Assembly: GCF_900497595.1 (NCBI RefSeq)
Contig: NZ_UFQO01000003.1
Coordinates: forward strand, 125,532 to 189,531
DNA from: Treponema pectinovorum
Lineage (GTDB): Bacteria; Spirochaetota; Spirochaetia; Treponematales; Treponemataceae
Length of the DNA stretch: 64,000 bases
Reading direction: 5' to 3'
Within the stretch, counting starts at the first letter, position 1. Each line of letters starts with the position of its first letter. Below, one piece after another: positions 1 through 64,000 of the stretch. Both the position numbers and the translations under genes were made by a program. The notes under the pieces are model-generated. The model saw only the letters and a program-made list of their open reading frames with translations. It had not been told where the DNA came from and did no database searches.

Positions 1-136
1 TTTTTATAAGGGCGCTACCTTTCGCTTTGCTCAAGGTCGGGTGTTCCGCAATTCGCTAACGCTCATCCTCCTCGGCGACACAAAAGTGCCGCCTGCGGTG
101 GACGCGTAAACGCGTTGCTCCATACCCTAGCGCATT
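1..136. repeat. 136-bp direct repeat, copy 1
   Basis: Identical base for base to 2186-2321. The copy may extend left of the window. It is GC-rich compared with its surroundings and contains nested palindromes: GTGTTCCGC near 41 pairs imperfectly with GGCGACAC ending at 81, and GCGTaaACGC lies near 104-115. Near its ends it has GCGCTA (left) and TAGCGC (right) in inverted orientation. Its last two bases fall inside the stop codon of the LysR gene. Confidence 0.95.
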
Positions 137-983
137 ATTGCAATATCTGTTTAAGCTGCCTCATCATCTCTACTCGGCACACTGCATAGAATTTTACATT
201 TACCTGTTCATCTGTAATTGGAATTGCAATTCGGTTTGCTTTTTTTATTGGAGGCAACAAATCCGACTTTTCTGTAAAATCTGTAACAAACGCCGGGAGT
301 GTTGAATTTTCTACTATATCTTTGAGACCTTCTATATCATTTTGCTCGATAAATTTTGCATTTGGAATCAAATCTGTTTTTATTTTTTTCCAAAATCCCA
401 AGTCAGAAAGCATTATAAAAGTTTCGCCTGCAAGGTCTTTTAAGCATACAGATTTTCTTGTTGCAAGTTTGTGTGTTTTTGGAATAAAAAGTTTTAAGTG
501 CTCTTCAAAAAATTCCTGTGAATAAAATCGCTCATCAAAACGCGTTTGTGTTGTTACTATAATTTGAAATTTATCTTTTTCCAAAGCAGTAAAAAGCACT
601 TCATTTTCTTCGCAAAGTTCACCTGTAATTTTTGTTTTCGGGTATTCTGTGCTTAAAAGTTCCGTAAGTAATTGCAATGGCATTGGCGCAATCGAGCCAA
701 TTTTTATTTCGATTGTCTTTTTGTAAAAATCCTGCAATTTTGTTTCCATTTCTTTTTGCAGTAAAAGAATTTTCCTTGCGTATTTTACGGCAAGGTTTCC
801 TGTTGCATTTAAAGCGATTGTATTTTTTGTTCTATCAAAAAGCGGAATTCCTAAATCCTGCTCCAATTTTTGAAACGAGCGAGTTATAGAAGGTTGTGTA
901 ATATTCACTTTTTCGCTTGTTGCCACAAGAGTTCCATAATCTGCAAAGGCAACAAGATTTTTGAGAATATAGGTTTCAATCAT
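135..983 (-). CDS. LysR-family transcriptional regulator
   Basis: This is a DNA-binding regulator of the LysR family, 282 residues from the chosen start. The N-terminal winged helix-turn-helix is clear: residues about 5-60 contain NITQPSITRSFQKLE followed by LGIPLFDR, the standard LysR recognition helix and wing. The rest fits a periplasmic-binding-type effector domain. The frame stays open to 1058, but LysR proteins begin a few residues before the helix-turn-helix, so the Met at 983 (MIETYILKNL) is preferred; neither start has a good ribosome-binding site. It is divergent from the aldo/keto reductase at 1214 with a 230-bp gap, the usual layout for a LysR regulator and its target. That the reductase is the target is inference. 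The stop codon overlaps the edge of the 136-bp repeat. Confidence 0.92.
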   Translation of the reverse strand: MIETYILKNLVAFADYGTLVATSEKVNITQPSITRSFQKLEQDLGIPLFDRTKNTIALNATGNLAVKYARKILLLQKEMETKLQDFYKKTIEIKIGSIAPMPLQLLTELLSTEYPKTKITGELCEENEVLFTALEKDKFQIIVTTQTRFDERFYSQEFFEEHLKLFIPKTHKLATRKSVCLKDLAGETFIMLSDLGFWKKIKTDLIPNAKFIEQNDIEGLKDIVENSTLPAFVTDFTEKSDLLPPIKKANRIAIPITDEQVNVKFYAVCRVEMMRQLKQILQ

Positions 984-1213
984 AATTATATTATTGTCGC
1001 TTTTTGCTATGCACGCAACGCATACTTTGATAAAAAACTTTGATTGTTCAAAGCTCATCGTTTAACATTAAAATTGAATCATCTTAAAGAAATGCAACAG
1101 ATATAAACTTTTTGACGGCAGTTTTCGTGCAATGCAAAAAGTCGCAATACTGAAGCTTTTTTTTGAAAAACATTGTTTTTTACCAGAATAAAATAAATTC
1201 AAGGAGAATTATC

Positions 1214-2074
1214 ATGGATTACGTAACTCTATCAAACGGAATTAAGATGCCGCAGTTGGGATACGGAGTGTTTCAGGTTACAAAAGAAGAAGCAGAACGC
1301 TGTGTAAGCGATGCCTTAGAAGTTGGCTACCGCTCAATCGATACTGCACAGAGTTATTTTAATGAAGAAGAAGTTGGAAATGCAATTTCAAGTTCTGGAG
1401 TTGCACGCAGCGATATCTTTTTAACAACAAAAGTTTGGATTGAACATTACGGTTATGATGCTTGTAAGGCTTCTGTTGAACAATCGCTTAAAAAATTAAA
1501 GACGGACTATCTTGACTTAATGCTTTTGCACCAGCCATTTGGCGATTCTTACGGTGCATGGAGAGCATTGGAGGATTTATATGAGCAGGGCGTTCTAAAG
1601 GCAATCGGAATTTCTAATTTTTATGCGGATCGTGTCGTTGATTTTGCATCATTTAATCGCATAAAACCAATGGTTAATCAAGTTGAATGTCATCCTTTAA
1701 ATCAGCAGATTGAAGCAAAAAACTGGAACGACAAATATGGAATTCAGCTTGAAGCCTGGGCACCATTTGGCGAGGGAAGAGGCAATCTTTTTGAAAACCC
1801 TGTTTTAACAGAAATTGCAAAAGCTCACCAGAAAACAACAGCACAGGTTATGCTTCGCTGGCATTTGCAAAGGGGAATCGTTGTAATCCCAAAGTCAACG
1901 CATAAAAATCGCATGGAAGAAAATTTAAATGTTTTTGATTTTTCACTTACAGATGAAGAAATGAAAAAAATCGCTTCGCTAGACACTCAGACAAGTTCAT
2001 TTTTTAGTCACCAAGATCCAAATATGGTGGAATGGTTTGTGCGCATGGTAGAAGAAAGAAAAAATAAAGCATAA
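1214..2074 (+). CDS. Aldo/keto reductase
   Basis: NAD(P)H-dependent oxidoreductase of the aldo/keto reductase superfamily, 286 residues, cytoplasmic. The catalytic tetrad is visible: D43 and Y48 (SIDTAQSYFN), K73 (TTKVWIE) and H106 (LMLLHQPFG). The cofactor signature IPKSTHKNR lies near the C-terminus. The frame is open from 1163, but AAGGAG at 1201-1206 places the start at 1214. The enzyme resembles the 2,5-diketo-D-gluconate reductase/YvgN-like group, which reduces small aldehydes and ketones; the true substrate cannot be read from sequence. It is divergent from the LysR gene, and the pair sits between the two 136-bp repeats. Confidence 0.93.
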   Translation: MDYVTLSNGIKMPQLGYGVFQVTKEEAERCVSDALEVGYRSIDTAQSYFNEEEVGNAISSSGVARSDIFLTTKVWIEHYGYDACKASVEQSLKKLKTDYLDLMLLHQPFGDSYGAWRALEDLYEQGVLKAIGISNFYADRVVDFASFNRIKPMVNQVECHPLNQQIEAKNWNDKYGIQLEAWAPFGEGRGNLFENPVLTEIAKAHQKTTAQVMLRWHLQRGIVVIPKSTHKNRMEENLNVFDFSLTDEEMKKIASLDTQTSSFFSHQDPNMVEWFVRMVEERKNKA

Positions 2075-2185
2075 TTTTTGGAAAACAAAAAATGCAGCCA
2101 CTATCAAAAATGAGGTAATTTTAAAGGCTGCAAAAAAAATTGGATTTTAAGATTTTGTGAATGTTCAAATCAAAAATTTTCCAGT

Positions 2186-2321
2186 TTTTTATAAGGGCGC
2201 TACCTTTCGCTTTGCTCAAGGTCGGGTGTTCCGCAATTCGCTAACGCTCATCCTCCTCGGCGACACAAAAGTGCCGCCTGCGGTGGACGCGTAAACGCGT
2301 TGCTCCATACCCTAGCGCATT
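2186..2321. repeat. 136-bp direct repeat, copy 2
   Basis: Perfect second copy of 1-136, in the same orientation, downstream of the aldo/keto reductase and just upstream of the gdhA promoter. The 2,185-bp spacing means the repeats exactly bracket the LysR/reductase pair. No transposase is visible within or beside the copy. The rest of the 2075-2502 gap holds only a short A+T-rich stretch and the gdhA leader. Confidence 0.95.
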
Positions 2322-2354
2322 CAGGCGAAAAAGGAGTTCATCTTACACAAACAC

Positions 2355-2383
2355 TTGACAGTTTTTTGTAAAAAAAATAGATT
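2355..2383 (+). promoter_or_regulatory. Probable sigma-70-type promoter of gdhA
   Basis: TTGACA at 2355-2360, a 17-base spacer, then TAGATT at 2378-2383. The -35 box is perfect and the -10 box matches at four positions. Transcription would begin about 110 bases before the gdhA start, giving a real leader. Confidence 0.55.
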
Positions 2384-2502
2384 TATCAGCAACAGCAAAG
2401 ACGCTGTAAATAAGATTCTATCGTTTATAAATTCAATTTTTATAAGATGGATTTTTGTTTACGGCGTCTTATTTTTTTGCTATGCAAAATAAGGAGAAAA
2501 CT

Positions 2503-3873
2503 ATGGCACTAAAAGAATTTAATGTAAAAAACGCTTATTGTAAGAGCGTTTGGGAAGATGTAAAAGTTCGCTATGCAGATCAGGAGCATTTTTTACAGGC
2601 GGCAGGACTTGTTCTCGAAACACTTTCGCCAGTTGTGGATACAATGCCAGAACTCGAAAAAACAGCAGTTTTGGAACGATTTTTGGAACCAGAAAGAATC
2701 ATCATGTTTAGAGTGCCTTGGACAGACGACCAGGGAAAGCCTCGTGTAAACCGCGGTTTTAGAGTTCAGTTTAACTCGGCACTCGGTCCATACAAGGGGG
2801 GGCTTCGTTTTTCTCCAGAAGTAAATTTGGATGTTCTAAAGTTTTTGGGTTTTGAGCAGGTTTTAAAAAATTCGCTCACAACTCTTCCAATGGGTGGCGG
2901 CAAGGGTGGTGCCGATTTTGACCCTCACGGAAAATCCGACGCAGAAGTCATGAGATTCTGCCAGTCATTTATAACAGAACTCTATCGCCATATAGGCGCA
3001 GACACAGACGTTCCAGCTGGCGACAAGGGTGTTGGCGGACGCGAAGTTGCTTACATGTTTGGTCAGTATAAGAGAATCACAAATCAGTTTACAGGCGTTT
3101 TAACTGGAAAAGGTTTGGATTTTGGTGGTTCTTTGATTCGTACAGAAGCAACAGGTTACGGACTTATCTATTTTGCACAGTGCATGCTAAAGGCTGCCGG
3201 AACAGATTTTAAAGGAAAAACAGCGATAATCTCTGGCGACGGAAACGTAGCAGAATACGCTTGCGAAAAAATCAATGAATTTGGCGGAAAAGTTTTAACA
3301 CTTTCAGATTCTACAGGCTACATTTTAGACGAAGATGGAATCGATGCAGAAAAGCTCGCATTTGTAAAACAGTTCCGCAGTGAGCGCAAAAAGATAGACA
3401 CTTATCTTACAAAATATCCAAAGGCAAAATTCTTTAAGGGAGAAAAACCTTGGGGCGTAAAAGCAGACTGTGCTTTTCCTTGTGCAACTCAAGATGAAAT
3501 CTTCATGGAAGATGCAAAAAAATTGGTTGCAAATGGTGTAAAACTCGTTGCAGAAGGAGCAAATATGCCAACTCGTGCCGATGCTATAGAGTTTTTGCAG
3601 AAAAATGATGTACTTTTTGCACCAGGAAAAGCGGCAAATGCAGGCGGAGTGGCAGTTTCTGGACTGGAAATGAGCCAAAACTCAGAACGCTTGTCTTGGA
3701 CACGCGAAGAAGTTGATGAAAAACTTAAGAGAATAATGACAAATATTCACGACAACGCTTATGCCACAGCAAAAAAATATGCGCCATCAAAAACAGTTGA
3801 CTATGTTTCAGGCGCAAACATCTACGGATTTTTAAAAGTTGCAAGAGCAATGGCAGCTCAGGGACTCGTATAA
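2503..3873 (+). CDS. gdhA: NADP-type glutamate dehydrogenase
   Basis: Cytoplasmic enzyme that interconverts 2-oxoglutarate plus ammonia and glutamate, so it is a main entry point for nitrogen assimilation. The protein has 456 residues, the size of the hexameric NADP-type family. The substrate-binding signature is intact (GPYKGGLRF, then LPMGGGKGG with the catalytic lysine), as is a Rossmann-type second domain (ISGDGNVAEYA). AAGGAG at 2491-2496 fixes the start at 2503, although the frame is open from 2455. It is a single-gene unit, with its own promoter upstream and a strong hairpin terminator downstream. Confidence 0.97.
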   Translation: MALKEFNVKNAYCKSVWEDVKVRYADQEHFLQAAGLVLETLSPVVDTMPELEKTAVLERFLEPERIIMFRVPWTDDQGKPRVNRGFRVQFNSALGPYKGGLRFSPEVNLDVLKFLGFEQVLKNSLTTLPMGGGKGGADFDPHGKSDAEVMRFCQSFITELYRHIGADTDVPAGDKGVGGREVAYMFGQYKRITNQFTGVLTGKGLDFGGSLIRTEATGYGLIYFAQCMLKAAGTDFKGKTAIISGDGNVAEYACEKINEFGGKVLTLSDSTGYILDEDGIDAEKLAFVKQFRSERKKIDTYLTKYPKAKFFKGEKPWGVKADCAFPCATQDEIFMEDAKKLVANGVKLVAEGANMPTRADAIEFLQKNDVLFAPGKAANAGGVAVSGLEMSQNSERLSWTREEVDEKLKRIMTNIHDNAYATAKKYAPSKTVDYVSGANIYGFLKVARAMAAQGLV

Positions 3874-3913
3874 TAGTCGAATCAAAATGGAAAAAACCGC
3901 GTGGTGATTTACC

Positions 3914-3960
3914 AAAAAACTGTCCTAAGAACGAAAATTCTGTTCGAGGGCAGTTTTTTA
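3914..3960 (+). terminator. Intrinsic terminator of gdhA
   Basis: AAAAACTGTCCT pairs with AGGGCAGTTTTT (one G-U pair), with a further GAAC/GTTC pairing inside the loop, and it ends in a T-run. It lies about 40 bases after the gdhA stop. Confidence 0.85.
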
Positions 3961-4130
3961 TTTGTCGAAGTGTGTTGGAAAATAAAAATCGTATTGCTTA
4001 AAATGACAAAAACTGATATTTTGTCGAAGTAAAAAGTTTATCTATAAAAAAGTTTTGCATTGCGAATCTTATTTTATAGGAAGTAGTGGAACATAAAGCA
4101 CATAAAATCACGTTGCTTTATTTTCTTGGC

Positions 4131-4234
4131 AAGTTTGCGTTGCAAACTTCGGATATACTGCCGTTCTCGCTATGCTGTGAACGGCTAACTAAAAACTCGT
4201 TTCGGAAGTTGGCACTTCCTTCAACGACTTTTTA
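4131..4234 (+). promoter_or_regulatory. Three-hairpin leader before fabF, ending in a terminator-like stem
   Basis: Three stems follow one another. AAGTTTGC (4131-4138) pairs with GCAAACTT (4142-4149). CCGTTC (4161-4166) pairs with GAACGG (4179-4184). A longer imperfect stem pairs the region starting at 4191 with the region ending at 4234, has GGAAGT/ACTTCC at its tip, and ends in TTTTT directly before the fabF ribosome-binding site. The last stem looks like an intrinsic terminator, so read-through into fabF could be controlled. A genomic palindrome without regulatory function is the alternative. The rest of the 3874-4245 gap contains only the gdhA terminator and A+T-rich DNA. Confidence 0.45.
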
Positions 4235-4245
4235 TAGGAGAAATT

Positions 4246-5490
4246 ATGAGAAGAGTAGTTGTTACAGGACTTGGTTGTGTAAGTCCAGTTGGAAATTCTG
4301 CTGATGAAACTTGGGAAGCACTCAAAGCTGGTAAAAGCGGTATCGCACCAATTGCAGGATACGATGCAACCCCGTTCAAAGTAAAATACGATGCAGAAGT
4401 AAAAAATTTCAACGCATCAGATTACATGGATTCAAAAGAAGCAAGAAAAATGGCTCGCTTTACACAGTTGGCAGTTGCAGCAAGCAAAATGGCATTGGAC
4501 GATGCAAAACTCACTGGCAACACAGAAGTTTTAGACAACACAGGAATATATCTTGGCGTTGGAATCGGTGGATTTGAAGTTACAGAAGCAGGTTTTAAGA
4601 GCTATTTCTCTTCAAATTTTACACGCACTTCTCCAATGACAATCCCAGAGCTCATTCCTAACGAAGCAGCAGGAAACATCGCCATCGTTTACAATATTCA
4701 CGGACCTGCACACACAATCTGTACAGCTTGCGCTTCTGGAACAGACGCAATCGGAAATGCTTTAGACCAAATCAGAAGTGGAAGGGTAGATGTTGCATTG
4801 ACAGGCGGAACAGAGTCTGCAATCAACGGATTTACAAATTTGAGTTTTGGTGTTTTGCAAGCACTTTCTTCAAAATGGGAAGCAGAACCAACAAGAGCAA
4901 GCCGTCCGTTTGACAAAGATCGTGACGGATTTGTAATGGGCGAAGGTTCAACAATCCTCATCCTCGAAGAATACGAACACGCAAAAGCTCGTGGAGCAAA
5001 AATTTACGCAGAAGTTGCAGGCTACGGTGCAACAACAGATGGTTATCACCTTACAGCACCAAATCCAGATGGAATAAAAGGCGCACGTGCAATGACACTT
5101 GCAATGAACGACGCAGGAATAAAACCAGAAGATGTTGTTTACTACAATGCGCATGGAACTTCAACACACAAAAACGATTCAGGCGAAACTCAGATGCTCA
5201 AAATCGCTTTTGGAGAAGCAGCATATAAATTGCACATTTCTTCAACAAAATCGATGACAGGCCACTGCTTAGGAAACGCAGGTTCATTGGAAGCATTTGT
5301 CTGCATAAAATCAATTGAAGACGGCTTTATTCCGCCAACAATCAACTTGGACAATCAGGATGTTGAAGGCGGCTGCGACCTAGACTACACAGCAAACAAA
5401 GGCTTAAAAATTGATGTTCCAGTTGCAATGAGCGGAAACTTCGGCTTTGGCGGACACAACGGAATTTTGGTTTTCAAAAGAGTAAACTAG
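4246..5490 (+). CDS. fabF: Beta-ketoacyl-ACP synthase II
   Basis: Condensing enzyme of type II fatty acid synthesis: it elongates acyl-ACP with malonyl-ACP in the cytoplasm. The protein has 414 residues, the usual length. The catalytic triad is complete: C162 in TACASG, H303 in NAHGTSTHKND and H340 in KSMTGHCLGNAG. The C-terminal motif NFGFGGHNG is also present. AGGAG lies 9 bases before the ATG. It is on the same strand as the dehydratase gene 235 bp downstream, but a block of hairpins separates the two, so co-transcription is uncertain. Confidence 0.97.
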   Translation: MRRVVVTGLGCVSPVGNSADETWEALKAGKSGIAPIAGYDATPFKVKYDAEVKNFNASDYMDSKEARKMARFTQLAVAASKMALDDAKLTGNTEVLDNTGIYLGVGIGGFEVTEAGFKSYFSSNFTRTSPMTIPELIPNEAAGNIAIVYNIHGPAHTICTACASGTDAIGNALDQIRSGRVDVALTGGTESAINGFTNLSFGVLQALSSKWEAEPTRASRPFDKDRDGFVMGEGSTILILEEYEHAKARGAKIYAEVAGYGATTDGYHLTAPNPDGIKGARAMTLAMNDAGIKPEDVVYYNAHGTSTHKNDSGETQMLKIAFGEAAYKLHISSTKSMTGHCLGNAGSLEAFVCIKSIEDGFIPPTINLDNQDVEGGCDLDYTANKGLKIDVPVAMSGNFGFGGHNGILVFKRVN

Positions 5491-5507
5491 AATTTGTTTG
5501 CAAGGAT

Positions 5508-5640
5508 TAGGGAAAGGAGGGAAAAGCCTTTCCCTACGCGCATATTTCATTATGCGCTACCCTTTCTGCGTGGACACCCCGCATCGCCCCGGAGGCACAA
5601 TCGAAGCTCAGTACGCCGTTCATACATAAACGAGCATAAT
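5508..5640. repeat. Cluster of palindromes between fabF and fabZ
   Basis: TAGGGAAAGG (5508-5517) pairs perfectly with CCTTTCCCTA (5527-5536). GCGCATA (5538-5544) pairs perfectly with TATGCGC (5551-5557). GC-rich DNA with a further GCCGT/ACGGC pairing follows to about 5640. No convincing gene is present: a frame open from 5494 to 5859 is rich in Arg, His and Phe and follows the palindromes. It is probably a compound intergenic repeat that could act as a terminator or RNA-stability element. Confidence 0.6.
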
Positions 5641-5725
5641 ACGGCTTGTCTGCAATTTTTTTATAGCAAAACATTTACTAAATGCAGGCAGAATATCACA
5701 ATCCTAAAAAAACAGGAAAAAAATC

Positions 5726-6157
5726 ATGGAAAAATTCACAGATATAGAATCCCTATTACCACACAGAAAACCTTTTTTATTTGTCGATTCAATCGACAGT
5801 TACGACGAAAACGGAAGTGTATGCACAAGAAAATTTACCGAAGAAGATTTTTTCTTTAAAGGACACTTCCCAGAGTATCCAGTAGTTCCTGGGGTAATTT
5901 TAATAGAAACAATGGCACAAGGTGGCGGAGCTGCGTTGAGTTTGCAGAAGAAATTTGACGAAGGTTGTCTCTTCTTTTTGGCAACGGTGAACAATGTAAA
6001 GTTCAAACATCAGGTAAGACCAGGCGACACCGTGCGTATGGAAATACAAAACAAGCGCTGCACAAAAAACATGGTAGTGCAGGAAGGCAAAGCCTACGTA
6101 GGCGAAACCCTCTGCGCCCAAGCCGAATGGATGTGCTTAGTAGGATCCGCTAAATAG
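5726..6157 (+). CDS. fabZ: 3-hydroxyacyl-ACP dehydratase, FabZ type
   Basis: Hot-dog-fold enzyme that removes water from 3-hydroxyacyl-ACP in fatty acid elongation. The protein has 143 residues, matching the FabZ family. The catalytic histidine H47 lies in FKGHFPEYPVVPG and the catalytic acid E61 in VILIETMAQ. AGGAAA about 10 bases upstream supports the ATG at 5726. It works two steps after FabF in the same cycle. The last codons belong to a palindrome (GTAGGAtCCGCTA with TAGCGGTCCTAC, around 6140-6166), and 15 bases from this end recur at 6213-6227. Confidence 0.93.
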   Translation: MEKFTDIESLLPHRKPFLFVDSIDSYDENGSVCTRKFTEEDFFFKGHFPEYPVVPGVILIETMAQGGGAALSLQKKFDEGCLFFLATVNNVKFKHQVRPGDTVRMEIQNKRCTKNMVVQEGKAYVGETLCAQAEWMCLVGSAK

Positions 6158-6310
6158 CGGTCCTACGGACTAAAATAATTTCCTTACACATCGCGGAGCG
6201 CTTGCGCGACGTATGTGCTTAGTAGGAAAAGGTAACTAACAGCGAGACCGATAATCTTGCAATAGCAAAGGTGAGTGGGCGGAGGCACGCATTTTGCGTG
6301 CAGTAAAATT
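6131..6310. repeat. Palindromes and a 15-bp direct repeat after fabZ
   Basis: A palindrome spans the fabZ stop codon at about 6140-6166. The 15 bases at 6131-6145 (ATGTGCTTAGTAGGA) recur at 6213-6227, so the end of fabZ is partly copied into the spacer. Between them, CACATCGCG and CGCGACGTATGTG form an imperfect inverted pair. No gene is seen. Confidence 0.6.
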
Positions 6311-6334
6311 CGTACAAAGCTTTGCTGAATAATG

Positions 6335-6369
6335 ACGGTTCTCTTTTTGTTAGAGAATCGTTTTTTTTT
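6335..6369 (+). terminator. Intrinsic terminator downstream of fabZ
   Basis: ACGGTTCTCT pairs with AGAGAATCGT (one G-U pair) around an 8-base loop and is followed by a run of nine T. It could end the fabF-fabZ transcript. Confidence 0.85.
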
Positions 6370-6397
6370 GATGTTTACATCGCTTGTATTTTATTTT

Positions 6398-6497
6398 GCG
6401 CCAGGGGGTGGAGCGGTTCTGCTTTGCAGAAGTCCGCCAGGACCGCGGGCACCAAGCCGCGCAACACCCGACACCTTTAGGTGTGGCGCCCAGTTTT
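6398..6497. repeat. GC-rich compound palindrome upstream of the giant gene
   Basis: An island of about 100 bases with high GC inside A+T-rich DNA. It contains TTCTGCtttGCAGAA and ACACCtttAGGTGT as perfect small hairpins, and GCGCC near the left end against GGCGCC near the right. It ends with CCCAGTTTTTTAA, so it may also terminate transcription. The remainder up to 6667 is A+T-rich and shows no gene. Confidence 0.6.
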
Positions 6498-6667
6498 TTA
6501 ATCACAATATTCCCCATAAATGTTTGATTTTTTTTAACTAACTCTTTTGTTTCTCCGATGTTTAAAAAGCGAAGTTGTCGGAATTTCTTGAAAGTGCAAA
6601 TCTTTGGTTTTGTTGGCTTTTGTTCTTTAAAACGTGCAATATAATGTGGTTAGGAGTTTTTTAAGAG

Positions 6668-9600
6668 ATGTTTTTGCTTAATAAGCTTGATATATTTTCT
6701 GTTTTTTCTTTGATTTTTGTTCCGTCGCGGATTAAAAGAGCTTTTTTGTTGGGAGTTTTTGCTCTTTTTTCTTGTGGTTTTGTTTTTTCTACTAATTTCA
6801 CTTGGACTGGTGGCGGAAGTCCTCTCCAATGGAATGACCCTGTCAATTGGTCTCCTGATGCTCCAGACGTTGACGGCTATCCAAACGATTCTAGCGATAA
6901 TGTAATCATAAATAATGCTACAGTTAGTGTTTCTGGTGATGTTGTATGTGGAGCAATAAACATTACAGGCTCGTCTTCGCTTACTATAAGTGGAAAATTG
7001 ACGAATACTGGTGCAATATCTTCTAGCGGGAATATAAGTCTTGGCTCTTATGAAGGACACGGTGCGAGCATCGATTGTGCTGGCAGCTTTACTGCTACAA
7101 GTGGGGCAACTTTTAGGGGGCATGTAAGGCCGTCGTCTATTAGTATTGGGGGGGACGTAATTTTTGGTTCTGATGTTACTGATGTTACCACGGCAGGTAA
7201 TCAAAGTTACGGCGGAGTTGTGAAGTTAAATAACAATTTTAATTTCGAATCTGCATCGGGAACTGTAACTTTTAACTCTAATGTGCAATCTTTGAATGCA
7301 AATTTAAAGGCTTTATCTATAACTGGAAACGCAGTTTTTGTTTCTGCGATAGGTTTAGGAACTTCACTCTCCTCTGTTTCTGTTAGCGGAACGACTTCTG
7401 TTGGTGGAAATATTACGACCAGCGGAAGTCAAACTTACGGAAGCGACGTTACGCTTACTTCTAGCAGTACTTTGTTTACAGGAAGCTCTGTTACTTTTAG
7501 TGCAAAAGTTGATGGTTCAAGTTCTCTTTCTGTAGCAGGTGATGCGGTTTTTGGAGGAGCGGTTGGCTCTGTAACTGCACTTTCTTCAGTTTCTGTTAGC
7601 GGAACGACTTCTGTTGGTGGAGATGTTACGACCAGCGGAAATCAAACATATAGCGGAAATTTGACTTTAACTGCCGATTCTGTTTTTAGTTCTTCGGGTG
7701 CAATTGCTTTTGGAACTTCATCTGCAAACACTGTAACTACATCGTCCCACACTTTGACGGCAAACTCTGGAACTTCAAATTCTGTAACCTTTAATTCAAG
7801 CCTTTCTAACGCAAAGATTAAATTGGTTTCATCTACCATTTTTAAAACCGATAATGATTTTTCTTCTTTTGAAGCGGATTCTTCTGTAAACTCTTCTGCG
7901 TGCACCGTTACCTTTGAAGACAATTCAACTCAAAATTTTACAAATTTTTCTTGCAACGGAACAAGCGGTAAGGAAATCACTCTAACTTCTGCTTCTCAAA
8001 GTTCTTCTTCGCCGTGGAAGGCTGTTTTTTCGACCAAGCCGACAAGTTCATCGTTTGCTTATACGCTGGCTGGATATTGTAATTCCGTAACCGCTTCAAA
8101 TGTTGCAAATGAACTGGATTTAATTCCTTCAACTGCAACTGTAAAAGATTTAAATATGAGTTCGCCAGCAACTATGACGACAAAATACTGGTTCACTCAA
8201 GAATTTGTTTGGAACGGAACGACGGACAGTTCTTGGACAACGGCTTCAAACTGGCAATATTCGGACGGAACAACTGCGCTTACATATCCAGATGACACAA
8301 AAGGAACAAGCAAAATAACGATTGCAGATTCTGCCCTCAATGCTTTGGTTTTAACTTCTGCAGTGTACATAAATAAAATTTCTGTCGGAACTTCATCATC
8401 TGCTTCGTGCAAAGTGGAACTTTCAAATTTTGCACTGAATACTTCTTATCGCTCTGGCTCTAATTACGGCCTTACAAATTTTGGAACAATCGTGTTTTCT
8501 GGAAGTGGGCGCTTTTACTATAAGGCGACATCGTCTTCTTCTGCTGTTTTGATAATGGATAATGCCAGAGGAACTGTTGAATATAACGGTGCAAGTGGAA
8601 ACATTACAGATATTTATAATGGCTCAAATTCTACGAACGATTACTACAAACTTCTTATAAAAAGTGGAACTTGGACTATCCAAAACTCCCATTCTTCAAA
8701 CGAAAATAACATCAAAGCGGCTTCAAGTTTTACTGTAAATTCTGGAGCAACTTTGGTTTTGGAAGATACGGCGGTTGTAAATAGTGCTCTCGTGAACAGG
8801 GGAATTTTGCAAGTGGACAGCGGCACGGCTGGAATCTGGGAAAACTTTACAAATGCGTCTGGGGCAACTGTTCAAAACGATGGCAATTTGCTTTTTACTA
8901 AAGAATGCCAGAGTGTAAGTGATGGGGGAAGTTGGACATTTGGTTCTAGCGGTAAGGTTTCTTTTGCTGCAACAAACTCTGATATAAGTTTTACAGAAAC
9001 CGCGACTGCAAATTCTTCAAATTCGTTTAAATTTGATACTTCATCATTTAATTCAAATTCGCTAAGCATAAGCGGAGTTTCAAATTCTGCACTTTTAAAA
9101 ATCGCTTCTTATACTGGTGGCGGAAGCGGAACTATAAACTTTAGCAATACTAATTTTTTGCAGACTGCACCTGTTTTTTTCAGCGGAACTGTTACTCTAA
9201 GCGATGTGGTAAAACTTGCAGGAACTTTGAGAGTTGGTTCTGGGCAGACGACTTTGGCTGGAACGGTAGATGCAAACGCTGTCGATATAGCAAATTCTGC
9301 AAAATTGATTGGCGGTGCAAACAAGATTTTTACAGTTAAAAGCTCTTGGACAAATGCAAACTCTTCTGGCGGATTTGTGGCAAATACGAGCGAAGTTATT
9401 TTTGAACTTTCCGCAGATTCTTCTTTAAGCTTAACTGGAACAGAGATTTTTTATAAACTTGCGATAAAAAATCATAAATTAACGGCGACAAATGCTGTTT
9501 CTGTAGGGCAAAGCCTTTCTATAACGGATTCTGCCAGTTTTAGCGGAACGAGCCTCGTAACAAGTGCAGGTGCGACGGCAAATTTTAATGCTCTAAATAG

Positions 9601-12600
9601 CGATAGTGCTCCTATTGTCCGCACTAGTGGAAATCAAACTTATGGAGGAGCATTAACTCTTGGTGTTAATTGTTTTTTGCAAGGAGCAACAGTGATCTTT
9701 GCCGGTGCTGTTGAAGGAACTTACAATTTAAAGGTGAGCGGGAACGCAAATTTTAATTCCACTGTTGGCTCGAGTTTCGCCTTAAAAGATGTTTGGGTAA
9801 CGGGCAATGCAGAGTTTGGCGGTGTAGTAAAATCGCAAAGCGTCGACGTTTCTGGAACAACAAAGATAAAAACAGCAAGTATAACTACGACAGGAGTTAT
9901 ATCTTCTTCGTTAACAGGAGAAAGCCAGCGATACGCCGGCGATGTAACGCTTGGAGCAAATGCAGTTTTAACCGCACCCGCTACAAAATCGATTGGCTTT
10001 GGGGCAGGAATAACAGACGGTGCAAACTCTTATGCGATGAGTATTGCTGGTGCAGACGTTGCAGTTGCAGGTGCGATAAATATAGATGGCTCGTTTACGG
10101 CTGGTGCAAATGCGAGTGTTGCAGGTGCAGTAAATTGTGCAGTCGTTTCTGTAACTGGCAATGCGGTTTTTGGTTCTGATGTAACTTCTTCTGCAAGCAT
10201 AACGATTGGCGGAACAACTTCTGCTGGCGGAAATATCACAAGCAACACAGCGCAAATCTATACTACTCTTGTAACGATTGGCACTTCTGGCGTTGAATTT
10301 AAGTCAACTGCGGGGGATATAAACTTTGGAACGAGTGCAATCAATTCAAATTTAATTACAGGAAATTCTGGCTATGGATTTACTGTAAACACAACAGGTT
10401 CTCATGTTACAAATTTTTATGGAGTAATCGCAAATAATCCAGAACTTACGATAAAAGGTAATGCGAATATATATCAGGCAAATTCCTTTACAAGTTTAAT
10501 AGCACAATCGCAGGCTGGAAAAACTTTAACTTTTGGTTCTGGGAAAAAACAGACTATTACTTCAAAAATCTTTCTTTCTGGAACGCAGGATTCTAAATTA
10601 AATTTAACTTCAACTGGGCAATGGGAACTTTTCCTAAATCCTAATACGATTGCAGAATCAACTTCATCTTACGGAATTGAATATGTTGATATAAAAAATT
10701 GCAAAAACATTACAAAAAACGGCTCTGCTGACTATTATCTTACAGCTTTAAAAAGCAGCGACAGCGGAAATAACATTTATTGGAATTTTCCAGGGATGGA
10801 ATATGTTTGGAGCGGTGGCACAAGCGATTGGTTTACTGCTGGCAACTGGGTTCAAAATTCTGTTCCTGGACGTGGCTCAACTGTAAAGATTCCAGCGGTA
10901 GCTTCTCCGAGTGTTTATCCTTTGCTCACTGCCGATATAGATATTTCTTATCCGTCGTATTCAAATCTCGATTCTGACACCCCTGGAACTATAACTGTAG
11001 AAGAATCTGCGGAAATTGATTTTGCGACTTTCGATGTAACGGCTGGAGAATTTACAAACAACGGTTTAGTAAAACTCAACGGAAAATCAATTTCTGTTCC
11101 TCAAACGATTTTGGCGACAATGGCGAACGGCTCCTCTTCGACAGTAGAGTACGGCGGTACAGATTTAACCGATTTTGTTTGGGATGGAAGTTCAGAGGCA
11201 GGATTTCAATATCAAAACCTGCGCATAAAAGGAAGTGCAGTCGTAAGTTCAATAATAGAAGTTTCTGGCACAACTTTAATAAATACGAGTGGCGATGTTT
11301 CGCTTTCTGGAGCAAATATTTTTACAGGCGATGTCTCTGTTAGCTCAACTGGCGATGTTCAGTTAAATGCTTCCAGTGAATTTTCTTTATCCGCAGGAGC
11401 AACATGCAAAAATCTTAATATCGTAAGTCCTGTCGTATTAAAAGGCGCTGTAACGAGCGTTGCAACTCAAATTTATGGTTCAACAGTAAAGATAGATGGG
11501 AATTTGACAGGAACGGTGCTCACATTCAAAGGCGACTTAGATGTAAGGAATGCAGTCAGTTTTGATGCAAGTTCAAAGATAGAATTTTCTAAAGCGGCAG
11601 CACAAAATGTAAGCGGAACTATGGCAGTAAAATTTGATTGCCCGACCGTAAGTTTTACCAGCGATTTGACGATTGCAAATCCAATAAATTTTGAACAGAG
11701 CACAGGCTTTGCTGGCGGAACCAAAAAAATTACTTTTAATCAGAAAGTCAATTCTTTGGGTAGCGCAAACGATGTAAGCTTTACCTGTGGAAATGCAATT
11801 TTTAATTCGAGCATAGGCGAAACCCTTGCGTTAAAAGTGCTTTCTATAAACGGCAATGCAGAATTTAGCGGTGCGGTAAAGGCAGAAAGCGTCGACGTTT
11901 CTGAAACAACAAAGATAAAAACAGCAGGCATAACAACGACAGGGGTAATCGCTTCTTCGTTAACAGGAGAAAGCCAGCGATATGCAGGCGATGTAACGCT
12001 TGGAGCAAATGCAGTTTTAACCGCGCCTAGCACAAAGTTAATTCGCTTTGCAGCAGGTTTAACCGATGGTGCGGACTCTTATTCTGTGAGCACAGTTGGT
12101 GCAGACGTTGCAGTTGCGGGGCAAGTAAGCATTGGAGGCTCATTTACGGCTGGAGCAAATGCGAGAGTTACAGGCTCTGTAACTTGTGCAGCGCTTTCTG
12201 TAACGAGCAATGCGGTTTTTGCTTCTGATGTAACTTCTTCTGCAAGCATAACGGTTGGCGGAACAACAAAATTTTCTTCATCAACAGAGCAAAATGTAAG
12301 TTCAACTTTGGGTCAAACCTATACTGGCGATGTTGAAATTTCTTCTGGTGTAAAATTTAAAGCAAGAGGAGATTTTTCAATCGATTCTGTAATAGGACCA
12401 GGTTCTTTTGATGCAAAAGTTTATGACGGAAAATCCTTTACAGCGTCTGGAACATTGGGAAGAACAACTGCTTTATCTTCTATAGATATAACCGCTGGCA
12501 AATTGCAGTTAAACGGTTTTAATTCCAATGGAACTGCCGATTTTAAAGCATTGCCTTCAACTGCTGGCGTATTTGGAAGTGGCACAACAGCAAACACAAT

Positions 12601-15600
12601 AACGATGATTTCTGGCGATTATGTTTCTAGTGGAGCACAAAATTTTAACGCTGTTGGTGGAGTTAGAGTTTTAAACGCTGCACCACTCGTATGGAACGCA
12701 AATGCAAATTCAATCACGCTTTTGAATTCTCCGCTTTTTGTTGATTCCTCTTCTACTCTGGCTCTTCTTTCTTCGATTTCCGCTCACAATATTTATTTTT
12801 ATTCTGGAAATATTTCTTGTTCATCATCTATAACTTCGGTTCAAGATTTTGCAATTTGGGGTAGTGCTTCTTCTTATGACGATCCTCGTTTTGCTGGCAC
12901 AGATACTCGCTTTGCTTACTACGGTTACGATTCTTTGATATACAAAGCGTCTTCAACTTTTGGAACAAGCCTTTCATTTTTGGGCGCGACTTTAACTATT
13001 GGAAAGAACTTTTATCTAAACGGTGCAAATCTTTCTGGAGCAACGATTTCGATTCAAGATAATTCACAATCGAATCCGGTTTTTAATGCAACCTCTTCTG
13101 TTACAGAAAAACAATGGGGGATTCCTTATGCGGTGGCGTTTAATTCAACTTTGAATAATTTGAGTGTTACAGGTGGCTGGCTTTGTGCTGGTGCTGTCGA
13201 TAGCGAAACTCACGGACAAACGCAGGGCAACACTTTAGCGGGAACAAATGCAAATGTTCAAGGCAGTGTTCCTCGTATTAAAAATGCGTATTCGGTTTAT
13301 GACGATGTGGTTTTTGTTGAATTTGATATGCCTTTGGAAAATTCAAACGGAGAAATTGCAACTAACATCGGCTTAACTTCTTCATCAACTTCGGCCGCAT
13401 CTGGAGGGATATTTTATTCAAATGGAACAAAAAAAATCCTCTCTGTTTATACAGATGCTGACTGCACCACGCCTTTAACAAATGACGCAGGCGATGTGAG
13501 TTCTTTTTATATACGCGCTGAAGAAACTTGGAACACAGACGCAACAGGCACGGCTTCGTATAATGCACTTTCGACGAATTCGCTTGACTCAACCGACCGC
13601 TCTGGAACTCATAAAAATCTTACGACAGACCTTTCTATTTTGGAAGGAATGTTTACCGCTGCAAACGGACACACCATGAGCAGAAATTACGGCGCAGGAT
13701 TGGAAAATTCTTCTGTCCCTCTTTCATTCAATAAAGTTGAAGACAGGGCAAGTCCTGTTTTAATTGCAGTTTATACAGGTCAGGAAAAACACAGCGTTTA
13801 CGATTCTATCATTGGTGCAACCAGCCAAAACGAATACGATTCTCATAATTTTATTGAATTCAAATATTCAGAAGCGGTGAACATTGGAAATCTCGCCTTT
13901 AATGCTGGCGATTTGAATGCAAGGGCAACAGTTTCTTTTGCAAACTCTTTAGAACACGGCGCTCACATTACAGGAAGTGGAACAACTGCGAACGGAAATG
14001 GTCTTACTGTGGAAGGATTTGCTCATCTTGCGTCTGGCAAATTGATTTGTGCTTCTAAAAATTCAAGCGATTCTCCGCATGCACTTTACAGAAAATTCAG
14101 CACAACTTCATCTGGCAGTCCAGCTGCACAGACCCACAGATTACGTTTAAGCGTTGCAGGATACGTAGACGGAACAGTAACTCACAATTCAAACTTATAC
14201 AGAAATTGGGTTGGCTATATAGATTCGGCACAAACTCCAAGCGGTGCAGTAACAAGAATCTCAAATTCATTTATAACGGATATAGCAAAAGACAAAGATG
14301 GAAACAATATTTTTACAGCCTTAGACAGCGTAGGAACTGAAAATCATCCTCTGGGCGACATTGTAGTGAATTCTACAACTCAGGAACTGTATGGACTTTG
14401 GGATGTTCTTCCGCCAGTGATTGCTCCGTTCATCACTTCTGGCGAAAACTGGACTTCCTGGGCAGCAGGTTCGCATTCAAGTTCTTACGAGATAATCGGT
14501 GCCTCTACAGGCTCTTATATCGAGTCGATAGAAGTTCATCTTTTTGATAACAATAAAAATCAAAATTCTTCTTTGGGAGTTGACTATTGGTGGAAGTCCA
14601 AAAAAGGCTGGATGGAAAACATAAAAACGCTTCCAGATACTTTTGGAGGGGCAAGACCATTTGTAACTTCGACTGTTACTTCTCAAAGCCAAACCTCAGG
14701 TGGAATAAGGCGCTCATCTCTTGCAGGCGAAAATTCTTCGTTTAGTTATATTGTCGGTTCTAATTCCGAAAAATCGGCAGGGTCTGCGGAAATAGGGCAG
14801 GTTGTGCGCAGTTCGCTTTTCCGCTCTTCTACAGATAACGCTACAGCAAGCGACGGCCTGTATTTAAGCATTCCTGTAAACGACAGTGACACTTATCTCC
14901 CTATTAGAAGTGCTTTTAATTTTTATTACGAACCAGCAAATAGTTTTATCACGGATTTAGCAGGAAACCGCCTTGCTTCTTCATATAGCCAGAAAACTTC
15001 GTTCGCTTCTGTAGATTTAACTGCGCCTTCTTATGTTATGAGCCTTGCTCCAATAGGAAACAACAAGGTTTATGTTATATTCACAAAAAAGCTCGCATAT
15101 ACGGATCCAAACGGTGACTCTTATGCATTTGGCGATTTGGATTCCACTCAACTTTCTGATGCTCTGAATGAAATTAAAGACAGTTTTAGAATCTGCCAAA
15201 AACAGACAAATACACCATATTCTGGAATATCAATCGCTTCAGTTGAATACGTATCTTCGTCCGACGAATACACCGCATTCCTGTTCAATTTAGTGGGAAA
15301 AATAACGCTCGACAATATAAAAAATCTTTGGATTAGAAATATCGGGCACGGTACAGATACAGTTGGCGATATAGTTACAGGAGACCCGATAAGCGACACA
15401 AAGATACACGACTTTATAGGAAATTATCTTACAAAAAATAAGGCACATGCAATTTCGGACTTTGCGATAAACGCAGTGGATGTCTTGTATGCTCATGCTT
15501 TACCTAAAGATAATGACGACTGGGACGAACAAGGCATATACGGAAACGATTTTGAATCTAAAGCAGAAAATTACGCTGTTCACGATTTTTCAGAAACGCA

Positions 15601-16423
15601 AGGAAATTACGGCAAACTTGTAAGAGGACGCGACATCGTATTTAGAACAAGAATAATTGCTGGGCTCGATGCAAATGACGATTATATTCTTTCGACGGAC
15701 ACTTTTAAACTTTTGGCTACAAAAAAGACAAATCTTACTTCTTTTATGATAAGCGATAAATTAAACCGACTTACAGGATCTTCTTGGAGGCTTTGGCTTC
15801 CAGAAAAGATGAGCGCACTTGCGACTTCAGAAGTTTCAACTAGTTTGCTCGAAACGCTCACTCCTGACACTTCAAATCCTCCAGCTATACCGCTCTATGA
15901 TTACAAATTTGCATCAACAACTTTTGACCCTGGCGATGAAATTCAATTTTTGTTCGAGGTGCAAGGCGTAACAATAGATCACGATGCAGATTTTGACCCA
16001 AGTTTTTTTGTTCCTTCAAGTCCAACCGCAGAAATTCCGCTCTATGCGCTTTGGATGCCAGAAAACAAAATAAATTCCAAAGGTTTTCCTTTTGTTGACC
16101 TTTGGTCATTCGGAATAAAAGATGTGAGTTTACAAAGGGGTGGCGTTTCAATTTTGAACAATGTCATAAATGTAAATGTCCGCGAAAAAACCGTAATTCA
16201 AGTTGACCAAGCAAGAGACGGCATCCTGAATGTCTTTGTCATGACGCTCGACGGCAACATCGTAAAAAGGCTTTCGCACGGAACAAAATCTCAAGGCACG
16301 CATTTTTTCCACTGGGACGGAACGAACAATGCAGGCAATCCTGTTGCGCGTGGGCTTTATTTTGTGCGAGTTACCGGCCCTGAAATCGACGAAACACGAA
16401 AAGTTTTGTGTGTAAAAGAATGA
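6668..16423 (+). CDS. Giant exported repeat protein (beta-helix-type adhesin) with FlgD-Ig-like tail
   Basis: A 3,251-residue protein. Residues 1-43 form an export signal with an unusually long N-region and a hydrophobic core at 26-35. LFSC at 33-36 could be a lipobox; cleavage after FVFS at 41 is the alternative. Three copies of a W-x-G ... NW ... P module begin near residues 44, 511 and 1378. Between them are many rungs rich in Ser, Thr, Gly and Asn, of the type SGTTSVGGN and NQTYGG-V-L, typical of beta-helical surface proteins. The section from about 2200 to 3160 is not repetitive and has more charged and aromatic residues. Residues about 3176-3251 are a FlgD-Ig-like domain (HFFHWDGTNNAG, GLYFVRVTG) ending in RKVLCVKE. 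No beta-barrel translocator is seen. The likely role is adhesion or surface structure; that is inference. TAGGAG lies 12 bases upstream of the ATG. Confidence 0.85.
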   Translation: MFLLNKLDIFSVFSLIFVPSRIKRAFLLGVFALFSCGFVFSTNFTWTGGGSPLQWNDPVNWSPDAPDVDGYPNDSSDNVIINNATVSVSGDVVCGAINITGSSSLTISGKLTNTGAISSSGNISLGSYEGHGASIDCAGSFTATSGATFRGHVRPSSISIGGDVIFGSDVTDVTTAGNQSYGGVVKLNNNFNFESASGTVTFNSNVQSLNANLKALSITGNAVFVSAIGLGTSLSSVSVSGTTSVGGNITTSGSQTYGSDVTLTSSSTLFTGSSVTFSAKVDGSSSLSVAGDAVFGGAVGSVTALSSVSVSGTTSVGGDVTTSGNQTYSGNLTLTADSVFSSSGAIAFGTSSANTVTTSSHTLTANSGTSNSVTFNSSLSNAKIKLVSSTIFKTDNDFSSFEADSSVNSSACTVTFEDNSTQNFTNFSCNGTSGKEITLTSASQSSSSPWKAVFSTKPTSSSFAYTLAGYCNSVTASNVANELDLIPSTATVKDLNMSSPATMTTKYWFTQEFVWNGTTDSSWTTASNWQYSDGTTALTYPDDTKGTSKITIADSALNALVLTSAVYINKISVGTSSSASCKVELSNFALNTSYRSGSNYGLTNFGTIVFSGSGRFYYKATSSSSAVLIMDNARGTVEYNGASGNITDIYNGSNSTNDYYKLLIKSGTWTIQNSHSSNENNIKAASSFTVNSGATLVLEDTAVVNSALVNRGILQVDSGTAGIWENFTNASGATVQNDGNLLFTKECQSVSDGGSWTFGSSGKVSFAATNSDISFTETATANSSNSFKFDTSSFNSNSLSISGVSNSALLKIASYTGGGSGTINFSNTNFLQTAPVFFSGTVTLSDVVKLAGTLRVGSGQTTLAGTVDANAVDIANSAKLIGGANKIFTVKSSWTNANSSGGFVANTSEVIFELSADSSLSLTGTEIFYKLAIKNHKLTATNAVSVGQSLSITDSASFSGTSLVTSAGATANFNALNSDSAPIVRTSGNQTYGGALTLGVNCFLQGATVIFAGAVEGTYNLKVSGNANFNSTVGSSFALKDVWVTGNAEFGGVVKSQSVDVSGTTKIKTASITTTGVISSSLTGESQRYAGDVTLGANAVLTAPATKSIGFGAGITDGANSYAMSIAGADVAVAGAINIDGSFTAGANASVAGAVNCAVVSVTGNAVFGSDVTSSASITIGGTTSAGGNITSNTAQIYTTLVTIGTSGVEFKSTAGDINFGTSAINSNLITGNSGYGFTVNTTGSHVTNFYGVIANNPELTIKGNANIYQANSFTSLIAQSQAGKTLTFGSGKKQTITSKIFLSGTQDSKLNLTSTGQWELFLNPNTIAESTSSYGIEYVDIKNCKNITKNGSADYYLTALKSSDSGNNIYWNFPGMEYVWSGGTSDWFTAGNWVQNSVPGRGSTVKIPAVASPSVYPLLTADIDISYPSYSNLDSDTPGTITVEESAEIDFATFDVTAGEFTNNGLVKLNGKSISVPQTILATMANGSSSTVEYGGTDLTDFVWDGSSEAGFQYQNLRIKGSAVVSSIIEVSGTTLINTSGDVSLSGANIFTGDVSVSSTGDVQLNASSEFSLSAGATCKNLNIVSPVVLKGAVTSVATQIYGSTVKIDGNLTGTVLTFKGDLDVRNAVSFDASSKIEFSKAAAQNVSGTMAVKFDCPTVSFTSDLTIANPINFEQSTGFAGGTKKITFNQKVNSLGSANDVSFTCGNAIFNSSIGETLALKVLSINGNAEFSGAVKAESVDVSETTKIKTAGITTTGVIASSLTGESQRYAGDVTLGANAVLTAPSTKLIRFAAGLTDGADSYSVSTVGADVAVAGQVSIGGSFTAGANARVTGSVTCAALSVTSNAVFASDVTSSASITVGGTTKFSSSTEQNVSSTLGQTYTGDVEISSGVKFKARGDFSIDSVIGPGSFDAKVYDGKSFTASGTLGRTTALSSIDITAGKLQLNGFNSNGTADFKALPSTAGVFGSGTTANTITMISGDYVSSGAQNFNAVGGVRVLNAAPLVWNANANSITLLNSPLFVDSSSTLALLSSISAHNIYFYSGNISCSSSITSVQDFAIWGSASSYDDPRFAGTDTRFAYYGYDSLIYKASSTFGTSLSFLGATLTIGKNFYLNGANLSGATISIQDNSQSNPVFNATSSVTEKQWGIPYAVAFNSTLNNLSVTGGWLCAGAVDSETHGQTQGNTLAGTNANVQGSVPRIKNAYSVYDDVVFVEFDMPLENSNGEIATNIGLTSSSTSAASGGIFYSNGTKKILSVYTDADCTTPLTNDAGDVSSFYIRAEETWNTDATGTASYNALSTNSLDSTDRSGTHKNLTTDLSILEGMFTAANGHTMSRNYGAGLENSSVPLSFNKVEDRASPVLIAVYTGQEKHSVYDSIIGATSQNEYDSHNFIEFKYSEAVNIGNLAFNAGDLNARATVSFANSLEHGAHITGSGTTANGNGLTVEGFAHLASGKLICASKNSSDSPHALYRKFSTTSSGSPAAQTHRLRLSVAGYVDGTVTHNSNLYRNWVGYIDSAQTPSGAVTRISNSFITDIAKDKDGNNIFTALDSVGTENHPLGDIVVNSTTQELYGLWDVLPPVIAPFITSGENWTSWAAGSHSSSYEIIGASTGSYIESIEVHLFDNNKNQNSSLGVDYWWKSKKGWMENIKTLPDTFGGARPFVTSTVTSQSQTSGGIRRSSLAGENSSFSYIVGSNSEKSAGSAEIGQVVRSSLFRSSTDNATASDGLYLSIPVNDSDTYLPIRSAFNFYYEPANSFITDLAGNRLASSYSQKTSFASVDLTAPSYVMSLAPIGNNKVYVIFTKKLAYTDPNGDSYAFGDLDSTQLSDALNEIKDSFRICQKQTNTPYSGISIASVEYVSSSDEYTAFLFNLVGKITLDNIKNLWIRNIGHGTDTVGDIVTGDPISDTKIHDFIGNYLTKNKAHAISDFAINAVDVLYAHALPKDNDDWDEQGIYGNDFESKAENYAVHDFSETQGNYGKLVRGRDIVFRTRIIAGLDANDDYILSTDTFKLLATKKTNLTSFMISDKLNRLTGSSWRLWLPEKMSALATSEVSTSLLETLTPDTSNPPAIPLYDYKFASTTFDPGDEIQFLFEVQGVTIDHDADFDPSFFVPSSPTAEIPLYALWMPENKINSKGFPFVDLWSFGIKDVSLQRGGVSILNNVINVNVREKTVIQVDQARDGILNVFVMTLDGNIVKRLSHGTKSQGTHFFHWDGTNNAGNPVARGLYFVRVTGPEIDETRKVLCVKE
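9801..10217 (+). repeat. Long internal repeat of the giant gene, unit 1
   Basis: This stretch matches 11851-12267 at a constant 2,050-base offset, with substitutions but no indels. It encodes about 139 residues including TGESQRYAGDVTLGANAVL, which is identical in the second unit. It is much longer than the short rungs elsewhere in the protein, so it points to a more recent segmental duplication inside the gene. Confidence 0.85.
11851..12267 (+). repeat. Long internal repeat of the giant gene, unit 2
   Basis: Second copy of the 417-bp unit at 9801-10217. Substitutions are scattered, many at synonymous positions, and the reading frame is kept throughout. Confidence 0.85.
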
Positions 16424-16427
16424 TTTT

Positions 16428-16470
16428 TTCGCGTCAGTAAAAATAATCTTTATTGACGCGAAGTTTTTAT
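16428..16470 (+). terminator. Terminator of the giant gene, overlapping the next promoter
   Basis: TTCGCGTCAGTAAA (16428-16441) pairs with TTTATTGACGCGAA (16449-16462), one G-U pair, 7-base loop, followed by a T-rich tract. The descending arm contains the TTGACG that serves as the -35 box of the PilZ gene. Confidence 0.8.
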
Positions 16471-16481
16471 TTGTTCATAAT
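16453..16481 (+). promoter_or_regulatory. Promoter of the PilZ gene, leaderless arrangement
   Basis: TTGACG at 16453-16458, a 17-base spacer, then CATAAT at 16476-16481. The start codon is at 16489, seven bases after the -10 box, so transcription should begin at or next to the ATG. Confidence 0.7.
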
Positions 16482-16488
16482 CAAGCGT

Positions 16489-16875
16489 ATGGTTCAAAAC
16501 CTTAGAAAAAATGTTCGTTTTTCAGATTTTGGCAGAGCAGAGTGCGAAGACCTTTGTCCAGTTGCTGGCGTTTTGGATGATATTTCAAAATCGGGCTGTA
16601 AAATTCACTACGATGCTCCAGTTAATCTCAATATGGAAAATGACTACGAAATTCATATAAGGCTTTCAAGAGAGAACACTGAACCGTTTGTTCTTTATTG
16701 TCATCCGCAGTGGCAAAAAGAAAGAGCAGACGGAACAACAGAAATCGGTTTTTCGTTTTTGCATTCTCCGGATTCTGCTAAATTGGAGTCTTACATAAAG
16801 CAACTTTCCGAAGAAAATTACTCTTCTGATTTTGATTCTCTATTTCCTCAAGAAACTTCATGTCAGTTTGTATAA
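16489..16875 (+). CDS. PilZ-domain protein, predicted c-di-GMP receptor
   Basis: A single-domain PilZ protein of 128 residues. Both ligand-binding motifs are present: RxxxR at R6-R10 (LRKNVRF) and DxSxxG at D31-G36 (DDISKSGCKI). In this family those residues bind cyclic di-GMP, so the protein should change shape or partner when the messenger rises. The frame is open from 16453, but the promoter boxes cover that stretch, so the ATG at 16489 is the start; there is no ribosome-binding site. The stop overlaps the start of the methyltransferase gene by 16 bases, so the two are co-transcribed. The giant surface protein lies just upstream, but a terminator separates them, so a functional link is only a guess. 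Confidence 0.88.
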   Translation: MVQNLRKNVRFSDFGRAECEDLCPVAGVLDDISKSGCKIHYDAPVNLNMENDYEIHIRLSRENTEPFVLYCHPQWQKERADGTTEIGFSFLHSPDSAKLESYIKQLSEENYSSDFDSLFPQETSCQFV

Positions 16876-17966
16876 CAAAATTGTCTGGAACGGCATTTTT
16901 GGCTTTTCCTGAATCTAAAAATCTTTTAGAAAATGAATTAGCTGAACGCTTTGATTTTGGCAAAATAGAAAAATCCTTGACAATTTCTGGGGAGCGATTT
17001 TCTGCAAACAAAAGTGTCTGGTACGGAAATTTGCTTTTTTGCCCAGATTTTAAAAGAGAAGAAATAAAAGAAAATTCAAAGGTCAAATCAAATTCAAATC
17101 CTTATTGGGCAAGCCTTGTTTTGTATGAACCCTTTTTGCTCAATTTTCAGTCTATTGGCGAAGCGGCAAAATCGTTAAAGGAAATTCAGCGGAATTGGGC
17201 TGGAGAATTCTATAACTTTTTTAGGCGTGGCGCTTTGATTCAGGAAAAATTGCCGTATATAAATTTAAAACCAAAAAAATTTTTTAAAACCGACGAAACC
17301 GGTAAAAATATATTTTCCCTTGAGATTCCGCACACTCCAATGGGATTTTTCACTTTGATTGACGAAAATACGATTCTTGCAAGTGCAGAAACTTCGAGTT
17401 CAATTCCATTTGGAAGAATCGTTTTTGAAGAAGACCACGAAAATCCTCCGAGCCGCGCTTATTTAAAATTGCAGGAAAGTTTGACCCTTTTTAGACATTT
17501 TTCTGGATTAGAACTTCCACATTCTGAATCTAAATGTTTTGAAGCAGGTGCGTGCCCAGGCGGTTGGACTTGGGTTTTAAAAGAACTTGGTGCTCAAGTG
17601 TTTGCAGTAGACAGAGCAGAACTCGATTCAAAATTGATGAAAGACAAATTGATAAAATTTGCTGCTCACGATGCATTCACTTTAAAGCCAGAAGATGTAG
17701 CAAAAGAATTGGGAACGAAGCCTGTTGATTGGGTTTTTAGCGATGTTATCTGTTATCCGCAAAGGCTTTTTGAATGGGTAAACCTTTGGATAGAAAGCGG
17801 TCTTACAAATAATATGATATGCACAATAAAAATGCAGGGCGAAATAGATTGGTCTTTGGTACAAAAATTTGCTGATATAAAAAACAGTCGTGTTCTTCAC
17901 TTAAATTACAACAAACACGAATTAACTTGGCTTTGGTCAAAATTTTGGGACAACTCCAAGGATTAA
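16860..17966 (+). CDS. RlmM/FtsJ-like rRNA 2'-O-ribose methyltransferase
   Basis: SAM-dependent methyltransferase of 368 residues, most like RlmM, which methylates the 2'-hydroxyl of a cytidine in 23S rRNA. The SAM-binding motif FEAGACPGGWTWVL lies at 227-240, followed by an acidic strand end (VFAVDRAELD). A later SDVI supplies the catalytic Asp and IKMQ the catalytic Lys; HELTWLW near the C-terminus fits the last catalytic acid. The N-terminal 200 residues correspond to the THUMP-like RNA-binding half of RlmM but are poorly conserved, so the exact target base is uncertain. It overlaps the PilZ gene by 16 bases and converges with metA. Confidence 0.8.
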   Translation: MSVCITKLSGTAFLAFPESKNLLENELAERFDFGKIEKSLTISGERFSANKSVWYGNLLFCPDFKREEIKENSKVKSNSNPYWASLVLYEPFLLNFQSIGEAAKSLKEIQRNWAGEFYNFFRRGALIQEKLPYINLKPKKFFKTDETGKNIFSLEIPHTPMGFFTLIDENTILASAETSSSIPFGRIVFEEDHENPPSRAYLKLQESLTLFRHFSGLELPHSESKCFEAGACPGGWTWVLKELGAQVFAVDRAELDSKLMKDKLIKFAAHDAFTLKPEDVAKELGTKPVDWVFSDVICYPQRLFEWVNLWIESGLTNNMICTIKMQGEIDWSLVQKFADIKNSRVLHLNYNKHELTWLWSKFWDNSKD

Positions 17967-18063
17967 CGCCTGCAACATTTTTTTTACATCAACATTTTGT
18001 AGACGGAGATTTTTTATACCAACTTCCCGATTGAGATTCTGCTGTAAAACGAAGCCGAATTTT

Positions 18064-18981
18064 TTAATCCAGTTTTTCTATATCGTAAGGAGTTTCCTGA
18101 TATACGTAGTAGTTTAGCCAGTTGCTGAAAAAAAGATGAGCTGTGCTTCGCCACGAATTTTTAGGCTTTTTTGATGAATCATCATCTGGAAAATAATTTA
18201 GGGGAACATCAATATTAAGACCTTTTTCCTTATCTCTAAAATATTCTTTGCTCAAGGTTTCTGTGTCGTATTCTAAATGTCCCATCATAAAGATAAGTCT
18301 ATTGTCGTTAGACTTAGTCAAAGTTATTTCTGCATCTTGATTTTCTGCAAGAACCTGCAATTTTTTTTCTTTTAAGATTAAATTGCGGTGCACAGAAGTG
18401 TGACGACTCGTTGGAACTGGGAAAACATCGTCAAAACCACGCAACAATGGCTCAGATTCTAAAATTTTGTGATTTTCAAAAATCCCAAAAGCCTTTTTAT
18501 CCAAAGCAAATTTTTCAATTCCATAATTGTGATAAAGCCCTGCCTGAGCACCCCAGCATATAAAAAGCGTGCTAAAAACATTTTTTTTTGCGTAATCCAT
18601 TATCTGACAAAGTTCGTTCCAATAATCGACATCTTCAAACGGCAACTGTTCAACAGGAGCACCGGTTATTATCATTCCATCGTATTTGTTTTTAAAAATG
18701 TCGCTCGAAGGAATATAAAATTTTTCCAGATGCTCGCCGCTTACATGAGTGGACTCGTGCTTTTCCATCCTGACGAGCGAAATATCTATTTGCAGTGGCG
18801 TATTGCCCAAAAGACGCAAAAGTTGGGTTTCTGTCGTTTCTTTTGTGGGCATAAGATTTACAATCGCAATCTTTAATGGGCGAATATCCTGTTTTGACGC
18901 TCTGTTTTCTGTCATCACAAAGATATTTTCTTTTTCCAGCACAAGTCTTGCTGGCAAGTCGCTTTGAATTTTTATAGGCAT
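18064..18981 (-). CDS. metA: Homoserine O-acetyltransferase, MetA family
   Basis: This enzyme activates homoserine in methionine synthesis. The protein has 305 residues, standard for MetA. The nucleophile C142 (FICWGAQAG) and the H235/E237 pair (MGHLEYD) are at the family positions. Position 111 is glutamate (ITGAPVEQL). In this family Glu111, as in Bacillus cereus MetA, goes with acetyl-CoA use, while Gly goes with succinyl-CoA, so O-acetylhomoserine is the expected product despite the historical 'succinyltransferase' label. It is divergent from the hydrolase-like gene with a 47-bp gap. No ribosome-binding site is obvious; a TACAGT box lies five bases before the ATG, so this mRNA may also be leaderless. 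Confidence 0.93.
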
Positions 18982-19028
18982 GGCTTACTGTAGCAAATTT
19001 TTGAACTTTTTACTATCATAGGATTCCT

Positions 19029-20027
19029 ATGGCTTACTATGAACGCAAACTTGCTTTAAAAAAATTAAAGGCGTTATATTTTTCTACAAAGGCGGAAGTA
19101 AAAGATTTCAGGCAGAAGATGGAAGAGCTTTTTGAAGAGCCAATTCTTCCAAACGGCGTTGATTTTGAAGAAAAAAAGTATTCAACCGTTTCCTGCGACA
19201 TCCTTTCGCCAGTTTTATACAGTACTCGAAGGATTATTCTCTATATTCACGGCGGATGTTTTGTCGGCGGTTCAAGAAAAGTATACAGAGCGTTTGTTGC
19301 GTCTTTGGCTTCCAGTTTGTCGAGCAGGGCAGTCGTACCAGAATTCAGGCTTGCACCAACTCATCCTTATCCTGCATCTTTGGACGATGTGCAGACTGTT
19401 TTTCGTTCCATCTATACAGAAGAACTTGTTGCAAACTCTTTGGACAACGCTTCTGATTTGCAAAAATCAAAACCAGAAATAATAATAATGGCCGACGGTT
19501 CTGGAGCTTCCATTGCGATGGGGCTTATTTTAAGTCTAAAAGAGAGATTCCGTCTTTCAGTAAAAAAAGTTGTTCTTTTTAGCCCTTGGCTTGATGTGAG
19601 TGTGGATTCTCAAAAATTTCAAAAAAAGAAGTCAGGCGACAACCTTACAAACGCGTTGGCAATAAAAAAATCTGCCGAACTTTATACTTTTCAAGAAAAT
19701 CGAAATAGTCCACTGGTTTCTCCTTTAAAAGCGACAAGGGAGCAGCTGGAAAACTTTCCTCCAGTGTATATTCAAATTGGCGAAGATGAGTTTTTGCGCG
19801 ACGATGCAGAAAATTTAAAGGCAAAGTTTTTAGATTCTGGAATTGAGTGCGAAGTAGATGTTTTTAAGGGGATGCCAGCGATGTTTCAAATGGCAGACGA
19901 GTATTTTAAAGAAGCCCATCTTGCAATCGAGCGGATAGGCTCGCTTTTTACAAAGCGAAAGATAGATTCAAGCGACAGCCAAACAGAAATTTGGCTTACT
20001 TTGGAAACAAAAAACGTTAAAAACTAA
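19029..20027 (+). CDS. HSL-family alpha/beta-hydrolase homologue lacking nucleophile and His
   Basis: A 332-residue protein with the fold of hormone-sensitive-lipase-type esterases. The oxyanion-hole motif HGG is present at 74-76 (LYIHGGCFVGG), as are FRLAPTHPYPA and the acid region GEDEFLRDD near 251-258. At the nucleophile elbow the family has GDSAG; here it reads ADGSG (155-159), which puts Gly157 where the catalytic Ser belongs. The catalytic His position in the usual G-M-x-H-G-F reads GMPAMF, with Ala284. Two of three catalytic residues are therefore missing, and it is probably not a classical esterase. Ser158 next door could in principle act as an off-register nucleophile. It lies 12 bases upstream of the U32 gene and is probably co-transcribed with it. 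Confidence 0.8.
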   Translation: MAYYERKLALKKLKALYFSTKAEVKDFRQKMEELFEEPILPNGVDFEEKKYSTVSCDILSPVLYSTRRIILYIHGGCFVGGSRKVYRAFVASLASSLSSRAVVPEFRLAPTHPYPASLDDVQTVFRSIYTEELVANSLDNASDLQKSKPEIIIMADGSGASIAMGLILSLKERFRLSVKKVVLFSPWLDVSVDSQKFQKKKSGDNLTNALAIKKSAELYTFQENRNSPLVSPLKATREQLENFPPVYIQIGEDEFLRDDAENLKAKFLDSGIECEVDVFKGMPAMFQMADEYFKEAHLAIERIGSLFTKRKIDSSDSQTEIWLTLETKNVKN

Positions 20028-20039
20028 ACGAGGAAAATT

Positions 20040-21539
20040 ATGGAATTGGTTTGTCCAGCAGGGAATGTAGAAAAACTCTCTTATGCATATAATTACGGAG
20101 CGGACACTGCTTATATCGGTCTAAAAAAATTTTCGCTCAGGGTAAAAGCAGACAATTTTTACGAAGACGAATACAACAAAGTTATAGAATTAAAAAAACG
20201 ATTTCCAGGAAAAAGGCTTTTTTGTGCTTTGAACATCGCTTTTCATAATCAGGATTTAAAAGCTTTTGAGCAAAATTTGGATTATTTTAAACAGTACCCA
20301 ATTGATGCTTTTATTCTACAAGACTTGGGAATGGTAGAAACTTTGCAAAGGCACTTTCCAAATGCACACTTGCATCTTTCTACACAGGCAAGTTGCATGA
20401 ATAAAGACGCCGTAAAGATGTATTCAAAAATTGGGTTTAAGCGGGTCGTGCTCGGTCGCGAAGTAAGCTTAAATGAAATTCGACAGATAAAAGACGCAAA
20501 TCCAGAAATAGAACTTGAGTGTTTTGCACACGGAGCAATGTGCATCGCTTATTCAGGGCGCTGTCTTTTAAGCGCTTATATGACAGGCCGCAGCGCGCAG
20601 TCTGGTTTTTGCTCTCACGCTTGCCGCTGGGATTATGACATAGGTCTAAAAGGCGACGGCTTTAGCATTCAAAGCGGAAAACCGCTTACTCAAGAGCAAG
20701 CAAAAATTCTTGCACAAAGCGGAAATCTTCTTTTGCAGGAACACAAACGTCCAGGAGAATTTTTCCCAGCGTTTGAGGGCGAAAATTTTACAGCAATACT
20801 TTCATCAAAAGATTTATGCATGATTGACCATTTGCAAGACTTAAAAAATGCCGGCGTGGACGCGTGTAAAATCGAAGGCAGAATGAAGTCAATCTATTAC
20901 GTTGCGATGGTAACTCGTGCATACAGAAAAGCGCTGGACGCACTTGAAGGAAAAATTACACAGGAAGAAGCGTCGCCGTTCATCGCAAGTTTGAGCGAAG
21001 TTCCGCACAGAGAATGCACGACAGGTTTTTATTACAGCCGGGCAAATGCCGACGAAACAACAGTTGGGGCGAGCGACAGCCCATATTCGCTTGCAGGCAC
21101 AATCGAAAAAAAGATAACAGGCAGCGATTTAGAAAAAGTCTTTGCAAATGCGCGTGCAATGGAGCAGTCAAGAATCGACGAATTGAACGCTATGGATCCA
21201 AGAATGCAAAAAGCAATTCAAAACGATTTGGCTCAACATCCACAAAAGGATATAAAATACGCAAAGAAAATCGAGGGATACAAACTTTACAATTACAATT
21301 CGCTCAATAAAACGGACAAGGGAACAGAACTTGAACTCATAAGTCCCGATGTTCTTTCTACAAAACTTTTGGGCAGCGATTATATCTTTATAAATCCAAA
21401 AAATGGAGCGATTCTCGACTGGGTAAATCCAGACCACGACTGTGCAATCTACACAAAACTCGAAATTGCAGAAGGCACTCTGGTGCGCACAAGAGATAGT
21501 GGCTATGTGGAAGGCAAAATCCGCGACACAGGGCGCTAA
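20040..21539 (+). CDS. trhP: U32-family protein, TrhP-type tRNA uridine-34 hydroxylation enzyme
   Basis: A 499-residue member of the peptidase U32 family. The signature at about 159-198 is complete: ELECFAHGAMCIAYSGRC, then AYMTGRSAQ and FCSHACRW. It holds cysteines C168, C175, C191 and C195, which bind an iron-sulfur cluster in this family. Though called peptidases, E. coli TrhP (YegQ) makes 5-hydroxyuridine at the tRNA wobble base and RlhA modifies 23S rRNA; the length here fits TrhP rather than the longer RlhA. GAGG precedes the ATG. A strong hairpin follows the gene. Confidence 0.82.
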   Translation: MELVCPAGNVEKLSYAYNYGADTAYIGLKKFSLRVKADNFYEDEYNKVIELKKRFPGKRLFCALNIAFHNQDLKAFEQNLDYFKQYPIDAFILQDLGMVETLQRHFPNAHLHLSTQASCMNKDAVKMYSKIGFKRVVLGREVSLNEIRQIKDANPEIELECFAHGAMCIAYSGRCLLSAYMTGRSAQSGFCSHACRWDYDIGLKGDGFSIQSGKPLTQEQAKILAQSGNLLLQEHKRPGEFFPAFEGENFTAILSSKDLCMIDHLQDLKNAGVDACKIEGRMKSIYYVAMVTRAYRKALDALEGKITQEEASPFIASLSEVPHRECTTGFYYSRANADETTVGASDSPYSLAGTIEKKITGSDLEKVFANARAMEQSRIDELNAMDPRMQKAIQNDLAQHPQKDIKYAKKIEGYKLYNYNSLNKTDKGTELELISPDVLSTKLLGSDYIFINPKNGAILDWVNPDHDCAIYTKLEIAEGTLVRTRDSGYVEGKIRDTGR

Positions 21540-21597
21540 AAAAGCCAAAAAGCGTACGCATTGCATAAAGCGTTAAAGTTTAAGAATTTGTGCGTGC

Positions 21598-21628
21598 CAG
21601 ATTTTTTTAGATTTTCTAAAAAAATCTG
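21598..21628. terminator. Perfect 14-bp hairpin between the convergent trhP and rel genes
   Basis: CAGATTTTTTTAGA (21598-21611) pairs perfectly with TCTAAAAAAATCTG (21615-21628) around a TTT loop. The A/T-rich arms could serve both directions. It lies next to the palindromic repeat at 21640. Confidence 0.6.
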
Positions 21629-21639
21629 TCGGTGCTTAC

Positions 21640-21703
21640 GAGGTTCCGCTAGCGCTTCATCCGTCGCTAAAAACCTTACTGCGACGGACGGCTTTGCCGC
21701 CTC
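21640..21703. repeat. GTTCCGC palindromic repeat overlapping the end of rel
   Basis: Begins GAGGTTCCGC and ends GCCGCCTC, with an internal stem CCGTCGC/GCGACGG. It belongs to the dispersed family with other copies at 41, 2226, 32229, 60329 and 61477. Bases 21676-21703 are also coding: they supply the last eight or so residues and the stop of Rel. Confidence 0.7.
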
Positions 21704-23535
21704 TCCAGTACCTCACGCGTAACCCATTTTACATCAACCATACGGTGCTCAATGTTTTCAATCCTTTGGAATGTAAGACAATCTGCCCTGTGAATCATTA
21801 TTCCATTTCTTGTACTGGAATAACCGACAATCACATCGCCGGGCTTTGGACAGCAGCAACCGGCAAGTTTAAAGACAACGTTTTTCATATCTTCAATCTT
21901 TATTTCGCCAGTATATCTTTCGTCAATTTTTTTCTCTTCTGCAATCTGCTTGTTTGCAGTTCTGCGTTTTTTTCTTTTTTCCTCTTGAATTGCACGAGAA
22001 TTTGCATTTTGCACTGCCAAATCTGCGGCTCTCTGCGCTTCTGCTGCCTTGTCTACAAAAGTTGGATCGTTTGCGGCAAGCCAGCTTCTGATTCTCTGTT
22101 TTGCTTTAGGCGTTTTTACGCTGTTCAGCTGGTTCTCTGTAGGATGCGCCTGCGGATTTGTTATAACTTCAATAATCTGTGTATTTTTTAAAGGTTGCAC
22201 AAGCGGAATGATTTTTCCATCTGCTTTTGCTCCAACAATCTGCTCTCCAACTTTAGAATGAACATGATATGCAAAATCAATAGCATTGCTTCCAGCTGGC
22301 AGTTGAATTACATCGCCCTTTGGAGTAAACACAAAAATTTCATCACCCAAAAGTTCGCCTTTAAGCTGGGCAAAAAAGTTTTCGTCAGAAAGTTTTTCGT
22401 CTTTAAGCGATTGCAACTGGTTAAAGATTGCAAGATTGCTTACATCAACCTTATCTCTGCTTTTGCCTTTTTTGTAAAGCCAATGGCTTGCAACACCGTG
22501 TTCCGCCTGATTGTGCATTTCTTGAGTTCTAATCTGAATTTCAAGTGGCCGGCCTTCGCAGATAACAGTTGTGTGCAGCGACTGGTAACCGTTTGCTTTT
22601 GGCATTGCGATGTAGTCTTTAAACCTTCCTTCCATCGGTTTCCATAAACCGTGCACAATTCCAATCAAGGTGTAGCATTCTGCGTTTGTATTGCAGATAA
22701 CTCTAAGTGCAAGCAAATCGTACAGTCCAGAAGCCGGCACATTTCTCTTTTGCATTTTTTTATATATCGAATAAAAATGCTTTGCTCTGCTCGAAACCGA
22801 AACTGAAATTCCCGCTTTTTCAGCTGCCTTATAAATTGCTTGCTGTGCTTTTTCAAGATAAATCGCTCTTTCGCTTTGTTTTTGATTTACAATCGCTTTA
22901 ATCTGTGCAAAAACGTCTGGGTTTGAATATTTTAAACTCAGGTCTTCAAGTTCATTTTTTATGGACTGCATACCGAGCCTGTCTGCAAGTGGGGCCCAAA
23001 TATCGATTACTTCTGCGGCAACAAGCCTCTGTTTTTTTTCGTCAATAGCTTTTAAATTTCGCATTCTGTCGAGGCGGTCGGCAAGTTTAACCAAAATAAC
23101 GCGAACATCGTCAATCATGGCAAACAGCATTTTTCTTATATTGTCTGCCTGCTGAATTGACGAAGCATTTATCTTCATTCCTGTTATGCGAGAAGTATCG
23201 TAGACAATGCGCGCAATCGTAGAACCAAATTTTTTTTCAATTTCTTCTGAAGTTACGCCTTCAACTTCGTATATCGAATGCAAAATACCGCAGACGATGC
23301 ACTCGCCGTCCATATTAGACTGCGCAAGAATTCCCGCAACGCGCATTGGATGCACATAATACGGCTCTCCGCAAAAGCGCTTCAAATTTTGTGTTTTTTC
23401 ACAGAAAAAATTCCACGCTTGTTCAAAAAGTTGCTTTTCGTTTTCTGTGTAATTGTCGCCAAAAGTTGCAAAAAATTGAGCGAGCAGCACATCTTTATCA
23501 AATTCAGTTTTGTTAGTAACAATGTCGAACGCCAT
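21676..23535 (-). CDS. rel: RelA/SpoT-family (p)ppGpp synthetase with degenerate hydrolase site, no ACT domain
   Basis: Stringent-response enzyme of 619 residues. Domains in order: HD hydrolase (about 30-190), synthetase (about 245-355), TGS (about 405-465), a helical linker, and a zinc-finger-like CCC motif (about 560-600). The synthetase half looks intact, with KHFYSIYKKM, the RFKD charge motif at 304-307 typical of bifunctional enzymes, GYQSLHTT and LEIQIRT. The HD half is damaged: the HD pair reads H86-S87 and the distal N is R157 (KLADRLDRM). Hydrolysis is therefore probably weak or absent. The C-terminal ACT/RRM domain is missing, and the final residues are encoded by a palindromic repeat. 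AGGAG precedes the ATG. If this is the only Rel, another enzyme must degrade (p)ppGpp. Confidence 0.92.
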   Translation of the reverse strand: MAFDIVTNKTEFDKDVLLAQFFATFGDNYTENEKQLFEQAWNFFCEKTQNLKRFCGEPYYVHPMRVAGILAQSNMDGECIVCGILHSIYEVEGVTSEEIEKKFGSTIARIVYDTSRITGMKINASSIQQADNIRKMLFAMIDDVRVILVKLADRLDRMRNLKAIDEKKQRLVAAEVIDIWAPLADRLGMQSIKNELEDLSLKYSNPDVFAQIKAIVNQKQSERAIYLEKAQQAIYKAAEKAGISVSVSSRAKHFYSIYKKMQKRNVPASGLYDLLALRVICNTNAECYTLIGIVHGLWKPMEGRFKDYIAMPKANGYQSLHTTVICEGRPLEIQIRTQEMHNQAEHGVASHWLYKKGKSRDKVDVSNLAIFNQLQSLKDEKLSDENFFAQLKGELLGDEIFVFTPKGDVIQLPAGSNAIDFAYHVHSKVGEQIVGAKADGKIIPLVQPLKNTQIIEVITNPQAHPTENQLNSVKTPKAKQRIRSWLAANDPTFVDKAAEAQRAADLAVQNANSRAIQEEKRKKRRTANKQIAEEKKIDERYTGEIKIEDMKNVVFKLAGCCCPKPGDVIVGYSSTRNGIMIHRADCLTFQRIENIEHRMVDVKWVTREVLERRQSRPSQ

Positions 23536-23684
23536 AAAACTTCTCCTAAAAACTTTTTATGTGCCAGAATGTGAGGCGACACATAAAAAATATAGCATAA
23601 TGCCTTTTGTGTCGAGTTTTGGGAATTTTATTTGTGTTTAAAATAAGTAATCTCTTATATTGTTCTTAAATTATTTTAAAGAAG

Positions 23685-23712
23685 TTGAATAAAGATTAGA
23701 CTAAGATAAAAT
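23685..23712 (+). promoter_or_regulatory. Probable promoter of the RND efflux operon
   Basis: TTGAAT at 23685-23690, a 16-base spacer, TAAAAT at 23707-23712. The first gene begins at 23737, giving a short leader that includes AAGGAAG. Confidence 0.55.
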
Positions 23713-23736
23713 CACTTGATTTTAAGGAAGATTTAA

Positions 23737-25053
23737 ATGAAAAGAATAATTTTTGTGATTTTAGTTTTTTATATTTGTTTGCTTGGAATTTTTGCAGAAA
23801 ATTCAACTGAATCAAAAAAATACACTCTTTCTGTGGACGACGCTGTTAAAATCGCCTTGGAAAACAATGTTTCTATAAAAAGGCAAACGATAACTTTAGA
23901 AGCAGCAGCGAGGGCAAAAAAAGACAGCTGGAATTCTATAAGTCCTTCGGTTTCTGTTGGAGCAACTTCTTCGATTCCTGTCGACAGCTTAACTTTTGGC
24001 GACCAGTGTTCATCGTATAATGCAAATCTTGCAGTGAACGCAAGCGTGAGCGTAAATTTTTCGGCAAATCTTTACACTTCTATAAAAAATGCAAAACTTT
24101 TGTACGAGCAGAGCAAAATCAGTTTTGAAGACGCTTTAAACAGCATAGAATTTTCTGTACGCGAATCTTATTACGAACTTCTTTATAAAAAAGAAAACAT
24201 TGCTCTTCAAGAAGAAAATTTAAATATTGCAAAAAAACAGTACGAAACGAATCTTGCAAAATACAATTCTGGGCGTTTGAGCGAGGTTGATTCTTTAAGT
24301 GCAGAAGTAAATTACAAATCTATGATTCCAACAGTAGAAAATGCACGAACAGATTACATAAACTCTATGGACAGTTTTAAACAAATTTTAGGTCTTATGA
24401 TTAAAGATGAAGTTGAACTTACTGGCTCGCTTTCCGATGAACTTTTTTTGGACGAAGTTACAGTGGACGAAAAAAATGTAACTTCTTCAACTATAAAAGT
24501 TTTGCAGTCAAAACTTGAAAGCGCAAAACTCAGCGTTTTAGACAAAAGATTTTCTGCCTTTGCACCTACCGTAAATGCCACGTATTCTTGGAAAGATTCA
24601 ACTTGGTATTATGGCGGTACACAACAAAGCGATCCAAAAAAATCGTCATCGATTACGCTCTCTGCATCAATTCCGCTGGACGGAATTCTTCCCTGGTCTT
24701 CTAAAAACAATGCAGTAGATTTTGCAAAAGACACCGTAAAAGATTATGAGCTTCAACTTGATGATGAAAAAAAATCTCTTATAAGAACGGTAAATACTTC
24801 TTTGCGTTCGATAAAGCAAAGTCAAGAAGCGATTCGCTCAAAACAGGCAAATGTTGAACTTGCTCAAAAAACTTGCGATATGACAGAAGAAGCGTACAAT
24901 CGCGGAACAAAAGAGCTCACGCTGCAAACTGCAAATAATACCCTTTTGACAGCGCAATTAACTTTGAACAGCGAAATTTTAACGCTAACAAAAGCGATGT
25001 TGAATTTGGAGCACGCCGCAGGGCTAAACGCTGGAAGGTTAAAAAATAAATGA
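23737..25053 (+). CDS. TolC-family outer-membrane efflux protein
   Basis: The outer-membrane channel of a tripartite efflux pump, 438 residues. A signal peptide covers residues 1-21 (hydrophobic core FVILVFYICLLGIF, cleavage near FAEN). Two outer-membrane-efflux repeats follow, each with a long coiled coil; the conserved YNxGxxxEVDSLSAE pattern near 180 and its partner YNRGTKELTLQTANN near 390 mark the equivalent turns. AAGGAAG lies upstream. The gene begins a same-strand cluster with the adaptor (64 bp on) and the RND pump, so the three should form one machine. The substrate cannot be deduced; no regulator is adjacent. Confidence 0.9.
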   Translation: MKRIIFVILVFYICLLGIFAENSTESKKYTLSVDDAVKIALENNVSIKRQTITLEAAARAKKDSWNSISPSVSVGATSSIPVDSLTFGDQCSSYNANLAVNASVSVNFSANLYTSIKNAKLLYEQSKISFEDALNSIEFSVRESYYELLYKKENIALQEENLNIAKKQYETNLAKYNSGRLSEVDSLSAEVNYKSMIPTVENARTDYINSMDSFKQILGLMIKDEVELTGSLSDELFLDEVTVDEKNVTSSTIKVLQSKLESAKLSVLDKRFSAFAPTVNATYSWKDSTWYYGGTQQSDPKKSSSITLSASIPLDGILPWSSKNNAVDFAKDTVKDYELQLDDEKKSLIRTVNTSLRSIKQSQEAIRSKQANVELAQKTCDMTEEAYNRGTKELTLQTANNTLLTAQLTLNSEILTLTKAMLNLEHAAGLNAGRLKNK

Positions 25054-25117
25054 ATTTTCTAAAACTAAAATTTTAGATTCGATATAAAACTCTAAAACAT
25101 TTTTGAGAGGAAAGAAA

Positions 25118-26065
25118 ATGACTATAAAAAACAGACAGATAAAAACATCGTTCATAATTACAGCTTGCTCTTTGCTTGCAGTTATAATCGTATTCGTACT
25201 TTCTGTAACTGTATTGAGTTCAAAAAATTCAAAAGGACAAAAAAGGCCAGGCGGAATGCGAGACTCTTCGTCTTCTGTTGTTTCTGTAAAGACGAGCGTC
25301 GTAGAAATTCAAAACCTGCACGGTTACGTAAAAACAAACGGAGAAGTTGAAAGTCAAAATTCTGTTTCGGTTTTTCCAGATATGGGCGGAAAAGTCATTT
25401 CGACAAACGTATTGCTAGGTTCATCTGTAAAAAAGAATGAAGTTATTGCATACGTTGATCCGAGCGAACCTGGAACAAATTATCGCTCAAGCCCTGTCTA
25501 CGCTCCAATTGCTGGTAGCGTTATTTCTACTCCTTTAAAAAACGGAACAAAGGTTACAACAAGCACCGCAATCGCAATAATCGGTGATATAGACAATCTT
25601 CAAATTACAGCAAATGTTCCAGAAAGATATGTTTCGCTTTTAAAAACAGGCTTAAAAGCAGAAGTAAGTTTGGAAGCATATCCTAACGTTGTTTTTAATG
25701 CGACTGTAAGTAGGGTGTCTCCTGTTTTAGATTCAACGAGCCGCACAAAAGAGATTATTTTGACTTTTGATAAAGAAGATGAACGGATAAATGCGGGGAT
25801 GTTTGCAAAGGTAAAATTGTACACAAAGGACTACGACGGAAAAGTTGTAATGCCGTCATCAGCTTTGGTTCAAAATGGCGACGATTTTTTTGCTTATGTA
25901 GTACAAGCGGACAGCATGGTTTTAAAAGTTGCTGTAAAAAAAGGTGAAGAAGTTGACGGTCTTGTTCAGATACTCGAAGGTGTAAAAGCAGGCGATAAGG
26001 TTGTAGTTCAAGGAATGACATCTCTGGGCAGTGGCTCTAAGGTTAAAGAAATTTCGCAAAACTAA
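25118..26065 (+). CDS. RND periplasmic adaptor (membrane fusion protein)
   Basis: HlyD/AcrA-type adaptor of 315 residues joining the inner-membrane pump to the TolC channel. An N-terminal membrane anchor spans about residues 12-33, followed by a lipoyl half-motif (GEVESQNSVSVFPDMGGKV) and its partner (YAPIAGSVISTPLKNGTKV). The hairpin between the two lipoyl halves is very short. A beta-barrel and membrane-proximal domain follow. GAGGAAAG supports the start at 25118; the frame is open from 25103. The stop is 10 bases before the pump gene. Confidence 0.9.
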   Translation: MTIKNRQIKTSFIITACSLLAVIIVFVLSVTVLSSKNSKGQKRPGGMRDSSSSVVSVKTSVVEIQNLHGYVKTNGEVESQNSVSVFPDMGGKVISTNVLLGSSVKKNEVIAYVDPSEPGTNYRSSPVYAPIAGSVISTPLKNGTKVTTSTAIAIIGDIDNLQITANVPERYVSLLKTGLKAEVSLEAYPNVVFNATVSRVSPVLDSTSRTKEIILTFDKEDERINAGMFAKVKLYTKDYDGKVVMPSSALVQNGDDFFAYVVQADSMVLKVAVKKGEEVDGLVQILEGVKAGDKVVVQGMTSLGSGSKVKEISQN

Positions 26066-26075
26066 CGGAGAAAAT

Positions 26076-29000
26076 ATGTCGATTTCTAAAAAAATATTGG
26101 ATCACCCGATTCTAACACTCATAGTGTTTGCGTTGCTGGGAATAATAGGTCTTTTTACTTTAAAAAATGTCGCAATAAGTTTGATGCCGGATGTTGACTT
26201 TCCATACATAAATGTGCGTACAACTTACAAAAATGCAGGACCTGAGTCTGTAGAAAAAAGCGTTACAAAGATTTTGGAAGCACAGCTCGTTTCTGTTAGT
26301 GGATTAAAATCAATAACTTCCACTTCTTCGGAAGGTTCTTCTTCAATTTCGCTTGAATTTAATTATGGCACAGATTTGGAAAGTGCTACGAATGATATTA
26401 GAGACAAGATAAGCCGGGCGACAAAAAATCTTCCAGATGGTGTGGATTCCCCTTCGATTTTTAAGATGGATTCAAACTCAATGCCTATAATGCGAATCGC
26501 AATCCGAGGAAACCGCTCCAATGACGATTTAAAAACCATTGCCGAAGACCAGATTGTAGACCTTTTGGAACAGGTTGACGGAGTTGCTGAAGCGACGGTT
26601 AGCGGTGGACGCACCAAAATTTTAAGGGTAGATATCTCTCAAAATCGCCTCTCTGCTTACGGACTTACAATGGCGCAGGTTGCCTCTGCCTTAGCAAAAC
26701 AAAATCTTGAATTAGGTGGAGGAAAAATCTCTGACGGCGTAAAAGATTATACGGTGCGCACTACTGGAGAATTTTCGAGCGTAGAAGAGGTAAAAGACAC
26801 CGTAATAACAACAGTGAACAATTATGTTGTTAGGCTTGGAGATTTAGGAAACGTATATTTGGGTTTTGAAGACAGAACCAGCGAAGTTTACATAAACGGG
26901 CAGCCTGGCGTTTATGTTTCTATAACAAAGCAGTCTGGCAAAAACACCGTTACAGTTGCAAATGCAACAAGAAAAAAACTTGCAGAAGTTCAGCAGTTAA
27001 TGCCTAGCGATGTTGTTTTGGAAGTTATTTCCGACGATTCCCAGTCCATAAGCGACACAATAGGTACTTTGATGGATTCTGCGTATTCTGGACTTATTCT
27101 TGCAATCATTATCCTTTTTCTCTTTTTAAAGTCTGGAAAATCGACCCTCATAATCGCAATTTCAATTCCGCTTTCAATCATAATAACGCTGCTTGCAATG
27201 AATTTTGCAGGAATCACTCTAAATATGATGACTCTTACAGGGCTTATTTTGGGCGTCGGAATGATTGTAGACGCTTCAATCGTAATGATAGAAAACATAT
27301 ATGTTTACAGGAGTCGTGGTGCGCAGCCAAAAGTTGCCGCTGTTTTGGGTTCGCAAGAAATGATTATGTCTGTCGTTTCTGGAAACCTTACAACAATATG
27401 CGTATTCCTGCCGTTTATATTTTTTATCTCAGATTTAGGTATGATGGGGCAGATGTTTAAAGGAATAATATTTACGGTTGTAATTGCCCTTGTTTCATCG
27501 CTTTTTGTAGCTGTATTTTTAGTCCCAGTTCTTGCGGGAAAATTTCTTCCGCTTACAAACAGACAGGAAAAACCTATAAAATTTAGACCGCTTGCACGTT
27601 TTTACGAATTGCTTGAACTGCCAATGACGCACCTTACTGCACTATATCGAAAGGCTCTAAAAACCGCACTTTCGCACCGAGCCGTAACAACTGTCGTTTG
27701 CGTTTCGCTTCTTGCCATCTCGCTGATTTTAATTCCAACTCTAAAAGTAAATATGGTAAACAACGGAACGGATTCTTCTGTAACGATGAATTTGACGCTT
27801 GCTAATGGAACTCCACTTGCAGAAACAGAAAAAATCTTAAAGGATTTTGAAAAAATAATCGAAGACGAAATTCAAGGTTACACGACAGTTATAACATCAA
27901 TAGGAACAGGGCGAGGCTCTTCAACGACAAATAAGGGGTCTATACAGATAAATTTACCAGAAACAGAAGAGCAGATAGACACCTCCGTTACGATACAGCA
28001 AAAATTAAGAAAACATTTTGCAGATTATCCTGGAGCGAGATTTACTTTTAGTCAGGGGTTTGCAAGACAGATGACAGGTTCTGAATTTAAGATTTATGTC
28101 AGCTCAGATGATTTAGATTCAGCGCTCGACATTGCAGATAAGGTTCGCACTCAAATGGAAAAAATCGCAGACATCGGCGAAGTTTCAATCGACACGGAAG
28201 AAGGCTTGCCAGAAGTTCAAGTTGTAATCGACCGCCAGAGAGCATATTCGTTTGGAGTTGATGTTACAACGGTTGCAAAAGAAATAAACTACGCGATAAA
28301 CGGCGTTACTGCAACGACTTACCGCCAAAATGGAAAAGAATACAGCCTTGTTCTTTTATACGACAAAGAAGATAGAAAAGATATAACAAATTTGGAACAG
28401 ATATATGTCGCAGGAAAAGCTGGCATGGTGAGCGTTGCAAATTTTGCAGAAGTAAAAAAAGGCTTGGGACCTGTTTCAATTCGTCGTGAAAATCAGACAA
28501 GGCGAGTAACTGTTTCTGCGGATAAAACAAGCGAATGTCGCTCCTCAGAAATAATCGAAGAAATTAAAAATGGAATAAAAGAAAGTTTCGTAGTGCCAGA
28601 AGGCGTTTCTATCATATATGACGGTGCTTGGAAAGACACTAAGGAACAGGGCATAACCTATTTGCTGATTGCACTTATGGCAATTCTGCTCGTATTTGGT
28701 GTAATGGCAGGCACTTACGAAAGTTTTAAAGCGCCAATAATCAATTTAACGACGATACCGTTCCTAATCATTGGAGTTGTACTCATATTCAAATTTACGG
28801 GGCAGGCTTTTAGCATGACGAGTGCGGTTGGCGTAATAATGTTAGTTGGAATCGTTGTAAATAACGGTATAATTCTGGTCGACTACACAAGTCTCTTGCT
28901 TGAGCGTGGTTACAAGATGAAAGATGCCTGCCTTGAAGCAGGAGCAAGTCGTTTACGACCGGTTTTAATGACAACTCTTACAACAATACTCGGCATGCTT

Positions 29001-29183
29001 CCCATGTGTTTTGCTTCCAGCGGAAGTGCTGCAATGGTTCAGCCTATAGCAGTTGCAGTTGTGGGAGGCTTAACCTCATCAACCTTTGTGACCTTGTTTT
29101 TTATTCCTGTTTTATTCTCTCTTGTGATGAAAGAAAAACAAAAGGAAAAAAGCCGAATCAAACTTTTGCTGACAAAAGACTAA
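26076..29183 (+). CDS. RND-family efflux pump, inner-membrane permease
   Basis: Proton-driven pump of the AcrB/HAE1 superfamily, 1,035 residues, the full family length. It has the duplicated layout: a first membrane helix at about 13-32, a large periplasmic domain, a helix bundle from about 335, then the same again in the second half (final helices from about 870). In the fourth helix the proton-relay region reads VDASIVMIEN, with one Asp where E. coli AcrB has two; the partner helix reads VNNGIILVDY. Such single-Asp forms are common in other RND branches. ACGGAG supports the start at 26076. It could export drugs, detergents or lipophilic products; the sequence does not say which. Confidence 0.93.
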   Translation: MSISKKILDHPILTLIVFALLGIIGLFTLKNVAISLMPDVDFPYINVRTTYKNAGPESVEKSVTKILEAQLVSVSGLKSITSTSSEGSSSISLEFNYGTDLESATNDIRDKISRATKNLPDGVDSPSIFKMDSNSMPIMRIAIRGNRSNDDLKTIAEDQIVDLLEQVDGVAEATVSGGRTKILRVDISQNRLSAYGLTMAQVASALAKQNLELGGGKISDGVKDYTVRTTGEFSSVEEVKDTVITTVNNYVVRLGDLGNVYLGFEDRTSEVYINGQPGVYVSITKQSGKNTVTVANATRKKLAEVQQLMPSDVVLEVISDDSQSISDTIGTLMDSAYSGLILAIIILFLFLKSGKSTLIIAISIPLSIIITLLAMNFAGITLNMMTLTGLILGVGMIVDASIVMIENIYVYRSRGAQPKVAAVLGSQEMIMSVVSGNLTTICVFLPFIFFISDLGMMGQMFKGIIFTVVIALVSSLFVAVFLVPVLAGKFLPLTNRQEKPIKFRPLARFYELLELPMTHLTALYRKALKTALSHRAVTTVVCVSLLAISLILIPTLKVNMVNNGTDSSVTMNLTLANGTPLAETEKILKDFEKIIEDEIQGYTTVITSIGTGRGSSTTNKGSIQINLPETEEQIDTSVTIQQKLRKHFADYPGARFTFSQGFARQMTGSEFKIYVSSDDLDSALDIADKVRTQMEKIADIGEVSIDTEEGLPEVQVVIDRQRAYSFGVDVTTVAKEINYAINGVTATTYRQNGKEYSLVLLYDKEDRKDITNLEQIYVAGKAGMVSVANFAEVKKGLGPVSIRRENQTRRVTVSADKTSECRSSEIIEEIKNGIKESFVVPEGVSIIYDGAWKDTKEQGITYLLIALMAILLVFGVMAGTYESFKAPIINLTTIPFLIIGVVLIFKFTGQAFSMTSAVGVIMLVGIVVNNGIILVDYTSLLLERGYKMKDACLEAGASRLRPVLMTTLTTILGMLPMCFASSGSAAMVQPIAVAVVGGLTSSTFVTLFFIPVLFSLVMKEKQKEKSRIKLLLTKD

Positions 29184-29229
29184 TCGACATAAAACGATAA
29201 AACTACAAAGCGATAAAACGGAGAATTTT

Positions 29230-29526
29230 ATGACTAGATGCGAAGTTATAGCAAATCAATCTGTTCAGGAAGAAATTGTTCTTTTACTCGAAGAACACTT
29301 GCCCCATGCTCTGTACACGATTATTCCAACAGTTATGGGGCGTGGGAAAAAAACGAGCAAACTGGGAAATTCAATTTGGCCAGAAACGAATTTCATCCTT
29401 TTAACTTATGTAGAAGATAAGGATGTAAGTGCAGTAAAGGCGATAATTGCTGCTGTAAAGGAAAAGTTTAAAGGCGAAGGAACAAAACTCTTTTGTATAA
29501 AAGCAGAAGACGTCACGGAGCTTTAA
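29230..29526 (+). CDS. PII-like protein linked to RND efflux
   Basis: A 98-residue protein with the size and secondary-structure pattern of the PII/GlnB-like ferredoxin fold: an initial strand, a helix ending in LLEEHLP, strand YTIIPTVMGRGKK, a variable T-loop-like segment and strand NFILLTYVED. It resembles the small PII-like proteins found next to RND pump genes in Bacteroidetes and spirochetes (the PG0823 type). It lacks the uridylylated-tyrosine T-loop of true GlnB, so classical nitrogen control is unlikely. CGGAG precedes the ATG. It lies 46 bp after the pump and 5 bp before the pseudouridine synthase. A role in sensing pump load or energy state is plausible but untested. Confidence 0.72.
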   Translation: MTRCEVIANQSVQEEIVLLLEEHLPHALYTIIPTVMGRGKKTSKLGNSIWPETNFILLTYVEDKDVSAVKAIIAAVKEKFKGEGTKLFCIKAEDVTEL

Positions 29527-29531
29527 AATAA

Positions 29532-30131
29532 ATGCGATATAAAAAAATTGCTTCTAAAAAACTGTATTTTCTTATGAATAAAGCTGTTGGAACAGTTTGC
29601 TCAACAGTAAGCGACAGCCATCCGACAGTCTACGATGTTTTTCCAAAGGATTTTTTGATTAGCAAAGAAGGAGCAAAACTCCACACAATTGGGCGGCTCG
29701 ACTCAGACAGTGCAGGGCTTTTGCTCTTTACAAACGATGGCAAACTTTCTAATTATTTAACTCGACCAGAAAATTGCATAGAAAAAACATATTTTGTCTG
29801 CCTCAAAAAAAACGTTTTGTCGGGTGCTCAAAAAATCTATGCAGAAGCTGCTTTAAAAGGTCTTACACTTCCTCCAGATAAAAAAGCAGAACAAGAATGC
29901 TCTGCTCCTGCAAAAATAAATTGGCTTACAGAAGACAGCTGCAACATCACTTTGACAGAAGGAAAGTTTCACGAAGTAAAACGAATTTTTTTAGCCTTAG
30001 GGAACGAAGTGGTTTATCTAAAAAGAATAAGCATGGCAGGGTTGCGTTTGGATGGCTCTTTAAAAAGCGGAGAATATCGCTCTTTAACACCGGAAGAAAT
30101 TGAACTTCTTTACAACGGCTTTAATTCTTAA
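29532..30131 (+). CDS. RsuA/RluE-family pseudouridine synthase
   Basis: A 199-residue enzyme that converts a uridine in rRNA to pseudouridine. The catalytic Asp is in GRLDSDSAGLLL (near residue 56), followed by the family motifs EKTYFV and EGKFHEVKRI. No S4 RNA-binding domain precedes the core, so it resembles RluE rather than RsuA itself, and the target base cannot be assigned. The gene starts five bases after the PII-like gene. Its end overlaps that of the convergent prmC by 11 bases. Confidence 0.88.
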   Translation: MRYKKIASKKLYFLMNKAVGTVCSTVSDSHPTVYDVFPKDFLISKEGAKLHTIGRLDSDSAGLLLFTNDGKLSNYLTRPENCIEKTYFVCLKKNVLSGAQKIYAEAALKGLTLPPDKKAEQECSAPAKINWLTEDSCNITLTEGKFHEVKRIFLALGNEVVYLKRISMAGLRLDGSLKSGEYRSLTPEEIELLYNGFNS

Positions 30132-31059
30132 CTCCCAGAACGTTACGCAACATTCCGTTTAAATCCTTTTCGATTTTTACCTGCTTAAAACCTGCTTGAA
30201 TGAATAATTGAGCAGTTTTTTCTGCGTTGTATTCGCCAGTTTCCATAATCAAAAGTCCGCCATGGCAAAGGTGCGCAAAACATTGAACCACAAGCCTTTT
30301 TATCAGAGAAAGCCCTTCATCTTCGCCAGAATAATTGCCGTTTTCTTCAACATCGCCATCCAACGCGAGCAAAGGTTCACTTCTTCCATCTTTTAAAAGT
30401 TTAACCGCTTCGCAATGTGGCACATAAGGCGGATTTGTTATTATAAGGTCAAAAGTTACAGAACTCTGTTCAAAAAGATTCGACTGCACAAAATTCATCT
30501 TACAAAAAAAATCTTCATCAAAAAGATTTTGTGCATTTTTCTTGCAGATTTTTAAGGTTTCTTCACTTATATCTATAAAGGTCATTTTGGGAAGATTTTC
30601 CAGAGGAATACCGTCGTTTTTCCAAAGCGATTTTAGAACGCTTAAACCAAGGCAACCGCTTCCACAGCACATATCGCAAACCAAAGGAATTTTTTTCAAG
30701 ACAGAGTTTTTTTCTTCAAGGTTTGAATAAATTTGAGCAAGTGCGTTGAGCGCATTATCAACTAAAATTTCAGAATCTGGTTTAGGAATTAAAACGTCCG
30801 GCGTTACAAAAAAATCAAAGCCGTAGAACTCTTTTGTTCCAGTTATATAAGCGACAGGAAATCCCGTTTCCCGTTTTTCCAAAGCATTCAAAAAAGCAGA
30901 TTTCTGCTGTGGACTAAGGATAAAATCCCTTTTTAAAAGGAGTGTAGTTTTGTCTAAACCCGTAATCCACTGCAAAATAACAGATGTATCGAGAACTGCA
31001 CTCGGAGAAGATTTTAACTTTTTGCGACCAAGTTCTTTTGCTTCAAAAACAGTCATCAA
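30121..31059 (-). CDS. prmC: Release factor N5-glutamine methyltransferase
   Basis: PrmC methylates the glutamine of the GGQ motif in release factors, which speeds peptide release. The protein has 312 residues. The N-terminal helical domain is followed by a Rossmann methyltransferase with CDMCCGSGCLGLS as SAM motif and NPPYVP as the glutamine-binding motif. It lies three bases after prfA, the gene for its substrate, on the same strand; this prfA-prmC pairing is common in bacteria. Two Met codons lie in tandem at the start (31059 and 31056). Confidence 0.95.
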   Translation of the reverse strand: MMTVFEAKELGRKKLKSSPSAVLDTSVILQWITGLDKTTLLLKRDFILSPQQKSAFLNALEKRETGFPVAYITGTKEFYGFDFFVTPDVLIPKPDSEILVDNALNALAQIYSNLEEKNSVLKKIPLVCDMCCGSGCLGLSVLKSLWKNDGIPLENLPKMTFIDISEETLKICKKNAQNLFDEDFFCKMNFVQSNLFEQSSVTFDLIITNPPYVPHCEAVKLLKDGRSEPLLALDGDVEENGNYSGEDEGLSLIKRLVVQCFAHLCHGGLLIMETGEYNAEKTAQLFIQAGFKQVKIEKDLNGMLRNVLGVKN

Positions 31060-31062
31060 AAT

Positions 31063-32136
31063 CTATTCAAGAGATTTAAACTGCTCTTCCTTTGCGTAAA
31101 CATTTAAAGCGTCGAGCATTTCTTTCATATCGCCCATCATAAACGCTGGAAGGTTGTGAACAGTAAGGTTTATCCTGTGGTCTGTAACCCTGTCTTGAGG
31201 ATAGTTATATGTTCTTATCTTTTCAGAGCGGTCTCCAGACCCAACCATGTTTTTGCGAGCGGCCGAGCGTTCTGCATCCAGTTTGCTCTGCTGAAAATCG
31301 AAAAGCCTTGCGCGCAAAACTTCCCACGCTTTTTCTTTATTTTTAATCTGCGATTTTTGATCCTGCTGAATTACGACAATTCCAGTTGGAATGTGTGTAA
31401 GTCTAACTGCGGAATCTGTGGTATTTACGCACTGCCCACCAGGACCTCCAGCCCTCATAACGTCAACGCGCACATCGCCAGGATTTATTTTAACATCGGC
31501 TTCTTCGGCTTCTGGCAAAACAGCAACCGTAACGGTAGAAGTCTGCAAGCGCCCCTGGCTTTCTGTTTGAGGCACACGCTGAACTCTGTGAACGCCCGAT
31601 TCCCAGCGCAAAGTTCCGTACACGAATTTTCCAGTTATCTGAGTTACAATCTTGTTAAAACCGCCAACTTCGGTTTCCTGTGCTTCAAGATTTTCGTATT
31701 TCCAACCATTTCTATCGCAAAGATGGCAATACATTTCCCACATATCGCGCACAAAAAGCGAAGCCTCGTCTCCACCAGCCGCCGAGCGAATTTCCAAAAT
31801 GATGTTTTTTTCATCGAGAGGGTCAGGCGGAATAAGTTTAAGCTTAATATCTTCTTCAAGTTTAGGAACTTTTTCTTCCAAAGCTTTTAATTCTTCGCGT
31901 GCCATTTCTTTCATGTCGGCATCGTCTTCAGCGGTAATCATCATTTTGGCATCTTCAATACCTTTAAGGCATTTTCTGTATTCGTTACCAACTTCTAAAA
32001 CTTCACAAAGATGACCGTGTTCGCGCATTACTTCCTTGAATTTTTTCTGGTCTTTAACAAGGTCCGGGTTTTGAATTAAAACACCCACTTCTTCAAAACG
32101 CTTATCTAATTCATTTAATTTTTTTAACAAGTCCAT
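31063..32136 (-). CDS. prfA: Peptide chain release factor 1
   Basis: RF1 reads UAA and UAG and triggers hydrolysis of the finished peptide. The protein has 357 residues from the chosen start, close to the usual 360. The GGQ motif is at 233-235 (AGGPGGQCVNTTDSAV) and the codon-reading tripeptide region reads RVPQTESQGR, with PQT at 189-191 where E. coli RF1 has PAT. The frame is open to 32181, but the Met at 32136 matches the family N-terminus (MDLLKKLNELDKR). A -10 box lies six bases before this ATG and there is no ribosome-binding site, so the mRNA is probably leaderless. Confidence 0.96.
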   Translation of the reverse strand: MDLLKKLNELDKRFEEVGVLIQNPDLVKDQKKFKEVMREHGHLCEVLEVGNEYRKCLKGIEDAKMMITAEDDADMKEMAREELKALEEKVPKLEEDIKLKLIPPDPLDEKNIILEIRSAAGGDEASLFVRDMWEMYCHLCDRNGWKYENLEAQETEVGGFNKIVTQITGKFVYGTLRWESGVHRVQRVPQTESQGRLQTSTVTVAVLPEAEEADVKINPGDVRVDVMRAGGPGGQCVNTTDSAVRLTHIPTGIVVIQQDQKSQIKNKEKAWEVLRARLFDFQQSKLDAERSAARKNMVGSGDRSEKIRTYNYPQDRVTDHRINLTVHNLPAFMMGDMKEMLDALNVYAKEEQFKSLE

Positions 32137-32142
32137 TTTTTT

Positions 32143-32171
32143 ATAATATCGAAATCCAAGCCAAAATTCAA
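32143..32171 (-). promoter_or_regulatory. Promoter of prfA, leaderless arrangement
   Basis: Read on the minus strand: TTGAAT (32171-32166), 17 bases, TATTAT (32148-32143), then six bases to the ATG at 32136. Confidence 0.6.
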
Positions 32172-32228
32172 CGCACTCCATTTTTGCATAAAAAAGAGGA
32201 GCACAATGCTACACTGGGCCAGCTGTGC

Positions 32229-32280
32229 GTGGTTCCGCTTACGCTTCATTGCCGGCAAAGCCGCCAACGCTTCGCGCCAC
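32229..32280. repeat. GTTCCGC palindromic repeat
   Basis: Begins GTGGTTCCGC and ends GCGCCAC, with CATTGCCGGCAAAGCCGCC between. It is a member of the dispersed family and part of the 2.4-kb duplicated block; its counterpart is at 61477. Confidence 0.7.
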
Positions 32281-32408
32281 TTCCATCTGGGCTAGGTTTT
32301 GTCGTTTACAAGGCATTTTCTCTTCTCGCCTTTTATCTTTAAAAAAACTATGTCAAATGATAAGTTTTATTATCAATCATCGATTTTATTTCTTCTTTAA
32401 CATCCTGC

Positions 32409-32443
32409 AAAAAAAAAAAGGACAGAAGTTTTCGCTCCTGTCC
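32409..32443 (-). terminator. Terminator of chemotaxis receptor 1
   Basis: On the minus strand GGACAG pairs with CTGTCC around a 12-base loop and a long T-run follows. It sits about 25 bases after the receptor stop. Confidence 0.85.
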
Positions 32444-32467
32444 AATTAAAAATCAAAATATGTTCTT

Positions 32468-34612
32468 CTATTCCACTTTGAACTTTGCAACTTCTGCTGC
32501 AAGGGTCGAAATACTTGTCTTGTTCTTTAAGCTTATCTGGTTTACTTCCAGTATCGCCTTGCTTATCTGCACCGTTCCAGAAGAAATCTCTTCTATGCAG
32601 TCTGCAACTGTCCTCGTAAGCGCATCAAGCCTGTGCATCTCTACTGCAATCTCTTTGCCTCCAGAAAGCATCTCTTCAGAACCATTCCTTACTTCCGTAC
32701 TTATTCCTCCAATAGCCTTTATCTCAGAGAACAAATTTTTGCTCGACTCAACCTGTCTTACCAAAACTGCATTCAGCTCTTCTTCTTTTTCCTTTGCTTC
32801 ATCTACAAACTGTGAAACCTTATCAAAAGAAGTCTTTATGTTCTCGCTCGCTACAGAAATTTCATCGATTATCTTTAATGTTTCATTTATTACATCTGTA
32901 ATCTGCTTTCCCTGAACAGAACTCTCTTCCGAAAGTTTCCTGATTTCCCCTGCAACAACTGCAAAGCCTTTTCCAGATTCTCCAGCGTGTGCCGCTTCTA
33001 TCGCAGCATTCATCGCAAGCAAGTTTGTCTGACTTGCTATATTTTGAATCACCTTTGCAGCTTCTATAAGAGAACTTGATTTTTCTGCAATCTTAGAAAC
33101 TATTCCGCTAGCAGTAATCGCTCCTTCTTTTCCGCTTACAGTTGCCTGATGAATCGTATCCATGAGCGTTCGCGTTTCGGCAAATATTTCCTTTGTAGAA
33201 TCTACCTCTTTGTACATTTCAGAAACTGCAACTGCAGAAGATTCTATGCTTTCCGTCTGGATTTTTATCCTATCGTTTAGGCTGTTTATCGTGTGGATTA
33301 TTTCTTCCATCGTAGAAGTTGTTTCTGTTACGCTTGCCGACTGGTCAATCGCCTGTTTTTTTATGTCTTCTATGTTTGAGCTTATTTGGTTTATAGAAGA
33401 GGCTGTTTCTGCCATGTTGGAAGCAAGGTCTTGTCCAACCTGATTCATTTCGCCAGTTTGGAACGAAATAGTTTTTAGTGCCATAGCGATTTTAGAAATC
33501 GTTTCGTTAAAATATTTAGAAAGCAGGAAAAACTCATCGTTACCTTTTAGGCTGAGCCGACCGGTATAGTCAGCATTTGTGGAAACCTGCTGCAAAACTC
33601 CAATCAATTTTTTTACTGGAGAAGTTAAGCGAACTGCAAACACAAAAGCTACAACCAAGAATATCGCAAGCAAAACCAGTCCGATTATCGTTATAGAACG
33701 CAAGAACTTATAATAATCTTCGTAAACTTCGCTTCGTTCAAAGAGGGCAATCAATTTCCAGCCTGTTTGCTGTATCGTATAAACTTGTGCAAACCATTTT
33801 TGCTTTTCAATGCTTATAACTTTAAAGCCAGAATCGATTTTTGCAAGTTCAACAAAATCAGCAATCCCAACTTCGTTCATCTTTTTAAAGATGAAATTTT
33901 CGTTTGTAGGATCTGCAAGAATTGTTCCATCACCTTGAATGAGCATTAAATGACCAGTGCGTCCAACTCTAAATTTGGAGATAATGTCTGTAAGTCTTTT
34001 TAGAGAAATGTCTATACTCACAACTCCTATTGGTTTATTTTGATAGGAATTTACGGTTTTTGCGATGCCAATTACGGTTCCTCCAATGGCAGAACTAAAA
34101 GCGTCGAGCATAATGTCTTTTCCAGCATTTTTGAATGCTTTTTCATACCAGCCCCTTCGTCTAGGATCAAAACCAGCAGGCAGTTCACCGTCAAAGTTTG
34201 TTGTAAAGTCGCCTTGTGTAGTTCCCATGTAAACTTCTACATAATCTGGAAACGAAGCTGTAACTCCTTTAAAAAGATTTCTGAGCCTTATTTCTTGTTG
34301 AGTTTTTAGCGTGCTTGAAACTTTTGTTTTTTGAGTTGTGTTTATATATGAATTTAAATTTCCGTATGCTTCTTTGCAATATTCGTGTTCAGAAAGCATG
34401 TTCAATACATTTGAAGCAGTATCAAAAAATAGTTCAATATTTCTATCGAACAATTTCATATCCCGCAAACTTGATTCTCTAAAATTATTTACATTTGCTT
34501 TTTTTGTTTGATATCCAATAATAAAAGATACCAAATTCACCAAAGTAAAGATTATGACTGTAAATATGATAAGAAGTTTTTTTCTTAATGAAAATATTTT
34601 TTCTTTTTTCAT
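32468..34612 (-). CDS. Methyl-accepting chemotaxis protein, copy 1
   Basis: Transmembrane chemoreceptor of 714 residues that passes ligand signals to CheA/CheW at the cell pole. Order of parts: membrane helix at about 12-34, a periplasmic dCache sensor to about 305, membrane helix at about 308-330, HAMP, then a long methylation/signalling coiled coil. The signalling tip is [24 protein letters not shown] (in part), typical of the family. In the sensor, [12 protein letters not shown] marks the membrane-distal ligand pocket. AAGG lies nine bases before the ATG. Its paralogue at 61717-63903 is nearly identical except for residues about 152-199. The ligand is unknown; dCache pockets often bind amino acids or small organic acids. 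Confidence 0.95.
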
Positions 34613-34762
34613 AATGACTACCTTTTTAGAATTTTAAAGAGGCGATTTTTCAATTTTTATAACCGTCAACTTTTATTCTAAAAATTATACAGGCATAAAA
34701 ACGTTTTGCATAGAATTTGCCCTTTTAAAAAAAGGTTTTTATTTAAGGCTTTACCAATAAAA

Positions 34763-34797
34763 CTGACCTTAAATCCGGAGGAAGAATTTAAGGTCAG
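34763..34797. promoter_or_regulatory. Perfect 12-bp inverted repeat between receptor 1 and mnmG
   Basis: CTGACCTTAAAT (34763-34774) and ATTTAAGGTCAG (34786-34797) are exact complements with an 11-base loop containing CCGGAGGAAG. Read on the minus strand it is followed by TTTTATT, so it could terminate or attenuate a transcript entering the receptor gene; an operator is the other option. Receptor copy 2 has nothing similar in the sequence visible upstream. Apart from this and the mnmG promoter, the 34613-34924 gap shows no gene. Confidence 0.5.
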
Positions 34798-34889
34798 ATA
34801 AGGAGTACTTTAGCGAGTTCGATTAAACTCATTTACAATAAAAAACATAAAATCAAAAAAAGGTTACAAATTTTTAAAGATTGTGTTCA

Positions 34890-34918
34890 TTGTCCTAAAA
34901 TCTCAGTTTCACTATAAT
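34890..34918 (+). promoter_or_regulatory. Promoter of mnmG, leaderless arrangement
   Basis: TTGTCC at 34890-34895, 17 bases, TATAAT at 34913-34918, then six bases to the ATG at 34925. Confidence 0.65.
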
Positions 34919-34924
34919 TTCGCC

Positions 34925-36979
34925 ATGGCTTTTTACGATTCTTATGATGTTGCCGTTGTTGGTGGTGGGCATGCTGGAACAGAAGCAGCGCTTGCCTGTG
35001 CCAGAATGGGTTTAAAAACGATTCTGATAACTCAAACTATAGATTCAATCGCAAGATTGAGTTGCAATCCTTCTATTGGTGGGGTTGCCAAGGGAAACAT
35101 CGTTAGAGAAATCGATGCTTTGGGTGGAGAGATGGCAAAAATAATTGACCGCTCAATGATTCAATTTAGAATGCTCAATAAAAGCCGTGGACCTGCTGTA
35201 CAAGCACCTCGCTCGCAGGCAGATAAAATAACTTATGCAACGATAGCACGCCAAACTTTAGAAACCACAGAAAATCTCTACACTTTAATGGATACTGTGA
35301 TAGACATTTTGACAACCGCGTCAAATACGCCACTTCCTCCAAATAGCGACACTTTGGCAGAAAAAGGCTCTATTCCTGGCGAATTACGCTCAAATCTTTT
35401 AACACAAGCAGCAAAATCTGGAATGCGGCAAAAAGTTACCGCCGTTGTAACAGAGCGTGGAAGAATAATTCCTGTTCGTTCTGTGGTGCTTACAACTGGA
35501 ACTTTTTTAGGGGGAAGAATATTTATTGGCGAATACGATTCTCCTTGCGGAAGAATTGGCGAAGCCGGCGCGTTTGGTCTTACTCATTCATTAAACAGGC
35601 TGGGCTTTACAACTGGCAGGCTTAAAACAGGAACTCCTCCAAGAATTTTGCGACACACAGTTGATTTTTCAAAAGCAGAATTGCAGGAAGGCGACAAAGA
35701 AGTAATTCCTTTCAGTTTTGAAAACGAAAAAATCGACAGGCCTATGGTTCCCTGCTATTTGGTTTATACGAATTTAGAAACACATAAAATAATAAAAGAA
35801 AACATAAATCGCTCTCCGCTGTATTCAGGAAAGATAAGCGGAATCGGTCCAAGATATTGTCCTTCAATCGAAGACAAAGTTATGCGTTTTGAAGATAGGG
35901 AACGGCATCAGCTTTTTGTAGAACCAGAGAGCCTTTTTACCGATGAGATTTATTTGAACGGTTTAAGTTCAAGTTTACCGGAAGAAGTTCAGGATGCGTT
36001 TTTGCGAACGATTGAAGGATTTCAAAATTGCACTGTAACTCGACCAGGTTACGCCGTCGAATACGATTATGTTGAACCCACACAACTTTTTGCAAGTTTG
36101 GAAACAAAAAAGGTTGCAGGCCTTTTTAATGCAGGGCAGATAAACGGAACTTCTGGTTATGAAGAAGCGGCAGGGCAGGGGCTTGTGGCAGGAATAAATG
36201 CTGCTCTTTATGCAAAAGCGCACGAAAAGCTTTGCGGCCCTCTGGCTTGTTCAACGGCTGGAATGGGGCAAATGCCAGAAAGCATGGTTGAAGGTGGATT
36301 TCAGACCAAGCCGCAAATGAGCGAACAGGAAATAAAAATCTTTGCAGAAATTTCACAGCGGCAAACGTCTGCGCTTAATAGTGTAATTCAAAAAGCGCAA
36401 AAAGATGCTGGATATCAGAATTTTGATTCAATTCCGCAATGGACACCTTTAATTTTGGGGCGAGATGAAGCGTACATCGGTGTTCTGATTGACGATTTGG
36501 TAACTTTGGGAACAAAAGAGCCGTACAGAATGTTCACCGCACGCGCTGAATATCGCCTAAAACTTCGCCACGATAGTGCAGACAGAAGGCTTGCCGAAAA
36601 ATCGTATGAAGTAGGTTTAAAGACAAAAGAACAATTCGAATTGGTAAAAGCAAAATATTCACAGGTTGATGAAGCGGTTAGTTTTATGCTTAAAAAAGGC
36701 GATGAAAAAAATCCTGGCTTCGACGAAAAAATTTGGGAACTTGCAAAAGAAGATTTTAAGTACAAGTATTATATAGAAAAGCAGGATGCCCGCGTTTTAA
36801 AAATGCACAAAATGGAAAATCGAAAAATTCCTTTGGATTTTGATTATTCTTCAATTCCTGCATTAAGTTCAGAAAGTCGCTCAAAGCTCGAAAAAATTCG
36901 ACCTTTAACATTGGGGCAGGCTTCACGAATAAGCGGAATACGAAACAGTGATATAATGCTTTTAATGGTTTATCTTTGA
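34925..36979 (+). CDS. mnmG: tRNA uridine-5-carboxymethylaminomethyl modification enzyme MnmG
   Basis: FAD- and folate-dependent enzyme that acts with the GTPase MnmE on wobble uridine 34 of several tRNAs. The N-terminal FAD motif VVGGGHAGTEAA (10-21), RLSCNPSIGG, GPRYCPSIEDK and the C-terminal ISGIRNSDI all match the family. The protein has 684 residues, about 55 more than E. coli MnmG. Most of the excess is a polar insert at about 131-168 between VIDIL and VTAVVTERG. The frame is open from 34883, but family alignment and the -10 box fix the start at 34925; no ribosome-binding site is present. It converges on the next gene with a 3-bp gap. Confidence 0.96.
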   Translation: MAFYDSYDVAVVGGGHAGTEAALACARMGLKTILITQTIDSIARLSCNPSIGGVAKGNIVREIDALGGEMAKIIDRSMIQFRMLNKSRGPAVQAPRSQADKITYATIARQTLETTENLYTLMDTVIDILTTASNTPLPPNSDTLAEKGSIPGELRSNLLTQAAKSGMRQKVTAVVTERGRIIPVRSVVLTTGTFLGGRIFIGEYDSPCGRIGEAGAFGLTHSLNRLGFTTGRLKTGTPPRILRHTVDFSKAELQEGDKEVIPFSFENEKIDRPMVPCYLVYTNLETHKIIKENINRSPLYSGKISGIGPRYCPSIEDKVMRFEDRERHQLFVEPESLFTDEIYLNGLSSSLPEEVQDAFLRTIEGFQNCTVTRPGYAVEYDYVEPTQLFASLETKKVAGLFNAGQINGTSGYEEAAGQGLVAGINAALYAKAHEKLCGPLACSTAGMGQMPESMVEGGFQTKPQMSEQEIKIFAEISQRQTSALNSVIQKAQKDAGYQNFDSIPQWTPLILGRDEAYIGVLIDDLVTLGTKEPYRMFTARAEYRLKLRHDSADRRLAEKSYEVGLKTKEQFELVKAKYSQVDEAVSFMLKKGDEKNPGFDEKIWELAKEDFKYKYYIEKQDARVLKMHKMENRKIPLDFDYSSIPALSSESRSKLEKIRPLTLGQASRISGIRNSDIMLLMVYL

Positions 36980-36982
36980 TAT

Positions 36983-37879
36983 TTAGTTTATTAAGGTTTC
37001 AACTTCTTCTTTCGAAAACAAATCTGTATTGCAAAGCGCAGAGGCAAATTGGCTTATAGACTGGTTAAAAATCAGCATGCTTTCGCTTGCGAGCGTTACT
37101 TTTGAACCTGCCTCTTTCATAATGCGTATGTATTCTGCTTTCTTTTGCATTGTAGAATTTCCATTTGCTGTATCAGGATTTGGAGTTACAACGGTCGATA
37201 TAGAATTTTTATTCATAAAATTTAATATGTCTTTATCTCTTGCTGCTTTTTCACCATTTATGATTACAGATGGAACAAAAGAAAGAAGAAGTTTTTTAAA
37301 TTCGTCAGAAGATTTTGCGCAGGCAACATCTATTTCTGAATTGATTCCTTTTTCTTTTGCCATTTTTATAAAAGCAGTGAATTTTTGTGGCATCGAAAGC
37401 AAATTCTTTCCATAAAGATATACATCGCTAAAAACATTACTCGTTAGAAGATACGCTGCCGTTTCCATTGTATTTTCTTTGATATTATCCGTATCGATAG
37501 AGAGAATTGGTTTTAATTTTATCTGTCCAGCATATTTTTTTTTGACATTTTCTATTAAGGCGATAAAAACTTCTGGAGTTTTGCAAACATCTAAAAGGTC
37601 ATAATTTATAGTGCCGTATAACTCTTGAACATTGTCCGCAATCGCTTCTGTAAGAGAAAGTGCCATCAACTTTTGAACATCCGACTCAGAAGCCGTGCGT
37701 AAAATCGTGTAATCTTTTACTTGTGCACGCAATTCTTTTTTTACAAATGAGCCGTCTTCAGGAAAATCTGGCACATAAAATCCTGCCCAAGTTACATAGG
37801 AAGAATAGCGCATTCCAAGGTCGAGATTGTTGTGAGAGTCTTTTTTCGGAAGTTTTATAAAATCTGCAACGGTCGTCAT
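36983..37879 (-). CDS. Adenosine-deaminase-like protein without metal ligands (probable pseudoenzyme)
   Basis: A 298-residue protein that aligns along its length with the adenosine deaminase gene just upstream. The start FIKLPKKDSHNNLDLG corresponds to SIPKAELHIHIEA, with H-N-N (16-18) instead of the metal-binding H-x-H. VIINGEKAARDK corresponds to RIGHGISAIKDE, so the catalytic His is gone. VTLASESMLIFN corresponds to VTLNTDDPLFFD, so both Asp are lost. No HAGE motif is found. It cannot be a normal zinc deaminase and may be a regulatory or binding partner. Its ATG overlaps the TGA of the deaminase (ATGA), which indicates translational coupling; a longer frame reaches 37897. Confidence 0.75.
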   Translation of the reverse strand: MTTVADFIKLPKKDSHNNLDLGMRYSSYVTWAGFYVPDFPEDGSFVKKELRAQVKDYTILRTASESDVQKLMALSLTEAIADNVQELYGTINYDLLDVCKTPEVFIALIENVKKKYAGQIKLKPILSIDTDNIKENTMETAAYLLTSNVFSDVYLYGKNLLSMPQKFTAFIKMAKEKGINSEIDVACAKSSDEFKKLLLSFVPSVIINGEKAARDKDILNFMNKNSISTVVTPNPDTANGNSTMQKKAEYIRIMKEAGSKVTLASESMLIFNQSISQFASALCNTDLFSKEEVETLIN

Positions 37880-38901
37880 TTTGTGTAATTTTTCCAAGCA
37901 TTTTCTACCGCTGCAAAAGCGATATTTTTTTCATCGTCGCTCAAAAACGAAGCTTTAAAGCTGTTTAAGATAACCTGCTTTAATTCATCGTCCGTAAAAT
38001 TCATCTCTTTTTTTAAATTCCAATATTCATCTAAAAGTTCTACATCAAAAAATAGAGGATCGTCTGTGTTTAGAGTTACAAGCATTCCGCGGTCAAAAAA
38101 AGTTCTGAATGGGTGCGACTTTAAATCTTTTACATATTTTTTTGTAAACACATTGCTTGTTGGTGCAAGTTCAAATGGAATCTGTTTTTCTGCACAGTAT
38201 TCCATCAGTTTTTCGTCTTTGATTGCAGAAATTCCATGCCCAATCCGCTGCGAATGGCAGATATTTAGAGCATCCCAAATTGAAGAAGAATCTTGATCTT
38301 CGCCTGCGTGAGCTACAGCATGCATTCCAAGCGACAGCGCTTCTTCAAAAACACAACCAAACTCTCTTGCAGGGCCTTTTGATTCAGCACCACCAAGTCC
38401 AATTCCAATAAAGCCGTTAAACGGAGTTTTTATGAACATTTTGAGGTTATTTTCCGCATTTTTTGGACCAAAAGTTCTGCTCACATCACCCAAAAGATAG
38501 ACCGTTATGCCTGTTTCCTCTTTGATTTTTTTTATGTTAGATTCAAAAATTTGAGCCATTTTTTCGTAGTCAAAACCTTTTTTTATAAAAGCAGAAGGGG
38601 CAAAAAAAGCTTCGCAGTGTGTTATTCCGTTTCTAACAAGATAACTTTTTAAATCTTCAAAAACCAGATTAAAATCGTCTTCTTCGGTAAATAAATCTTG
38701 GATTGCTAAAAAGGCGGCAATAAATCCGTTTAAATCAGAATACGAAAAAAGTTCTTTCATTGCTTCGTCAGAAAAAGCGGTTCCATTCTTTTTGAGATAG
38801 AGTTTTTTTATAGATTTTTTGCTTATCACCGCTTCAATGTGAATGTGCAGTTCAGCCTTTGGAATGCTTTTATAAAACGAATAAAATTCTGACTTTCTCA
38901 T
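37876..38901 (-). CDS. add: Adenosine deaminase
   Basis: Zinc enzyme of purine salvage that deaminates adenosine (or a related aminopurine) to inosine. The protein has 341 residues. Every catalytic motif is present: H19-x-H21 (KAELHIHIE), HAGE at 198-201, RIGHG with H222, and NTDDP with D280 and D281. It forms a coupled pair with the degenerate paralogue downstream (4-base overlap). Members of this family also include adenine and N6-modified-adenine deaminases; substrate choice cannot be settled here. Confidence 0.9.
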   Translation of the reverse strand: MRKSEFYSFYKSIPKAELHIHIEAVISKKSIKKLYLKKNGTAFSDEAMKELFSYSDLNGFIAAFLAIQDLFTEEDDFNLVFEDLKSYLVRNGITHCEAFFAPSAFIKKGFDYEKMAQIFESNIKKIKEETGITVYLLGDVSRTFGPKNAENNLKMFIKTPFNGFIGIGLGGAESKGPAREFGCVFEEALSLGMHAVAHAGEDQDSSSIWDALNICHSQRIGHGISAIKDEKLMEYCAEKQIPFELAPTSNVFTKKYVKDLKSHPFRTFFDRGMLVTLNTDDPLFFDVELLDEYWNLKKEMNFTDDELKQVILNSFKASFLSDDEKNIAFAAVENAWKNYTK

Positions 38902-38961
38902 CTATTTTCCTTTTTTTATTACCAAAGTTGCTTAATGCCTTATATTTTCGGCATAAAAGTC

Positions 38962-40764
38962 TTAAATCTTTAAGTTGCTTTCTAATTCTTCAACAATCTT
39001 TGCAAAAGTATCTAGAGCATCTTGAACTGGTTCTGTAGACGACATATCCACTCCTGCAATTTTTAAACTTTCAAGCGGATAGCGACTTCCGCCAGATTTT
39101 AAAAATTTAAAATAATCTTCGCGTTCTTTTTCTCCACCTTGTGTAACACGCTTTACAAGTGCCAATGCCGCGGATATCCCTGTAGCATATTTGTAAACGT
39201 AAAAAGCATTATAAAAATGAGGAATCCTAAGACCTTCCATGTCGCTTTCTTCTTCAAAAACCATCTCGCTGCCAAAATATTGCTCTAAAAGTTTTTGATA
39301 CATTTTTCTGAGCAGGTTTGCATTCAACGGAATTCCATCTTCGACCGATTTGTGTGCTTTTAACTCAAATTCTGCAAACATTGTTTGTCTATGTAAAGTT
39401 GCAATTATATCGTCCGAGCGCATTGCCAAAAGATAGATTTTCATTTCTTTAGACTGTGCATTTTTTAAAAGATACTGGAATAAGAGTTCTTCATTAAAGG
39501 TTGAGGCAACTTCTGCTTCAAAAATCGTGTAGTCGTAGCATAAGAACGGATTATTCGTTTTTGAATAATGAGAATGCATCGAGTGTCCGCCTTCGTGTGC
39601 CATCGTAAAAACATCTCTAATCGCATCGTCCTTATAATTTAAAAGAATGTACGGATAACCTGTGTATGCTCCTGAACTGAATGCTCCAGAGCGTTTGCCT
39701 TTGTTTTCGTAACGGTCTACCCAACCGTTTAAAAGGCCGTTGCAAAGCGTGTCTGTGTATTCATTTCCTAATGGCGACATAGCGTTTCTGCAAAGTTCCA
39801 CTGCCTGTTCGTAAGAGGTTTTTGTTATCATATCCTTTACGAGAGGTACATAAACGTCGTAGTGGCGCAATTCTTTTAAGCCTAAAACTTTTTTCCTGAG
39901 CGAATAATAGCGGTGTAAAACAGGCAAGTTTTTGTGTACAGTTTCTATTAGATTGAGATATACGCTCTTGTCGACCTTGTTTGAATAAAGGCTTGCTTCT
40001 AAGCTTGAAGAAAATCCCCTTGCACGAGAGTAAAAAACATCGGAATTTATGCTTCCTGCATATAAAGATGCGAGCACATTTTGATGTTCAATAAAGGTTT
40101 TATAGAATTTTTTATATGCGTCTTTTCTGACAGCCCTTTCTTCGTTTCTTATCAATACTGAAAAAGTAGATTGAGTTAATTCAACTTCTTTTTTGCCGTC
40201 GTTTACGTTTCCAAATTTTAAATCTACGTTTTCTAAAAGGCTGAATGCGTTTGAAGGCGTTTGCAATGCTTCTGAAGAAAGCGATAAAATTCTCTCTTCT
40301 TTTTCGCTCAAAGTGTAAGGTTTTTCGTGCAACGCTTTTTCAATAAATACCTTGTAATCTTTAAAATCGCTTCTCTTACACCATTCGTTTATTTTATTAT
40401 CTGGAATTGACATCAATTCTGGCGAAAAAAATGAAGTTTCCGCGCTTACCTTTGCGTAAGCCATCATCGCTCTGCCTTCTCTGTCTTGTGCGATGTGGTC
40501 GCTTTCGTCTGCGGTATGCTGGAGACTTGCATAGCAATAGACTTTTTCGAGAGTTTTGTGCAATTCTTCGTAGGCTTTTAGTGCTTGCAAAAGAGATTCT
40601 GGAGAATCCTTTAGGTGCGATTTAAAAGATGTAAATTTATTGGTGAGGGAATCAATCGTTTTTAGATCTTGTTCCCAATCGTCGTCGGTTTTATAGAGTG
40701 TCGAAAGATTCCATTTATCGTTTGCAGGAACTTCGCTTCTGTTCGGAATTGTTTTTTTTGCCAT
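38962..40764 (-). CDS. pepF: Oligoendopeptidase F (M3 metallopeptidase)
   Basis: Cytoplasmic zinc peptidase that cuts short peptides, 600 residues, full length for PepF. The zinc motif is FTMAHEGGHSMHSH, and the third ligand lies in IFEAEVASTFNEE. The N-terminal helical domain has the typical WNLSTLYKTDDDWEQ opening. The frame is open to 40857, but the Met at 40764 (MAKKTIPNRSEV) fits the family start. TATAAT on the minus strand lies nine bases before it with no ribosome-binding site, so the mRNA is probably leaderless. It is divergent from the SH3 lipoprotein gene. Confidence 0.95.
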   Translation of the reverse strand: MAKKTIPNRSEVPANDKWNLSTLYKTDDDWEQDLKTIDSLTNKFTSFKSHLKDSPESLLQALKAYEELHKTLEKVYCYASLQHTADESDHIAQDREGRAMMAYAKVSAETSFFSPELMSIPDNKINEWCKRSDFKDYKVFIEKALHEKPYTLSEKEERILSLSSEALQTPSNAFSLLENVDLKFGNVNDGKKEVELTQSTFSVLIRNEERAVRKDAYKKFYKTFIEHQNVLASLYAGSINSDVFYSRARGFSSSLEASLYSNKVDKSVYLNLIETVHKNLPVLHRYYSLRKKVLGLKELRHYDVYVPLVKDMITKTSYEQAVELCRNAMSPLGNEYTDTLCNGLLNGWVDRYENKGKRSGAFSSGAYTGYPYILLNYKDDAIRDVFTMAHEGGHSMHSHYSKTNNPFLCYDYTIFEAEVASTFNEELLFQYLLKNAQSKEMKIYLLAMRSDDIIATLHRQTMFAEFELKAHKSVEDGIPLNANLLRKMYQKLLEQYFGSEMVFEEESDMEGLRIPHFYNAFYVYKYATGISAALALVKRVTQGGEKEREDYFKFLKSGGSRYPLESLKIAGVDMSSTEPVQDALDTFAKIVEELESNLKI

Positions 40765-40773
40765 ATCGTATAG

Positions 40774-40779
40774 ATTATA
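40774..40779 (-). promoter_or_regulatory. -10 box of pepF
   Basis: TATAAT on the minus strand, nine bases before the ATG at 40764. No good -35 box is seen at the right distance. Confidence 0.5.
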
Positions 40780-40840
40780 ACGCAAGGCTTTTTTGAATTC
40801 CACAAATACTTTTGTTGCAAGATTTATAAAATGGCGCTCG

Positions 40841-40870
40841 ATGACATATAAATACAAAATTTGATATACT
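40841..40870 (+). promoter_or_regulatory. Promoter of the SH3 lipoprotein gene, leaderless arrangement
   Basis: ATGACA at 40841-40846, 18 bases, TATACT at 40865-40870, then eight bases to the ATG at 40879. Confidence 0.55.
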
Positions 40871-40878
40871 TTTTTGAT

Positions 40879-42378
40879 ATGAATAAAAAAACATTTCCGA
40901 TAATCCTTTCATTTTTTTTATGTATACTGCTTTGTTCTTGTGGCTCGCTTGGTTATTCGCTTGTATTGTGGAACAACAGTGAAGCAGGCGTTAGCGAAGG
41001 GCAGATTGTAAAAGTCTATGTAAAATCGAACATCTCGCAATCTTATATAATTTCTTTGCCAGAAAGCAAACAAAAGATTGAAATTCCACTTTGGCAAATT
41101 TCTGAACCTCAAGGAAAAAGAAAAACTTTGGACTTGGCCAATTCTTACAAAGAATACGAGCACACTTATGCAAGCGTAAAATTAGATGGTCTTCCGATTC
41201 GCCTTGAACCTGTAAATACAGCAAAGCAAGTTTACAGATTGCGAAAAGATGAAATTATCCGCATCCTTTACAAAGGCAACGGTCAGTCTGTTACAAACGG
41301 CAAAGGAAATTTAAACGGAGAATGGCTTAGGGTTCTTACGAGCAGTGGAACTTTTGGTTGGTGTTTTTCTTACAATTTAAATTTGTTCGAGAGAACAGGA
41401 CAAAAACTTGAAAATTCAAGCGAGGGCGAAATTCAAGAGCTTGACGAAGCGATAAAAGATGCACTTTTAAAACGATGGTATCCAGAATATTTCCAGCAGA
41501 TGATAAAAACTGGGCGCTTTGACTTGGAAAAAATCAGTGCAAATTATGGCTTTTTCTTTGGACTTCAAAACGAAGATGAAAACGAAGATGAAGATGAAAC
41601 TTCGGTTGAAGAAAATTTTGACATGCAGATTCCTGATTCAGAATACGCAGGCGAACAGGAAAATCCTGAATTCGCTGTAGAAATCCAAAACGAGAACGAA
41701 ATCGATTCTGAAAATCAAATTAAAGACGCTGAACCAAATCTTAACAATTTCATGTTTGACGAAAACGCAGAAAAAACTGCAAGAATTTTAACTTCCGATT
41801 TAAATAAAGAATGGACTTATAAAAAAATAAATGCTGGTTCCGACGGAGCGTATGCTCTAGGTGAAAATCAAGTTTATATAACTTTAAAAGGCAAGAATTT
41901 TATGGCAGTTCAATATATGGACAGCGATGGCAAAATGAAAAGCGAAAATTTTGTCGCTTTGAATATGGATTTTAAAGAAGTTATAAAAAAAGAAACGGAG
42001 CGCAGAAATTCCCTAATTCAATCTTTTGTTCAAGACGGACCAATTTATCGAAGTTCAAATTACGGAACTTTGATTTTTAAAGATGGTGGCAACGCTGTCT
42101 GGCGAAATTTTAGACTTTTGGTTCCATCTGTAATATCCGCTTCTGCACGAGAAAATATAAAAGTCACTTGCGAATACTATCTTTCTCCGTCACTTCAAAA
42201 AGAATTTGACGGTATTCTAACTTTTAAGTTTGAAGGCAGTTCAGAAAAAGTTAATTTCTTCTATAAAAAAGACAGTTCAGGCGTACGTTTAGAAGACGCA
42301 AAACGGGCTACTTTCAAAGGAAATTTAGTAACTGCAAGAAGTTCAAGCCCTCTTGTCATGTATTTTACTGTAAGGTGA
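40879..42378 (+). CDS. SH3-domain lipoprotein
   Basis: A 499-residue predicted lipoprotein. The signal peptide covers residues 1-20 and the lipobox reads LCSC with the lipidated Cys at 21. A bacterial SH3 segment lies at about 95-180 (LDGLPIRLEPVNTAKQVYRL, then GEWLRVLTSSGTFGWCFSYNL). Next comes a very acidic linker (NEDENEDEDE and following, about 230-280), then a C-terminal beta-rich domain of unknown type. SH3b domains often bind peptidoglycan, so attachment near the cell wall is likely. The last domain is not recognised. It lies 15 bp upstream of the ABC-F gene. Confidence 0.8.
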   Translation: MNKKTFPIILSFFLCILLCSCGSLGYSLVLWNNSEAGVSEGQIVKVYVKSNISQSYIISLPESKQKIEIPLWQISEPQGKRKTLDLANSYKEYEHTYASVKLDGLPIRLEPVNTAKQVYRLRKDEIIRILYKGNGQSVTNGKGNLNGEWLRVLTSSGTFGWCFSYNLNLFERTGQKLENSSEGEIQELDEAIKDALLKRWYPEYFQQMIKTGRFDLEKISANYGFFFGLQNEDENEDEDETSVEENFDMQIPDSEYAGEQENPEFAVEIQNENEIDSENQIKDAEPNLNNFMFDENAEKTARILTSDLNKEWTYKKINAGSDGAYALGENQVYITLKGKNFMAVQYMDSDGKMKSENFVALNMDFKEVIKKETERRNSLIQSFVQDGPIYRSSNYGTLIFKDGGNAVWRNFRLLVPSVISASARENIKVTCEYYLSPSLQKEFDGILTFKFEGSSEKVNFFYKKDSSGVRLEDAKRATFKGNLVTARSSSPLVMYFTVR

Positions 42379-42393
42379 TCCAAGGCGGTTAAA

Positions 42394-44364
42394 ATGGCAT
42401 TTGTTCAATTTTCGCAAGTTTCTTTATCATTTGGCGAGCGCGATATTCTAAAAAATGTTTCTGTAAATTTATCTACAGGTTCAAAAGTTGCACTTACGGG
42501 AGCAAATGGGGCAGGAAAATCAACTTTAATAAAATTGATGGCAGGTCTTATCCAAGCCGATGAAGGAAAAAGGGTTGCCCAAAAAGGCACCAGAATCGCT
42601 TATCTTCCGCAGAGTGGACTTACTCATCACGGTTGCACTTTGCGCGAAGAAGCGGACAAATCCTTTGATTTTGGTTATCAGTTGCGAAAAGAATTAGATG
42701 AAATTGGCGAAAAATTAAAAAATGGAGAGGGAAACGAAAAAGTTTTGCTCCAACGCCACGATGAAATTTTTTCTGAGCTTGAAAATTCGCTTTGGAACAG
42801 GCGCTCTGTAATTGCAGAACAGGTTTTAACAGGGCTTGGTTTTGAACAAAAAGACTTAGGCAGAAAGTGCGATGAGTTTTCTGGCGGCTGGCAGATGAGA
42901 ATTGCTTTGGCAAAAGCGCTCATGGTAAATCCCGACATACTTTTGCTCGACGAACCGACAAACTATCTGGATATAGAAGCGCGCGAATGGCTTGAAAAAT
43001 TTTTGAATAATTATAAAGGCGGATTTTTGCTTGTAAGCCATGACAGATATTTTCTTGATCACACAATAAATGAAGTTTATGAACTTTTTAATGGAGATTT
43101 AAAAAGGTATCCAGGAAATTTTAGTCACTACGAAAAAGTGAGAAAAGTTGAACTTGAAACTTTGATGAAAGAATATGATAAACAACAAGAAGAAATAGCT
43201 CATCTTCAAGAATTTATAGATAGATTTGGAGCAAAAGCAACAAAAGCGGCTCAAGCACAAGAAAGACAAAAGATGCTTGAGCGAATTTTAGAAAATAAAA
43301 TCGAAATTCCAGAAAGTTTAAAAAAGATTCATTTTAAATTTCCTCCGGCACCACATTCAGGAAGGCTCGTTGTAACTTTAACAGGAATTACAAAATCGTA
43401 TGACGGCACAAAAAAAGTTTTGGACAACTTGGATTTGGTTTTAGAAAATTCCGAAAGGCTCGTTGTTGCAGGCCACAACGGAGCAGGAAAATCGACCCTT
43501 TTAAGAATCTTAGCAGGTGTTGATCGCGATTTTGAAGGCGAAATAAAACTTGGTTCTGGCGTGAGCATTGGCTATTTTAGCCAGGATAATGCAGAGACAT
43601 TAAAAGGCAGTGCTTCCGTTTTAGAAACGATAGAAAGCGAAGCTCCGTTAGAACTCATCCCAAAAATTCGCGATATGCTTGGGGCGTTTTTGTTTAGAGG
43701 CGACGATGTTTACAAAAGTCTGGATGTGCTTTCTGGTGGCGAAAAATCGAGAGTTGCGCTTTTAAAACTTTTGCTTAAACCTGTAAATTTTTTGATTTTA
43801 GACGAACCGACAAACCATCTGGATATGCATTCAAAGGATGTTTTGCTGGATGCTCTAAAAGATTTTGGCGGAACTGTAATTTTTGTAAGCCACGACCGAG
43901 GTTTTATCGAAGAACTTTCTACGCGAGTTCTGGAATTGAAGCCCGCAAAATACAGGCTTTTTTCTGGCGACTATCGCTACTATATGGAAAGGCTTGAACG
44001 CGAAGCGAACGGCGAATTTATAGAGAGCGAAAATCAAAAACAACAAAAAGATATTCAAACTCAAAAAAACGATTTGGATAAAGAAACAAAGTCTGCTTCA
44101 AAATTGAATTGGGAAGAACAAAAAAAACTCAGCGCAGAAAAGCGAAAACTCGAAAAAAAAGTAAAAAATCTTGAAGAGCAGATACTCGCTACAGAAGAAG
44201 AAAAATCGAAATTTGAAAACGAAATGGCGCGTCCAGAAGTTTATTCAAACGGCGAGAAAGCAAAATCCGTTCAGAAAAAAATAGAAGACCTTGCCACTCA
44301 GTTGGAAGAATTGAATTTGCAGTGGATGGACGAAGCCGAAAAACTTGAAAATTTTGGCAAGTAA
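42394..44364 (+). CDS. ABC-F family ATPase
   Basis: Soluble ribosome-associated ATPase of 656 residues with two ABC domains and no membrane helices. Walker A motifs are GANGAGKST (36-44) and GHNGAGKST (near 365). The signatures are FSGGWQMRIALAKAL and LSGGEKSRVALLKL, each followed by a Walker B ending in DEPTNYLD or DEPTNHLD. The linker between the domains has the usual charged helical arm, and a coiled coil fills about 550-650, as in Uup/YheS-type members. These proteins act on stalled ribosomes; some confer antibiotic resistance, but nothing here points to that. Confidence 0.93.
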   Translation: MAFVQFSQVSLSFGERDILKNVSVNLSTGSKVALTGANGAGKSTLIKLMAGLIQADEGKRVAQKGTRIAYLPQSGLTHHGCTLREEADKSFDFGYQLRKELDEIGEKLKNGEGNEKVLLQRHDEIFSELENSLWNRRSVIAEQVLTGLGFEQKDLGRKCDEFSGGWQMRIALAKALMVNPDILLLDEPTNYLDIEAREWLEKFLNNYKGGFLLVSHDRYFLDHTINEVYELFNGDLKRYPGNFSHYEKVRKVELETLMKEYDKQQEEIAHLQEFIDRFGAKATKAAQAQERQKMLERILENKIEIPESLKKIHFKFPPAPHSGRLVVTLTGITKSYDGTKKVLDNLDLVLENSERLVVAGHNGAGKSTLLRILAGVDRDFEGEIKLGSGVSIGYFSQDNAETLKGSASVLETIESEAPLELIPKIRDMLGAFLFRGDDVYKSLDVLSGGEKSRVALLKLLLKPVNFLILDEPTNHLDMHSKDVLLDALKDFGGTVIFVSHDRGFIEELSTRVLELKPAKYRLFSGDYRYYMERLEREANGEFIESENQKQQKDIQTQKNDLDKETKSASKLNWEEQKKLSAEKRKLEKKVKNLEEQILATEEEKSKFENEMARPEVYSNGEKAKSVQKKIEDLATQLEELNLQWMDEAEKLENFGK

Positions 44365-44425
44365 TTTTATTTCAATTTGTAAAATGCACAACAGAACGAA
44401 CGCAAATACACTGTTTTATACGGAA

Positions 44426-45541
44426 ATGATTATTGTGAAATTAAAAAAAATTACTCTTTTACTTTTTTGCATTTATATTTTTAGTTCTTGTGCGATGAGT
44501 TCTTATGCAAAAGGTGATTCTAAAATAAATTATCGCAACGAAATGAGGAATTTTGTAAAAAAAATTTCTGCTTTTGCAAAAGGTAAAAATCCTTCATTTA
44601 ATATAATCCCCCAGAATGGAACAGAAATTGCGTGGGAAAAAGACTCGTTTGCAGAATGGGACAATCCTACAGAGAAAGAACTTGCCGCCTTCGATAGAAG
44701 TTATTTTGCTGCAATCGACGGAATTGGCAGGGAAGATATGTTTTATTCAGCGTCTGCACTCGATACAAAAAATAACGATGACACGATCTCTGAATATACC
44801 TCTTATTTCCTTAAAATTATAAAACCTTATCTAAAAGCTGGAGTCGCTGTTCTTGCTGCCGATTATGCAGGAACGCCGAAAGGAATTGCGGATTCGTACA
44901 CAAAAAATGATGCGGAAGGCTTTATAAGTTTTTCGGCTCCTGATAAAAATCTAACTTTGATTCCCGAAACCGATTCAAAATTCATTTCTCTTCGTCGATA
45001 CTATCCGAATAAAAGCAATAAAAATGATATTAAAAAACTCGGCGATGCAAAAAATTTTCTTTTTTTGTTGAATGCGGAAAATTATCTGGGCGATGATTCT
45101 ACAGGAAAAAATGTCATCACAGCCTTACAAAAAACTGATTATGATATTTTGATAATCGACCCTTTTATAGACGCAGAGAAAGGCATTATATATTCGTTTT
45201 CTCAAATAAATTTATTGAAGAAAAAATATTCTGGTGGAAAGAGGCTTGTTATTGCGTATTTGAGCATAGGAGAAGCCGAAGCGTACCGCGATTATTGGAA
45301 TACTTCCTGGGTTAAACCGAATGGAACTCTTACAAAAAAGGCTCCCTTTTGGCTTAGCGACTTGAATACGGATTGGGCAGGAGAAAAGCCTCAGCTTGAA
45401 GGAAATTACAAAGTAAAATATTGGAATTCTGATTGGCAGAAAATAGTTTTTAATTATCTTGATAAAATTGTAACGGCAGATTTTGATGGCGTTTATCTTG
45501 ATATAATCGATGCCTTTGAATATTTTGAAAATAAAAAATGA
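44426..45541 (+). CDS. GH114/TM1410-like glycoside hydrolase lipoprotein
   Basis: A 371-residue predicted lipoprotein: signal peptide to residue 21, lipobox FSSC with Cys22. The body matches the TM1410/endo-alpha-1,4-polygalactosaminidase family, seen in YDILIIDPFIDAEKG, LVIAYLSIGEAEAYRDYW and FDGVYLDIIDAFEYF. The conserved acidic residues after barrel strands (SIGEAE, YLDIIDAF) fit a retaining TIM-barrel glycosidase. The related domain in PelA cuts galactosamine-rich exopolysaccharide. The frame is open from 44345 but the signal peptide starts at 44426; a GTG three codons later is also possible. It follows the ABC-F gene with a 61-bp gap. Confidence 0.78.
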   Translation: MIIVKLKKITLLLFCIYIFSSCAMSSYAKGDSKINYRNEMRNFVKKISAFAKGKNPSFNIIPQNGTEIAWEKDSFAEWDNPTEKELAAFDRSYFAAIDGIGREDMFYSASALDTKNNDDTISEYTSYFLKIIKPYLKAGVAVLAADYAGTPKGIADSYTKNDAEGFISFSAPDKNLTLIPETDSKFISLRRYYPNKSNKNDIKKLGDAKNFLFLLNAENYLGDDSTGKNVITALQKTDYDILIIDPFIDAEKGIIYSFSQINLLKKKYSGGKRLVIAYLSIGEAEAYRDYWNTSWVKPNGTLTKKAPFWLSDLNTDWAGEKPQLEGNYKVKYWNSDWQKIVFNYLDKIVTADFDGVYLDIIDAFEYFENKK

Positions 45542-45575
45542 AGATAGAATCTTCTATATGTGGCAGAGTCACATT

Positions 45576-46110
45576 TCAAAGCCAAGTGCAATAAAAGACT
45601 GCATGAGATGACTTCAAACCTAAACATTTTCTAGTACGGTTGTTTAAAAGAAAAACTTCTGTTTTTAAATAGCCGTCTTCCAAATTTCTAAAGTCTATAC
45701 TCCGGGCAGAAAGAACTGTAAACAACCATTTATATTTTCGTTTGAGCCTCGCTGCCATGGACTGTGAATGTCTGCAAAATAAATAGAAGTTTGGAGCGTT
45801 GTCTCCAGTTCTATAAATTTTGAAGATTCAGAGCCGTTGTCAAAAACTCTTCTTTTTGGATGGATCCCCTTTTCATTAAATGCTTCTTTTATAGCATCAT
45901 GAACTTTCTGAGATAAAACTTTATCAATATTTTTGCCATCAGGAAATGGCTCTTTTTGTCAGAAAAAGTAACAATGCAACATTTTCCCGGAGTTGTTCCT
46001 TCATGAATCCGATTTTTTCTTACGCTTTTTTTCCTGTTTTTGCAGATATTTTTTTATAAGAATCTTTTGGATTAAATTTTTCTTCTCTGGCATCATTTGA
46101 TAAGTCGACT
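45576..46110 (-). pseudogene. Decayed IS30-family transposase
   Basis: Translated in shifting minus-strand frames, this stretch gives the IS30 transposase C-terminal half. Recognisable pieces are IDKVLSQKVHDAIKEAF, RRVFDNGSESSKF (the DNG-E catalytic block), IYFADIHSPWQRGSNENING, DFRNLEDGYLKTEVFLLNNR and TRKCLGLKS. In intact proteins these read YFADP-SPWQRG-NEN-NG and N-RPRK-LG. Frameshifts and stop codons interrupt it, and the N-terminal DNA-binding part is reduced to Lys-rich fragments near 46000-46100. No inverted-repeat ends were identified. The remaining bases of the 45542-46261 gap hold only the efp terminator. Confidence 0.85.
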
Positions 46111-46210
46111 TACAGAAGACCCATTTGATGGTTTTAGGAATAAAACTTTCTATATAGTTTTTTTATTTATTTTTACTGTTGCACTTGCAATGTACCGACT
46201 ACCCTTTAAA

Positions 46211-46248
46211 ATAATAAAAGCCTGCTTGTTATGGCAGGCCTTATTTTT
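46211..46248 (-). terminator. Terminator of efp
   Basis: On the minus strand GCCTGC pairs with GCAGGC around a 10-base loop (flanked by A/T pairs) and ends in a T-rich tract. It begins about 15 bases after the efp stop. Confidence 0.85.
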
Positions 46249-46261
46249 ATTCACACAGAAA

Positions 46262-46831
46262 TTAGTTCTTTGCACGTTCTACAAAAGAGCCGTCGCGGGT
46301 GTCAATGATTATGCGGTCGTCTGTGTTGCAGAAAAGTGGAACTTTTACTTCCATTCCAGTGTCGAGAGTTGCAGGTTTTGTTGATTTGCCTGAAGTGTCG
46401 CCTTTTACGCCTGGTTCGCAATAAGTGATTGTGCGTGTTACTTGAACAGGAAGAACAACTCCAACTGGTTTGTCGTTGTAGTATGTAACTTGAACATCAT
46501 AGTCGTCATCTGGGGAAATATAGCCAGCGTTGTCGCCCAAATATTCCTTGTCCAAAGTGATGTCGTCGTATGTTTCCTGATCCATAAAGTGATAGTCATT
46601 TCCGTCGATGTATGAAAGTTTTACAGTCTTTTTTACGAGTTCAACTTCTTCGAATTTTTCTCCAGCGTCAAGACCTAACTGCATTGTAGAGCCAGTAACA
46701 ACATTCTGAACACGGATATTTGTTACCATTCCCTGACGTCCACCTTTTTGTCCAAGAAGCTTCTGAACGATTAAAGGTGCGCCTTCGTACATAAAAGCAG
46801 TTCCTACACGGATTTCGTTTGTCATTAACAT
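46262..46831 (-). CDS. efp: Elongation factor P with arginine at the modification site
   Basis: EF-P enters the ribosomal E site and rescues stalling at proline runs. The protein has 189 residues with the three-domain EF-P layout; domain III ends RIIIDTRDGSFVERAKN. The tip loop of domain I reads QKGGRQGM, putting Arg at position 32 when counted from the Met at 46831. GAGG eight bases before supports that start; a second Met two codons on is too far from it. Pseudomonas EF-P also has Arg32, which EarP rhamnosylates, whereas E. coli has Lys34 for beta-lysine. EarP is the next gene upstream on the same strand (247-bp gap). It has its own promoter and terminator. Confidence 0.95.
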   Translation of the reverse strand: MLMTNEIRVGTAFMYEGAPLIVQKLLGQKGGRQGMVTNIRVQNVVTGSTMQLGLDAGEKFEEVELVKKTVKLSYIDGNDYHFMDQETYDDITLDKEYLGDNAGYISPDDDYDVQVTYYNDKPVGVVLPVQVTRTITYCEPGVKGDTSGKSTKPATLDTGMEVKVPLFCNTDDRIIIDTRDGSFVERAKN

Positions 46832-46867
46832 AATATGTTACCTCAAATTATTAGCATTTATCCGTCA

Positions 46868-46896
46868 ATGATACTGATTATCAAAGGATTTTTCAA
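46868..46896 (-). promoter_or_regulatory. Probable promoter of efp
   Basis: On the minus strand: TTGAAA (46896-46891), 17 bases, TATCAT (46873-46868). The start is 37 bases further on, leaving room for the GAGG ribosome-binding site. The gap to earP (46832-47078) shows no gene. Confidence 0.55.
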
Positions 46897-47078
46897 CTGC
46901 CTGATTTTATGCTGCATTTTTGCCAGCAGAACGCTGTGTTTTGTGGATGGGGAGTGTGTGGAAAACACTTGCGATTTTTTGTATGGAGAATTAAAAATAG
47001 TTGGCAATGAGCATTCTTAATGGGCAACGAGAAGAAAACAGTTTTAATTTTTGCTGTAATTGAATTTCAAAATAATTT

Positions 47079-48233
47079 TTAAAGGCCGATTTTTGACATG
47101 TAAGAAAGCAGATTTTCTGCCAAATTTCCATTTGTAAAAAGGCTTGCCGAAAATTCTTTAAAATCTTTGGTGAGATTTTTGTTGTATGCCGCTTCAAAAA
47201 GAAGTTGGAGAGCGTTCGCGGAAAGGCTTTTATTTGGAGTGTTGTAATCTTGCCAAACTTGTTTTAGAGCGATTCCTGCTGCTTCATCTTTTATAAATGG
47301 AAGAATTTTTTCGAGTAGAGAGTTGACTTTTACGAGTTGATAATTTTCTTCTTGAATATATGCATGCCATACAAAAGGTTTTGCACAAAGACTCGCTCTT
47401 GCAAGGCTTTCTTCTCCACGTACAAAGTTGAAGTCGCAAGTGCATAGAAGTTCGTCCCATTCTTCCTGTGGTAAAAAATCGAGTTCTTGGAGGATTATAT
47501 CTTTGCCAAATTTTTCCCAAGATTTTTTTACAAAGGGTTGGCTTTTTCCTGCGGCAGCAAAAACTTTTACACAAAAATCTTTTTCCTTTTCTCTGACTTT
47601 TTGTGCAAAGTTTTGAAGGGCAACAAAAACTTCATCAAATGAGCGCTCGTATGAAAAAATCGCAACTGTAAAAATTTTATCATCTTTTTTTTGCAACTCG
47701 CTTTTTTTTAGCGAATTCATAAAAGTTTTGTCGATTATGAGTCCTCCGGTCTTATTTGTAAAACCTGGCATAAAAAACATTTTTTTTACATTTGAACTCC
47801 TCGTGTAACTTTTTAAAAGATGGAATTCTTCTGCGTAAGCTTCTGCTGTAAGGTATTCTATGTTGAATATGTGAAAAGTTTTGTTTGCTGTTTTTGAAAA
47901 TAAGATTGATTCCAGCCACTCGGGCCTTCCACATTGGAAGCATTCTAAAATTGTCGGGAAAGGCGAGGGCTCATATCTAAAATTTTCTTCTTGAGTCCAG
48001 TCTAATATAGTCCAGACTGAATCATTAAAAATGCATCTTTGTGATTTTTTTTGTGTATCGATTGAAAAATGATTTTTTGTTAAGAGCGAAAAACTTTCTA
48101 AATCGGAACATACAATCGTAAGTTCAAGCGTTTTATCCTGTTCGCTCAACGCTTTTGCGAGGCGGAATACAACCCCAACATCGCCGTAATTATCTACAAC
48201 CTTGCATAGAATTAAAATTCTCTTGTTTTTCAT
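47079..48233 (-). CDS. earP: EF-P arginine rhamnosyltransferase
   Basis: EarP transfers rhamnose from dTDP-beta-L-rhamnose to Arg32 of EF-P, activating it. The 384-residue protein has the family N-terminus (LCKVVDNYGDVGVVFRLAKAL) with D14 and D18, which correspond to the essential Asp residues of studied EarP proteins. It also has FQCGRPEW, IFNIEYLTAEAY, FFMPGFTNKTGGLI and the donor-binding FNFVRGEESLARA. The matching Arg-type EF-P gene lies downstream. The start shares one base with the stop of the lipase gene (TAATG), so the gene belongs to the operon beginning at radC. No dTDP-rhamnose synthesis genes are in the window. Confidence 0.92.
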   Translation of the reverse strand: MKNKRILILCKVVDNYGDVGVVFRLAKALSEQDKTLELTIVCSDLESFSLLTKNHFSIDTQKKSQRCIFNDSVWTILDWTQEENFRYEPSPFPTILECFQCGRPEWLESILFSKTANKTFHIFNIEYLTAEAYAEEFHLLKSYTRSSNVKKMFFMPGFTNKTGGLIIDKTFMNSLKKSELQKKDDKIFTVAIFSYERSFDEVFVALQNFAQKVREKEKDFCVKVFAAAGKSQPFVKKSWEKFGKDIILQELDFLPQEEWDELLCTCDFNFVRGEESLARASLCAKPFVWHAYIQEENYQLVKVNSLLEKILPFIKDEAAGIALKQVWQDYNTPNKSLSANALQLLFEAAYNKNLTKDFKEFSASLFTNGNLAENLLSYMSKIGL

Positions 48234-50566
48234 TAAAATTTTATCCCAAACGAAAAATTAGGCACGAGTTTGACTTTTGGAGCTGTGCGAACTTCTTGAG
48301 TCATCTTTATTCGATATGAATCGTCAAATGCTAAATCGTTAAAATCTGTGATATGAAAATTCAAATTTAGAGCGCAGAAAAAGGAAATCCTGTGAACAGG
48401 CTTAAAAGATAAAGATATTCTTGTTGAAGGAACAATGTTTAATCTTTTTTCATCATCACCAATCTCGCTAGAAATTGCGTAAAAAATGTTTGAAAAACCT
48501 TCCACATCCATCAAAATTCTGTCGATAAGTGTAAATTGTTTTCCTATCCCTGGGCTCAGTTCTAGGGAGCGGCCTATTTTTACGGTGTTAAATCCAAACA
48601 AAAGACTTGCGTATAATTGCGACGAGCCAAAGTTTATTCCAGCGTTTACTGTTCCTGAAGTCACTGCGCTGAATTCTCCCATCACACGAATTTTTGAATC
48701 GTTTTTTAGATCTCCATCTTGCTTTATGATTTTGCAATTTTTGCCTTTCTCTTTTTTAAAAGAGATCCTCAATTCATTTTCGCTCATATTTGTTGTGATG
48801 GGATTTGAATTAAAGGTGTAAATTTTATTTATATTTGGATATAAAGTTTTTTCTTCGCTTTCGCCTATAAAAGAGCCTTCTGCGTTGTAGTGTTGAATTT
48901 TCACTTTTAGCGGAGTTGGAAGCAGGCTTTCTTTGCTGAATGCTATCGTAAAATTCTGATTTTTCGGGAGAGCGATTGCAACCCTATCTTGCAAAAAAGA
49001 ACTTGCGGCTGCCGGTTTACTTATCTTTGAAAAATCGACTTTACCATCCAAAATTGTTGCCAAGGTATTTTTGTCGTTATCGAAAACCGCATAATCGCCA
49101 GAGCCTCTTATTAAAATGAGGTCAAGTCCTTGAGTTGAATACGCTTCGCTTTCGTCCAAGGCAAAAATCCACGAAAGATAGGTTTCCATAGAATGCATAT
49201 CGACAAATGAGTTTATTAAAAACTGAGGTTCAAGGCCAAATTCGCGAAAAATCAAATTCGTCGCGAACTTCATTATAAAGCCTGTTTCGTAAAACGGCTT
49301 ATCATCTGTTTTTTCTGCATCGAGCGGAGCATTTTTGTTTTTGGCGTCGTCGCCCAACTCACCTGCCGCTTTTTTATTTTCTTTTAGTTGAACGGTGTTA
49401 TTTGCAATTTTAGATTTATCGGAGACTTCATCGTTTTTACCAGAATCTTTAGTTTTTTCTTGTTCTGGAAAAATTTTCCAAAAAGCTTTTTCTGCTCTTG
49501 GATGCAGCGCCCGTAAACCCATGTAATATGCAGACACATTTTGATTTAAAGTTGAAAAAATTTCATCAGCTTCTATAGGAAGAAAGGAGCCTGTTCTAAA
49601 CGGACTATAATTTCTTCCCATAAATTTATTCATATAGGAATTCATTTTTTTTAAAAGGTTGTCTTCATAATAGGAGCTGTCGCAGTTCCATGCGTTTACC
49701 AAAACTTTTACCTGCCCGTATTTTTTGTAATTCCAATTTTTTAAATTTGGAGGAGAGGTTGGCACTATGTCTTCTGCGTTTACTATGTTCCAGATGTAGT
49801 TGTATTTTGAATTTTTTACGTCATCGTTTGTTGTAACATTTGGAGACGCAAAAGTGTAGACATAGATATTTTTTGTGCTAAAAAATTCAGAATCGCAAAG
49901 TCCCGCTGCAAATAGGTTTGCTATTGCAGCCCCTCTGCTGTGCCCTGTTATAAAAAGAAAACAATCGTCCAATTCTATCTTGTTTTTTAGAATATACGTG
50001 ATAAAAGCATTTTCGAGCTGCTTTGTCGATTTTAAAAATCCTTCGTGAAATTCTGCTTCGGTTTTTGTCTTATCTGAAACATTTAAGTTTGAAATCCATT
50101 CGTTTGCAGAAAGTGGAGTGCCTCGTATCGTTATAAAAATTAAAGTTTTGTTTCCTTTTGAGCTTTCTATTCTTTTTGATGCAAAACTGAATGCACTTTG
50201 GTCGTTTGCCCAAATAGAATTTTTATAATTCAAATCGTAGTGTGTAAATATTTTTTCTTCGGGAAATCCTAAACGCCTATAACAGTCTAGCAAAATTTTT
50301 GAATCTTTTTTTTCTTTAAAATCTTCATAAGACGCACAGGAAAAAATTCCTGCAATCCTAGCCAGCCCATGATTATATACTGCCGAATCCACCTTTCCAA
50401 ACCATTTTTCATCCCATTCGGTCTCTATTAAAACATTCTCTTTTGCAACTGTAACCAAGCCTTTTACAGAAAAACTGATTTTCTTAGTTTGCGCCTGTGT
50501 AACAAAAATAAAAAAAATAAAAGATGAAAAAATGATTTTTAAGATTTTATTATTTAACTTAATCAT
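48233..50566 (-). CDS. Class 3 lipase with C-terminal beta-barrel-like region
   Basis: A 777-residue exported protein. Residues 1-26 form a signal peptide. A lipase class 3 domain spans about 60-330; the nucleophile S210 lies in FITGHSRGAAIANL, and FVNAWNCD-like and AEDIVPTSPP segments follow, with the catalytic Asp probably in NAEDIVP. A Lys/Asp/Asn-rich linker runs from about 370 to 420. The last 180 residues alternate polar and hydrophobic strands and end in NFSFGIKF; a terminal aromatic residue is typical of outer-membrane beta-barrels. It may be a self-translocating lipase like PlpD, though that family uses patatin. It lies 14 bp after htrA and overlaps earP by one base. Confidence 0.8.
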   Translation of the reverse strand: MIKLNNKILKIIFSSFIFFIFVTQAQTKKISFSVKGLVTVAKENVLIETEWDEKWFGKVDSAVYNHGLARIAGIFSCASYEDFKEKKDSKILLDCYRRLGFPEEKIFTHYDLNYKNSIWANDQSAFSFASKRIESSKGNKTLIFITIRGTPLSANEWISNLNVSDKTKTEAEFHEGFLKSTKQLENAFITYILKNKIELDDCFLFITGHSRGAAIANLFAAGLCDSEFFSTKNIYVYTFASPNVTTNDDVKNSKYNYIWNIVNAEDIVPTSPPNLKNWNYKKYGQVKVLVNAWNCDSSYYEDNLLKKMNSYMNKFMGRNYSPFRTGSFLPIEADEIFSTLNQNVSAYYMGLRALHPRAEKAFWKIFPEQEKTKDSGKNDEVSDKSKIANNTVQLKENKKAAGELGDDAKNKNAPLDAEKTDDKPFYETGFIMKFATNLIFREFGLEPQFLINSFVDMHSMETYLSWIFALDESEAYSTQGLDLILIRGSGDYAVFDNDKNTLATILDGKVDFSKISKPAAASSFLQDRVAIALPKNQNFTIAFSKESLLPTPLKVKIQHYNAEGSFIGESEEKTLYPNINKIYTFNSNPITTNMSENELRISFKKEKGKNCKIIKQDGDLKNDSKIRVMGEFSAVTSGTVNAGINFGSSQLYASLLFGFNTVKIGRSLELSPGIGKQFTLIDRILMDVEGFSNIFYAISSEIGDDEKRLNIVPSTRISLSFKPVHRISFFCALNLNFHITDFNDLAFDDSYRIKMTQEVRTAPKVKLVPNFSFGIKF

Positions 50567-50580
50567 GATTTTATGGTTTT

Positions 50581-51870
50581 TTAAAGGGAACGCTCCTCTG
50601 TTTTTAAAGAAGTGTCGTTTTCATCTAAGGTAACTGTTATTTTTTCGTACTTTTTATTTCTAAAAACGGTTACTGTTACATTTTCGTTTGGTCGTTTAGA
50701 TTCCAGCGCGCTCGTATAATCTGCATAAGTCCTTATTTGAATTCCGTCGATTGCAGTTATTATGTCGCCACCAAGGTAGATCGTTGTCGGATTAAAGCGG
50801 CTTCCGTATTGAACTGCCTGTGTTCCGCCTCTAAGCCCAGATTTTTCAGCATTGCTACCTTTTTTTACGCTGCTGATTAAAATTCCGTAATTGATTTGCA
50901 GACCTGCGTATTGAGCGATATTTTGAGTCATCTGAATTGGAGTAATTTCTATAGTTCCGCGGCGAACTCTGCCGTATTGCAAAAGGTCGCTCACAACTCT
51001 CCTTGCCGTGCTTACAGGAACTGCAAAGCCAATTCCCGCAGATGAGCCAGAGTTTGAAATTATCATCGTGTTTATGCCTATCATCTTTCCTTTTGAGTCT
51101 AAAAGTGGACCTCCAGAATTTCCAGGATTGATTGCGGCATCGGTTTGAATCATATTTCGGATTATTACATTTGCACTTTTTTGGATAGGTCTTCCAAGTC
51201 CAGATACAATTCCGGTTGTCATTGTGCGTTCAAGTGCAAAGGGGTTTCCAATCGCTATAACTTTTTGCCCAACTTTTAGAGTTTCAGAATCGCCAAAGTC
51301 TATCACTTTTAATTTTATATTTTCTGGAGGATCAAATTTAAGAACGGCGATGTCGCTTTCGGCATCCTGTCCTATGACTCTGCCATGATAACTCGTTCCG
51401 TCGGAAAGAGAGATGTTTATCTTATTTGCTCCGTCTATTACGTGGACATTTGTTACAACATAGCCACGCCTGTCGATAATTGAACCCGAGCCTGAACCTC
51501 CATCTTGGACAACAGGCTCCAAAAACCAGTTTATTCCCATCACTTGAGTTGTAATGTTCACTACGGCTTCGTTGCATTTTTCGTATACAAATATATTTTG
51601 TTCTTCATCTTGCGTATATAAAGAAGATGATGAAGACGCTTGTGCCGTTGCACTGACAACTTGTTTTTCTGTATCTGGTTTGTTTTCTGTTTGAGAAATA
51701 AAGTCTTGAGCGTTTTCAACTTTTAGATTTGAACTTTCAGTTTTTGTTGACTGTGATTTTTCTTTTTGAGAAAAGACATCTGTTTTTATCGCTAGTAATG
51801 CAATCAAAGCGCCAGAGACAAAAGCAATAAAAACGTTTTTTAGCATCTGCTGTTTTGAATATAACTTCAT
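50581..51870 (-). CDS. HtrA/DegP-type serine protease with one PDZ domain
   Basis: Envelope quality-control protease of 429 residues. A membrane anchor lies at about 11-28, followed by a Ser/Thr-rich linker. The catalytic triad is complete: H143 (VVTNVHVIDGA), D173 (AESDIAVLKF) and S252 (INPGNSGGPLL). One PDZ domain occupies about 310-415 (YLGGDIITAIDGIQIRTYADY). Such anchored, single-PDZ enzymes resemble DegS/HtrA and may sense or degrade misfolded outer-membrane proteins. It sits between two genes for exported proteins with beta-barrel-like ends, with gaps of 9 and 14 bp, which fits that role. Confidence 0.93.
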   Translation of the reverse strand: MKLYSKQQMLKNVFIAFVSGALIALLAIKTDVFSQKEKSQSTKTESSNLKVENAQDFISQTENKPDTEKQVVSATAQASSSSSLYTQDEEQNIFVYEKCNEAVVNITTQVMGINWFLEPVVQDGGSGSGSIIDRRGYVVTNVHVIDGANKINISLSDGTSYHGRVIGQDAESDIAVLKFDPPENIKLKVIDFGDSETLKVGQKVIAIGNPFALERTMTTGIVSGLGRPIQKSANVIIRNMIQTDAAINPGNSGGPLLDSKGKMIGINTMIISNSGSSAGIGFAVPVSTARRVVSDLLQYGRVRRGTIEITPIQMTQNIAQYAGLQINYGILISSVKKGSNAEKSGLRGGTQAVQYGSRFNPTTIYLGGDIITAIDGIQIRTYADYTSALESKRPNENVTVTVFRNKKYEKITVTLDENDTSLKTEERSL

Positions 51871-51879
51871 AAAATATCC

Positions 51880-53547
51880 TTACAGGAAAACTAAAATTCC
51901 TGTTTCTGCTTTAAAATATTTTTGTTCGTTGAAAATTATTGTATTCGCTTTAAAGATTATAAAAGATAGCGAATAAAAAGGGCGAATCTTAAAATCAATG
52001 CCAGTTTCAAACGCGCTAAGCAATTCTACTGAATTTGATTTTCGGCTGTCGTTTTCCAGTCCTGTTGTGCCAAAAGATGAGTGAATCGATGAATAAAGCG
52101 AAATTGCAAATTTTTCCTGCTTAAATTGAAGGGCAAAACTATTTTTTAAAATGCTATCATAGTTGTCGTTTTCTGTCGCATAAGTTGAAGTTCCGTATGT
52201 AAACTCAGAAGTAAATCCTGCATAGAATGAAGAAAAGTCGATTCCAAAAGCGAATCCGCCACCAGCTCCGCCTCCGTTGTCTGCCCCATACGGAAAAAAC
52301 GGCCTGTTCTGAATTCCTCCAAATCGTAAAAAAAATGCACTGTCAAAATTTAAGTTTTCGTATTTTTTTTCAAAGGCAAATTTTAAAGCCAGATTAAAAA
52401 ATGGTGAGTTTTTTTTGTAACCGGCAAGAGTTCCGCCCCTCGCAGAAAATTCAACAAAATCCAAAGCAGAGTATGCAAAGGATAAAGTTATTGGACTTGC
52501 ATAAAAAGTGTTGTCTTGGGAAGTTAAAATAATTCCGCCTTCAGCACCAAAGACTTTTGTGTCTTTTGGAATTCTAAACGCTTGTGGAACAGTTCCAATT
52601 CCTAATCCGCCAGCTGTGAATGAAGTGTAAGGAATTTTTATTGAAGAGTCCGCATAAAAATCTAAAGAATAAAAAGAATTTTCCCATTCCAATATCGCAG
52701 TATAAAGGCCGTCTTTTACCGCAAAATATTCGTTTGTCTTACCGTCCCAGGAAAGTTCCTGCTGCCAAGTTGAAAAATCATCTAATTGTTTTGAAATTAC
52801 AATGTTTTTTTCTTTATCTATGATTTTAAATAACGCTTTTCCTGGTGCAGAAACCGTAAAAGAAAATTTTATCGTCCCTATGTTTCTCGGAAGCGAAGGA
52901 TTAAAGGAATTTTTATTTGCCTTAAAATTTTTTATTGAAAAAGCGGCTCTCTCCAAATTGATGGAAATAACTTGGTATGTGTTCCTAAAAACAAAGATTT
53001 CTTGAATTTTTGCCTTGTATCCAAATTTTTTTGCTTCTACAAAATGTTTTCCTTCGTTTAAATAAAGTGTCGGATATTCAACTTTTTCGCCATCAACAGA
53101 TATTTCTGTTCCTTCCTGTTCTGTTTTAAAAGAGACCAAACCTTCGTATCGACGCAATTCTATATAAAATGTCTCTTCCTGTCCTTTTTTTACATTTATT
53201 CTGTAGCGCTTTGTTTGCCAACCTTCTTTTTCTATGCGCAAAGTGTAGATTCCTTCGGAAAGATTGTTTAAAACCAAAGTTGTTTTTCCTTCATATTGCC
53301 CATTAAGATATACGTTTGCAGACGGAGCATTGCATTTTATCGTGATTTTTGTTTTATTTTCGTTTATTGAAGCAAGATTTTCTGAAGATAAAATTTCAAT
53401 TTCATTTTGATATTCTTGTTTTTGGAATTCTTGTGAATTCTTTTCTTCAATAAAGACCTGATTCCCATCTACAAAATCCAAGGACATTGCTTGAAAAACT
53501 GAGATTGAAAGTGCTAAGAAAAATGCGGTAAATCGTTGTAATGACAT
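51880..53547 (-). CDS. PEGA-domain outer-membrane protein
   Basis: A 555-residue exported protein with signal peptide 1-22. Two PEGA repeats lie at about 65-135 (NVYLNGQYEGKTTLVLNNL) and 138-200 (ISVDGEKVEYPTLYLNEGK). A FlgD-Ig-like segment follows at about 205-295 (WDGKTNEYFAVKDGLYTA). From about 310 to the end alternating strands with many aromatic residues suggest an outer-membrane beta-barrel, ending ETGILVFL. PEGA domains are common on surfaces of treponemes but their binding partner is not established. It lies 28 bp after radC and 9 bp before htrA. Confidence 0.82.
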   Translation of the reverse strand: MSLQRFTAFFLALSISVFQAMSLDFVDGNQVFIEEKNSQEFQKQEYQNEIEILSSENLASINENKTKITIKCNAPSANVYLNGQYEGKTTLVLNNLSEGIYTLRIEKEGWQTKRYRINVKKGQEETFYIELRRYEGLVSFKTEQEGTEISVDGEKVEYPTLYLNEGKHFVEAKKFGYKAKIQEIFVFRNTYQVISINLERAAFSIKNFKANKNSFNPSLPRNIGTIKFSFTVSAPGKALFKIIDKEKNIVISKQLDDFSTWQQELSWDGKTNEYFAVKDGLYTAILEWENSFYSLDFYADSSIKIPYTSFTAGGLGIGTVPQAFRIPKDTKVFGAEGGIILTSQDNTFYASPITLSFAYSALDFVEFSARGGTLAGYKKNSPFFNLALKFAFEKKYENLNFDSAFFLRFGGIQNRPFFPYGADNGGGAGGGFAFGIDFSSFYAGFTSEFTYGTSTYATENDNYDSILKNSFALQFKQEKFAISLYSSIHSSFGTTGLENDSRKSNSVELLSAFETGIDFKIRPFYSLSFIIFKANTIIFNEQKYFKAETGILVFL

Positions 53548-53575
53548 AAATTAGTGATTGTCAAATACTATCCGA

Positions 53576-54238
53576 TTATTCATTTGGGGGCAACAGACCG
53601 TGTTCTAAAAAGCTAAAGTAACTGTTTTTGGTTATGATTATATGATCCAATACCGCAAGTCCTATAATATTAGCGGCTTTGCAAAGACTCCTTGTCGTAG
53701 AAACATCTTCCCTCGAAGGCTCTGGGCAGCCACCAGGATGATTATGGCTTAAAATTATTCCAGATGCGTGCTCTTTTAATGCTTCCGAAAAAATCTCGCT
53801 GGGTTTTAAAACCGCCATATTGCCAGCGCCTACGCACAAAACTCGAATATTTAAAATTTCTTTTGCACCGTTTACCGTTACGCACACAAAATGTTCGCTC
53901 GGTCGCATTGCGTAGTGTTTTATAAACGGAACAACATCCATCGGCTTATCTACAACCGCTTGTGGATTTCTGTTATGTCTTCTGCCAAGTTCTAATGCAG
54001 CCGCAACGGACAAGGCTTTGCTCAAGCCAACTCCTTCTATTATTTGGAATTGTTCAACCCATTGTTCTGGATTATAGGCGCAGATAACTTTTAACATTTC
54101 TTCCGACATATATTCGACCGGCATCTTTTTTGTTCCACTACCCAAAATCAACATTATAAGTTCTTTGTCGTTGGGGTAGGAAAGTCCATTCTTTTTTGTA
54201 AGCCTTCTTATGTCAATCTGCTCCTTATTTTTGCTCAT
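53576..54238 (-). CDS. radC: RadC/JAB-domain protein
   Basis: A 220-residue RadC-family protein. An N-terminal helix-hairpin-helix segment (IEGVGLSKALSVAAALELG) precedes a JAB/MPN metal-binding core with SHNHPGGCPEPSREDV, where the two His and the Asp bind zinc. RadC was once thought a repair protein, but its cellular role is unsettled. It is the first gene of a same-strand run that includes the PEGA protein, htrA, the lipase and earP. No functional link with them is evident. Confidence 0.92.
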   Translation of the reverse strand: MSKNKEQIDIRRLTKKNGLSYPNDKELIMLILGSGTKKMPVEYMSEEMLKVICAYNPEQWVEQFQIIEGVGLSKALSVAAALELGRRHNRNPQAVVDKPMDVVPFIKHYAMRPSEHFVCVTVNGAKEILNIRVLCVGAGNMAVLKPSEIFSEALKEHASGIILSHNHPGGCPEPSREDVSTTRSLCKAANIIGLAVLDHIIITKNSYFSFLEHGLLPPNE

Positions 54239-54325
54239 AAAAACCTCTGCTTATTTAATTTGCATTGATTTTTGACTTTTTACAGTTTTTTCAAAAAAAA
54301 ATCGTAAAATAGCCGATATTCTTCT

Positions 54326-54964
54326 ATGACAAAAAATAAATTACGAAAAATAAGATTTGGAATCAAAAACAAAATTGTCTCATCATCAATTTTATTTATA
54401 GAAATAACAATCGTGATTTTTTCTTTATTCTCCTGCGTGAGCAACAAAAATATCGAAAGCGAAAAATGTTCAAGGTTGATTTTGGCACAGGGAATAAAAA
54501 CTGAAACTCAACTTGTAGAATTCTTTTTTTCGATGAACCCTGAAATTTCTTTGCAGAAAATCCAAAGCCTTGCGCGAACTTACAAAATTGAATCTGATTT
54601 TGAAGGAATAAACAGCGATGTTGCTTTTGTTCAGATGTGTTTGGAAACTGGATTCTTGCGTTTTGGAAATTTGGTTCAAGAGAACTGGCACAATTATTGC
54701 GGGCTAGGTGCTATAGATGAGAATAATCCTGGCGAGCGATTTGAAACGGAAGAACTCGGCGTTCGCGCCCATATTCAGCATTTGCAAGCATACGCGACAA
54801 CCGAAAATGAAAATTTAAAAGGGAATCTGGTTGACCCTAGATACAGTTGGGTTCATAAAGCAAAGTTTGCTAGCACAATTTTTGACCTTTCTTTATCGTG
54901 GGCAACCGATTCAAATTACGGCAACAAGCTGGATTTGCTGTTACAAAAACTTGAAGAATTTTAA
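54326..54964 (+). CDS. Glucosaminidase-domain lipoprotein
   Basis: A 212-residue predicted lipoprotein: lipobox LFSC with Cys37 after a hydrophobic stretch at about 19-36. The mature part is an endo-beta-N-acetylglucosaminidase domain of the type that trims peptidoglycan. FVQMCLETGFLRFGN carries the catalytic Glu and ENWHNYCGLGA the family's N-x-x-G-L motif; RAHIQHLQAYAT follows. It lies alone on the plus strand between divergent radC and convergent pyrH. No ribosome-binding site is visible, and a TAAAAT box lies 15 bases before the ATG. Confidence 0.85.
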   Translation: MTKNKLRKIRFGIKNKIVSSSILFIEITIVIFSLFSCVSNKNIESEKCSRLILAQGIKTETQLVEFFFSMNPEISLQKIQSLARTYKIESDFEGINSDVAFVQMCLETGFLRFGNLVQENWHNYCGLGAIDENNPGERFETEELGVRAHIQHLQAYATTENENLKGNLVDPRYSWVHKAKFASTIFDLSLSWATDSNYGNKLDLLLQKLEEF

Positions 54965-54977
54965 TTGTGCCTCTGGG

Positions 54978-55676
54978 TTATCCCTGAATGGTAGTTCCAA
55001 TGTAATCTTTGTCTTCCAGAATTGATTTTATATTTTCTAAATTTTTCCCACCAGCGCAGATTACTTTTAGACCCAAACTTTGTGCTTTTTTAGAAGCGAT
55101 AGGATCGAAAGGGCAATTTTTTCCTGGAGTCCACTCATCGCCAACAAGTTTTCTAAAGTCTGCCCAACTTATTTTATCGATTGGTTTTGCATTTGGATTT
55201 TTTCGAGGATCGTCGGTATAAACTTTTTCTATGTTGCTCAAATTTACGACAGTATCGGCATTAAATTTTTGTGCGAGTAAAACCGCATCGTTATCTGTCG
55301 AAAAGCCTGGCTTCCAACCAGCAGCCAAAAGAATAGAACCTTTAAACTCCTCTGCAACAGTGGGATCTGTAACAACGCTTTCTTTGCACAAATCTCCAAA
55401 ACAGGCTTTTACAAATTGAGCATTCAGCCGCGTAGCCATTATTCCAATCCAATCCGCATCTTCTACATTTTCTTCTAAATCGAGATTTGCAACATCTCTA
55501 AAAGCTTTTTGATATATCCTTGCAGGACCACCACCGCCTACAACTAAAATTAATTTTTCTCCTTCATTCTTAGCGAGATATTCTTTTATCATTGAAACGA
55601 ATTTTTTTACAAATTCTGTGTCTGGACCTTCTGGAGCGACTATCGAGCCTCCTACGGATAAAACTTTTGTTGACAT
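54978..55676 (-). CDS. pyrH: UMP kinase, archaeal/spirochete type
   Basis: Phosphorylates UMP to UDP in pyrimidine nucleotide synthesis. The protein has 232 residues, amino-acid-kinase fold. The start VLSVGGSIVAPEG, the LVVGGGGPARIYQKA phosphate loop and the VNLSNIEKVYTDDPRKNPNAK region match the archaeal-type PyrH group, which differs from E. coli PyrH in length and loops. AGGAGG precedes the ATG. It is the last gene of the minus-strand run from cysS, 83 bp after the transglutaminase-like gene. Confidence 0.92.
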   Translation of the reverse strand: MSTKVLSVGGSIVAPEGPDTEFVKKFVSMIKEYLAKNEGEKLILVVGGGGPARIYQKAFRDVANLDLEENVEDADWIGIMATRLNAQFVKACFGDLCKESVVTDPTVAEEFKGSILLAAGWKPGFSTDNDAVLLAQKFNADTVVNLSNIEKVYTDDPRKNPNAKPIDKISWADFRKLVGDEWTPGKNCPFDPIASKKAQSLGLKVICAGGKNLENIKSILEDKDYIGTTIQG

Positions 55677-55759
55677 TTTTTCCTCCCAATCGTCAAGTTT
55701 TTATTCAAACTTGCGCATAGCAATAAAATTTATGCACTCCTAAAACATAGAAGTGATTA

Positions 55760-57448
55760 TCAATAAATTCCTGTGACTATAGGTTTGTTCCACAGAGAAC
55801 TGTAATTTATATTTGATGGAGTCGATTCTTCCCAAATTGACTGCAAAGCATAACTGCGTTCTTTGTAAACAGAGTTGCTGTTTGAAAGCGTTGGTTTTAC
55901 TTCATTAAAGCCCTTTGAAAAAGCGATGTGTTGGCTATCCAAGTTTCCAAAGTAAAAAGTTGCGGGGTCTTCTACTTGTTTAAATGATTTGTATGCAAGT
56001 CCGGCGCCTAAAGATGGGTCAACAGGAATCCAGCCGAAGTTCTCTATGTAGAATTCGCACCACCAGTGATTAAAAGTATTTAACTCAGAATCCACAAGAA
56101 TTCCGCTCATGGTTACAGCAGGAATTTTTAGACTTCGCAGCAAAGTCGTATAAACGATTGCAAAATCGTAAGCGTCGCCGCGTTTTCTTTTTAGCAAATC
56201 CTTTGGCTCAGAGCCGATTTTTCGGATTTCGCTTTGAACTATAAAATTTTTAACGATATATTCGTACAAGATTTTTGCCTGCAGATATGGATTATTCTCT
56301 TTTTTTACGATTTCGCTCGCAAACGCTTTATAATCTGCATCCTCGCTCCTAATTATTTTGTCTTGGGATGTAAAATTTGTGTACAAAATTCTTGATTTAT
56401 CGGCAAATCGGTTTACATTTTTTTGATTTATTTCTGTTTGAACCGCAAAATCTTCTATCACAAAAGTTTGATTGAATCTGAATTTTTTTGCGCTATTTTT
56501 TGAAAGTTCCAAATGGTGAATTATAGTATTTTGATAATTTTCAAAAACTGGCTTAGGTGAACACTCTGTCAGGTTTGTAAGTGGCTGGCTTGCACTAACT
56601 GTAGGATATGGAATTCTAACAGCTAAGGATGAATTTCCTTTTGAATTTATATCATCGATTTCCGTATTAACTTGAACGATATATGTTTTTTTGTCGAAAA
56701 ATTTTTTCGTTCCAATCGCAGACTTTACGCCAAGCATTACAAGATTGCTGTTGCCTTTTTCTGTTTCCACATAAATCTGCCCGCTTGCAGCCCCATCGGG
56801 AACTCGCACGTGAATTTCGCTGTCGCTCCAGTATTCGTAATCGTAATTTTCTTCCAGTGCAGTTATAAAAGAAAATTTCTCGTTCGTGCGCAAGGACAAA
56901 TCTTCCAAAGAAGAATTAAAAAAAACTTTTGCGTTGTTTCGTATTGTGCCAAAATTCTTTCCATTTAAAACCAAAACCTGCCCGACAGAAACCGTTTCAG
57001 GAGAGAACGAAGTTATAACTGGCATTGAAGTTTTTGTGTCTGGAGGAACTTCGATTGGAATTCCTGCCTTGTTTGCAAAGAAAATTGGTTTTGATTTTCC
57101 AGATTTTGTTGAAACTATTACAAGTCCATCTTGCACATTTGAAGGAAGAATGAATTTAATCTCTGCGTCTGTCCATAAAAGATAGCCAGATGAAGTTATC
57201 CTTGAACCGCCAACTTCTACATACGCAGACGATGTCCTTATTTCTCCAAAATTTTTGCCAGAGATAACCATTAAATCTCCAGGCGAACCCACAGTAGGAT
57301 TTACAGATTGAATTTCTGGTAATTTTCTTGCTTGCCAAGTTACTGCGGAAAACAGTCCCAAAATCAAGAGTATCAAAAAGATTACAGAACCCGCTCTAAA
57401 AAGTGGTTCTTTTCTAAAAAGAAGAAAAAATAATTTATCGGCTTTCAA
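55760..57448 (-). CDS. IPT/TIG and transglutaminase-like membrane protein lacking the catalytic Cys
   Basis: A membrane-anchored protein of 562 residues. One membrane helix (about 20-38) is followed by two IPT/TIG domains (about 44-125 and 145-240, each with ISGKNFG or LNGKNFG), a linker, and a transglutaminase-core domain (about 380-490). The core keeps the catalytic His (FNHWWCEF) and Asp (GWIPVDPS), but the nucleophile motif reads RGDAYDFA instead of GxCxDFA. Ala426 therefore replaces the catalytic Cys, and the domain probably binds rather than reacts. The only upstream ATG (57541) lies deep inside the anti-sigma gene, so a TTG at 57448, with an AGG some 10 bases before it, is proposed as start. 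It is third in the sigma/anti-sigma operon. Confidence 0.78.
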   Translation of the reverse strand: MKADKLFFLLFRKEPLFRAGSVIFLILLILGLFSAVTWQARKLPEIQSVNPTVGSPGDLMVISGKNFGEIRTSSAYVEVGGSRITSSGYLLWTDAEIKFILPSNVQDGLVIVSTKSGKSKPIFFANKAGIPIEVPPDTKTSMPVITSFSPETVSVGQVLVLNGKNFGTIRNNAKVFFNSSLEDLSLRTNEKFSFITALEENYDYEYWSDSEIHVRVPDGAASGQIYVETEKGNSNLVMLGVKSAIGTKKFFDKKTYIVQVNTEIDDINSKGNSSLAVRIPYPTVSASQPLTNLTECSPKPVFENYQNTIIHHLELSKNSAKKFRFNQTFVIEDFAVQTEINQKNVNRFADKSRILYTNFTSQDKIIRSEDADYKAFASEIVKKENNPYLQAKILYEYIVKNFIVQSEIRKIGSEPKDLLKRKRGDAYDFAIVYTTLLRSLKIPAVTMSGILVDSELNTFNHWWCEFYIENFGWIPVDPSLGAGLAYKSFKQVEDPATFYFGNLDSQHIAFSKGFNEVKPTLSNSNSVYKERSYALQSIWEESTPSNINYSSLWNKPIVTGIY

Positions 57449-58148
57449 TTTTGCTTGCCTGCTGTAAAGGAAGTGTGTACATATAAGGTACTTCAATTCT
57501 AACAGAGACAGGCGGATTGTTAAAGTCTGGACGGAACACATCTATATCGGAAAAATTAGACGCGAGGTTTGTTGCAGAAACAACTTTTTGGTTTTTATTT
57601 ATAAAAGATGGATTGTATTCGGCTTCGTTATCTTCTTTTGCAAGCGCTTGTGTTGTTTTTTGAGACTTTGTGCTTAAAACCGAAGAAATTTTTGAAGTAT
57701 CAATGTTTCCATCTATAACGAGCTTATTTTCTGCCATTGGTCTTATATTTGTGCGAGCGATTGTTTTTAATTCCTGAACACCGCTATTTTTAATCTTTAA
57801 TTCAATGGGTGCAAAAATTACGGCAAAAATTGCAGCAGCAGACGCAAAAGATACTATCCATTTTTTATATGGGCGATAGATATTTTTTTCGTTTGCCTGT
57901 GCAGTATTTTTAGAAAAACGGAGCTTCGTCTGCAAGCGCTCAAAACTTTGTTCAAGATATACGCTGTCCAAATTGACAGAAATAGAATCTTCTCTAAAAG
58001 CGTTTGAAATCTCTCTTAACTTTTCAAGTTCTTTTTTGCATTTTTGGCACGAAGCAAGATGAGCTTCATACTGTTGCATAAAATTTTCTGGCATTTCGCC
58101 ATCGAGATAGATTGAATGAAGATCTTTTTCAGGACAAATAGACATCAT
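57435..58148 (-). CDS. Anti-sigma factor with zinc-finger domain
   Basis: A 237-residue single-span membrane protein that should hold the adjacent ECF sigma factor inactive. The N-terminal ZAS/zf-HC2 motif H30-x3-C34-x2-C37 (YEAHLASCQKCKKE) binds zinc in this family. A membrane helix follows at about 100-120 (WIVSFASAAAIFAVIF), so the last 115 residues lie outside the inner membrane and could receive the signal. Tandem ATG codons lie at 58148 and 58145, overlapping the sigma gene by 20 bases; the frame is open to 58169. Its stop overlaps the proposed TTG start of the next gene. Confidence 0.87.
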   Translation of the reverse strand: MMSICPEKDLHSIYLDGEMPENFMQQYEAHLASCQKCKKELEKLREISNAFREDSISVNLDSVYLEQSFERLQTKLRFSKNTAQANEKNIYRPYKKWIVSFASAAAIFAVIFAPIELKIKNSGVQELKTIARTNIRPMAENKLVIDGNIDTSKISSVLSTKSQKTTQALAKEDNEAEYNPSFINKNQKVVSATNLASNFSDIDVFRPDFNNPPVSVRIEVPYMYTLPLQQASKIESR

Positions 58149-58686
58149 CGCCTCCAATGATTTTTTCAAGTTGTTCTCTAGCGCGGAACATCCTTATCTT
58201 TACATTTCCTTCTGTAATTCCAAGGACTTTTCCTATTTCTTTGTAATTCAATTCCCCATATTCTCGAAGAATTATGACTTCTTTTAGCGAAGCAGGGAGT
58301 TTTTCCAAAGCGGCAATGGCGATTTTTTGAGTTTCTTTTTTTAATAAATCCGTTTCGCCAGAAGTCTGCTGCCTTTTGTCTTCGTAAAGTGCTTTTTGGT
58401 AAGCGTTGCGCTCGCGTTTTTTTCTGAGCGTATAATTCAGCGAAGCGTTTTTTACAACTCTTATAAGCCAGAATTTTGCATCGTTCATCGAAGGAAAAAC
58501 CATGCCTTTTTCGTTGGCTTTTATAAATGAATCATGAACTAAATCTTCGGCAGCATCTTCATCGTTTACAATTCTCCAGGAAACTTTAAAAAGGAGAACC
58601 ATCGTTTCGTTGTAAATGCGCCGAAAATCTGCGGGATCCGCAGCATCCAGCGGTTTTTCATTGCCGTCCACATCTTTAAGAAACAT
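58129..58686 (-). CDS. ECF-type RNA polymerase sigma factor
   Basis: A 185-residue sigma-70-family factor with only regions 2 and 4. Region 2 covers about 25-85 (NDEDAAEDLVHDSFIKANEKG). Region 4 covers about 130-178 and contains the helix-turn-helix ELNYKEIGKVLGITEGNVKIRMFRAREQL. It is followed directly by its anti-sigma factor, the standard arrangement. A 29-bp gap separates it from cysS upstream, so basal expression may come from the cysS transcript. The regulon cannot be read; the operon's own surface protein is a likely member. Confidence 0.92.
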   Translation of the reverse strand: MFLKDVDGNEKPLDAADPADFRRIYNETMVLLFKVSWRIVNDEDAAEDLVHDSFIKANEKGMVFPSMNDAKFWLIRVVKNASLNYTLRKKRERNAYQKALYEDKRQQTSGETDLLKKETQKIAIAALEKLPASLKEVIILREYGELNYKEIGKVLGITEGNVKIRMFRAREQLEKIIGGDDVYLS

Positions 58687-58715
58687 TTTTTCTCCAATTA
58701 GTTACAAAAAAATTG

Positions 58716-60260
58716 CTAGTTTCTCTTCCAAACTGCCCCATTTGGAGTGTCTATTATAGTTATATTTCGTTTTGCAAGCTCAGCACGAATTTCATCCGCT
58801 CGTGCAAAATCTTTTGCTTTTTTTGCAGCGGAGCGTTCTTCTACAAGTTTTGTTATTTCCTGTGCTTCTGGGTCGTCTTTGTGCAGGTCTTCTTCCTGTT
58901 TTGAATCCTTCAGCTGTTTTTCTGCAAGTTCAATCGCATTTTTTATAACATCGAGAGAAAGCACTTTGTCCATTGTGTATATCGCAGAGAGGCTTTCTGT
59001 CGCTTTGCCTTTTTTCGCGTTCGACTCTTTTTGAAGGCAAGCCATCGCCACAGGAGTTAAAAGGTCGTTTTCCAGGCCTTCTTTAAATTTTGTTAGGTTT
59101 TCGTTTACGATTTTTTTGCCATCTTTTATTTCAGCTGAAAGTGGTTCAAGTTTTTGAATAAAATTTTCTTTATCGAGCAAAAGCCCCTCATCCCTTGCCC
59201 TTAAAACAAGTTTGCAAATCCTTTCGTTTAAAGCCTGTCTTCCCTGTTTTGCACTTTCCATCGCATCCCAAGAAAAATATATCTGCTTGCGATAGTGTCC
59301 GCCCAAAAGGAAAAATCTGTAATCCAAAGCGGAAAAACCTTTGTCCAAAAGAGTTTGCAATCGTAAAAAATTGCCAGAAGATTTAGACATCTTGTTTCCG
59401 CCTTCAATAACTAAAAATTCGTTGTGCAGCCAGTATTTTACCCAAGGACCTTCCTTTAAATCATCTTCTGTAAACGCACCTTCCGACTGTGCAATTTCAT
59501 TTGTGTGGTGAACAGGAACGTGGTCAATTCCGCCAGTGTGAATATCTATGTGCTTGCCAAGATATTTTAAACTCATCGCAGAACATTCAATATGCCAGCC
59601 AGGATAACCTTTGCCCCAAGGGCTGTCCCAAATCATCGCCTGGTCTTCAAATTTTGATTTTGTAAACCACAAAACAAAGTCGGCAGGATTCCTTTTGTTT
59701 TCATCAATTATACTAAGTTTTCTTTTACCAGCGCCCGCTTTAAGTTCATCAAGGTTTAAATTTGCAAGTTTGCCATAATCTTTATAGGTTGAAATGTCAT
59801 AATACAAATTTCCGCCAGCAGTGTAAGTGTGCCCATTTGCTTCGAGTTTTTTTATCAGGTCAATCATCTCTGGAATATGCTCTGTCGCTTTACATATAAC
59901 GTCTGGCGTTCGTATGTTAAGGGCTTTTATATCGCTCATAAAAGCGTCTGTATAAAACTTTGCAACTTCCAGGACAGACTGATGCCTTTCTTCCGCAGTT
60001 TTTACCATCTTATCTTCGCCGTCATCGCTATCGCCAGTTAAGTGACCAACGTCGGTAATATTCATAACATGCTTTATGTCGTAACCCAAATACGAAAGAG
60101 TTTTATCAAGAATGTCTAAAAAAACGTAAGCCCTAAGATTTCCTATGTGCGCATAATTGTATACAGTAGGACCGCAACCGTAAAAACCTACAAAACCAGG
60201 CTTTACACTTTTAAACTCCTGTATTTTATGTCCCATAGTATTAAAAAGTCTAAGGCTCAT
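58716..60260 (-). CDS. cysS: Cysteinyl-tRNA synthetase
   Basis: Charges tRNA-Cys with cysteine in the cytoplasm. The protein has 514 residues, class I fold. The zinc site starts at GCGPTVYNYAHIGNLR with the HIGH-like HIGN at 38-41, continues with WHIECSAMS and GGIDHVPVHHTNE, and the KMSKS loop is intact (NKMSKSSGN). The C-terminal helical domain ends with FARADEIRAELAKRNITIID. AGGAG lies 11 bases before the ATG. It is first in a run with the ECF sigma operon and pyrH. Confidence 0.96.
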   Translation of the reverse strand: MSLRLFNTMGHKIQEFKSVKPGFVGFYGCGPTVYNYAHIGNLRAYVFLDILDKTLSYLGYDIKHVMNITDVGHLTGDSDDGEDKMVKTAEERHQSVLEVAKFYTDAFMSDIKALNIRTPDVICKATEHIPEMIDLIKKLEANGHTYTAGGNLYYDISTYKDYGKLANLNLDELKAGAGKRKLSIIDENKRNPADFVLWFTKSKFEDQAMIWDSPWGKGYPGWHIECSAMSLKYLGKHIDIHTGGIDHVPVHHTNEIAQSEGAFTEDDLKEGPWVKYWLHNEFLVIEGGNKMSKSSGNFLRLQTLLDKGFSALDYRFFLLGGHYRKQIYFSWDAMESAKQGRQALNERICKLVLRARDEGLLLDKENFIQKLEPLSAEIKDGKKIVNENLTKFKEGLENDLLTPVAMACLQKESNAKKGKATESLSAIYTMDKVLSLDVIKNAIELAEKQLKDSKQEEDLHKDDPEAQEITKLVEERSAAKKAKDFARADEIRAELAKRNITIIDTPNGAVWKRN

Positions 60261-60328
60261 ACTCGTCGCGTCTCCTATGAATATACAAAATTATGGGCGT
60301 TGTCTGCTAAAGCAGACCCGGGCTTTTC

Positions 60329-60388
60329 GTGGTTCCGCTTTCGCTGCATTCGCCATAAAAACTTCGTTTTTACGTCGAACTTCGCCAC
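60329..60388. repeat. GTTCCGC palindromic repeat upstream of murB
   Basis: Begins GTGGTTCCGC and ends TTCGCCAC, with an inner hairpin AAAAACttcGTTTTT. A separate perfect hairpin GTCTGCtaaaGCAGAC lies just to the left at about 60302-60317. It is a member of the dispersed family and ends 24 bases before the murB -10 box. Confidence 0.7.
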
Positions 60389-60411
60389 TACAATCCCTAA
60401 CGCAGTTTTGC

Positions 60412-60417
60412 TATAAT
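60412..60417 (+). promoter_or_regulatory. -10 box of murB, leaderless arrangement
   Basis: TATAAT, six bases before the ATG at 60424. No convincing -35 box stands at 16-18 bases; the repeat lies there instead. Confidence 0.55.
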
Positions 60418-60423
60418 ATTCCA

Positions 60424-61407
60424 ATGATTTTAAGCGAATTTGCCCATCTGTTCAATGACGGCAGTTTTTTTAGAGGCGAGGTAAAAAAAAATGAACCTCT
60501 TTCAAAGCACAGCACAATGCACGTTGGAGGTAATGCTCTTCTATTCATAGAACCTTTTGATTTTGAAAGCCTCATCTATGCGGTAAAGCTTGCAATTCAA
60601 AACAACCTGGAATTTTTTCTTGCAGGCGGTGCAAGCAATGTGATATTCCCCGACGAAGGCTTAAATCTTGTAATAACCACGCGCTTTTTAGAAAAACAAA
60701 ACGCAGTAAAACTTTGCACACAAAATTCCGCACAAAATACAATCGAAGTGAGCGCAGGTTCAAGTTGGGGTGCAGTTTTATCGTTTTGCAAAAAAAACGA
60801 TTTGTCTGGCTTTGAAAATTTTTGTGGTTTGAGCGGCACGGTTGGCGGTGCAATTTACATGAACGCAAGTTGCTTTTCGCTTTCAACCTGCGAGCGTTTG
60901 CAAAGCGTTACATATTTTGACTGTGCGGATTTAATTTTAAAAGAATATAAAATGCCTTTAAAAAGCGATTCAAAGTTTTCACAAGACTGGGGATACAAAA
61001 AATCGCCTTTCCAAAATAATTTTTTGCAGGAAAAAGACAAAAAAACTTTTACAAAAAAGATAATTTTAAAAGCGGTTTTTAGCGTGAAAAAAGGTTTTGA
61101 TAGCGAGCGTGCAGACAAAGTTCTACAGGAGCGCACAAACAAAGGGCATTTTTTTGCAGCAAGTGCAGGTTCAGTTTTTAAAAACGAAGCCGAAAAGGGA
61201 ATCATCGCCGGAAAATTGCTCGAAGAGTGCGGGCTAAAAGGCGTTCGGCTCGGTGGAGCGCAAATTTCACCGTTGCATGCAAATTTTATAATCAATCCAG
61301 AAAATAAAGCGACAAGTGCGGATATAAAATCGCTGGTGGAACTTGCACAAGCTAAGGTTTTTAAAGAAAAAGGCATAAAACTCTACTGCGAAATAATCTT
61401 TGTCTAA
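60424..61407 (+). CDS. murB: UDP-N-acetylenolpyruvoylglucosamine reductase
   Basis: Second committed enzyme of peptidoglycan precursor synthesis: it reduces UDP-GlcNAc-enolpyruvate to UDP-MurNAc using FAD and NADPH. The protein has 327 residues from the chosen start. The FAD-binding domain shows STMHVGGNALLF, FLAGGASNVIF and FENFCGLSGTVGGAIYMNA. The C-terminal part has AASAGSVFKNE, with the Ser that donates a proton, and GAQISPLHANFIIN. The frame is open from 60277, but the upstream part is translated repeat DNA, so the ATG at 60424 is preferred. It is divergent from cysS. Confidence 0.95.
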   Translation: MILSEFAHLFNDGSFFRGEVKKNEPLSKHSTMHVGGNALLFIEPFDFESLIYAVKLAIQNNLEFFLAGGASNVIFPDEGLNLVITTRFLEKQNAVKLCTQNSAQNTIEVSAGSSWGAVLSFCKKNDLSGFENFCGLSGTVGGAIYMNASCFSLSTCERLQSVTYFDCADLILKEYKMPLKSDSKFSQDWGYKKSPFQNNFLQEKDKKTFTKKIILKAVFSVKKGFDSERADKVLQERTNKGHFFAASAGSVFKNEAEKGIIAGKLLEECGLKGVRLGGAQISPLHANFIINPENKATSADIKSLVELAQAKVFKEKGIKLYCEIIFV

Positions 61408-61476
61408 AAATATCCGTTTTTGCTGCCATTTTTGCATAAAAAAGAGGAGCACAATGCTACACTGGGCCAGCTGTGC

Positions 61477-61528
61477 GTGGTTCCGCTTACGCTGCATTGT
61501 CGGCAAAGCCGCCAACGCTTCGCGCCAC
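61477..61528. repeat. GTTCCGC palindromic repeat
   Basis: Begins GTGGTTCCGC and ends GCGCCAC. It differs from the copy at 32229-32280 at only two or three positions and lies within the duplicated block. Confidence 0.7.
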
Positions 61529-61655
61529 TTCCATCTGGGCTAGGTTTTGTCGTTTACAAGGCATTTTCTCTTCTCGCCTTTTATCTTAAAAAAACTATGT
61601 CAAATGTTAAGTTTTATTATCAATCATCGATTTTATTTCTTCTTTAACATCCTGT

Positions 61656-61688
61656 AAAAAAAAAGGACAGAAGTTTTCGCTCCTGTCC
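61656..61688 (-). terminator. Terminator of chemotaxis receptor 2
   Basis: On the minus strand GGACAG pairs with CTGTCC and a T-run follows. It is the same structure as at 32409-32443, with a shorter T-run. Confidence 0.85.
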
Positions 61689-61716
61689 ATTCTAACTCAA
61701 ATATAAATATGTTCTT

Positions 61717-63903
61717 CTATTCCACTTTGAACTTTGCAACTTCTGCTGCAAGGGTCGAAATACTTGTCTTGTTCTTTAAGCTTATCTGGTTTACTTCCAG
61801 TATCGCCTTGCTTATCTGCACCGTTCCAGACGAAATCTCTTCTATGCAGTCTGCAACTGTCCTCGTAAGCGCATCAAGCCTGTGCATCTCCACTGCAATC
61901 TCTTTGCCTCCAGAAAGCATCTCTTCAGAACCATTCCTTACTTCCGTACTTATGCCTCCAATAGCCTTTATCTCAGAGAATAGATTTTTGCTCGACTCAA
62001 CTTGCCTTACCAAAACTGCATTAAGTTCTTCTTCTTTTTCCTTTGCCTCATCTACAAACTGTGAAACCTTATCAAAAGAAGTCTTTATGTTCTCGCTTGC
62101 TACAGAAATTTCATCGATTATCTTTAATGTTTCGTTTATTACGTCTGTAATCTGCTTTCCCTGAACAGAACTTTCTTCCGAAAGTTTCCTGATTTCCCCT
62201 GCAACAACAGCAAAGCCTTTTCCAGATTCCCCAGCGTGTGCCGCTTCTATCGCAGCATTCATCGCAAGCAAGTTTGTCTGACTTGCTATATTTTGAATCA
62301 CCTTTGCAGCTTCTATAAGAGAACTTGATTTTTCTGCAATCTTAGAAACTATTCCGCTAGCAGTAATCGCTCCTTCTTTTCCGCTTACGGTTGCCTGATG
62401 AATCGTATCCATGAGCGTTCGCGTTTCTGCGAATATTTCCTTTGTAGAATCTACCTCTTTGTACATTTCAGAAACTGCAACTGCAGAAGATTCTATGCTT
62501 TCCGTCTGGATTTTTATCCTGTCGTTTAGGCTGTTTATCGTGTGGATTATTTCTTCCATCGTAGAAGTTGTTTCTGTTACGCTCGCCGACTGGTCAATCG
62601 CCTGTTTTTTTATGTCTTCTATGTTTGAGCTTATTTGGTTTATAGAAGAGGCTGTTTCTGCCATGTTGGAAGCGAGGTCTTGTCCAACCTGATTCATTTC
62701 GCCAGTTTGGAACGAAATTGTTTTTAATGCCATAGCGATTTTAGAAATCGTTTCGTTAAAATATTTAGAAAGCAAGAAAAACTCGTCGTTGCCTTTTAGG
62801 CTGAGCCGACCGGTATAATCAGCATTTGTCGAAACCTGCTGCAAAACTCCAATCAATTTTTTTACTGGAGAAGTTAAGCGAACGGCAAACACAAAAGCCA
62901 CAACCAGGAATATCGCAAGCAAGACCAGTCCGATTATCATTATAGAACGCAAGAACTTGTAATAATCTTCGTAAACTTCGCTTCGTTCAAAGAGAGCAAT
63001 CAATTTCCAGCCCATTTGCTGTATCGTATAAACTTGCGCAAACCATTTTTGCTTTTCAATGCTTATAACTTTAAAGCCAGAATCGATTTTCGCAAGTTCA
63101 ACAAAATCCGCAATCCCAACTTCGTTCATCTTCTTAAAGATGAAATTTTCGTTTGTAGGATCTGCAAGAATTGTTCCATCGCTTTGAATGAGCATTAAAT
63201 GACCAGTGCGTCCAACTCTAAATTTGGAGATAATGTCTGTAAGTCTTTTTAGAGAAATGTCTATGCTTATGTTTCCAATATATTTCCCTTGTGGCGAAAC
63301 TACATTTCTCGAAAGCGCAATCGTATTTTCTCCAACAGTAGAAAGGTAAGCATTTGTCATAATTTCCTTTCCTCTGTTGTTATTTGCCATTATGTACCAA
63401 TCTCTTTTTCTAGGATCAAAACCAGCAGGCAGTTCACCGTCAAAGTTTGTTGTAAAGTCGCCTTGTGTAGTTCCCATGTAAACTTCTACATAATCTGGAA
63501 ACGAAGCTGTAACTTCTTTAAAAAGATTTCTGAGCCTTATTTCTTGTTGAGTTTTTAGCGTGCTTGAAACTTTTGTTTTTTGAGTTGTGTTTATATATGA
63601 ATTTAAATTTCCGTATGCTTCTTTGCAATATTCGTGTTCAGAAAGCATGTTCAATACATTTGAAGCAGTATCAAAAAATAGTTCAATATTTCTATCGAAC
63701 AATTTCATATCCCGCAAACTTGATTCTCTAAAATTATTTACATTTGCTTTTTTTGTTTGATATCCAATAATAAAAGATACCAAATTCACCAAACTAAAGA
63801 TTATGACTGTAAATATGATTAGAAGTTTTTTTCTTAACGAAAAAATTTTCTCTTTTTTTGCTTTAAGTTTTTTTTCATTGGGGAGACTTTTGATACCTTT
63901 CAT
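61717..63903 (-). CDS. Methyl-accepting chemotaxis protein, copy 2
   Basis: Transmembrane chemoreceptor of 728 residues with the same layout as the copy at 32468-34612: membrane helix, periplasmic dCache sensor, second helix, HAMP, methylation and signalling coiled coil. From its second half to the C-terminus the protein is identical or nearly so to copy 1. The difference is concentrated between FDPRKR and [12 protein letters not shown], where this copy has [15 protein letters not shown] and its own following sequence. Its N-terminus carries about 14 extra residues ([15 protein letters not shown]). AGGAG eight bases before the ATG at 63903 fixes the start; the frame is open to 63921. Confidence 0.95.
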
Positions 63904-64000
63904 AACTACACTCCTAAACAAATGGTATCACGAAAACTCCATTTTGTAAGGATTAGTCACTAAATATTAAAGTTTTCTTAAATTAAAGCGCAATCCTCGA

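Follow-up and report, generated by a model that had tools for sequence, protein, structure and literature searches.

Two chemoreceptor genes, A and B, lie 29 kb apart in the 64,000-nucleotide stretch of Treponema pectinovorum DNA that we analyzed (hereafter, the window). They are nearly identical except for one short block of the sensor. How did the two genes come to share almost everything but this block? The source genome (2.22 Mb, 10 contigs, 98.9% complete) contains 14 MCP genes, and its receptors were collected by search. The DNA of A and B was 94.8% identical over 2442 aligned bases. The homology extended past the stop codon into non-coding DNA, with its 3' limit at about 32178 in A and 61426 in B. 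Pfam search gave 103 bits for the MCP signalling domain (PF00015) in both proteins, above the cut-off, and 76 bits (A) and 74 bits (B) for dCache_1 (PF02743) against a cut-off of 45; the HAMP score was slightly below its cut-off. Hydropathy peaks at about residues 6–36 and 300–337 indicated two transmembrane segments in A. The PF00015 match and the two transmembrane segments identified A and B as predicted methyl-accepting chemotaxis proteins, and their sensors were assigned to dCache_1 from the PF02743 score and the double-Cache fold of their structure models. Translation of B may start at ATG 63903 or TTG 63921. The features are listed in Table 1.

Table 1. Chemoreceptors A and B, their zones of differing divergence and an adjacent repeat (window coordinates)
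Feature	Position	Strand	Description and basis
Chemoreceptor A	32468..34612	-	714 aa; TM1, dCache_1 sensor, TM2, HAMP-like region, MCP signalling domain; ORF and Pfam
Chemoreceptor B	61717..63903	-	728 aa from ATG 63903; ORF and same Pfam domains as A
Divergent pocket block of A	34016..34159	-	Residues 152-199; 66/144 differences to B
Divergent pocket block of B	63265..63408	-	Base-by-base comparison, likelihood scan; no second DNA copy in genome
5' homogenised tract of A (B 63409-63793)	34160..34544	-	N-terminal sensor helix to DPR motif; 1/385 differences, pS 0
3' homogenised tract of A (B 63184-63264)	33935..34015	-	Starts at SIDISLKRL motif; 0/81 differences
Rest of A	32468..33934	-	Proximal Cache module, TM2, HAMP-like region, signalling domain; 3.0% different from B
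Copy of ~100-base dispersed repeat at 3' end of A/B homology	32191..32310	.	Self-search

A and B were compared base by base. The first and last differences of the block were at 34159 and 34016 in A, equivalent to 63408 and 63265 in B. Between them, 66 of 144 bases differed without any gap, and 20 of 48 residues were identical; in the last codon of the block, the difference was silent only. The boundaries, equal length and abrupt ends that the first-pass annotation had given for the block were exact to the base. In a likelihood scan, the best single segment was again 34159–34016, with an LR of 118; the highest value from 30 shuffles was 9.2. The annotation had also described the remainder as near-identical, downstream non-coding DNA included. 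This was correct, except that the flanks were not uniform. The 466 bases adjoining the block contained a single difference, far fewer than the 3% beyond (Fisher p = 1.2e-4; binomial p = 1e-5). In the gene-start zone (34609–34545 in A coordinates), 5 of 65 bases differed. From 33934 to the stop at 32468, 44 of 1467 bases (3.0%) differed, affecting 38 codons silently and changing three residues.

Silent sites were then considered separately. The block had a pS of 0.76 and a dN of 0.52, whereas pS was 0 in the adjoining zones; in the 3' part, pS was 0.126 and pN was 0.003. Among codons for unchanged residues, 7 of 20 inside the block had silent differences, compared with none of 155 in the adjoining zones (p = 9e-8). 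Synonymous divergence thus did not rise smoothly but stepped from 0 to saturation at both edges. If one copy had simply mutated fast under selection after a duplication, silent changes would not be confined to the block. The step at both edges points to recombination rather than point mutation under selection, as first proposed for this locus, and we conclude from these comparisons that the history of the block differs from that of its surroundings.

The position of the block in the sensor was analyzed by alignment to PctA. Residues 152–199 of A fell within the dCache_1 sensor. R153, W155, Y156 and D201 of A corresponded to R126, W128, Y129 and D173 of PctA, whose roles in the amino-acid motif are known (PMC10104139), and the same residues were present in B. 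The block contains three of these motif positions (R126, W128 and Y129 of PctA) and ends two residues before D201. The position of PctA Y144 is occupied by F172 in A and by Tyr in B, a match that is approximate owing to a one-residue indel. AlphaFold models of the A and B sensors had pLDDT values of 92.3 and 92.7, respectively. The best structure match of both models was PscC (6mni, TM 0.88–0.90), followed by complexes of PctA, PctB, CtaA and Mlp24 with amino acids. In the models, the block formed the helix after DPRxR, the ensuing loops, a complete strand and a large part of the strand after it. The alignment to PctA and PscC and the two confident models supported the earlier placement of the block in the membrane-distal ligand pocket, most of which it would encode. 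The dCache_1AA amino-acid sensor motif was kept in A and B, for which amino-acid-type ligands are predicted. The block difference likely affects the side-chain preference for such a ligand.

To put A and B in context, 104 receptors from nine genomes were surveyed for mosaics: the window's own genome (G000) and eight others that were searched and from which some of the receptor loci (L numbers) were taken, so that coverage was partial and was best for G018 and G042. Several within-genome pairs had signalling parts 89–98% identical and distal pockets only about 50% identical in DNA. Cross-species sets showed the opposite: in L201/L133, L202/L209/L007 and L140/L004, the distal pockets were 76–91% identical and the signalling parts 68–76% (DNA). 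Silent sites agreed with this. For the closest within-genome pairs, signalling pS was 0.07–0.12 and pocket pS 0.70–0.93, whereas for the matched cross-species pairs, signalling pS was 0.73–0.82 and pocket pS 0.33–0.69. One receptor of G012, L132, was a mosaic of three parts, which met near residue 215 and near residues 295–300. Its proximal Cache module was shared with L140 and L201, its TM2–HAMP stretch was almost exactly that of L202, and its distal pocket was its own. A tandem receptor pair at L224 (G016:C1:102915-108858) is a further candidate mosaic, as its DNA identity was 93% in the signalling parts and about 57% in the pockets.

Trees of the two parts conflicted for related receptors of G000, G012 and G046. 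In the distal tree, receptors joined by pocket across species, and grouping by genome was rejected (AU p = 5e-8 for G012; for the G046 pair, 1e-35). In the signalling tree, the arrangement was largely by genome, and pocket grouping was rejected (AU p = 5e-85 and 3e-29). Two receptors of the window's own genome, L004 and L007, belonged to the cross-species pocket groups. These results showed concerted evolution of receptor bodies in the relatives, with the pockets left out, and supported the earlier suggestion that gene conversion keeps the rest of such receptors uniform. In G012 and G046, the breaks coincided with borders between modules and with neither edge of the A/B block, and the narrow block was found in only one pair of the source genome. 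The process in G012 and G046 would be the same as in A/B, and the tract is different; A/B looks like the narrowest case of body homogenisation with the pockets spared. Another receptor of the source genome, L003 (G000:C3:302886-304985), matched L125 of G012 along its length with 87% DNA identity, a likeness that may reflect transfer or strong conservation. Unlike L003/L125, A and B had no relative above about 40% protein identity in G012.

Taken together, these data are probably best explained by old pocket lineages carried on paralogous receptor bodies that were homogenised by gene conversion. A and B would be paralogous dCache_1 receptors of the amino-acid type that exchange DNA by homologous recombination, and the two 144-base blocks would be old, mutually diverged versions of the membrane-distal pocket. 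The DNA around the blocks would have been made identical recently, and the homogenisation further 3' would be somewhat older. We infer that gene conversion was the molecular step and that selection acted for two pockets. Conversions spreading over the flanks could survive, and those erasing the pocket would be selected against or would stop where the mismatched block hinders strand exchange. Most likely, the cell thereby keeps two pocket specificities on one common receptor body. A and B would be expected to signal alike via identical signalling domains and to differ in ligand.

A second order of events also fits A/B. A recent duplication or a homogenisation of the whole gene may have made the two copies alike, after which a foreign pocket block was imported from another strain or species. 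The near absence of differences to either side of the block, compared with 3% further 3', could then represent one homogenised tract in which the block was replaced later. The B block was also somewhat nearer to receptors of related genera than the A block was (up to 51–52% versus 34–47%). No donor was found in the window's own genome, in 200 genomes of the genus or in 394 genomes sampled across the order. In the own genome, searches with block DNA and with the whole gene returned no further copy of either block, and the next best match of the B block was A, with 67% over the 201-base query. The best other blocks were about 43–53% identical over the 61-residue query in the genus and about 52% for B in the order, and a scan of GTDB 220 contigs with the B pocket region gave no confirmed relative. 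The GC and GC3 of both blocks were not clearly different from those of the gene, giving no sign of foreign origin. If the flanks of a donor were diverged, recombination at the edges would have little identity to use. The donor would thus need to be an A- or B-like gene already, and the question would only be shifted to a different strain. In our judgement, import is rather unlikely, second to the order in which old blocks had their flanks overwritten. The latter is favored because the relatives show it and because a diverged donor, unless already A/B-like, would match poorly at the edges of so short a tract. Of the block swap originally suggested, the recombinant mosaic has stood; the swapping in of a block has not found a donor, and old blocks with overwritten flanks fit equally well or better.

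The age of the blocks was approached through their divergence. The A and B blocks were 40% identical, about as distant from each other as A was from receptors of other species. In these searches, neither block had an ortholog with more than about 50% identity, and block age is judged from divergence. Three block trees placed the A and B blocks apart. AU tests did not reject uniting them (p = 0.37, 0.31 and 0.36), and the two blocks might be each other's nearest relatives. When the neighborhoods of A and B were compared with G046, G020 and G076, neighbors were not shared, and no ancestral locus was named.

We also weighed a recent duplication after which positive selection drove rapid point mutation in the pocket. 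Duplication with accelerated evolution of the sensory domain is the standing explanation for PctA-type sensors (PMC6974571). Of the two-part refuting condition in the first-pass annotation, the first part held, in that no other close block was found here. For A/B, the saturated silent sites of the block next to unchanged neighboring ones rule out recent point mutation, and both edges are abrupt. In addition, a fast-evolving pocket did not agree with the homologues. On average, conservation was higher in the block than in the flanks; in pairs with flanks 25–85% identical, block identity was 3 to 12 points higher. A/B was the sole extreme outlier among the surveyed homologues, with 99% identity in the flanks and 40% in the block. 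It would also require mutation to be limited to exactly 144 bases, and we regard this explanation as very improbable. An assembly or sequencing artefact, such as a chimeric repeat collapse, is conceivable because the assembly is in 10 contigs and the two genes are nearly identical repeats at a distance of 29 kb. It is just as hard to credit, as the copies differ throughout the 3' part and in the flanking DNA, and both blocks are in frame, equal in length, consistent with the family pattern and complete in all motif residues.

Programmed variation is the least credible explanation, even though tprK of treponemes undergoes conversion from donor sites within the genome (PMC6197692). The differences between the A and B blocks involve all bases and silent positions. 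Its three candidate forms were each examined. A diversity-generating retroelement was rejected on finding no RVT_1 reverse-transcriptase match in the genome (10 contigs, 98.9% complete), tprK-like silent cassettes on finding no further full or partial block copy in the genome, and an invertible or shufflon switch on finding no repeats framing the block edges.

Several known systems resemble A/B in part. In Campylobacter jejuni, the dCache_1 paralogues Tlp2/Tlp3/Tlp4 and Tlp11/CcrG have divergent sensors on signalling domains that are the same or almost the same, and a domain swap has been proposed for CcrG (PMC9769880, PMC5080441). There, the whole sensor differs (about 30% identical), whereas in A/B all but 48 residues are near-identical, and silent sites were examined. 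PctA/PctB/PctC of Pseudomonas aeruginosa are amino-acid dCache paralogues with a near-intact signalling domain (PMC6974571), and as in A/B, the binding motif is kept and the surrounding positions vary by paralogue. They have been explained by duplication and accelerated sensor evolution, with recombination unmentioned (PMC6974571), whereas the silent-site step of A/B argues for recombination. In Treponema pallidum, mcp2-1 (TP0488) has recombinant tracts lying partly in the Cache domain, one of at least 505 bp (PMC3447947, PMC5354452). These are allelic exchanges between subspecies at about 20–30 variable sites, unlike the paralogues A and B with their saturated pocket block. tprK, tprC and tprD of T. 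pallidum are mosaics from intragenomic conversion among paralogues (PMC6197692), as proposed for A/B, but they encode Tpr proteins and have genomic donor sites; no donor cassettes were found for A/B. As far as the literature was searched, with partial coverage, what is new is that the unit is smaller than a domain, that silent sites provide evidence and that pocket and signalling trees are opposed.

New ligands of receptor paralogues are usually explained by duplication and rapid sensor mutation. A/B and the relatives offer a testable alternative, in which specificity is a module that can be exchanged or protected. A wider reading, which we put forward tentatively and hold to be somewhat doubtful, is that the ligand pocket, down to the segment of about 48 residues between the motif arginine and aspartate, is a free unit of recombination in this spirochaete family. 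Long-lived pocket lineages would then sit on genome-specific, continually homogenised bodies, and a large part of what looks like accelerated evolution of the sensors in chemoreceptor paralogues would be homogenisation of everything else. A and B are also a natural experiment, as they differ in essence only in the pocket, and are suited to finding residues for ligand choice.

The surroundings of the two genes were searched for repeats and other elements. B was flanked on both sides by a repeat of about 100 bases, at 61439–61558 and in a copy just upstream, past the window end; these copies may have helped to move the B gene. About 30 copies of this dispersed repeat were found in the genome, one of them at L062 4018-4117. 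A search for an RNA element near gene A gave no Rfam match. Elsewhere in the window, an exact 136-base direct repeat occurred at 1–136 and 2186–2321, enclosing genes that read, from their translations, as LysR-type regulator-like and aldo/keto reductase-like. A repetitive ORF of 3251 residues (6668–16423) contained internal DNA repeats (9799–10218 and 11849–12267) that were 85% identical, and it probably encodes a large surface or secreted protein. At L244 (1501–2820), a ComEC-like ORF of 439 residues was found (PF03772, 148 bits), and a role in DNA uptake is conceivable from this match.
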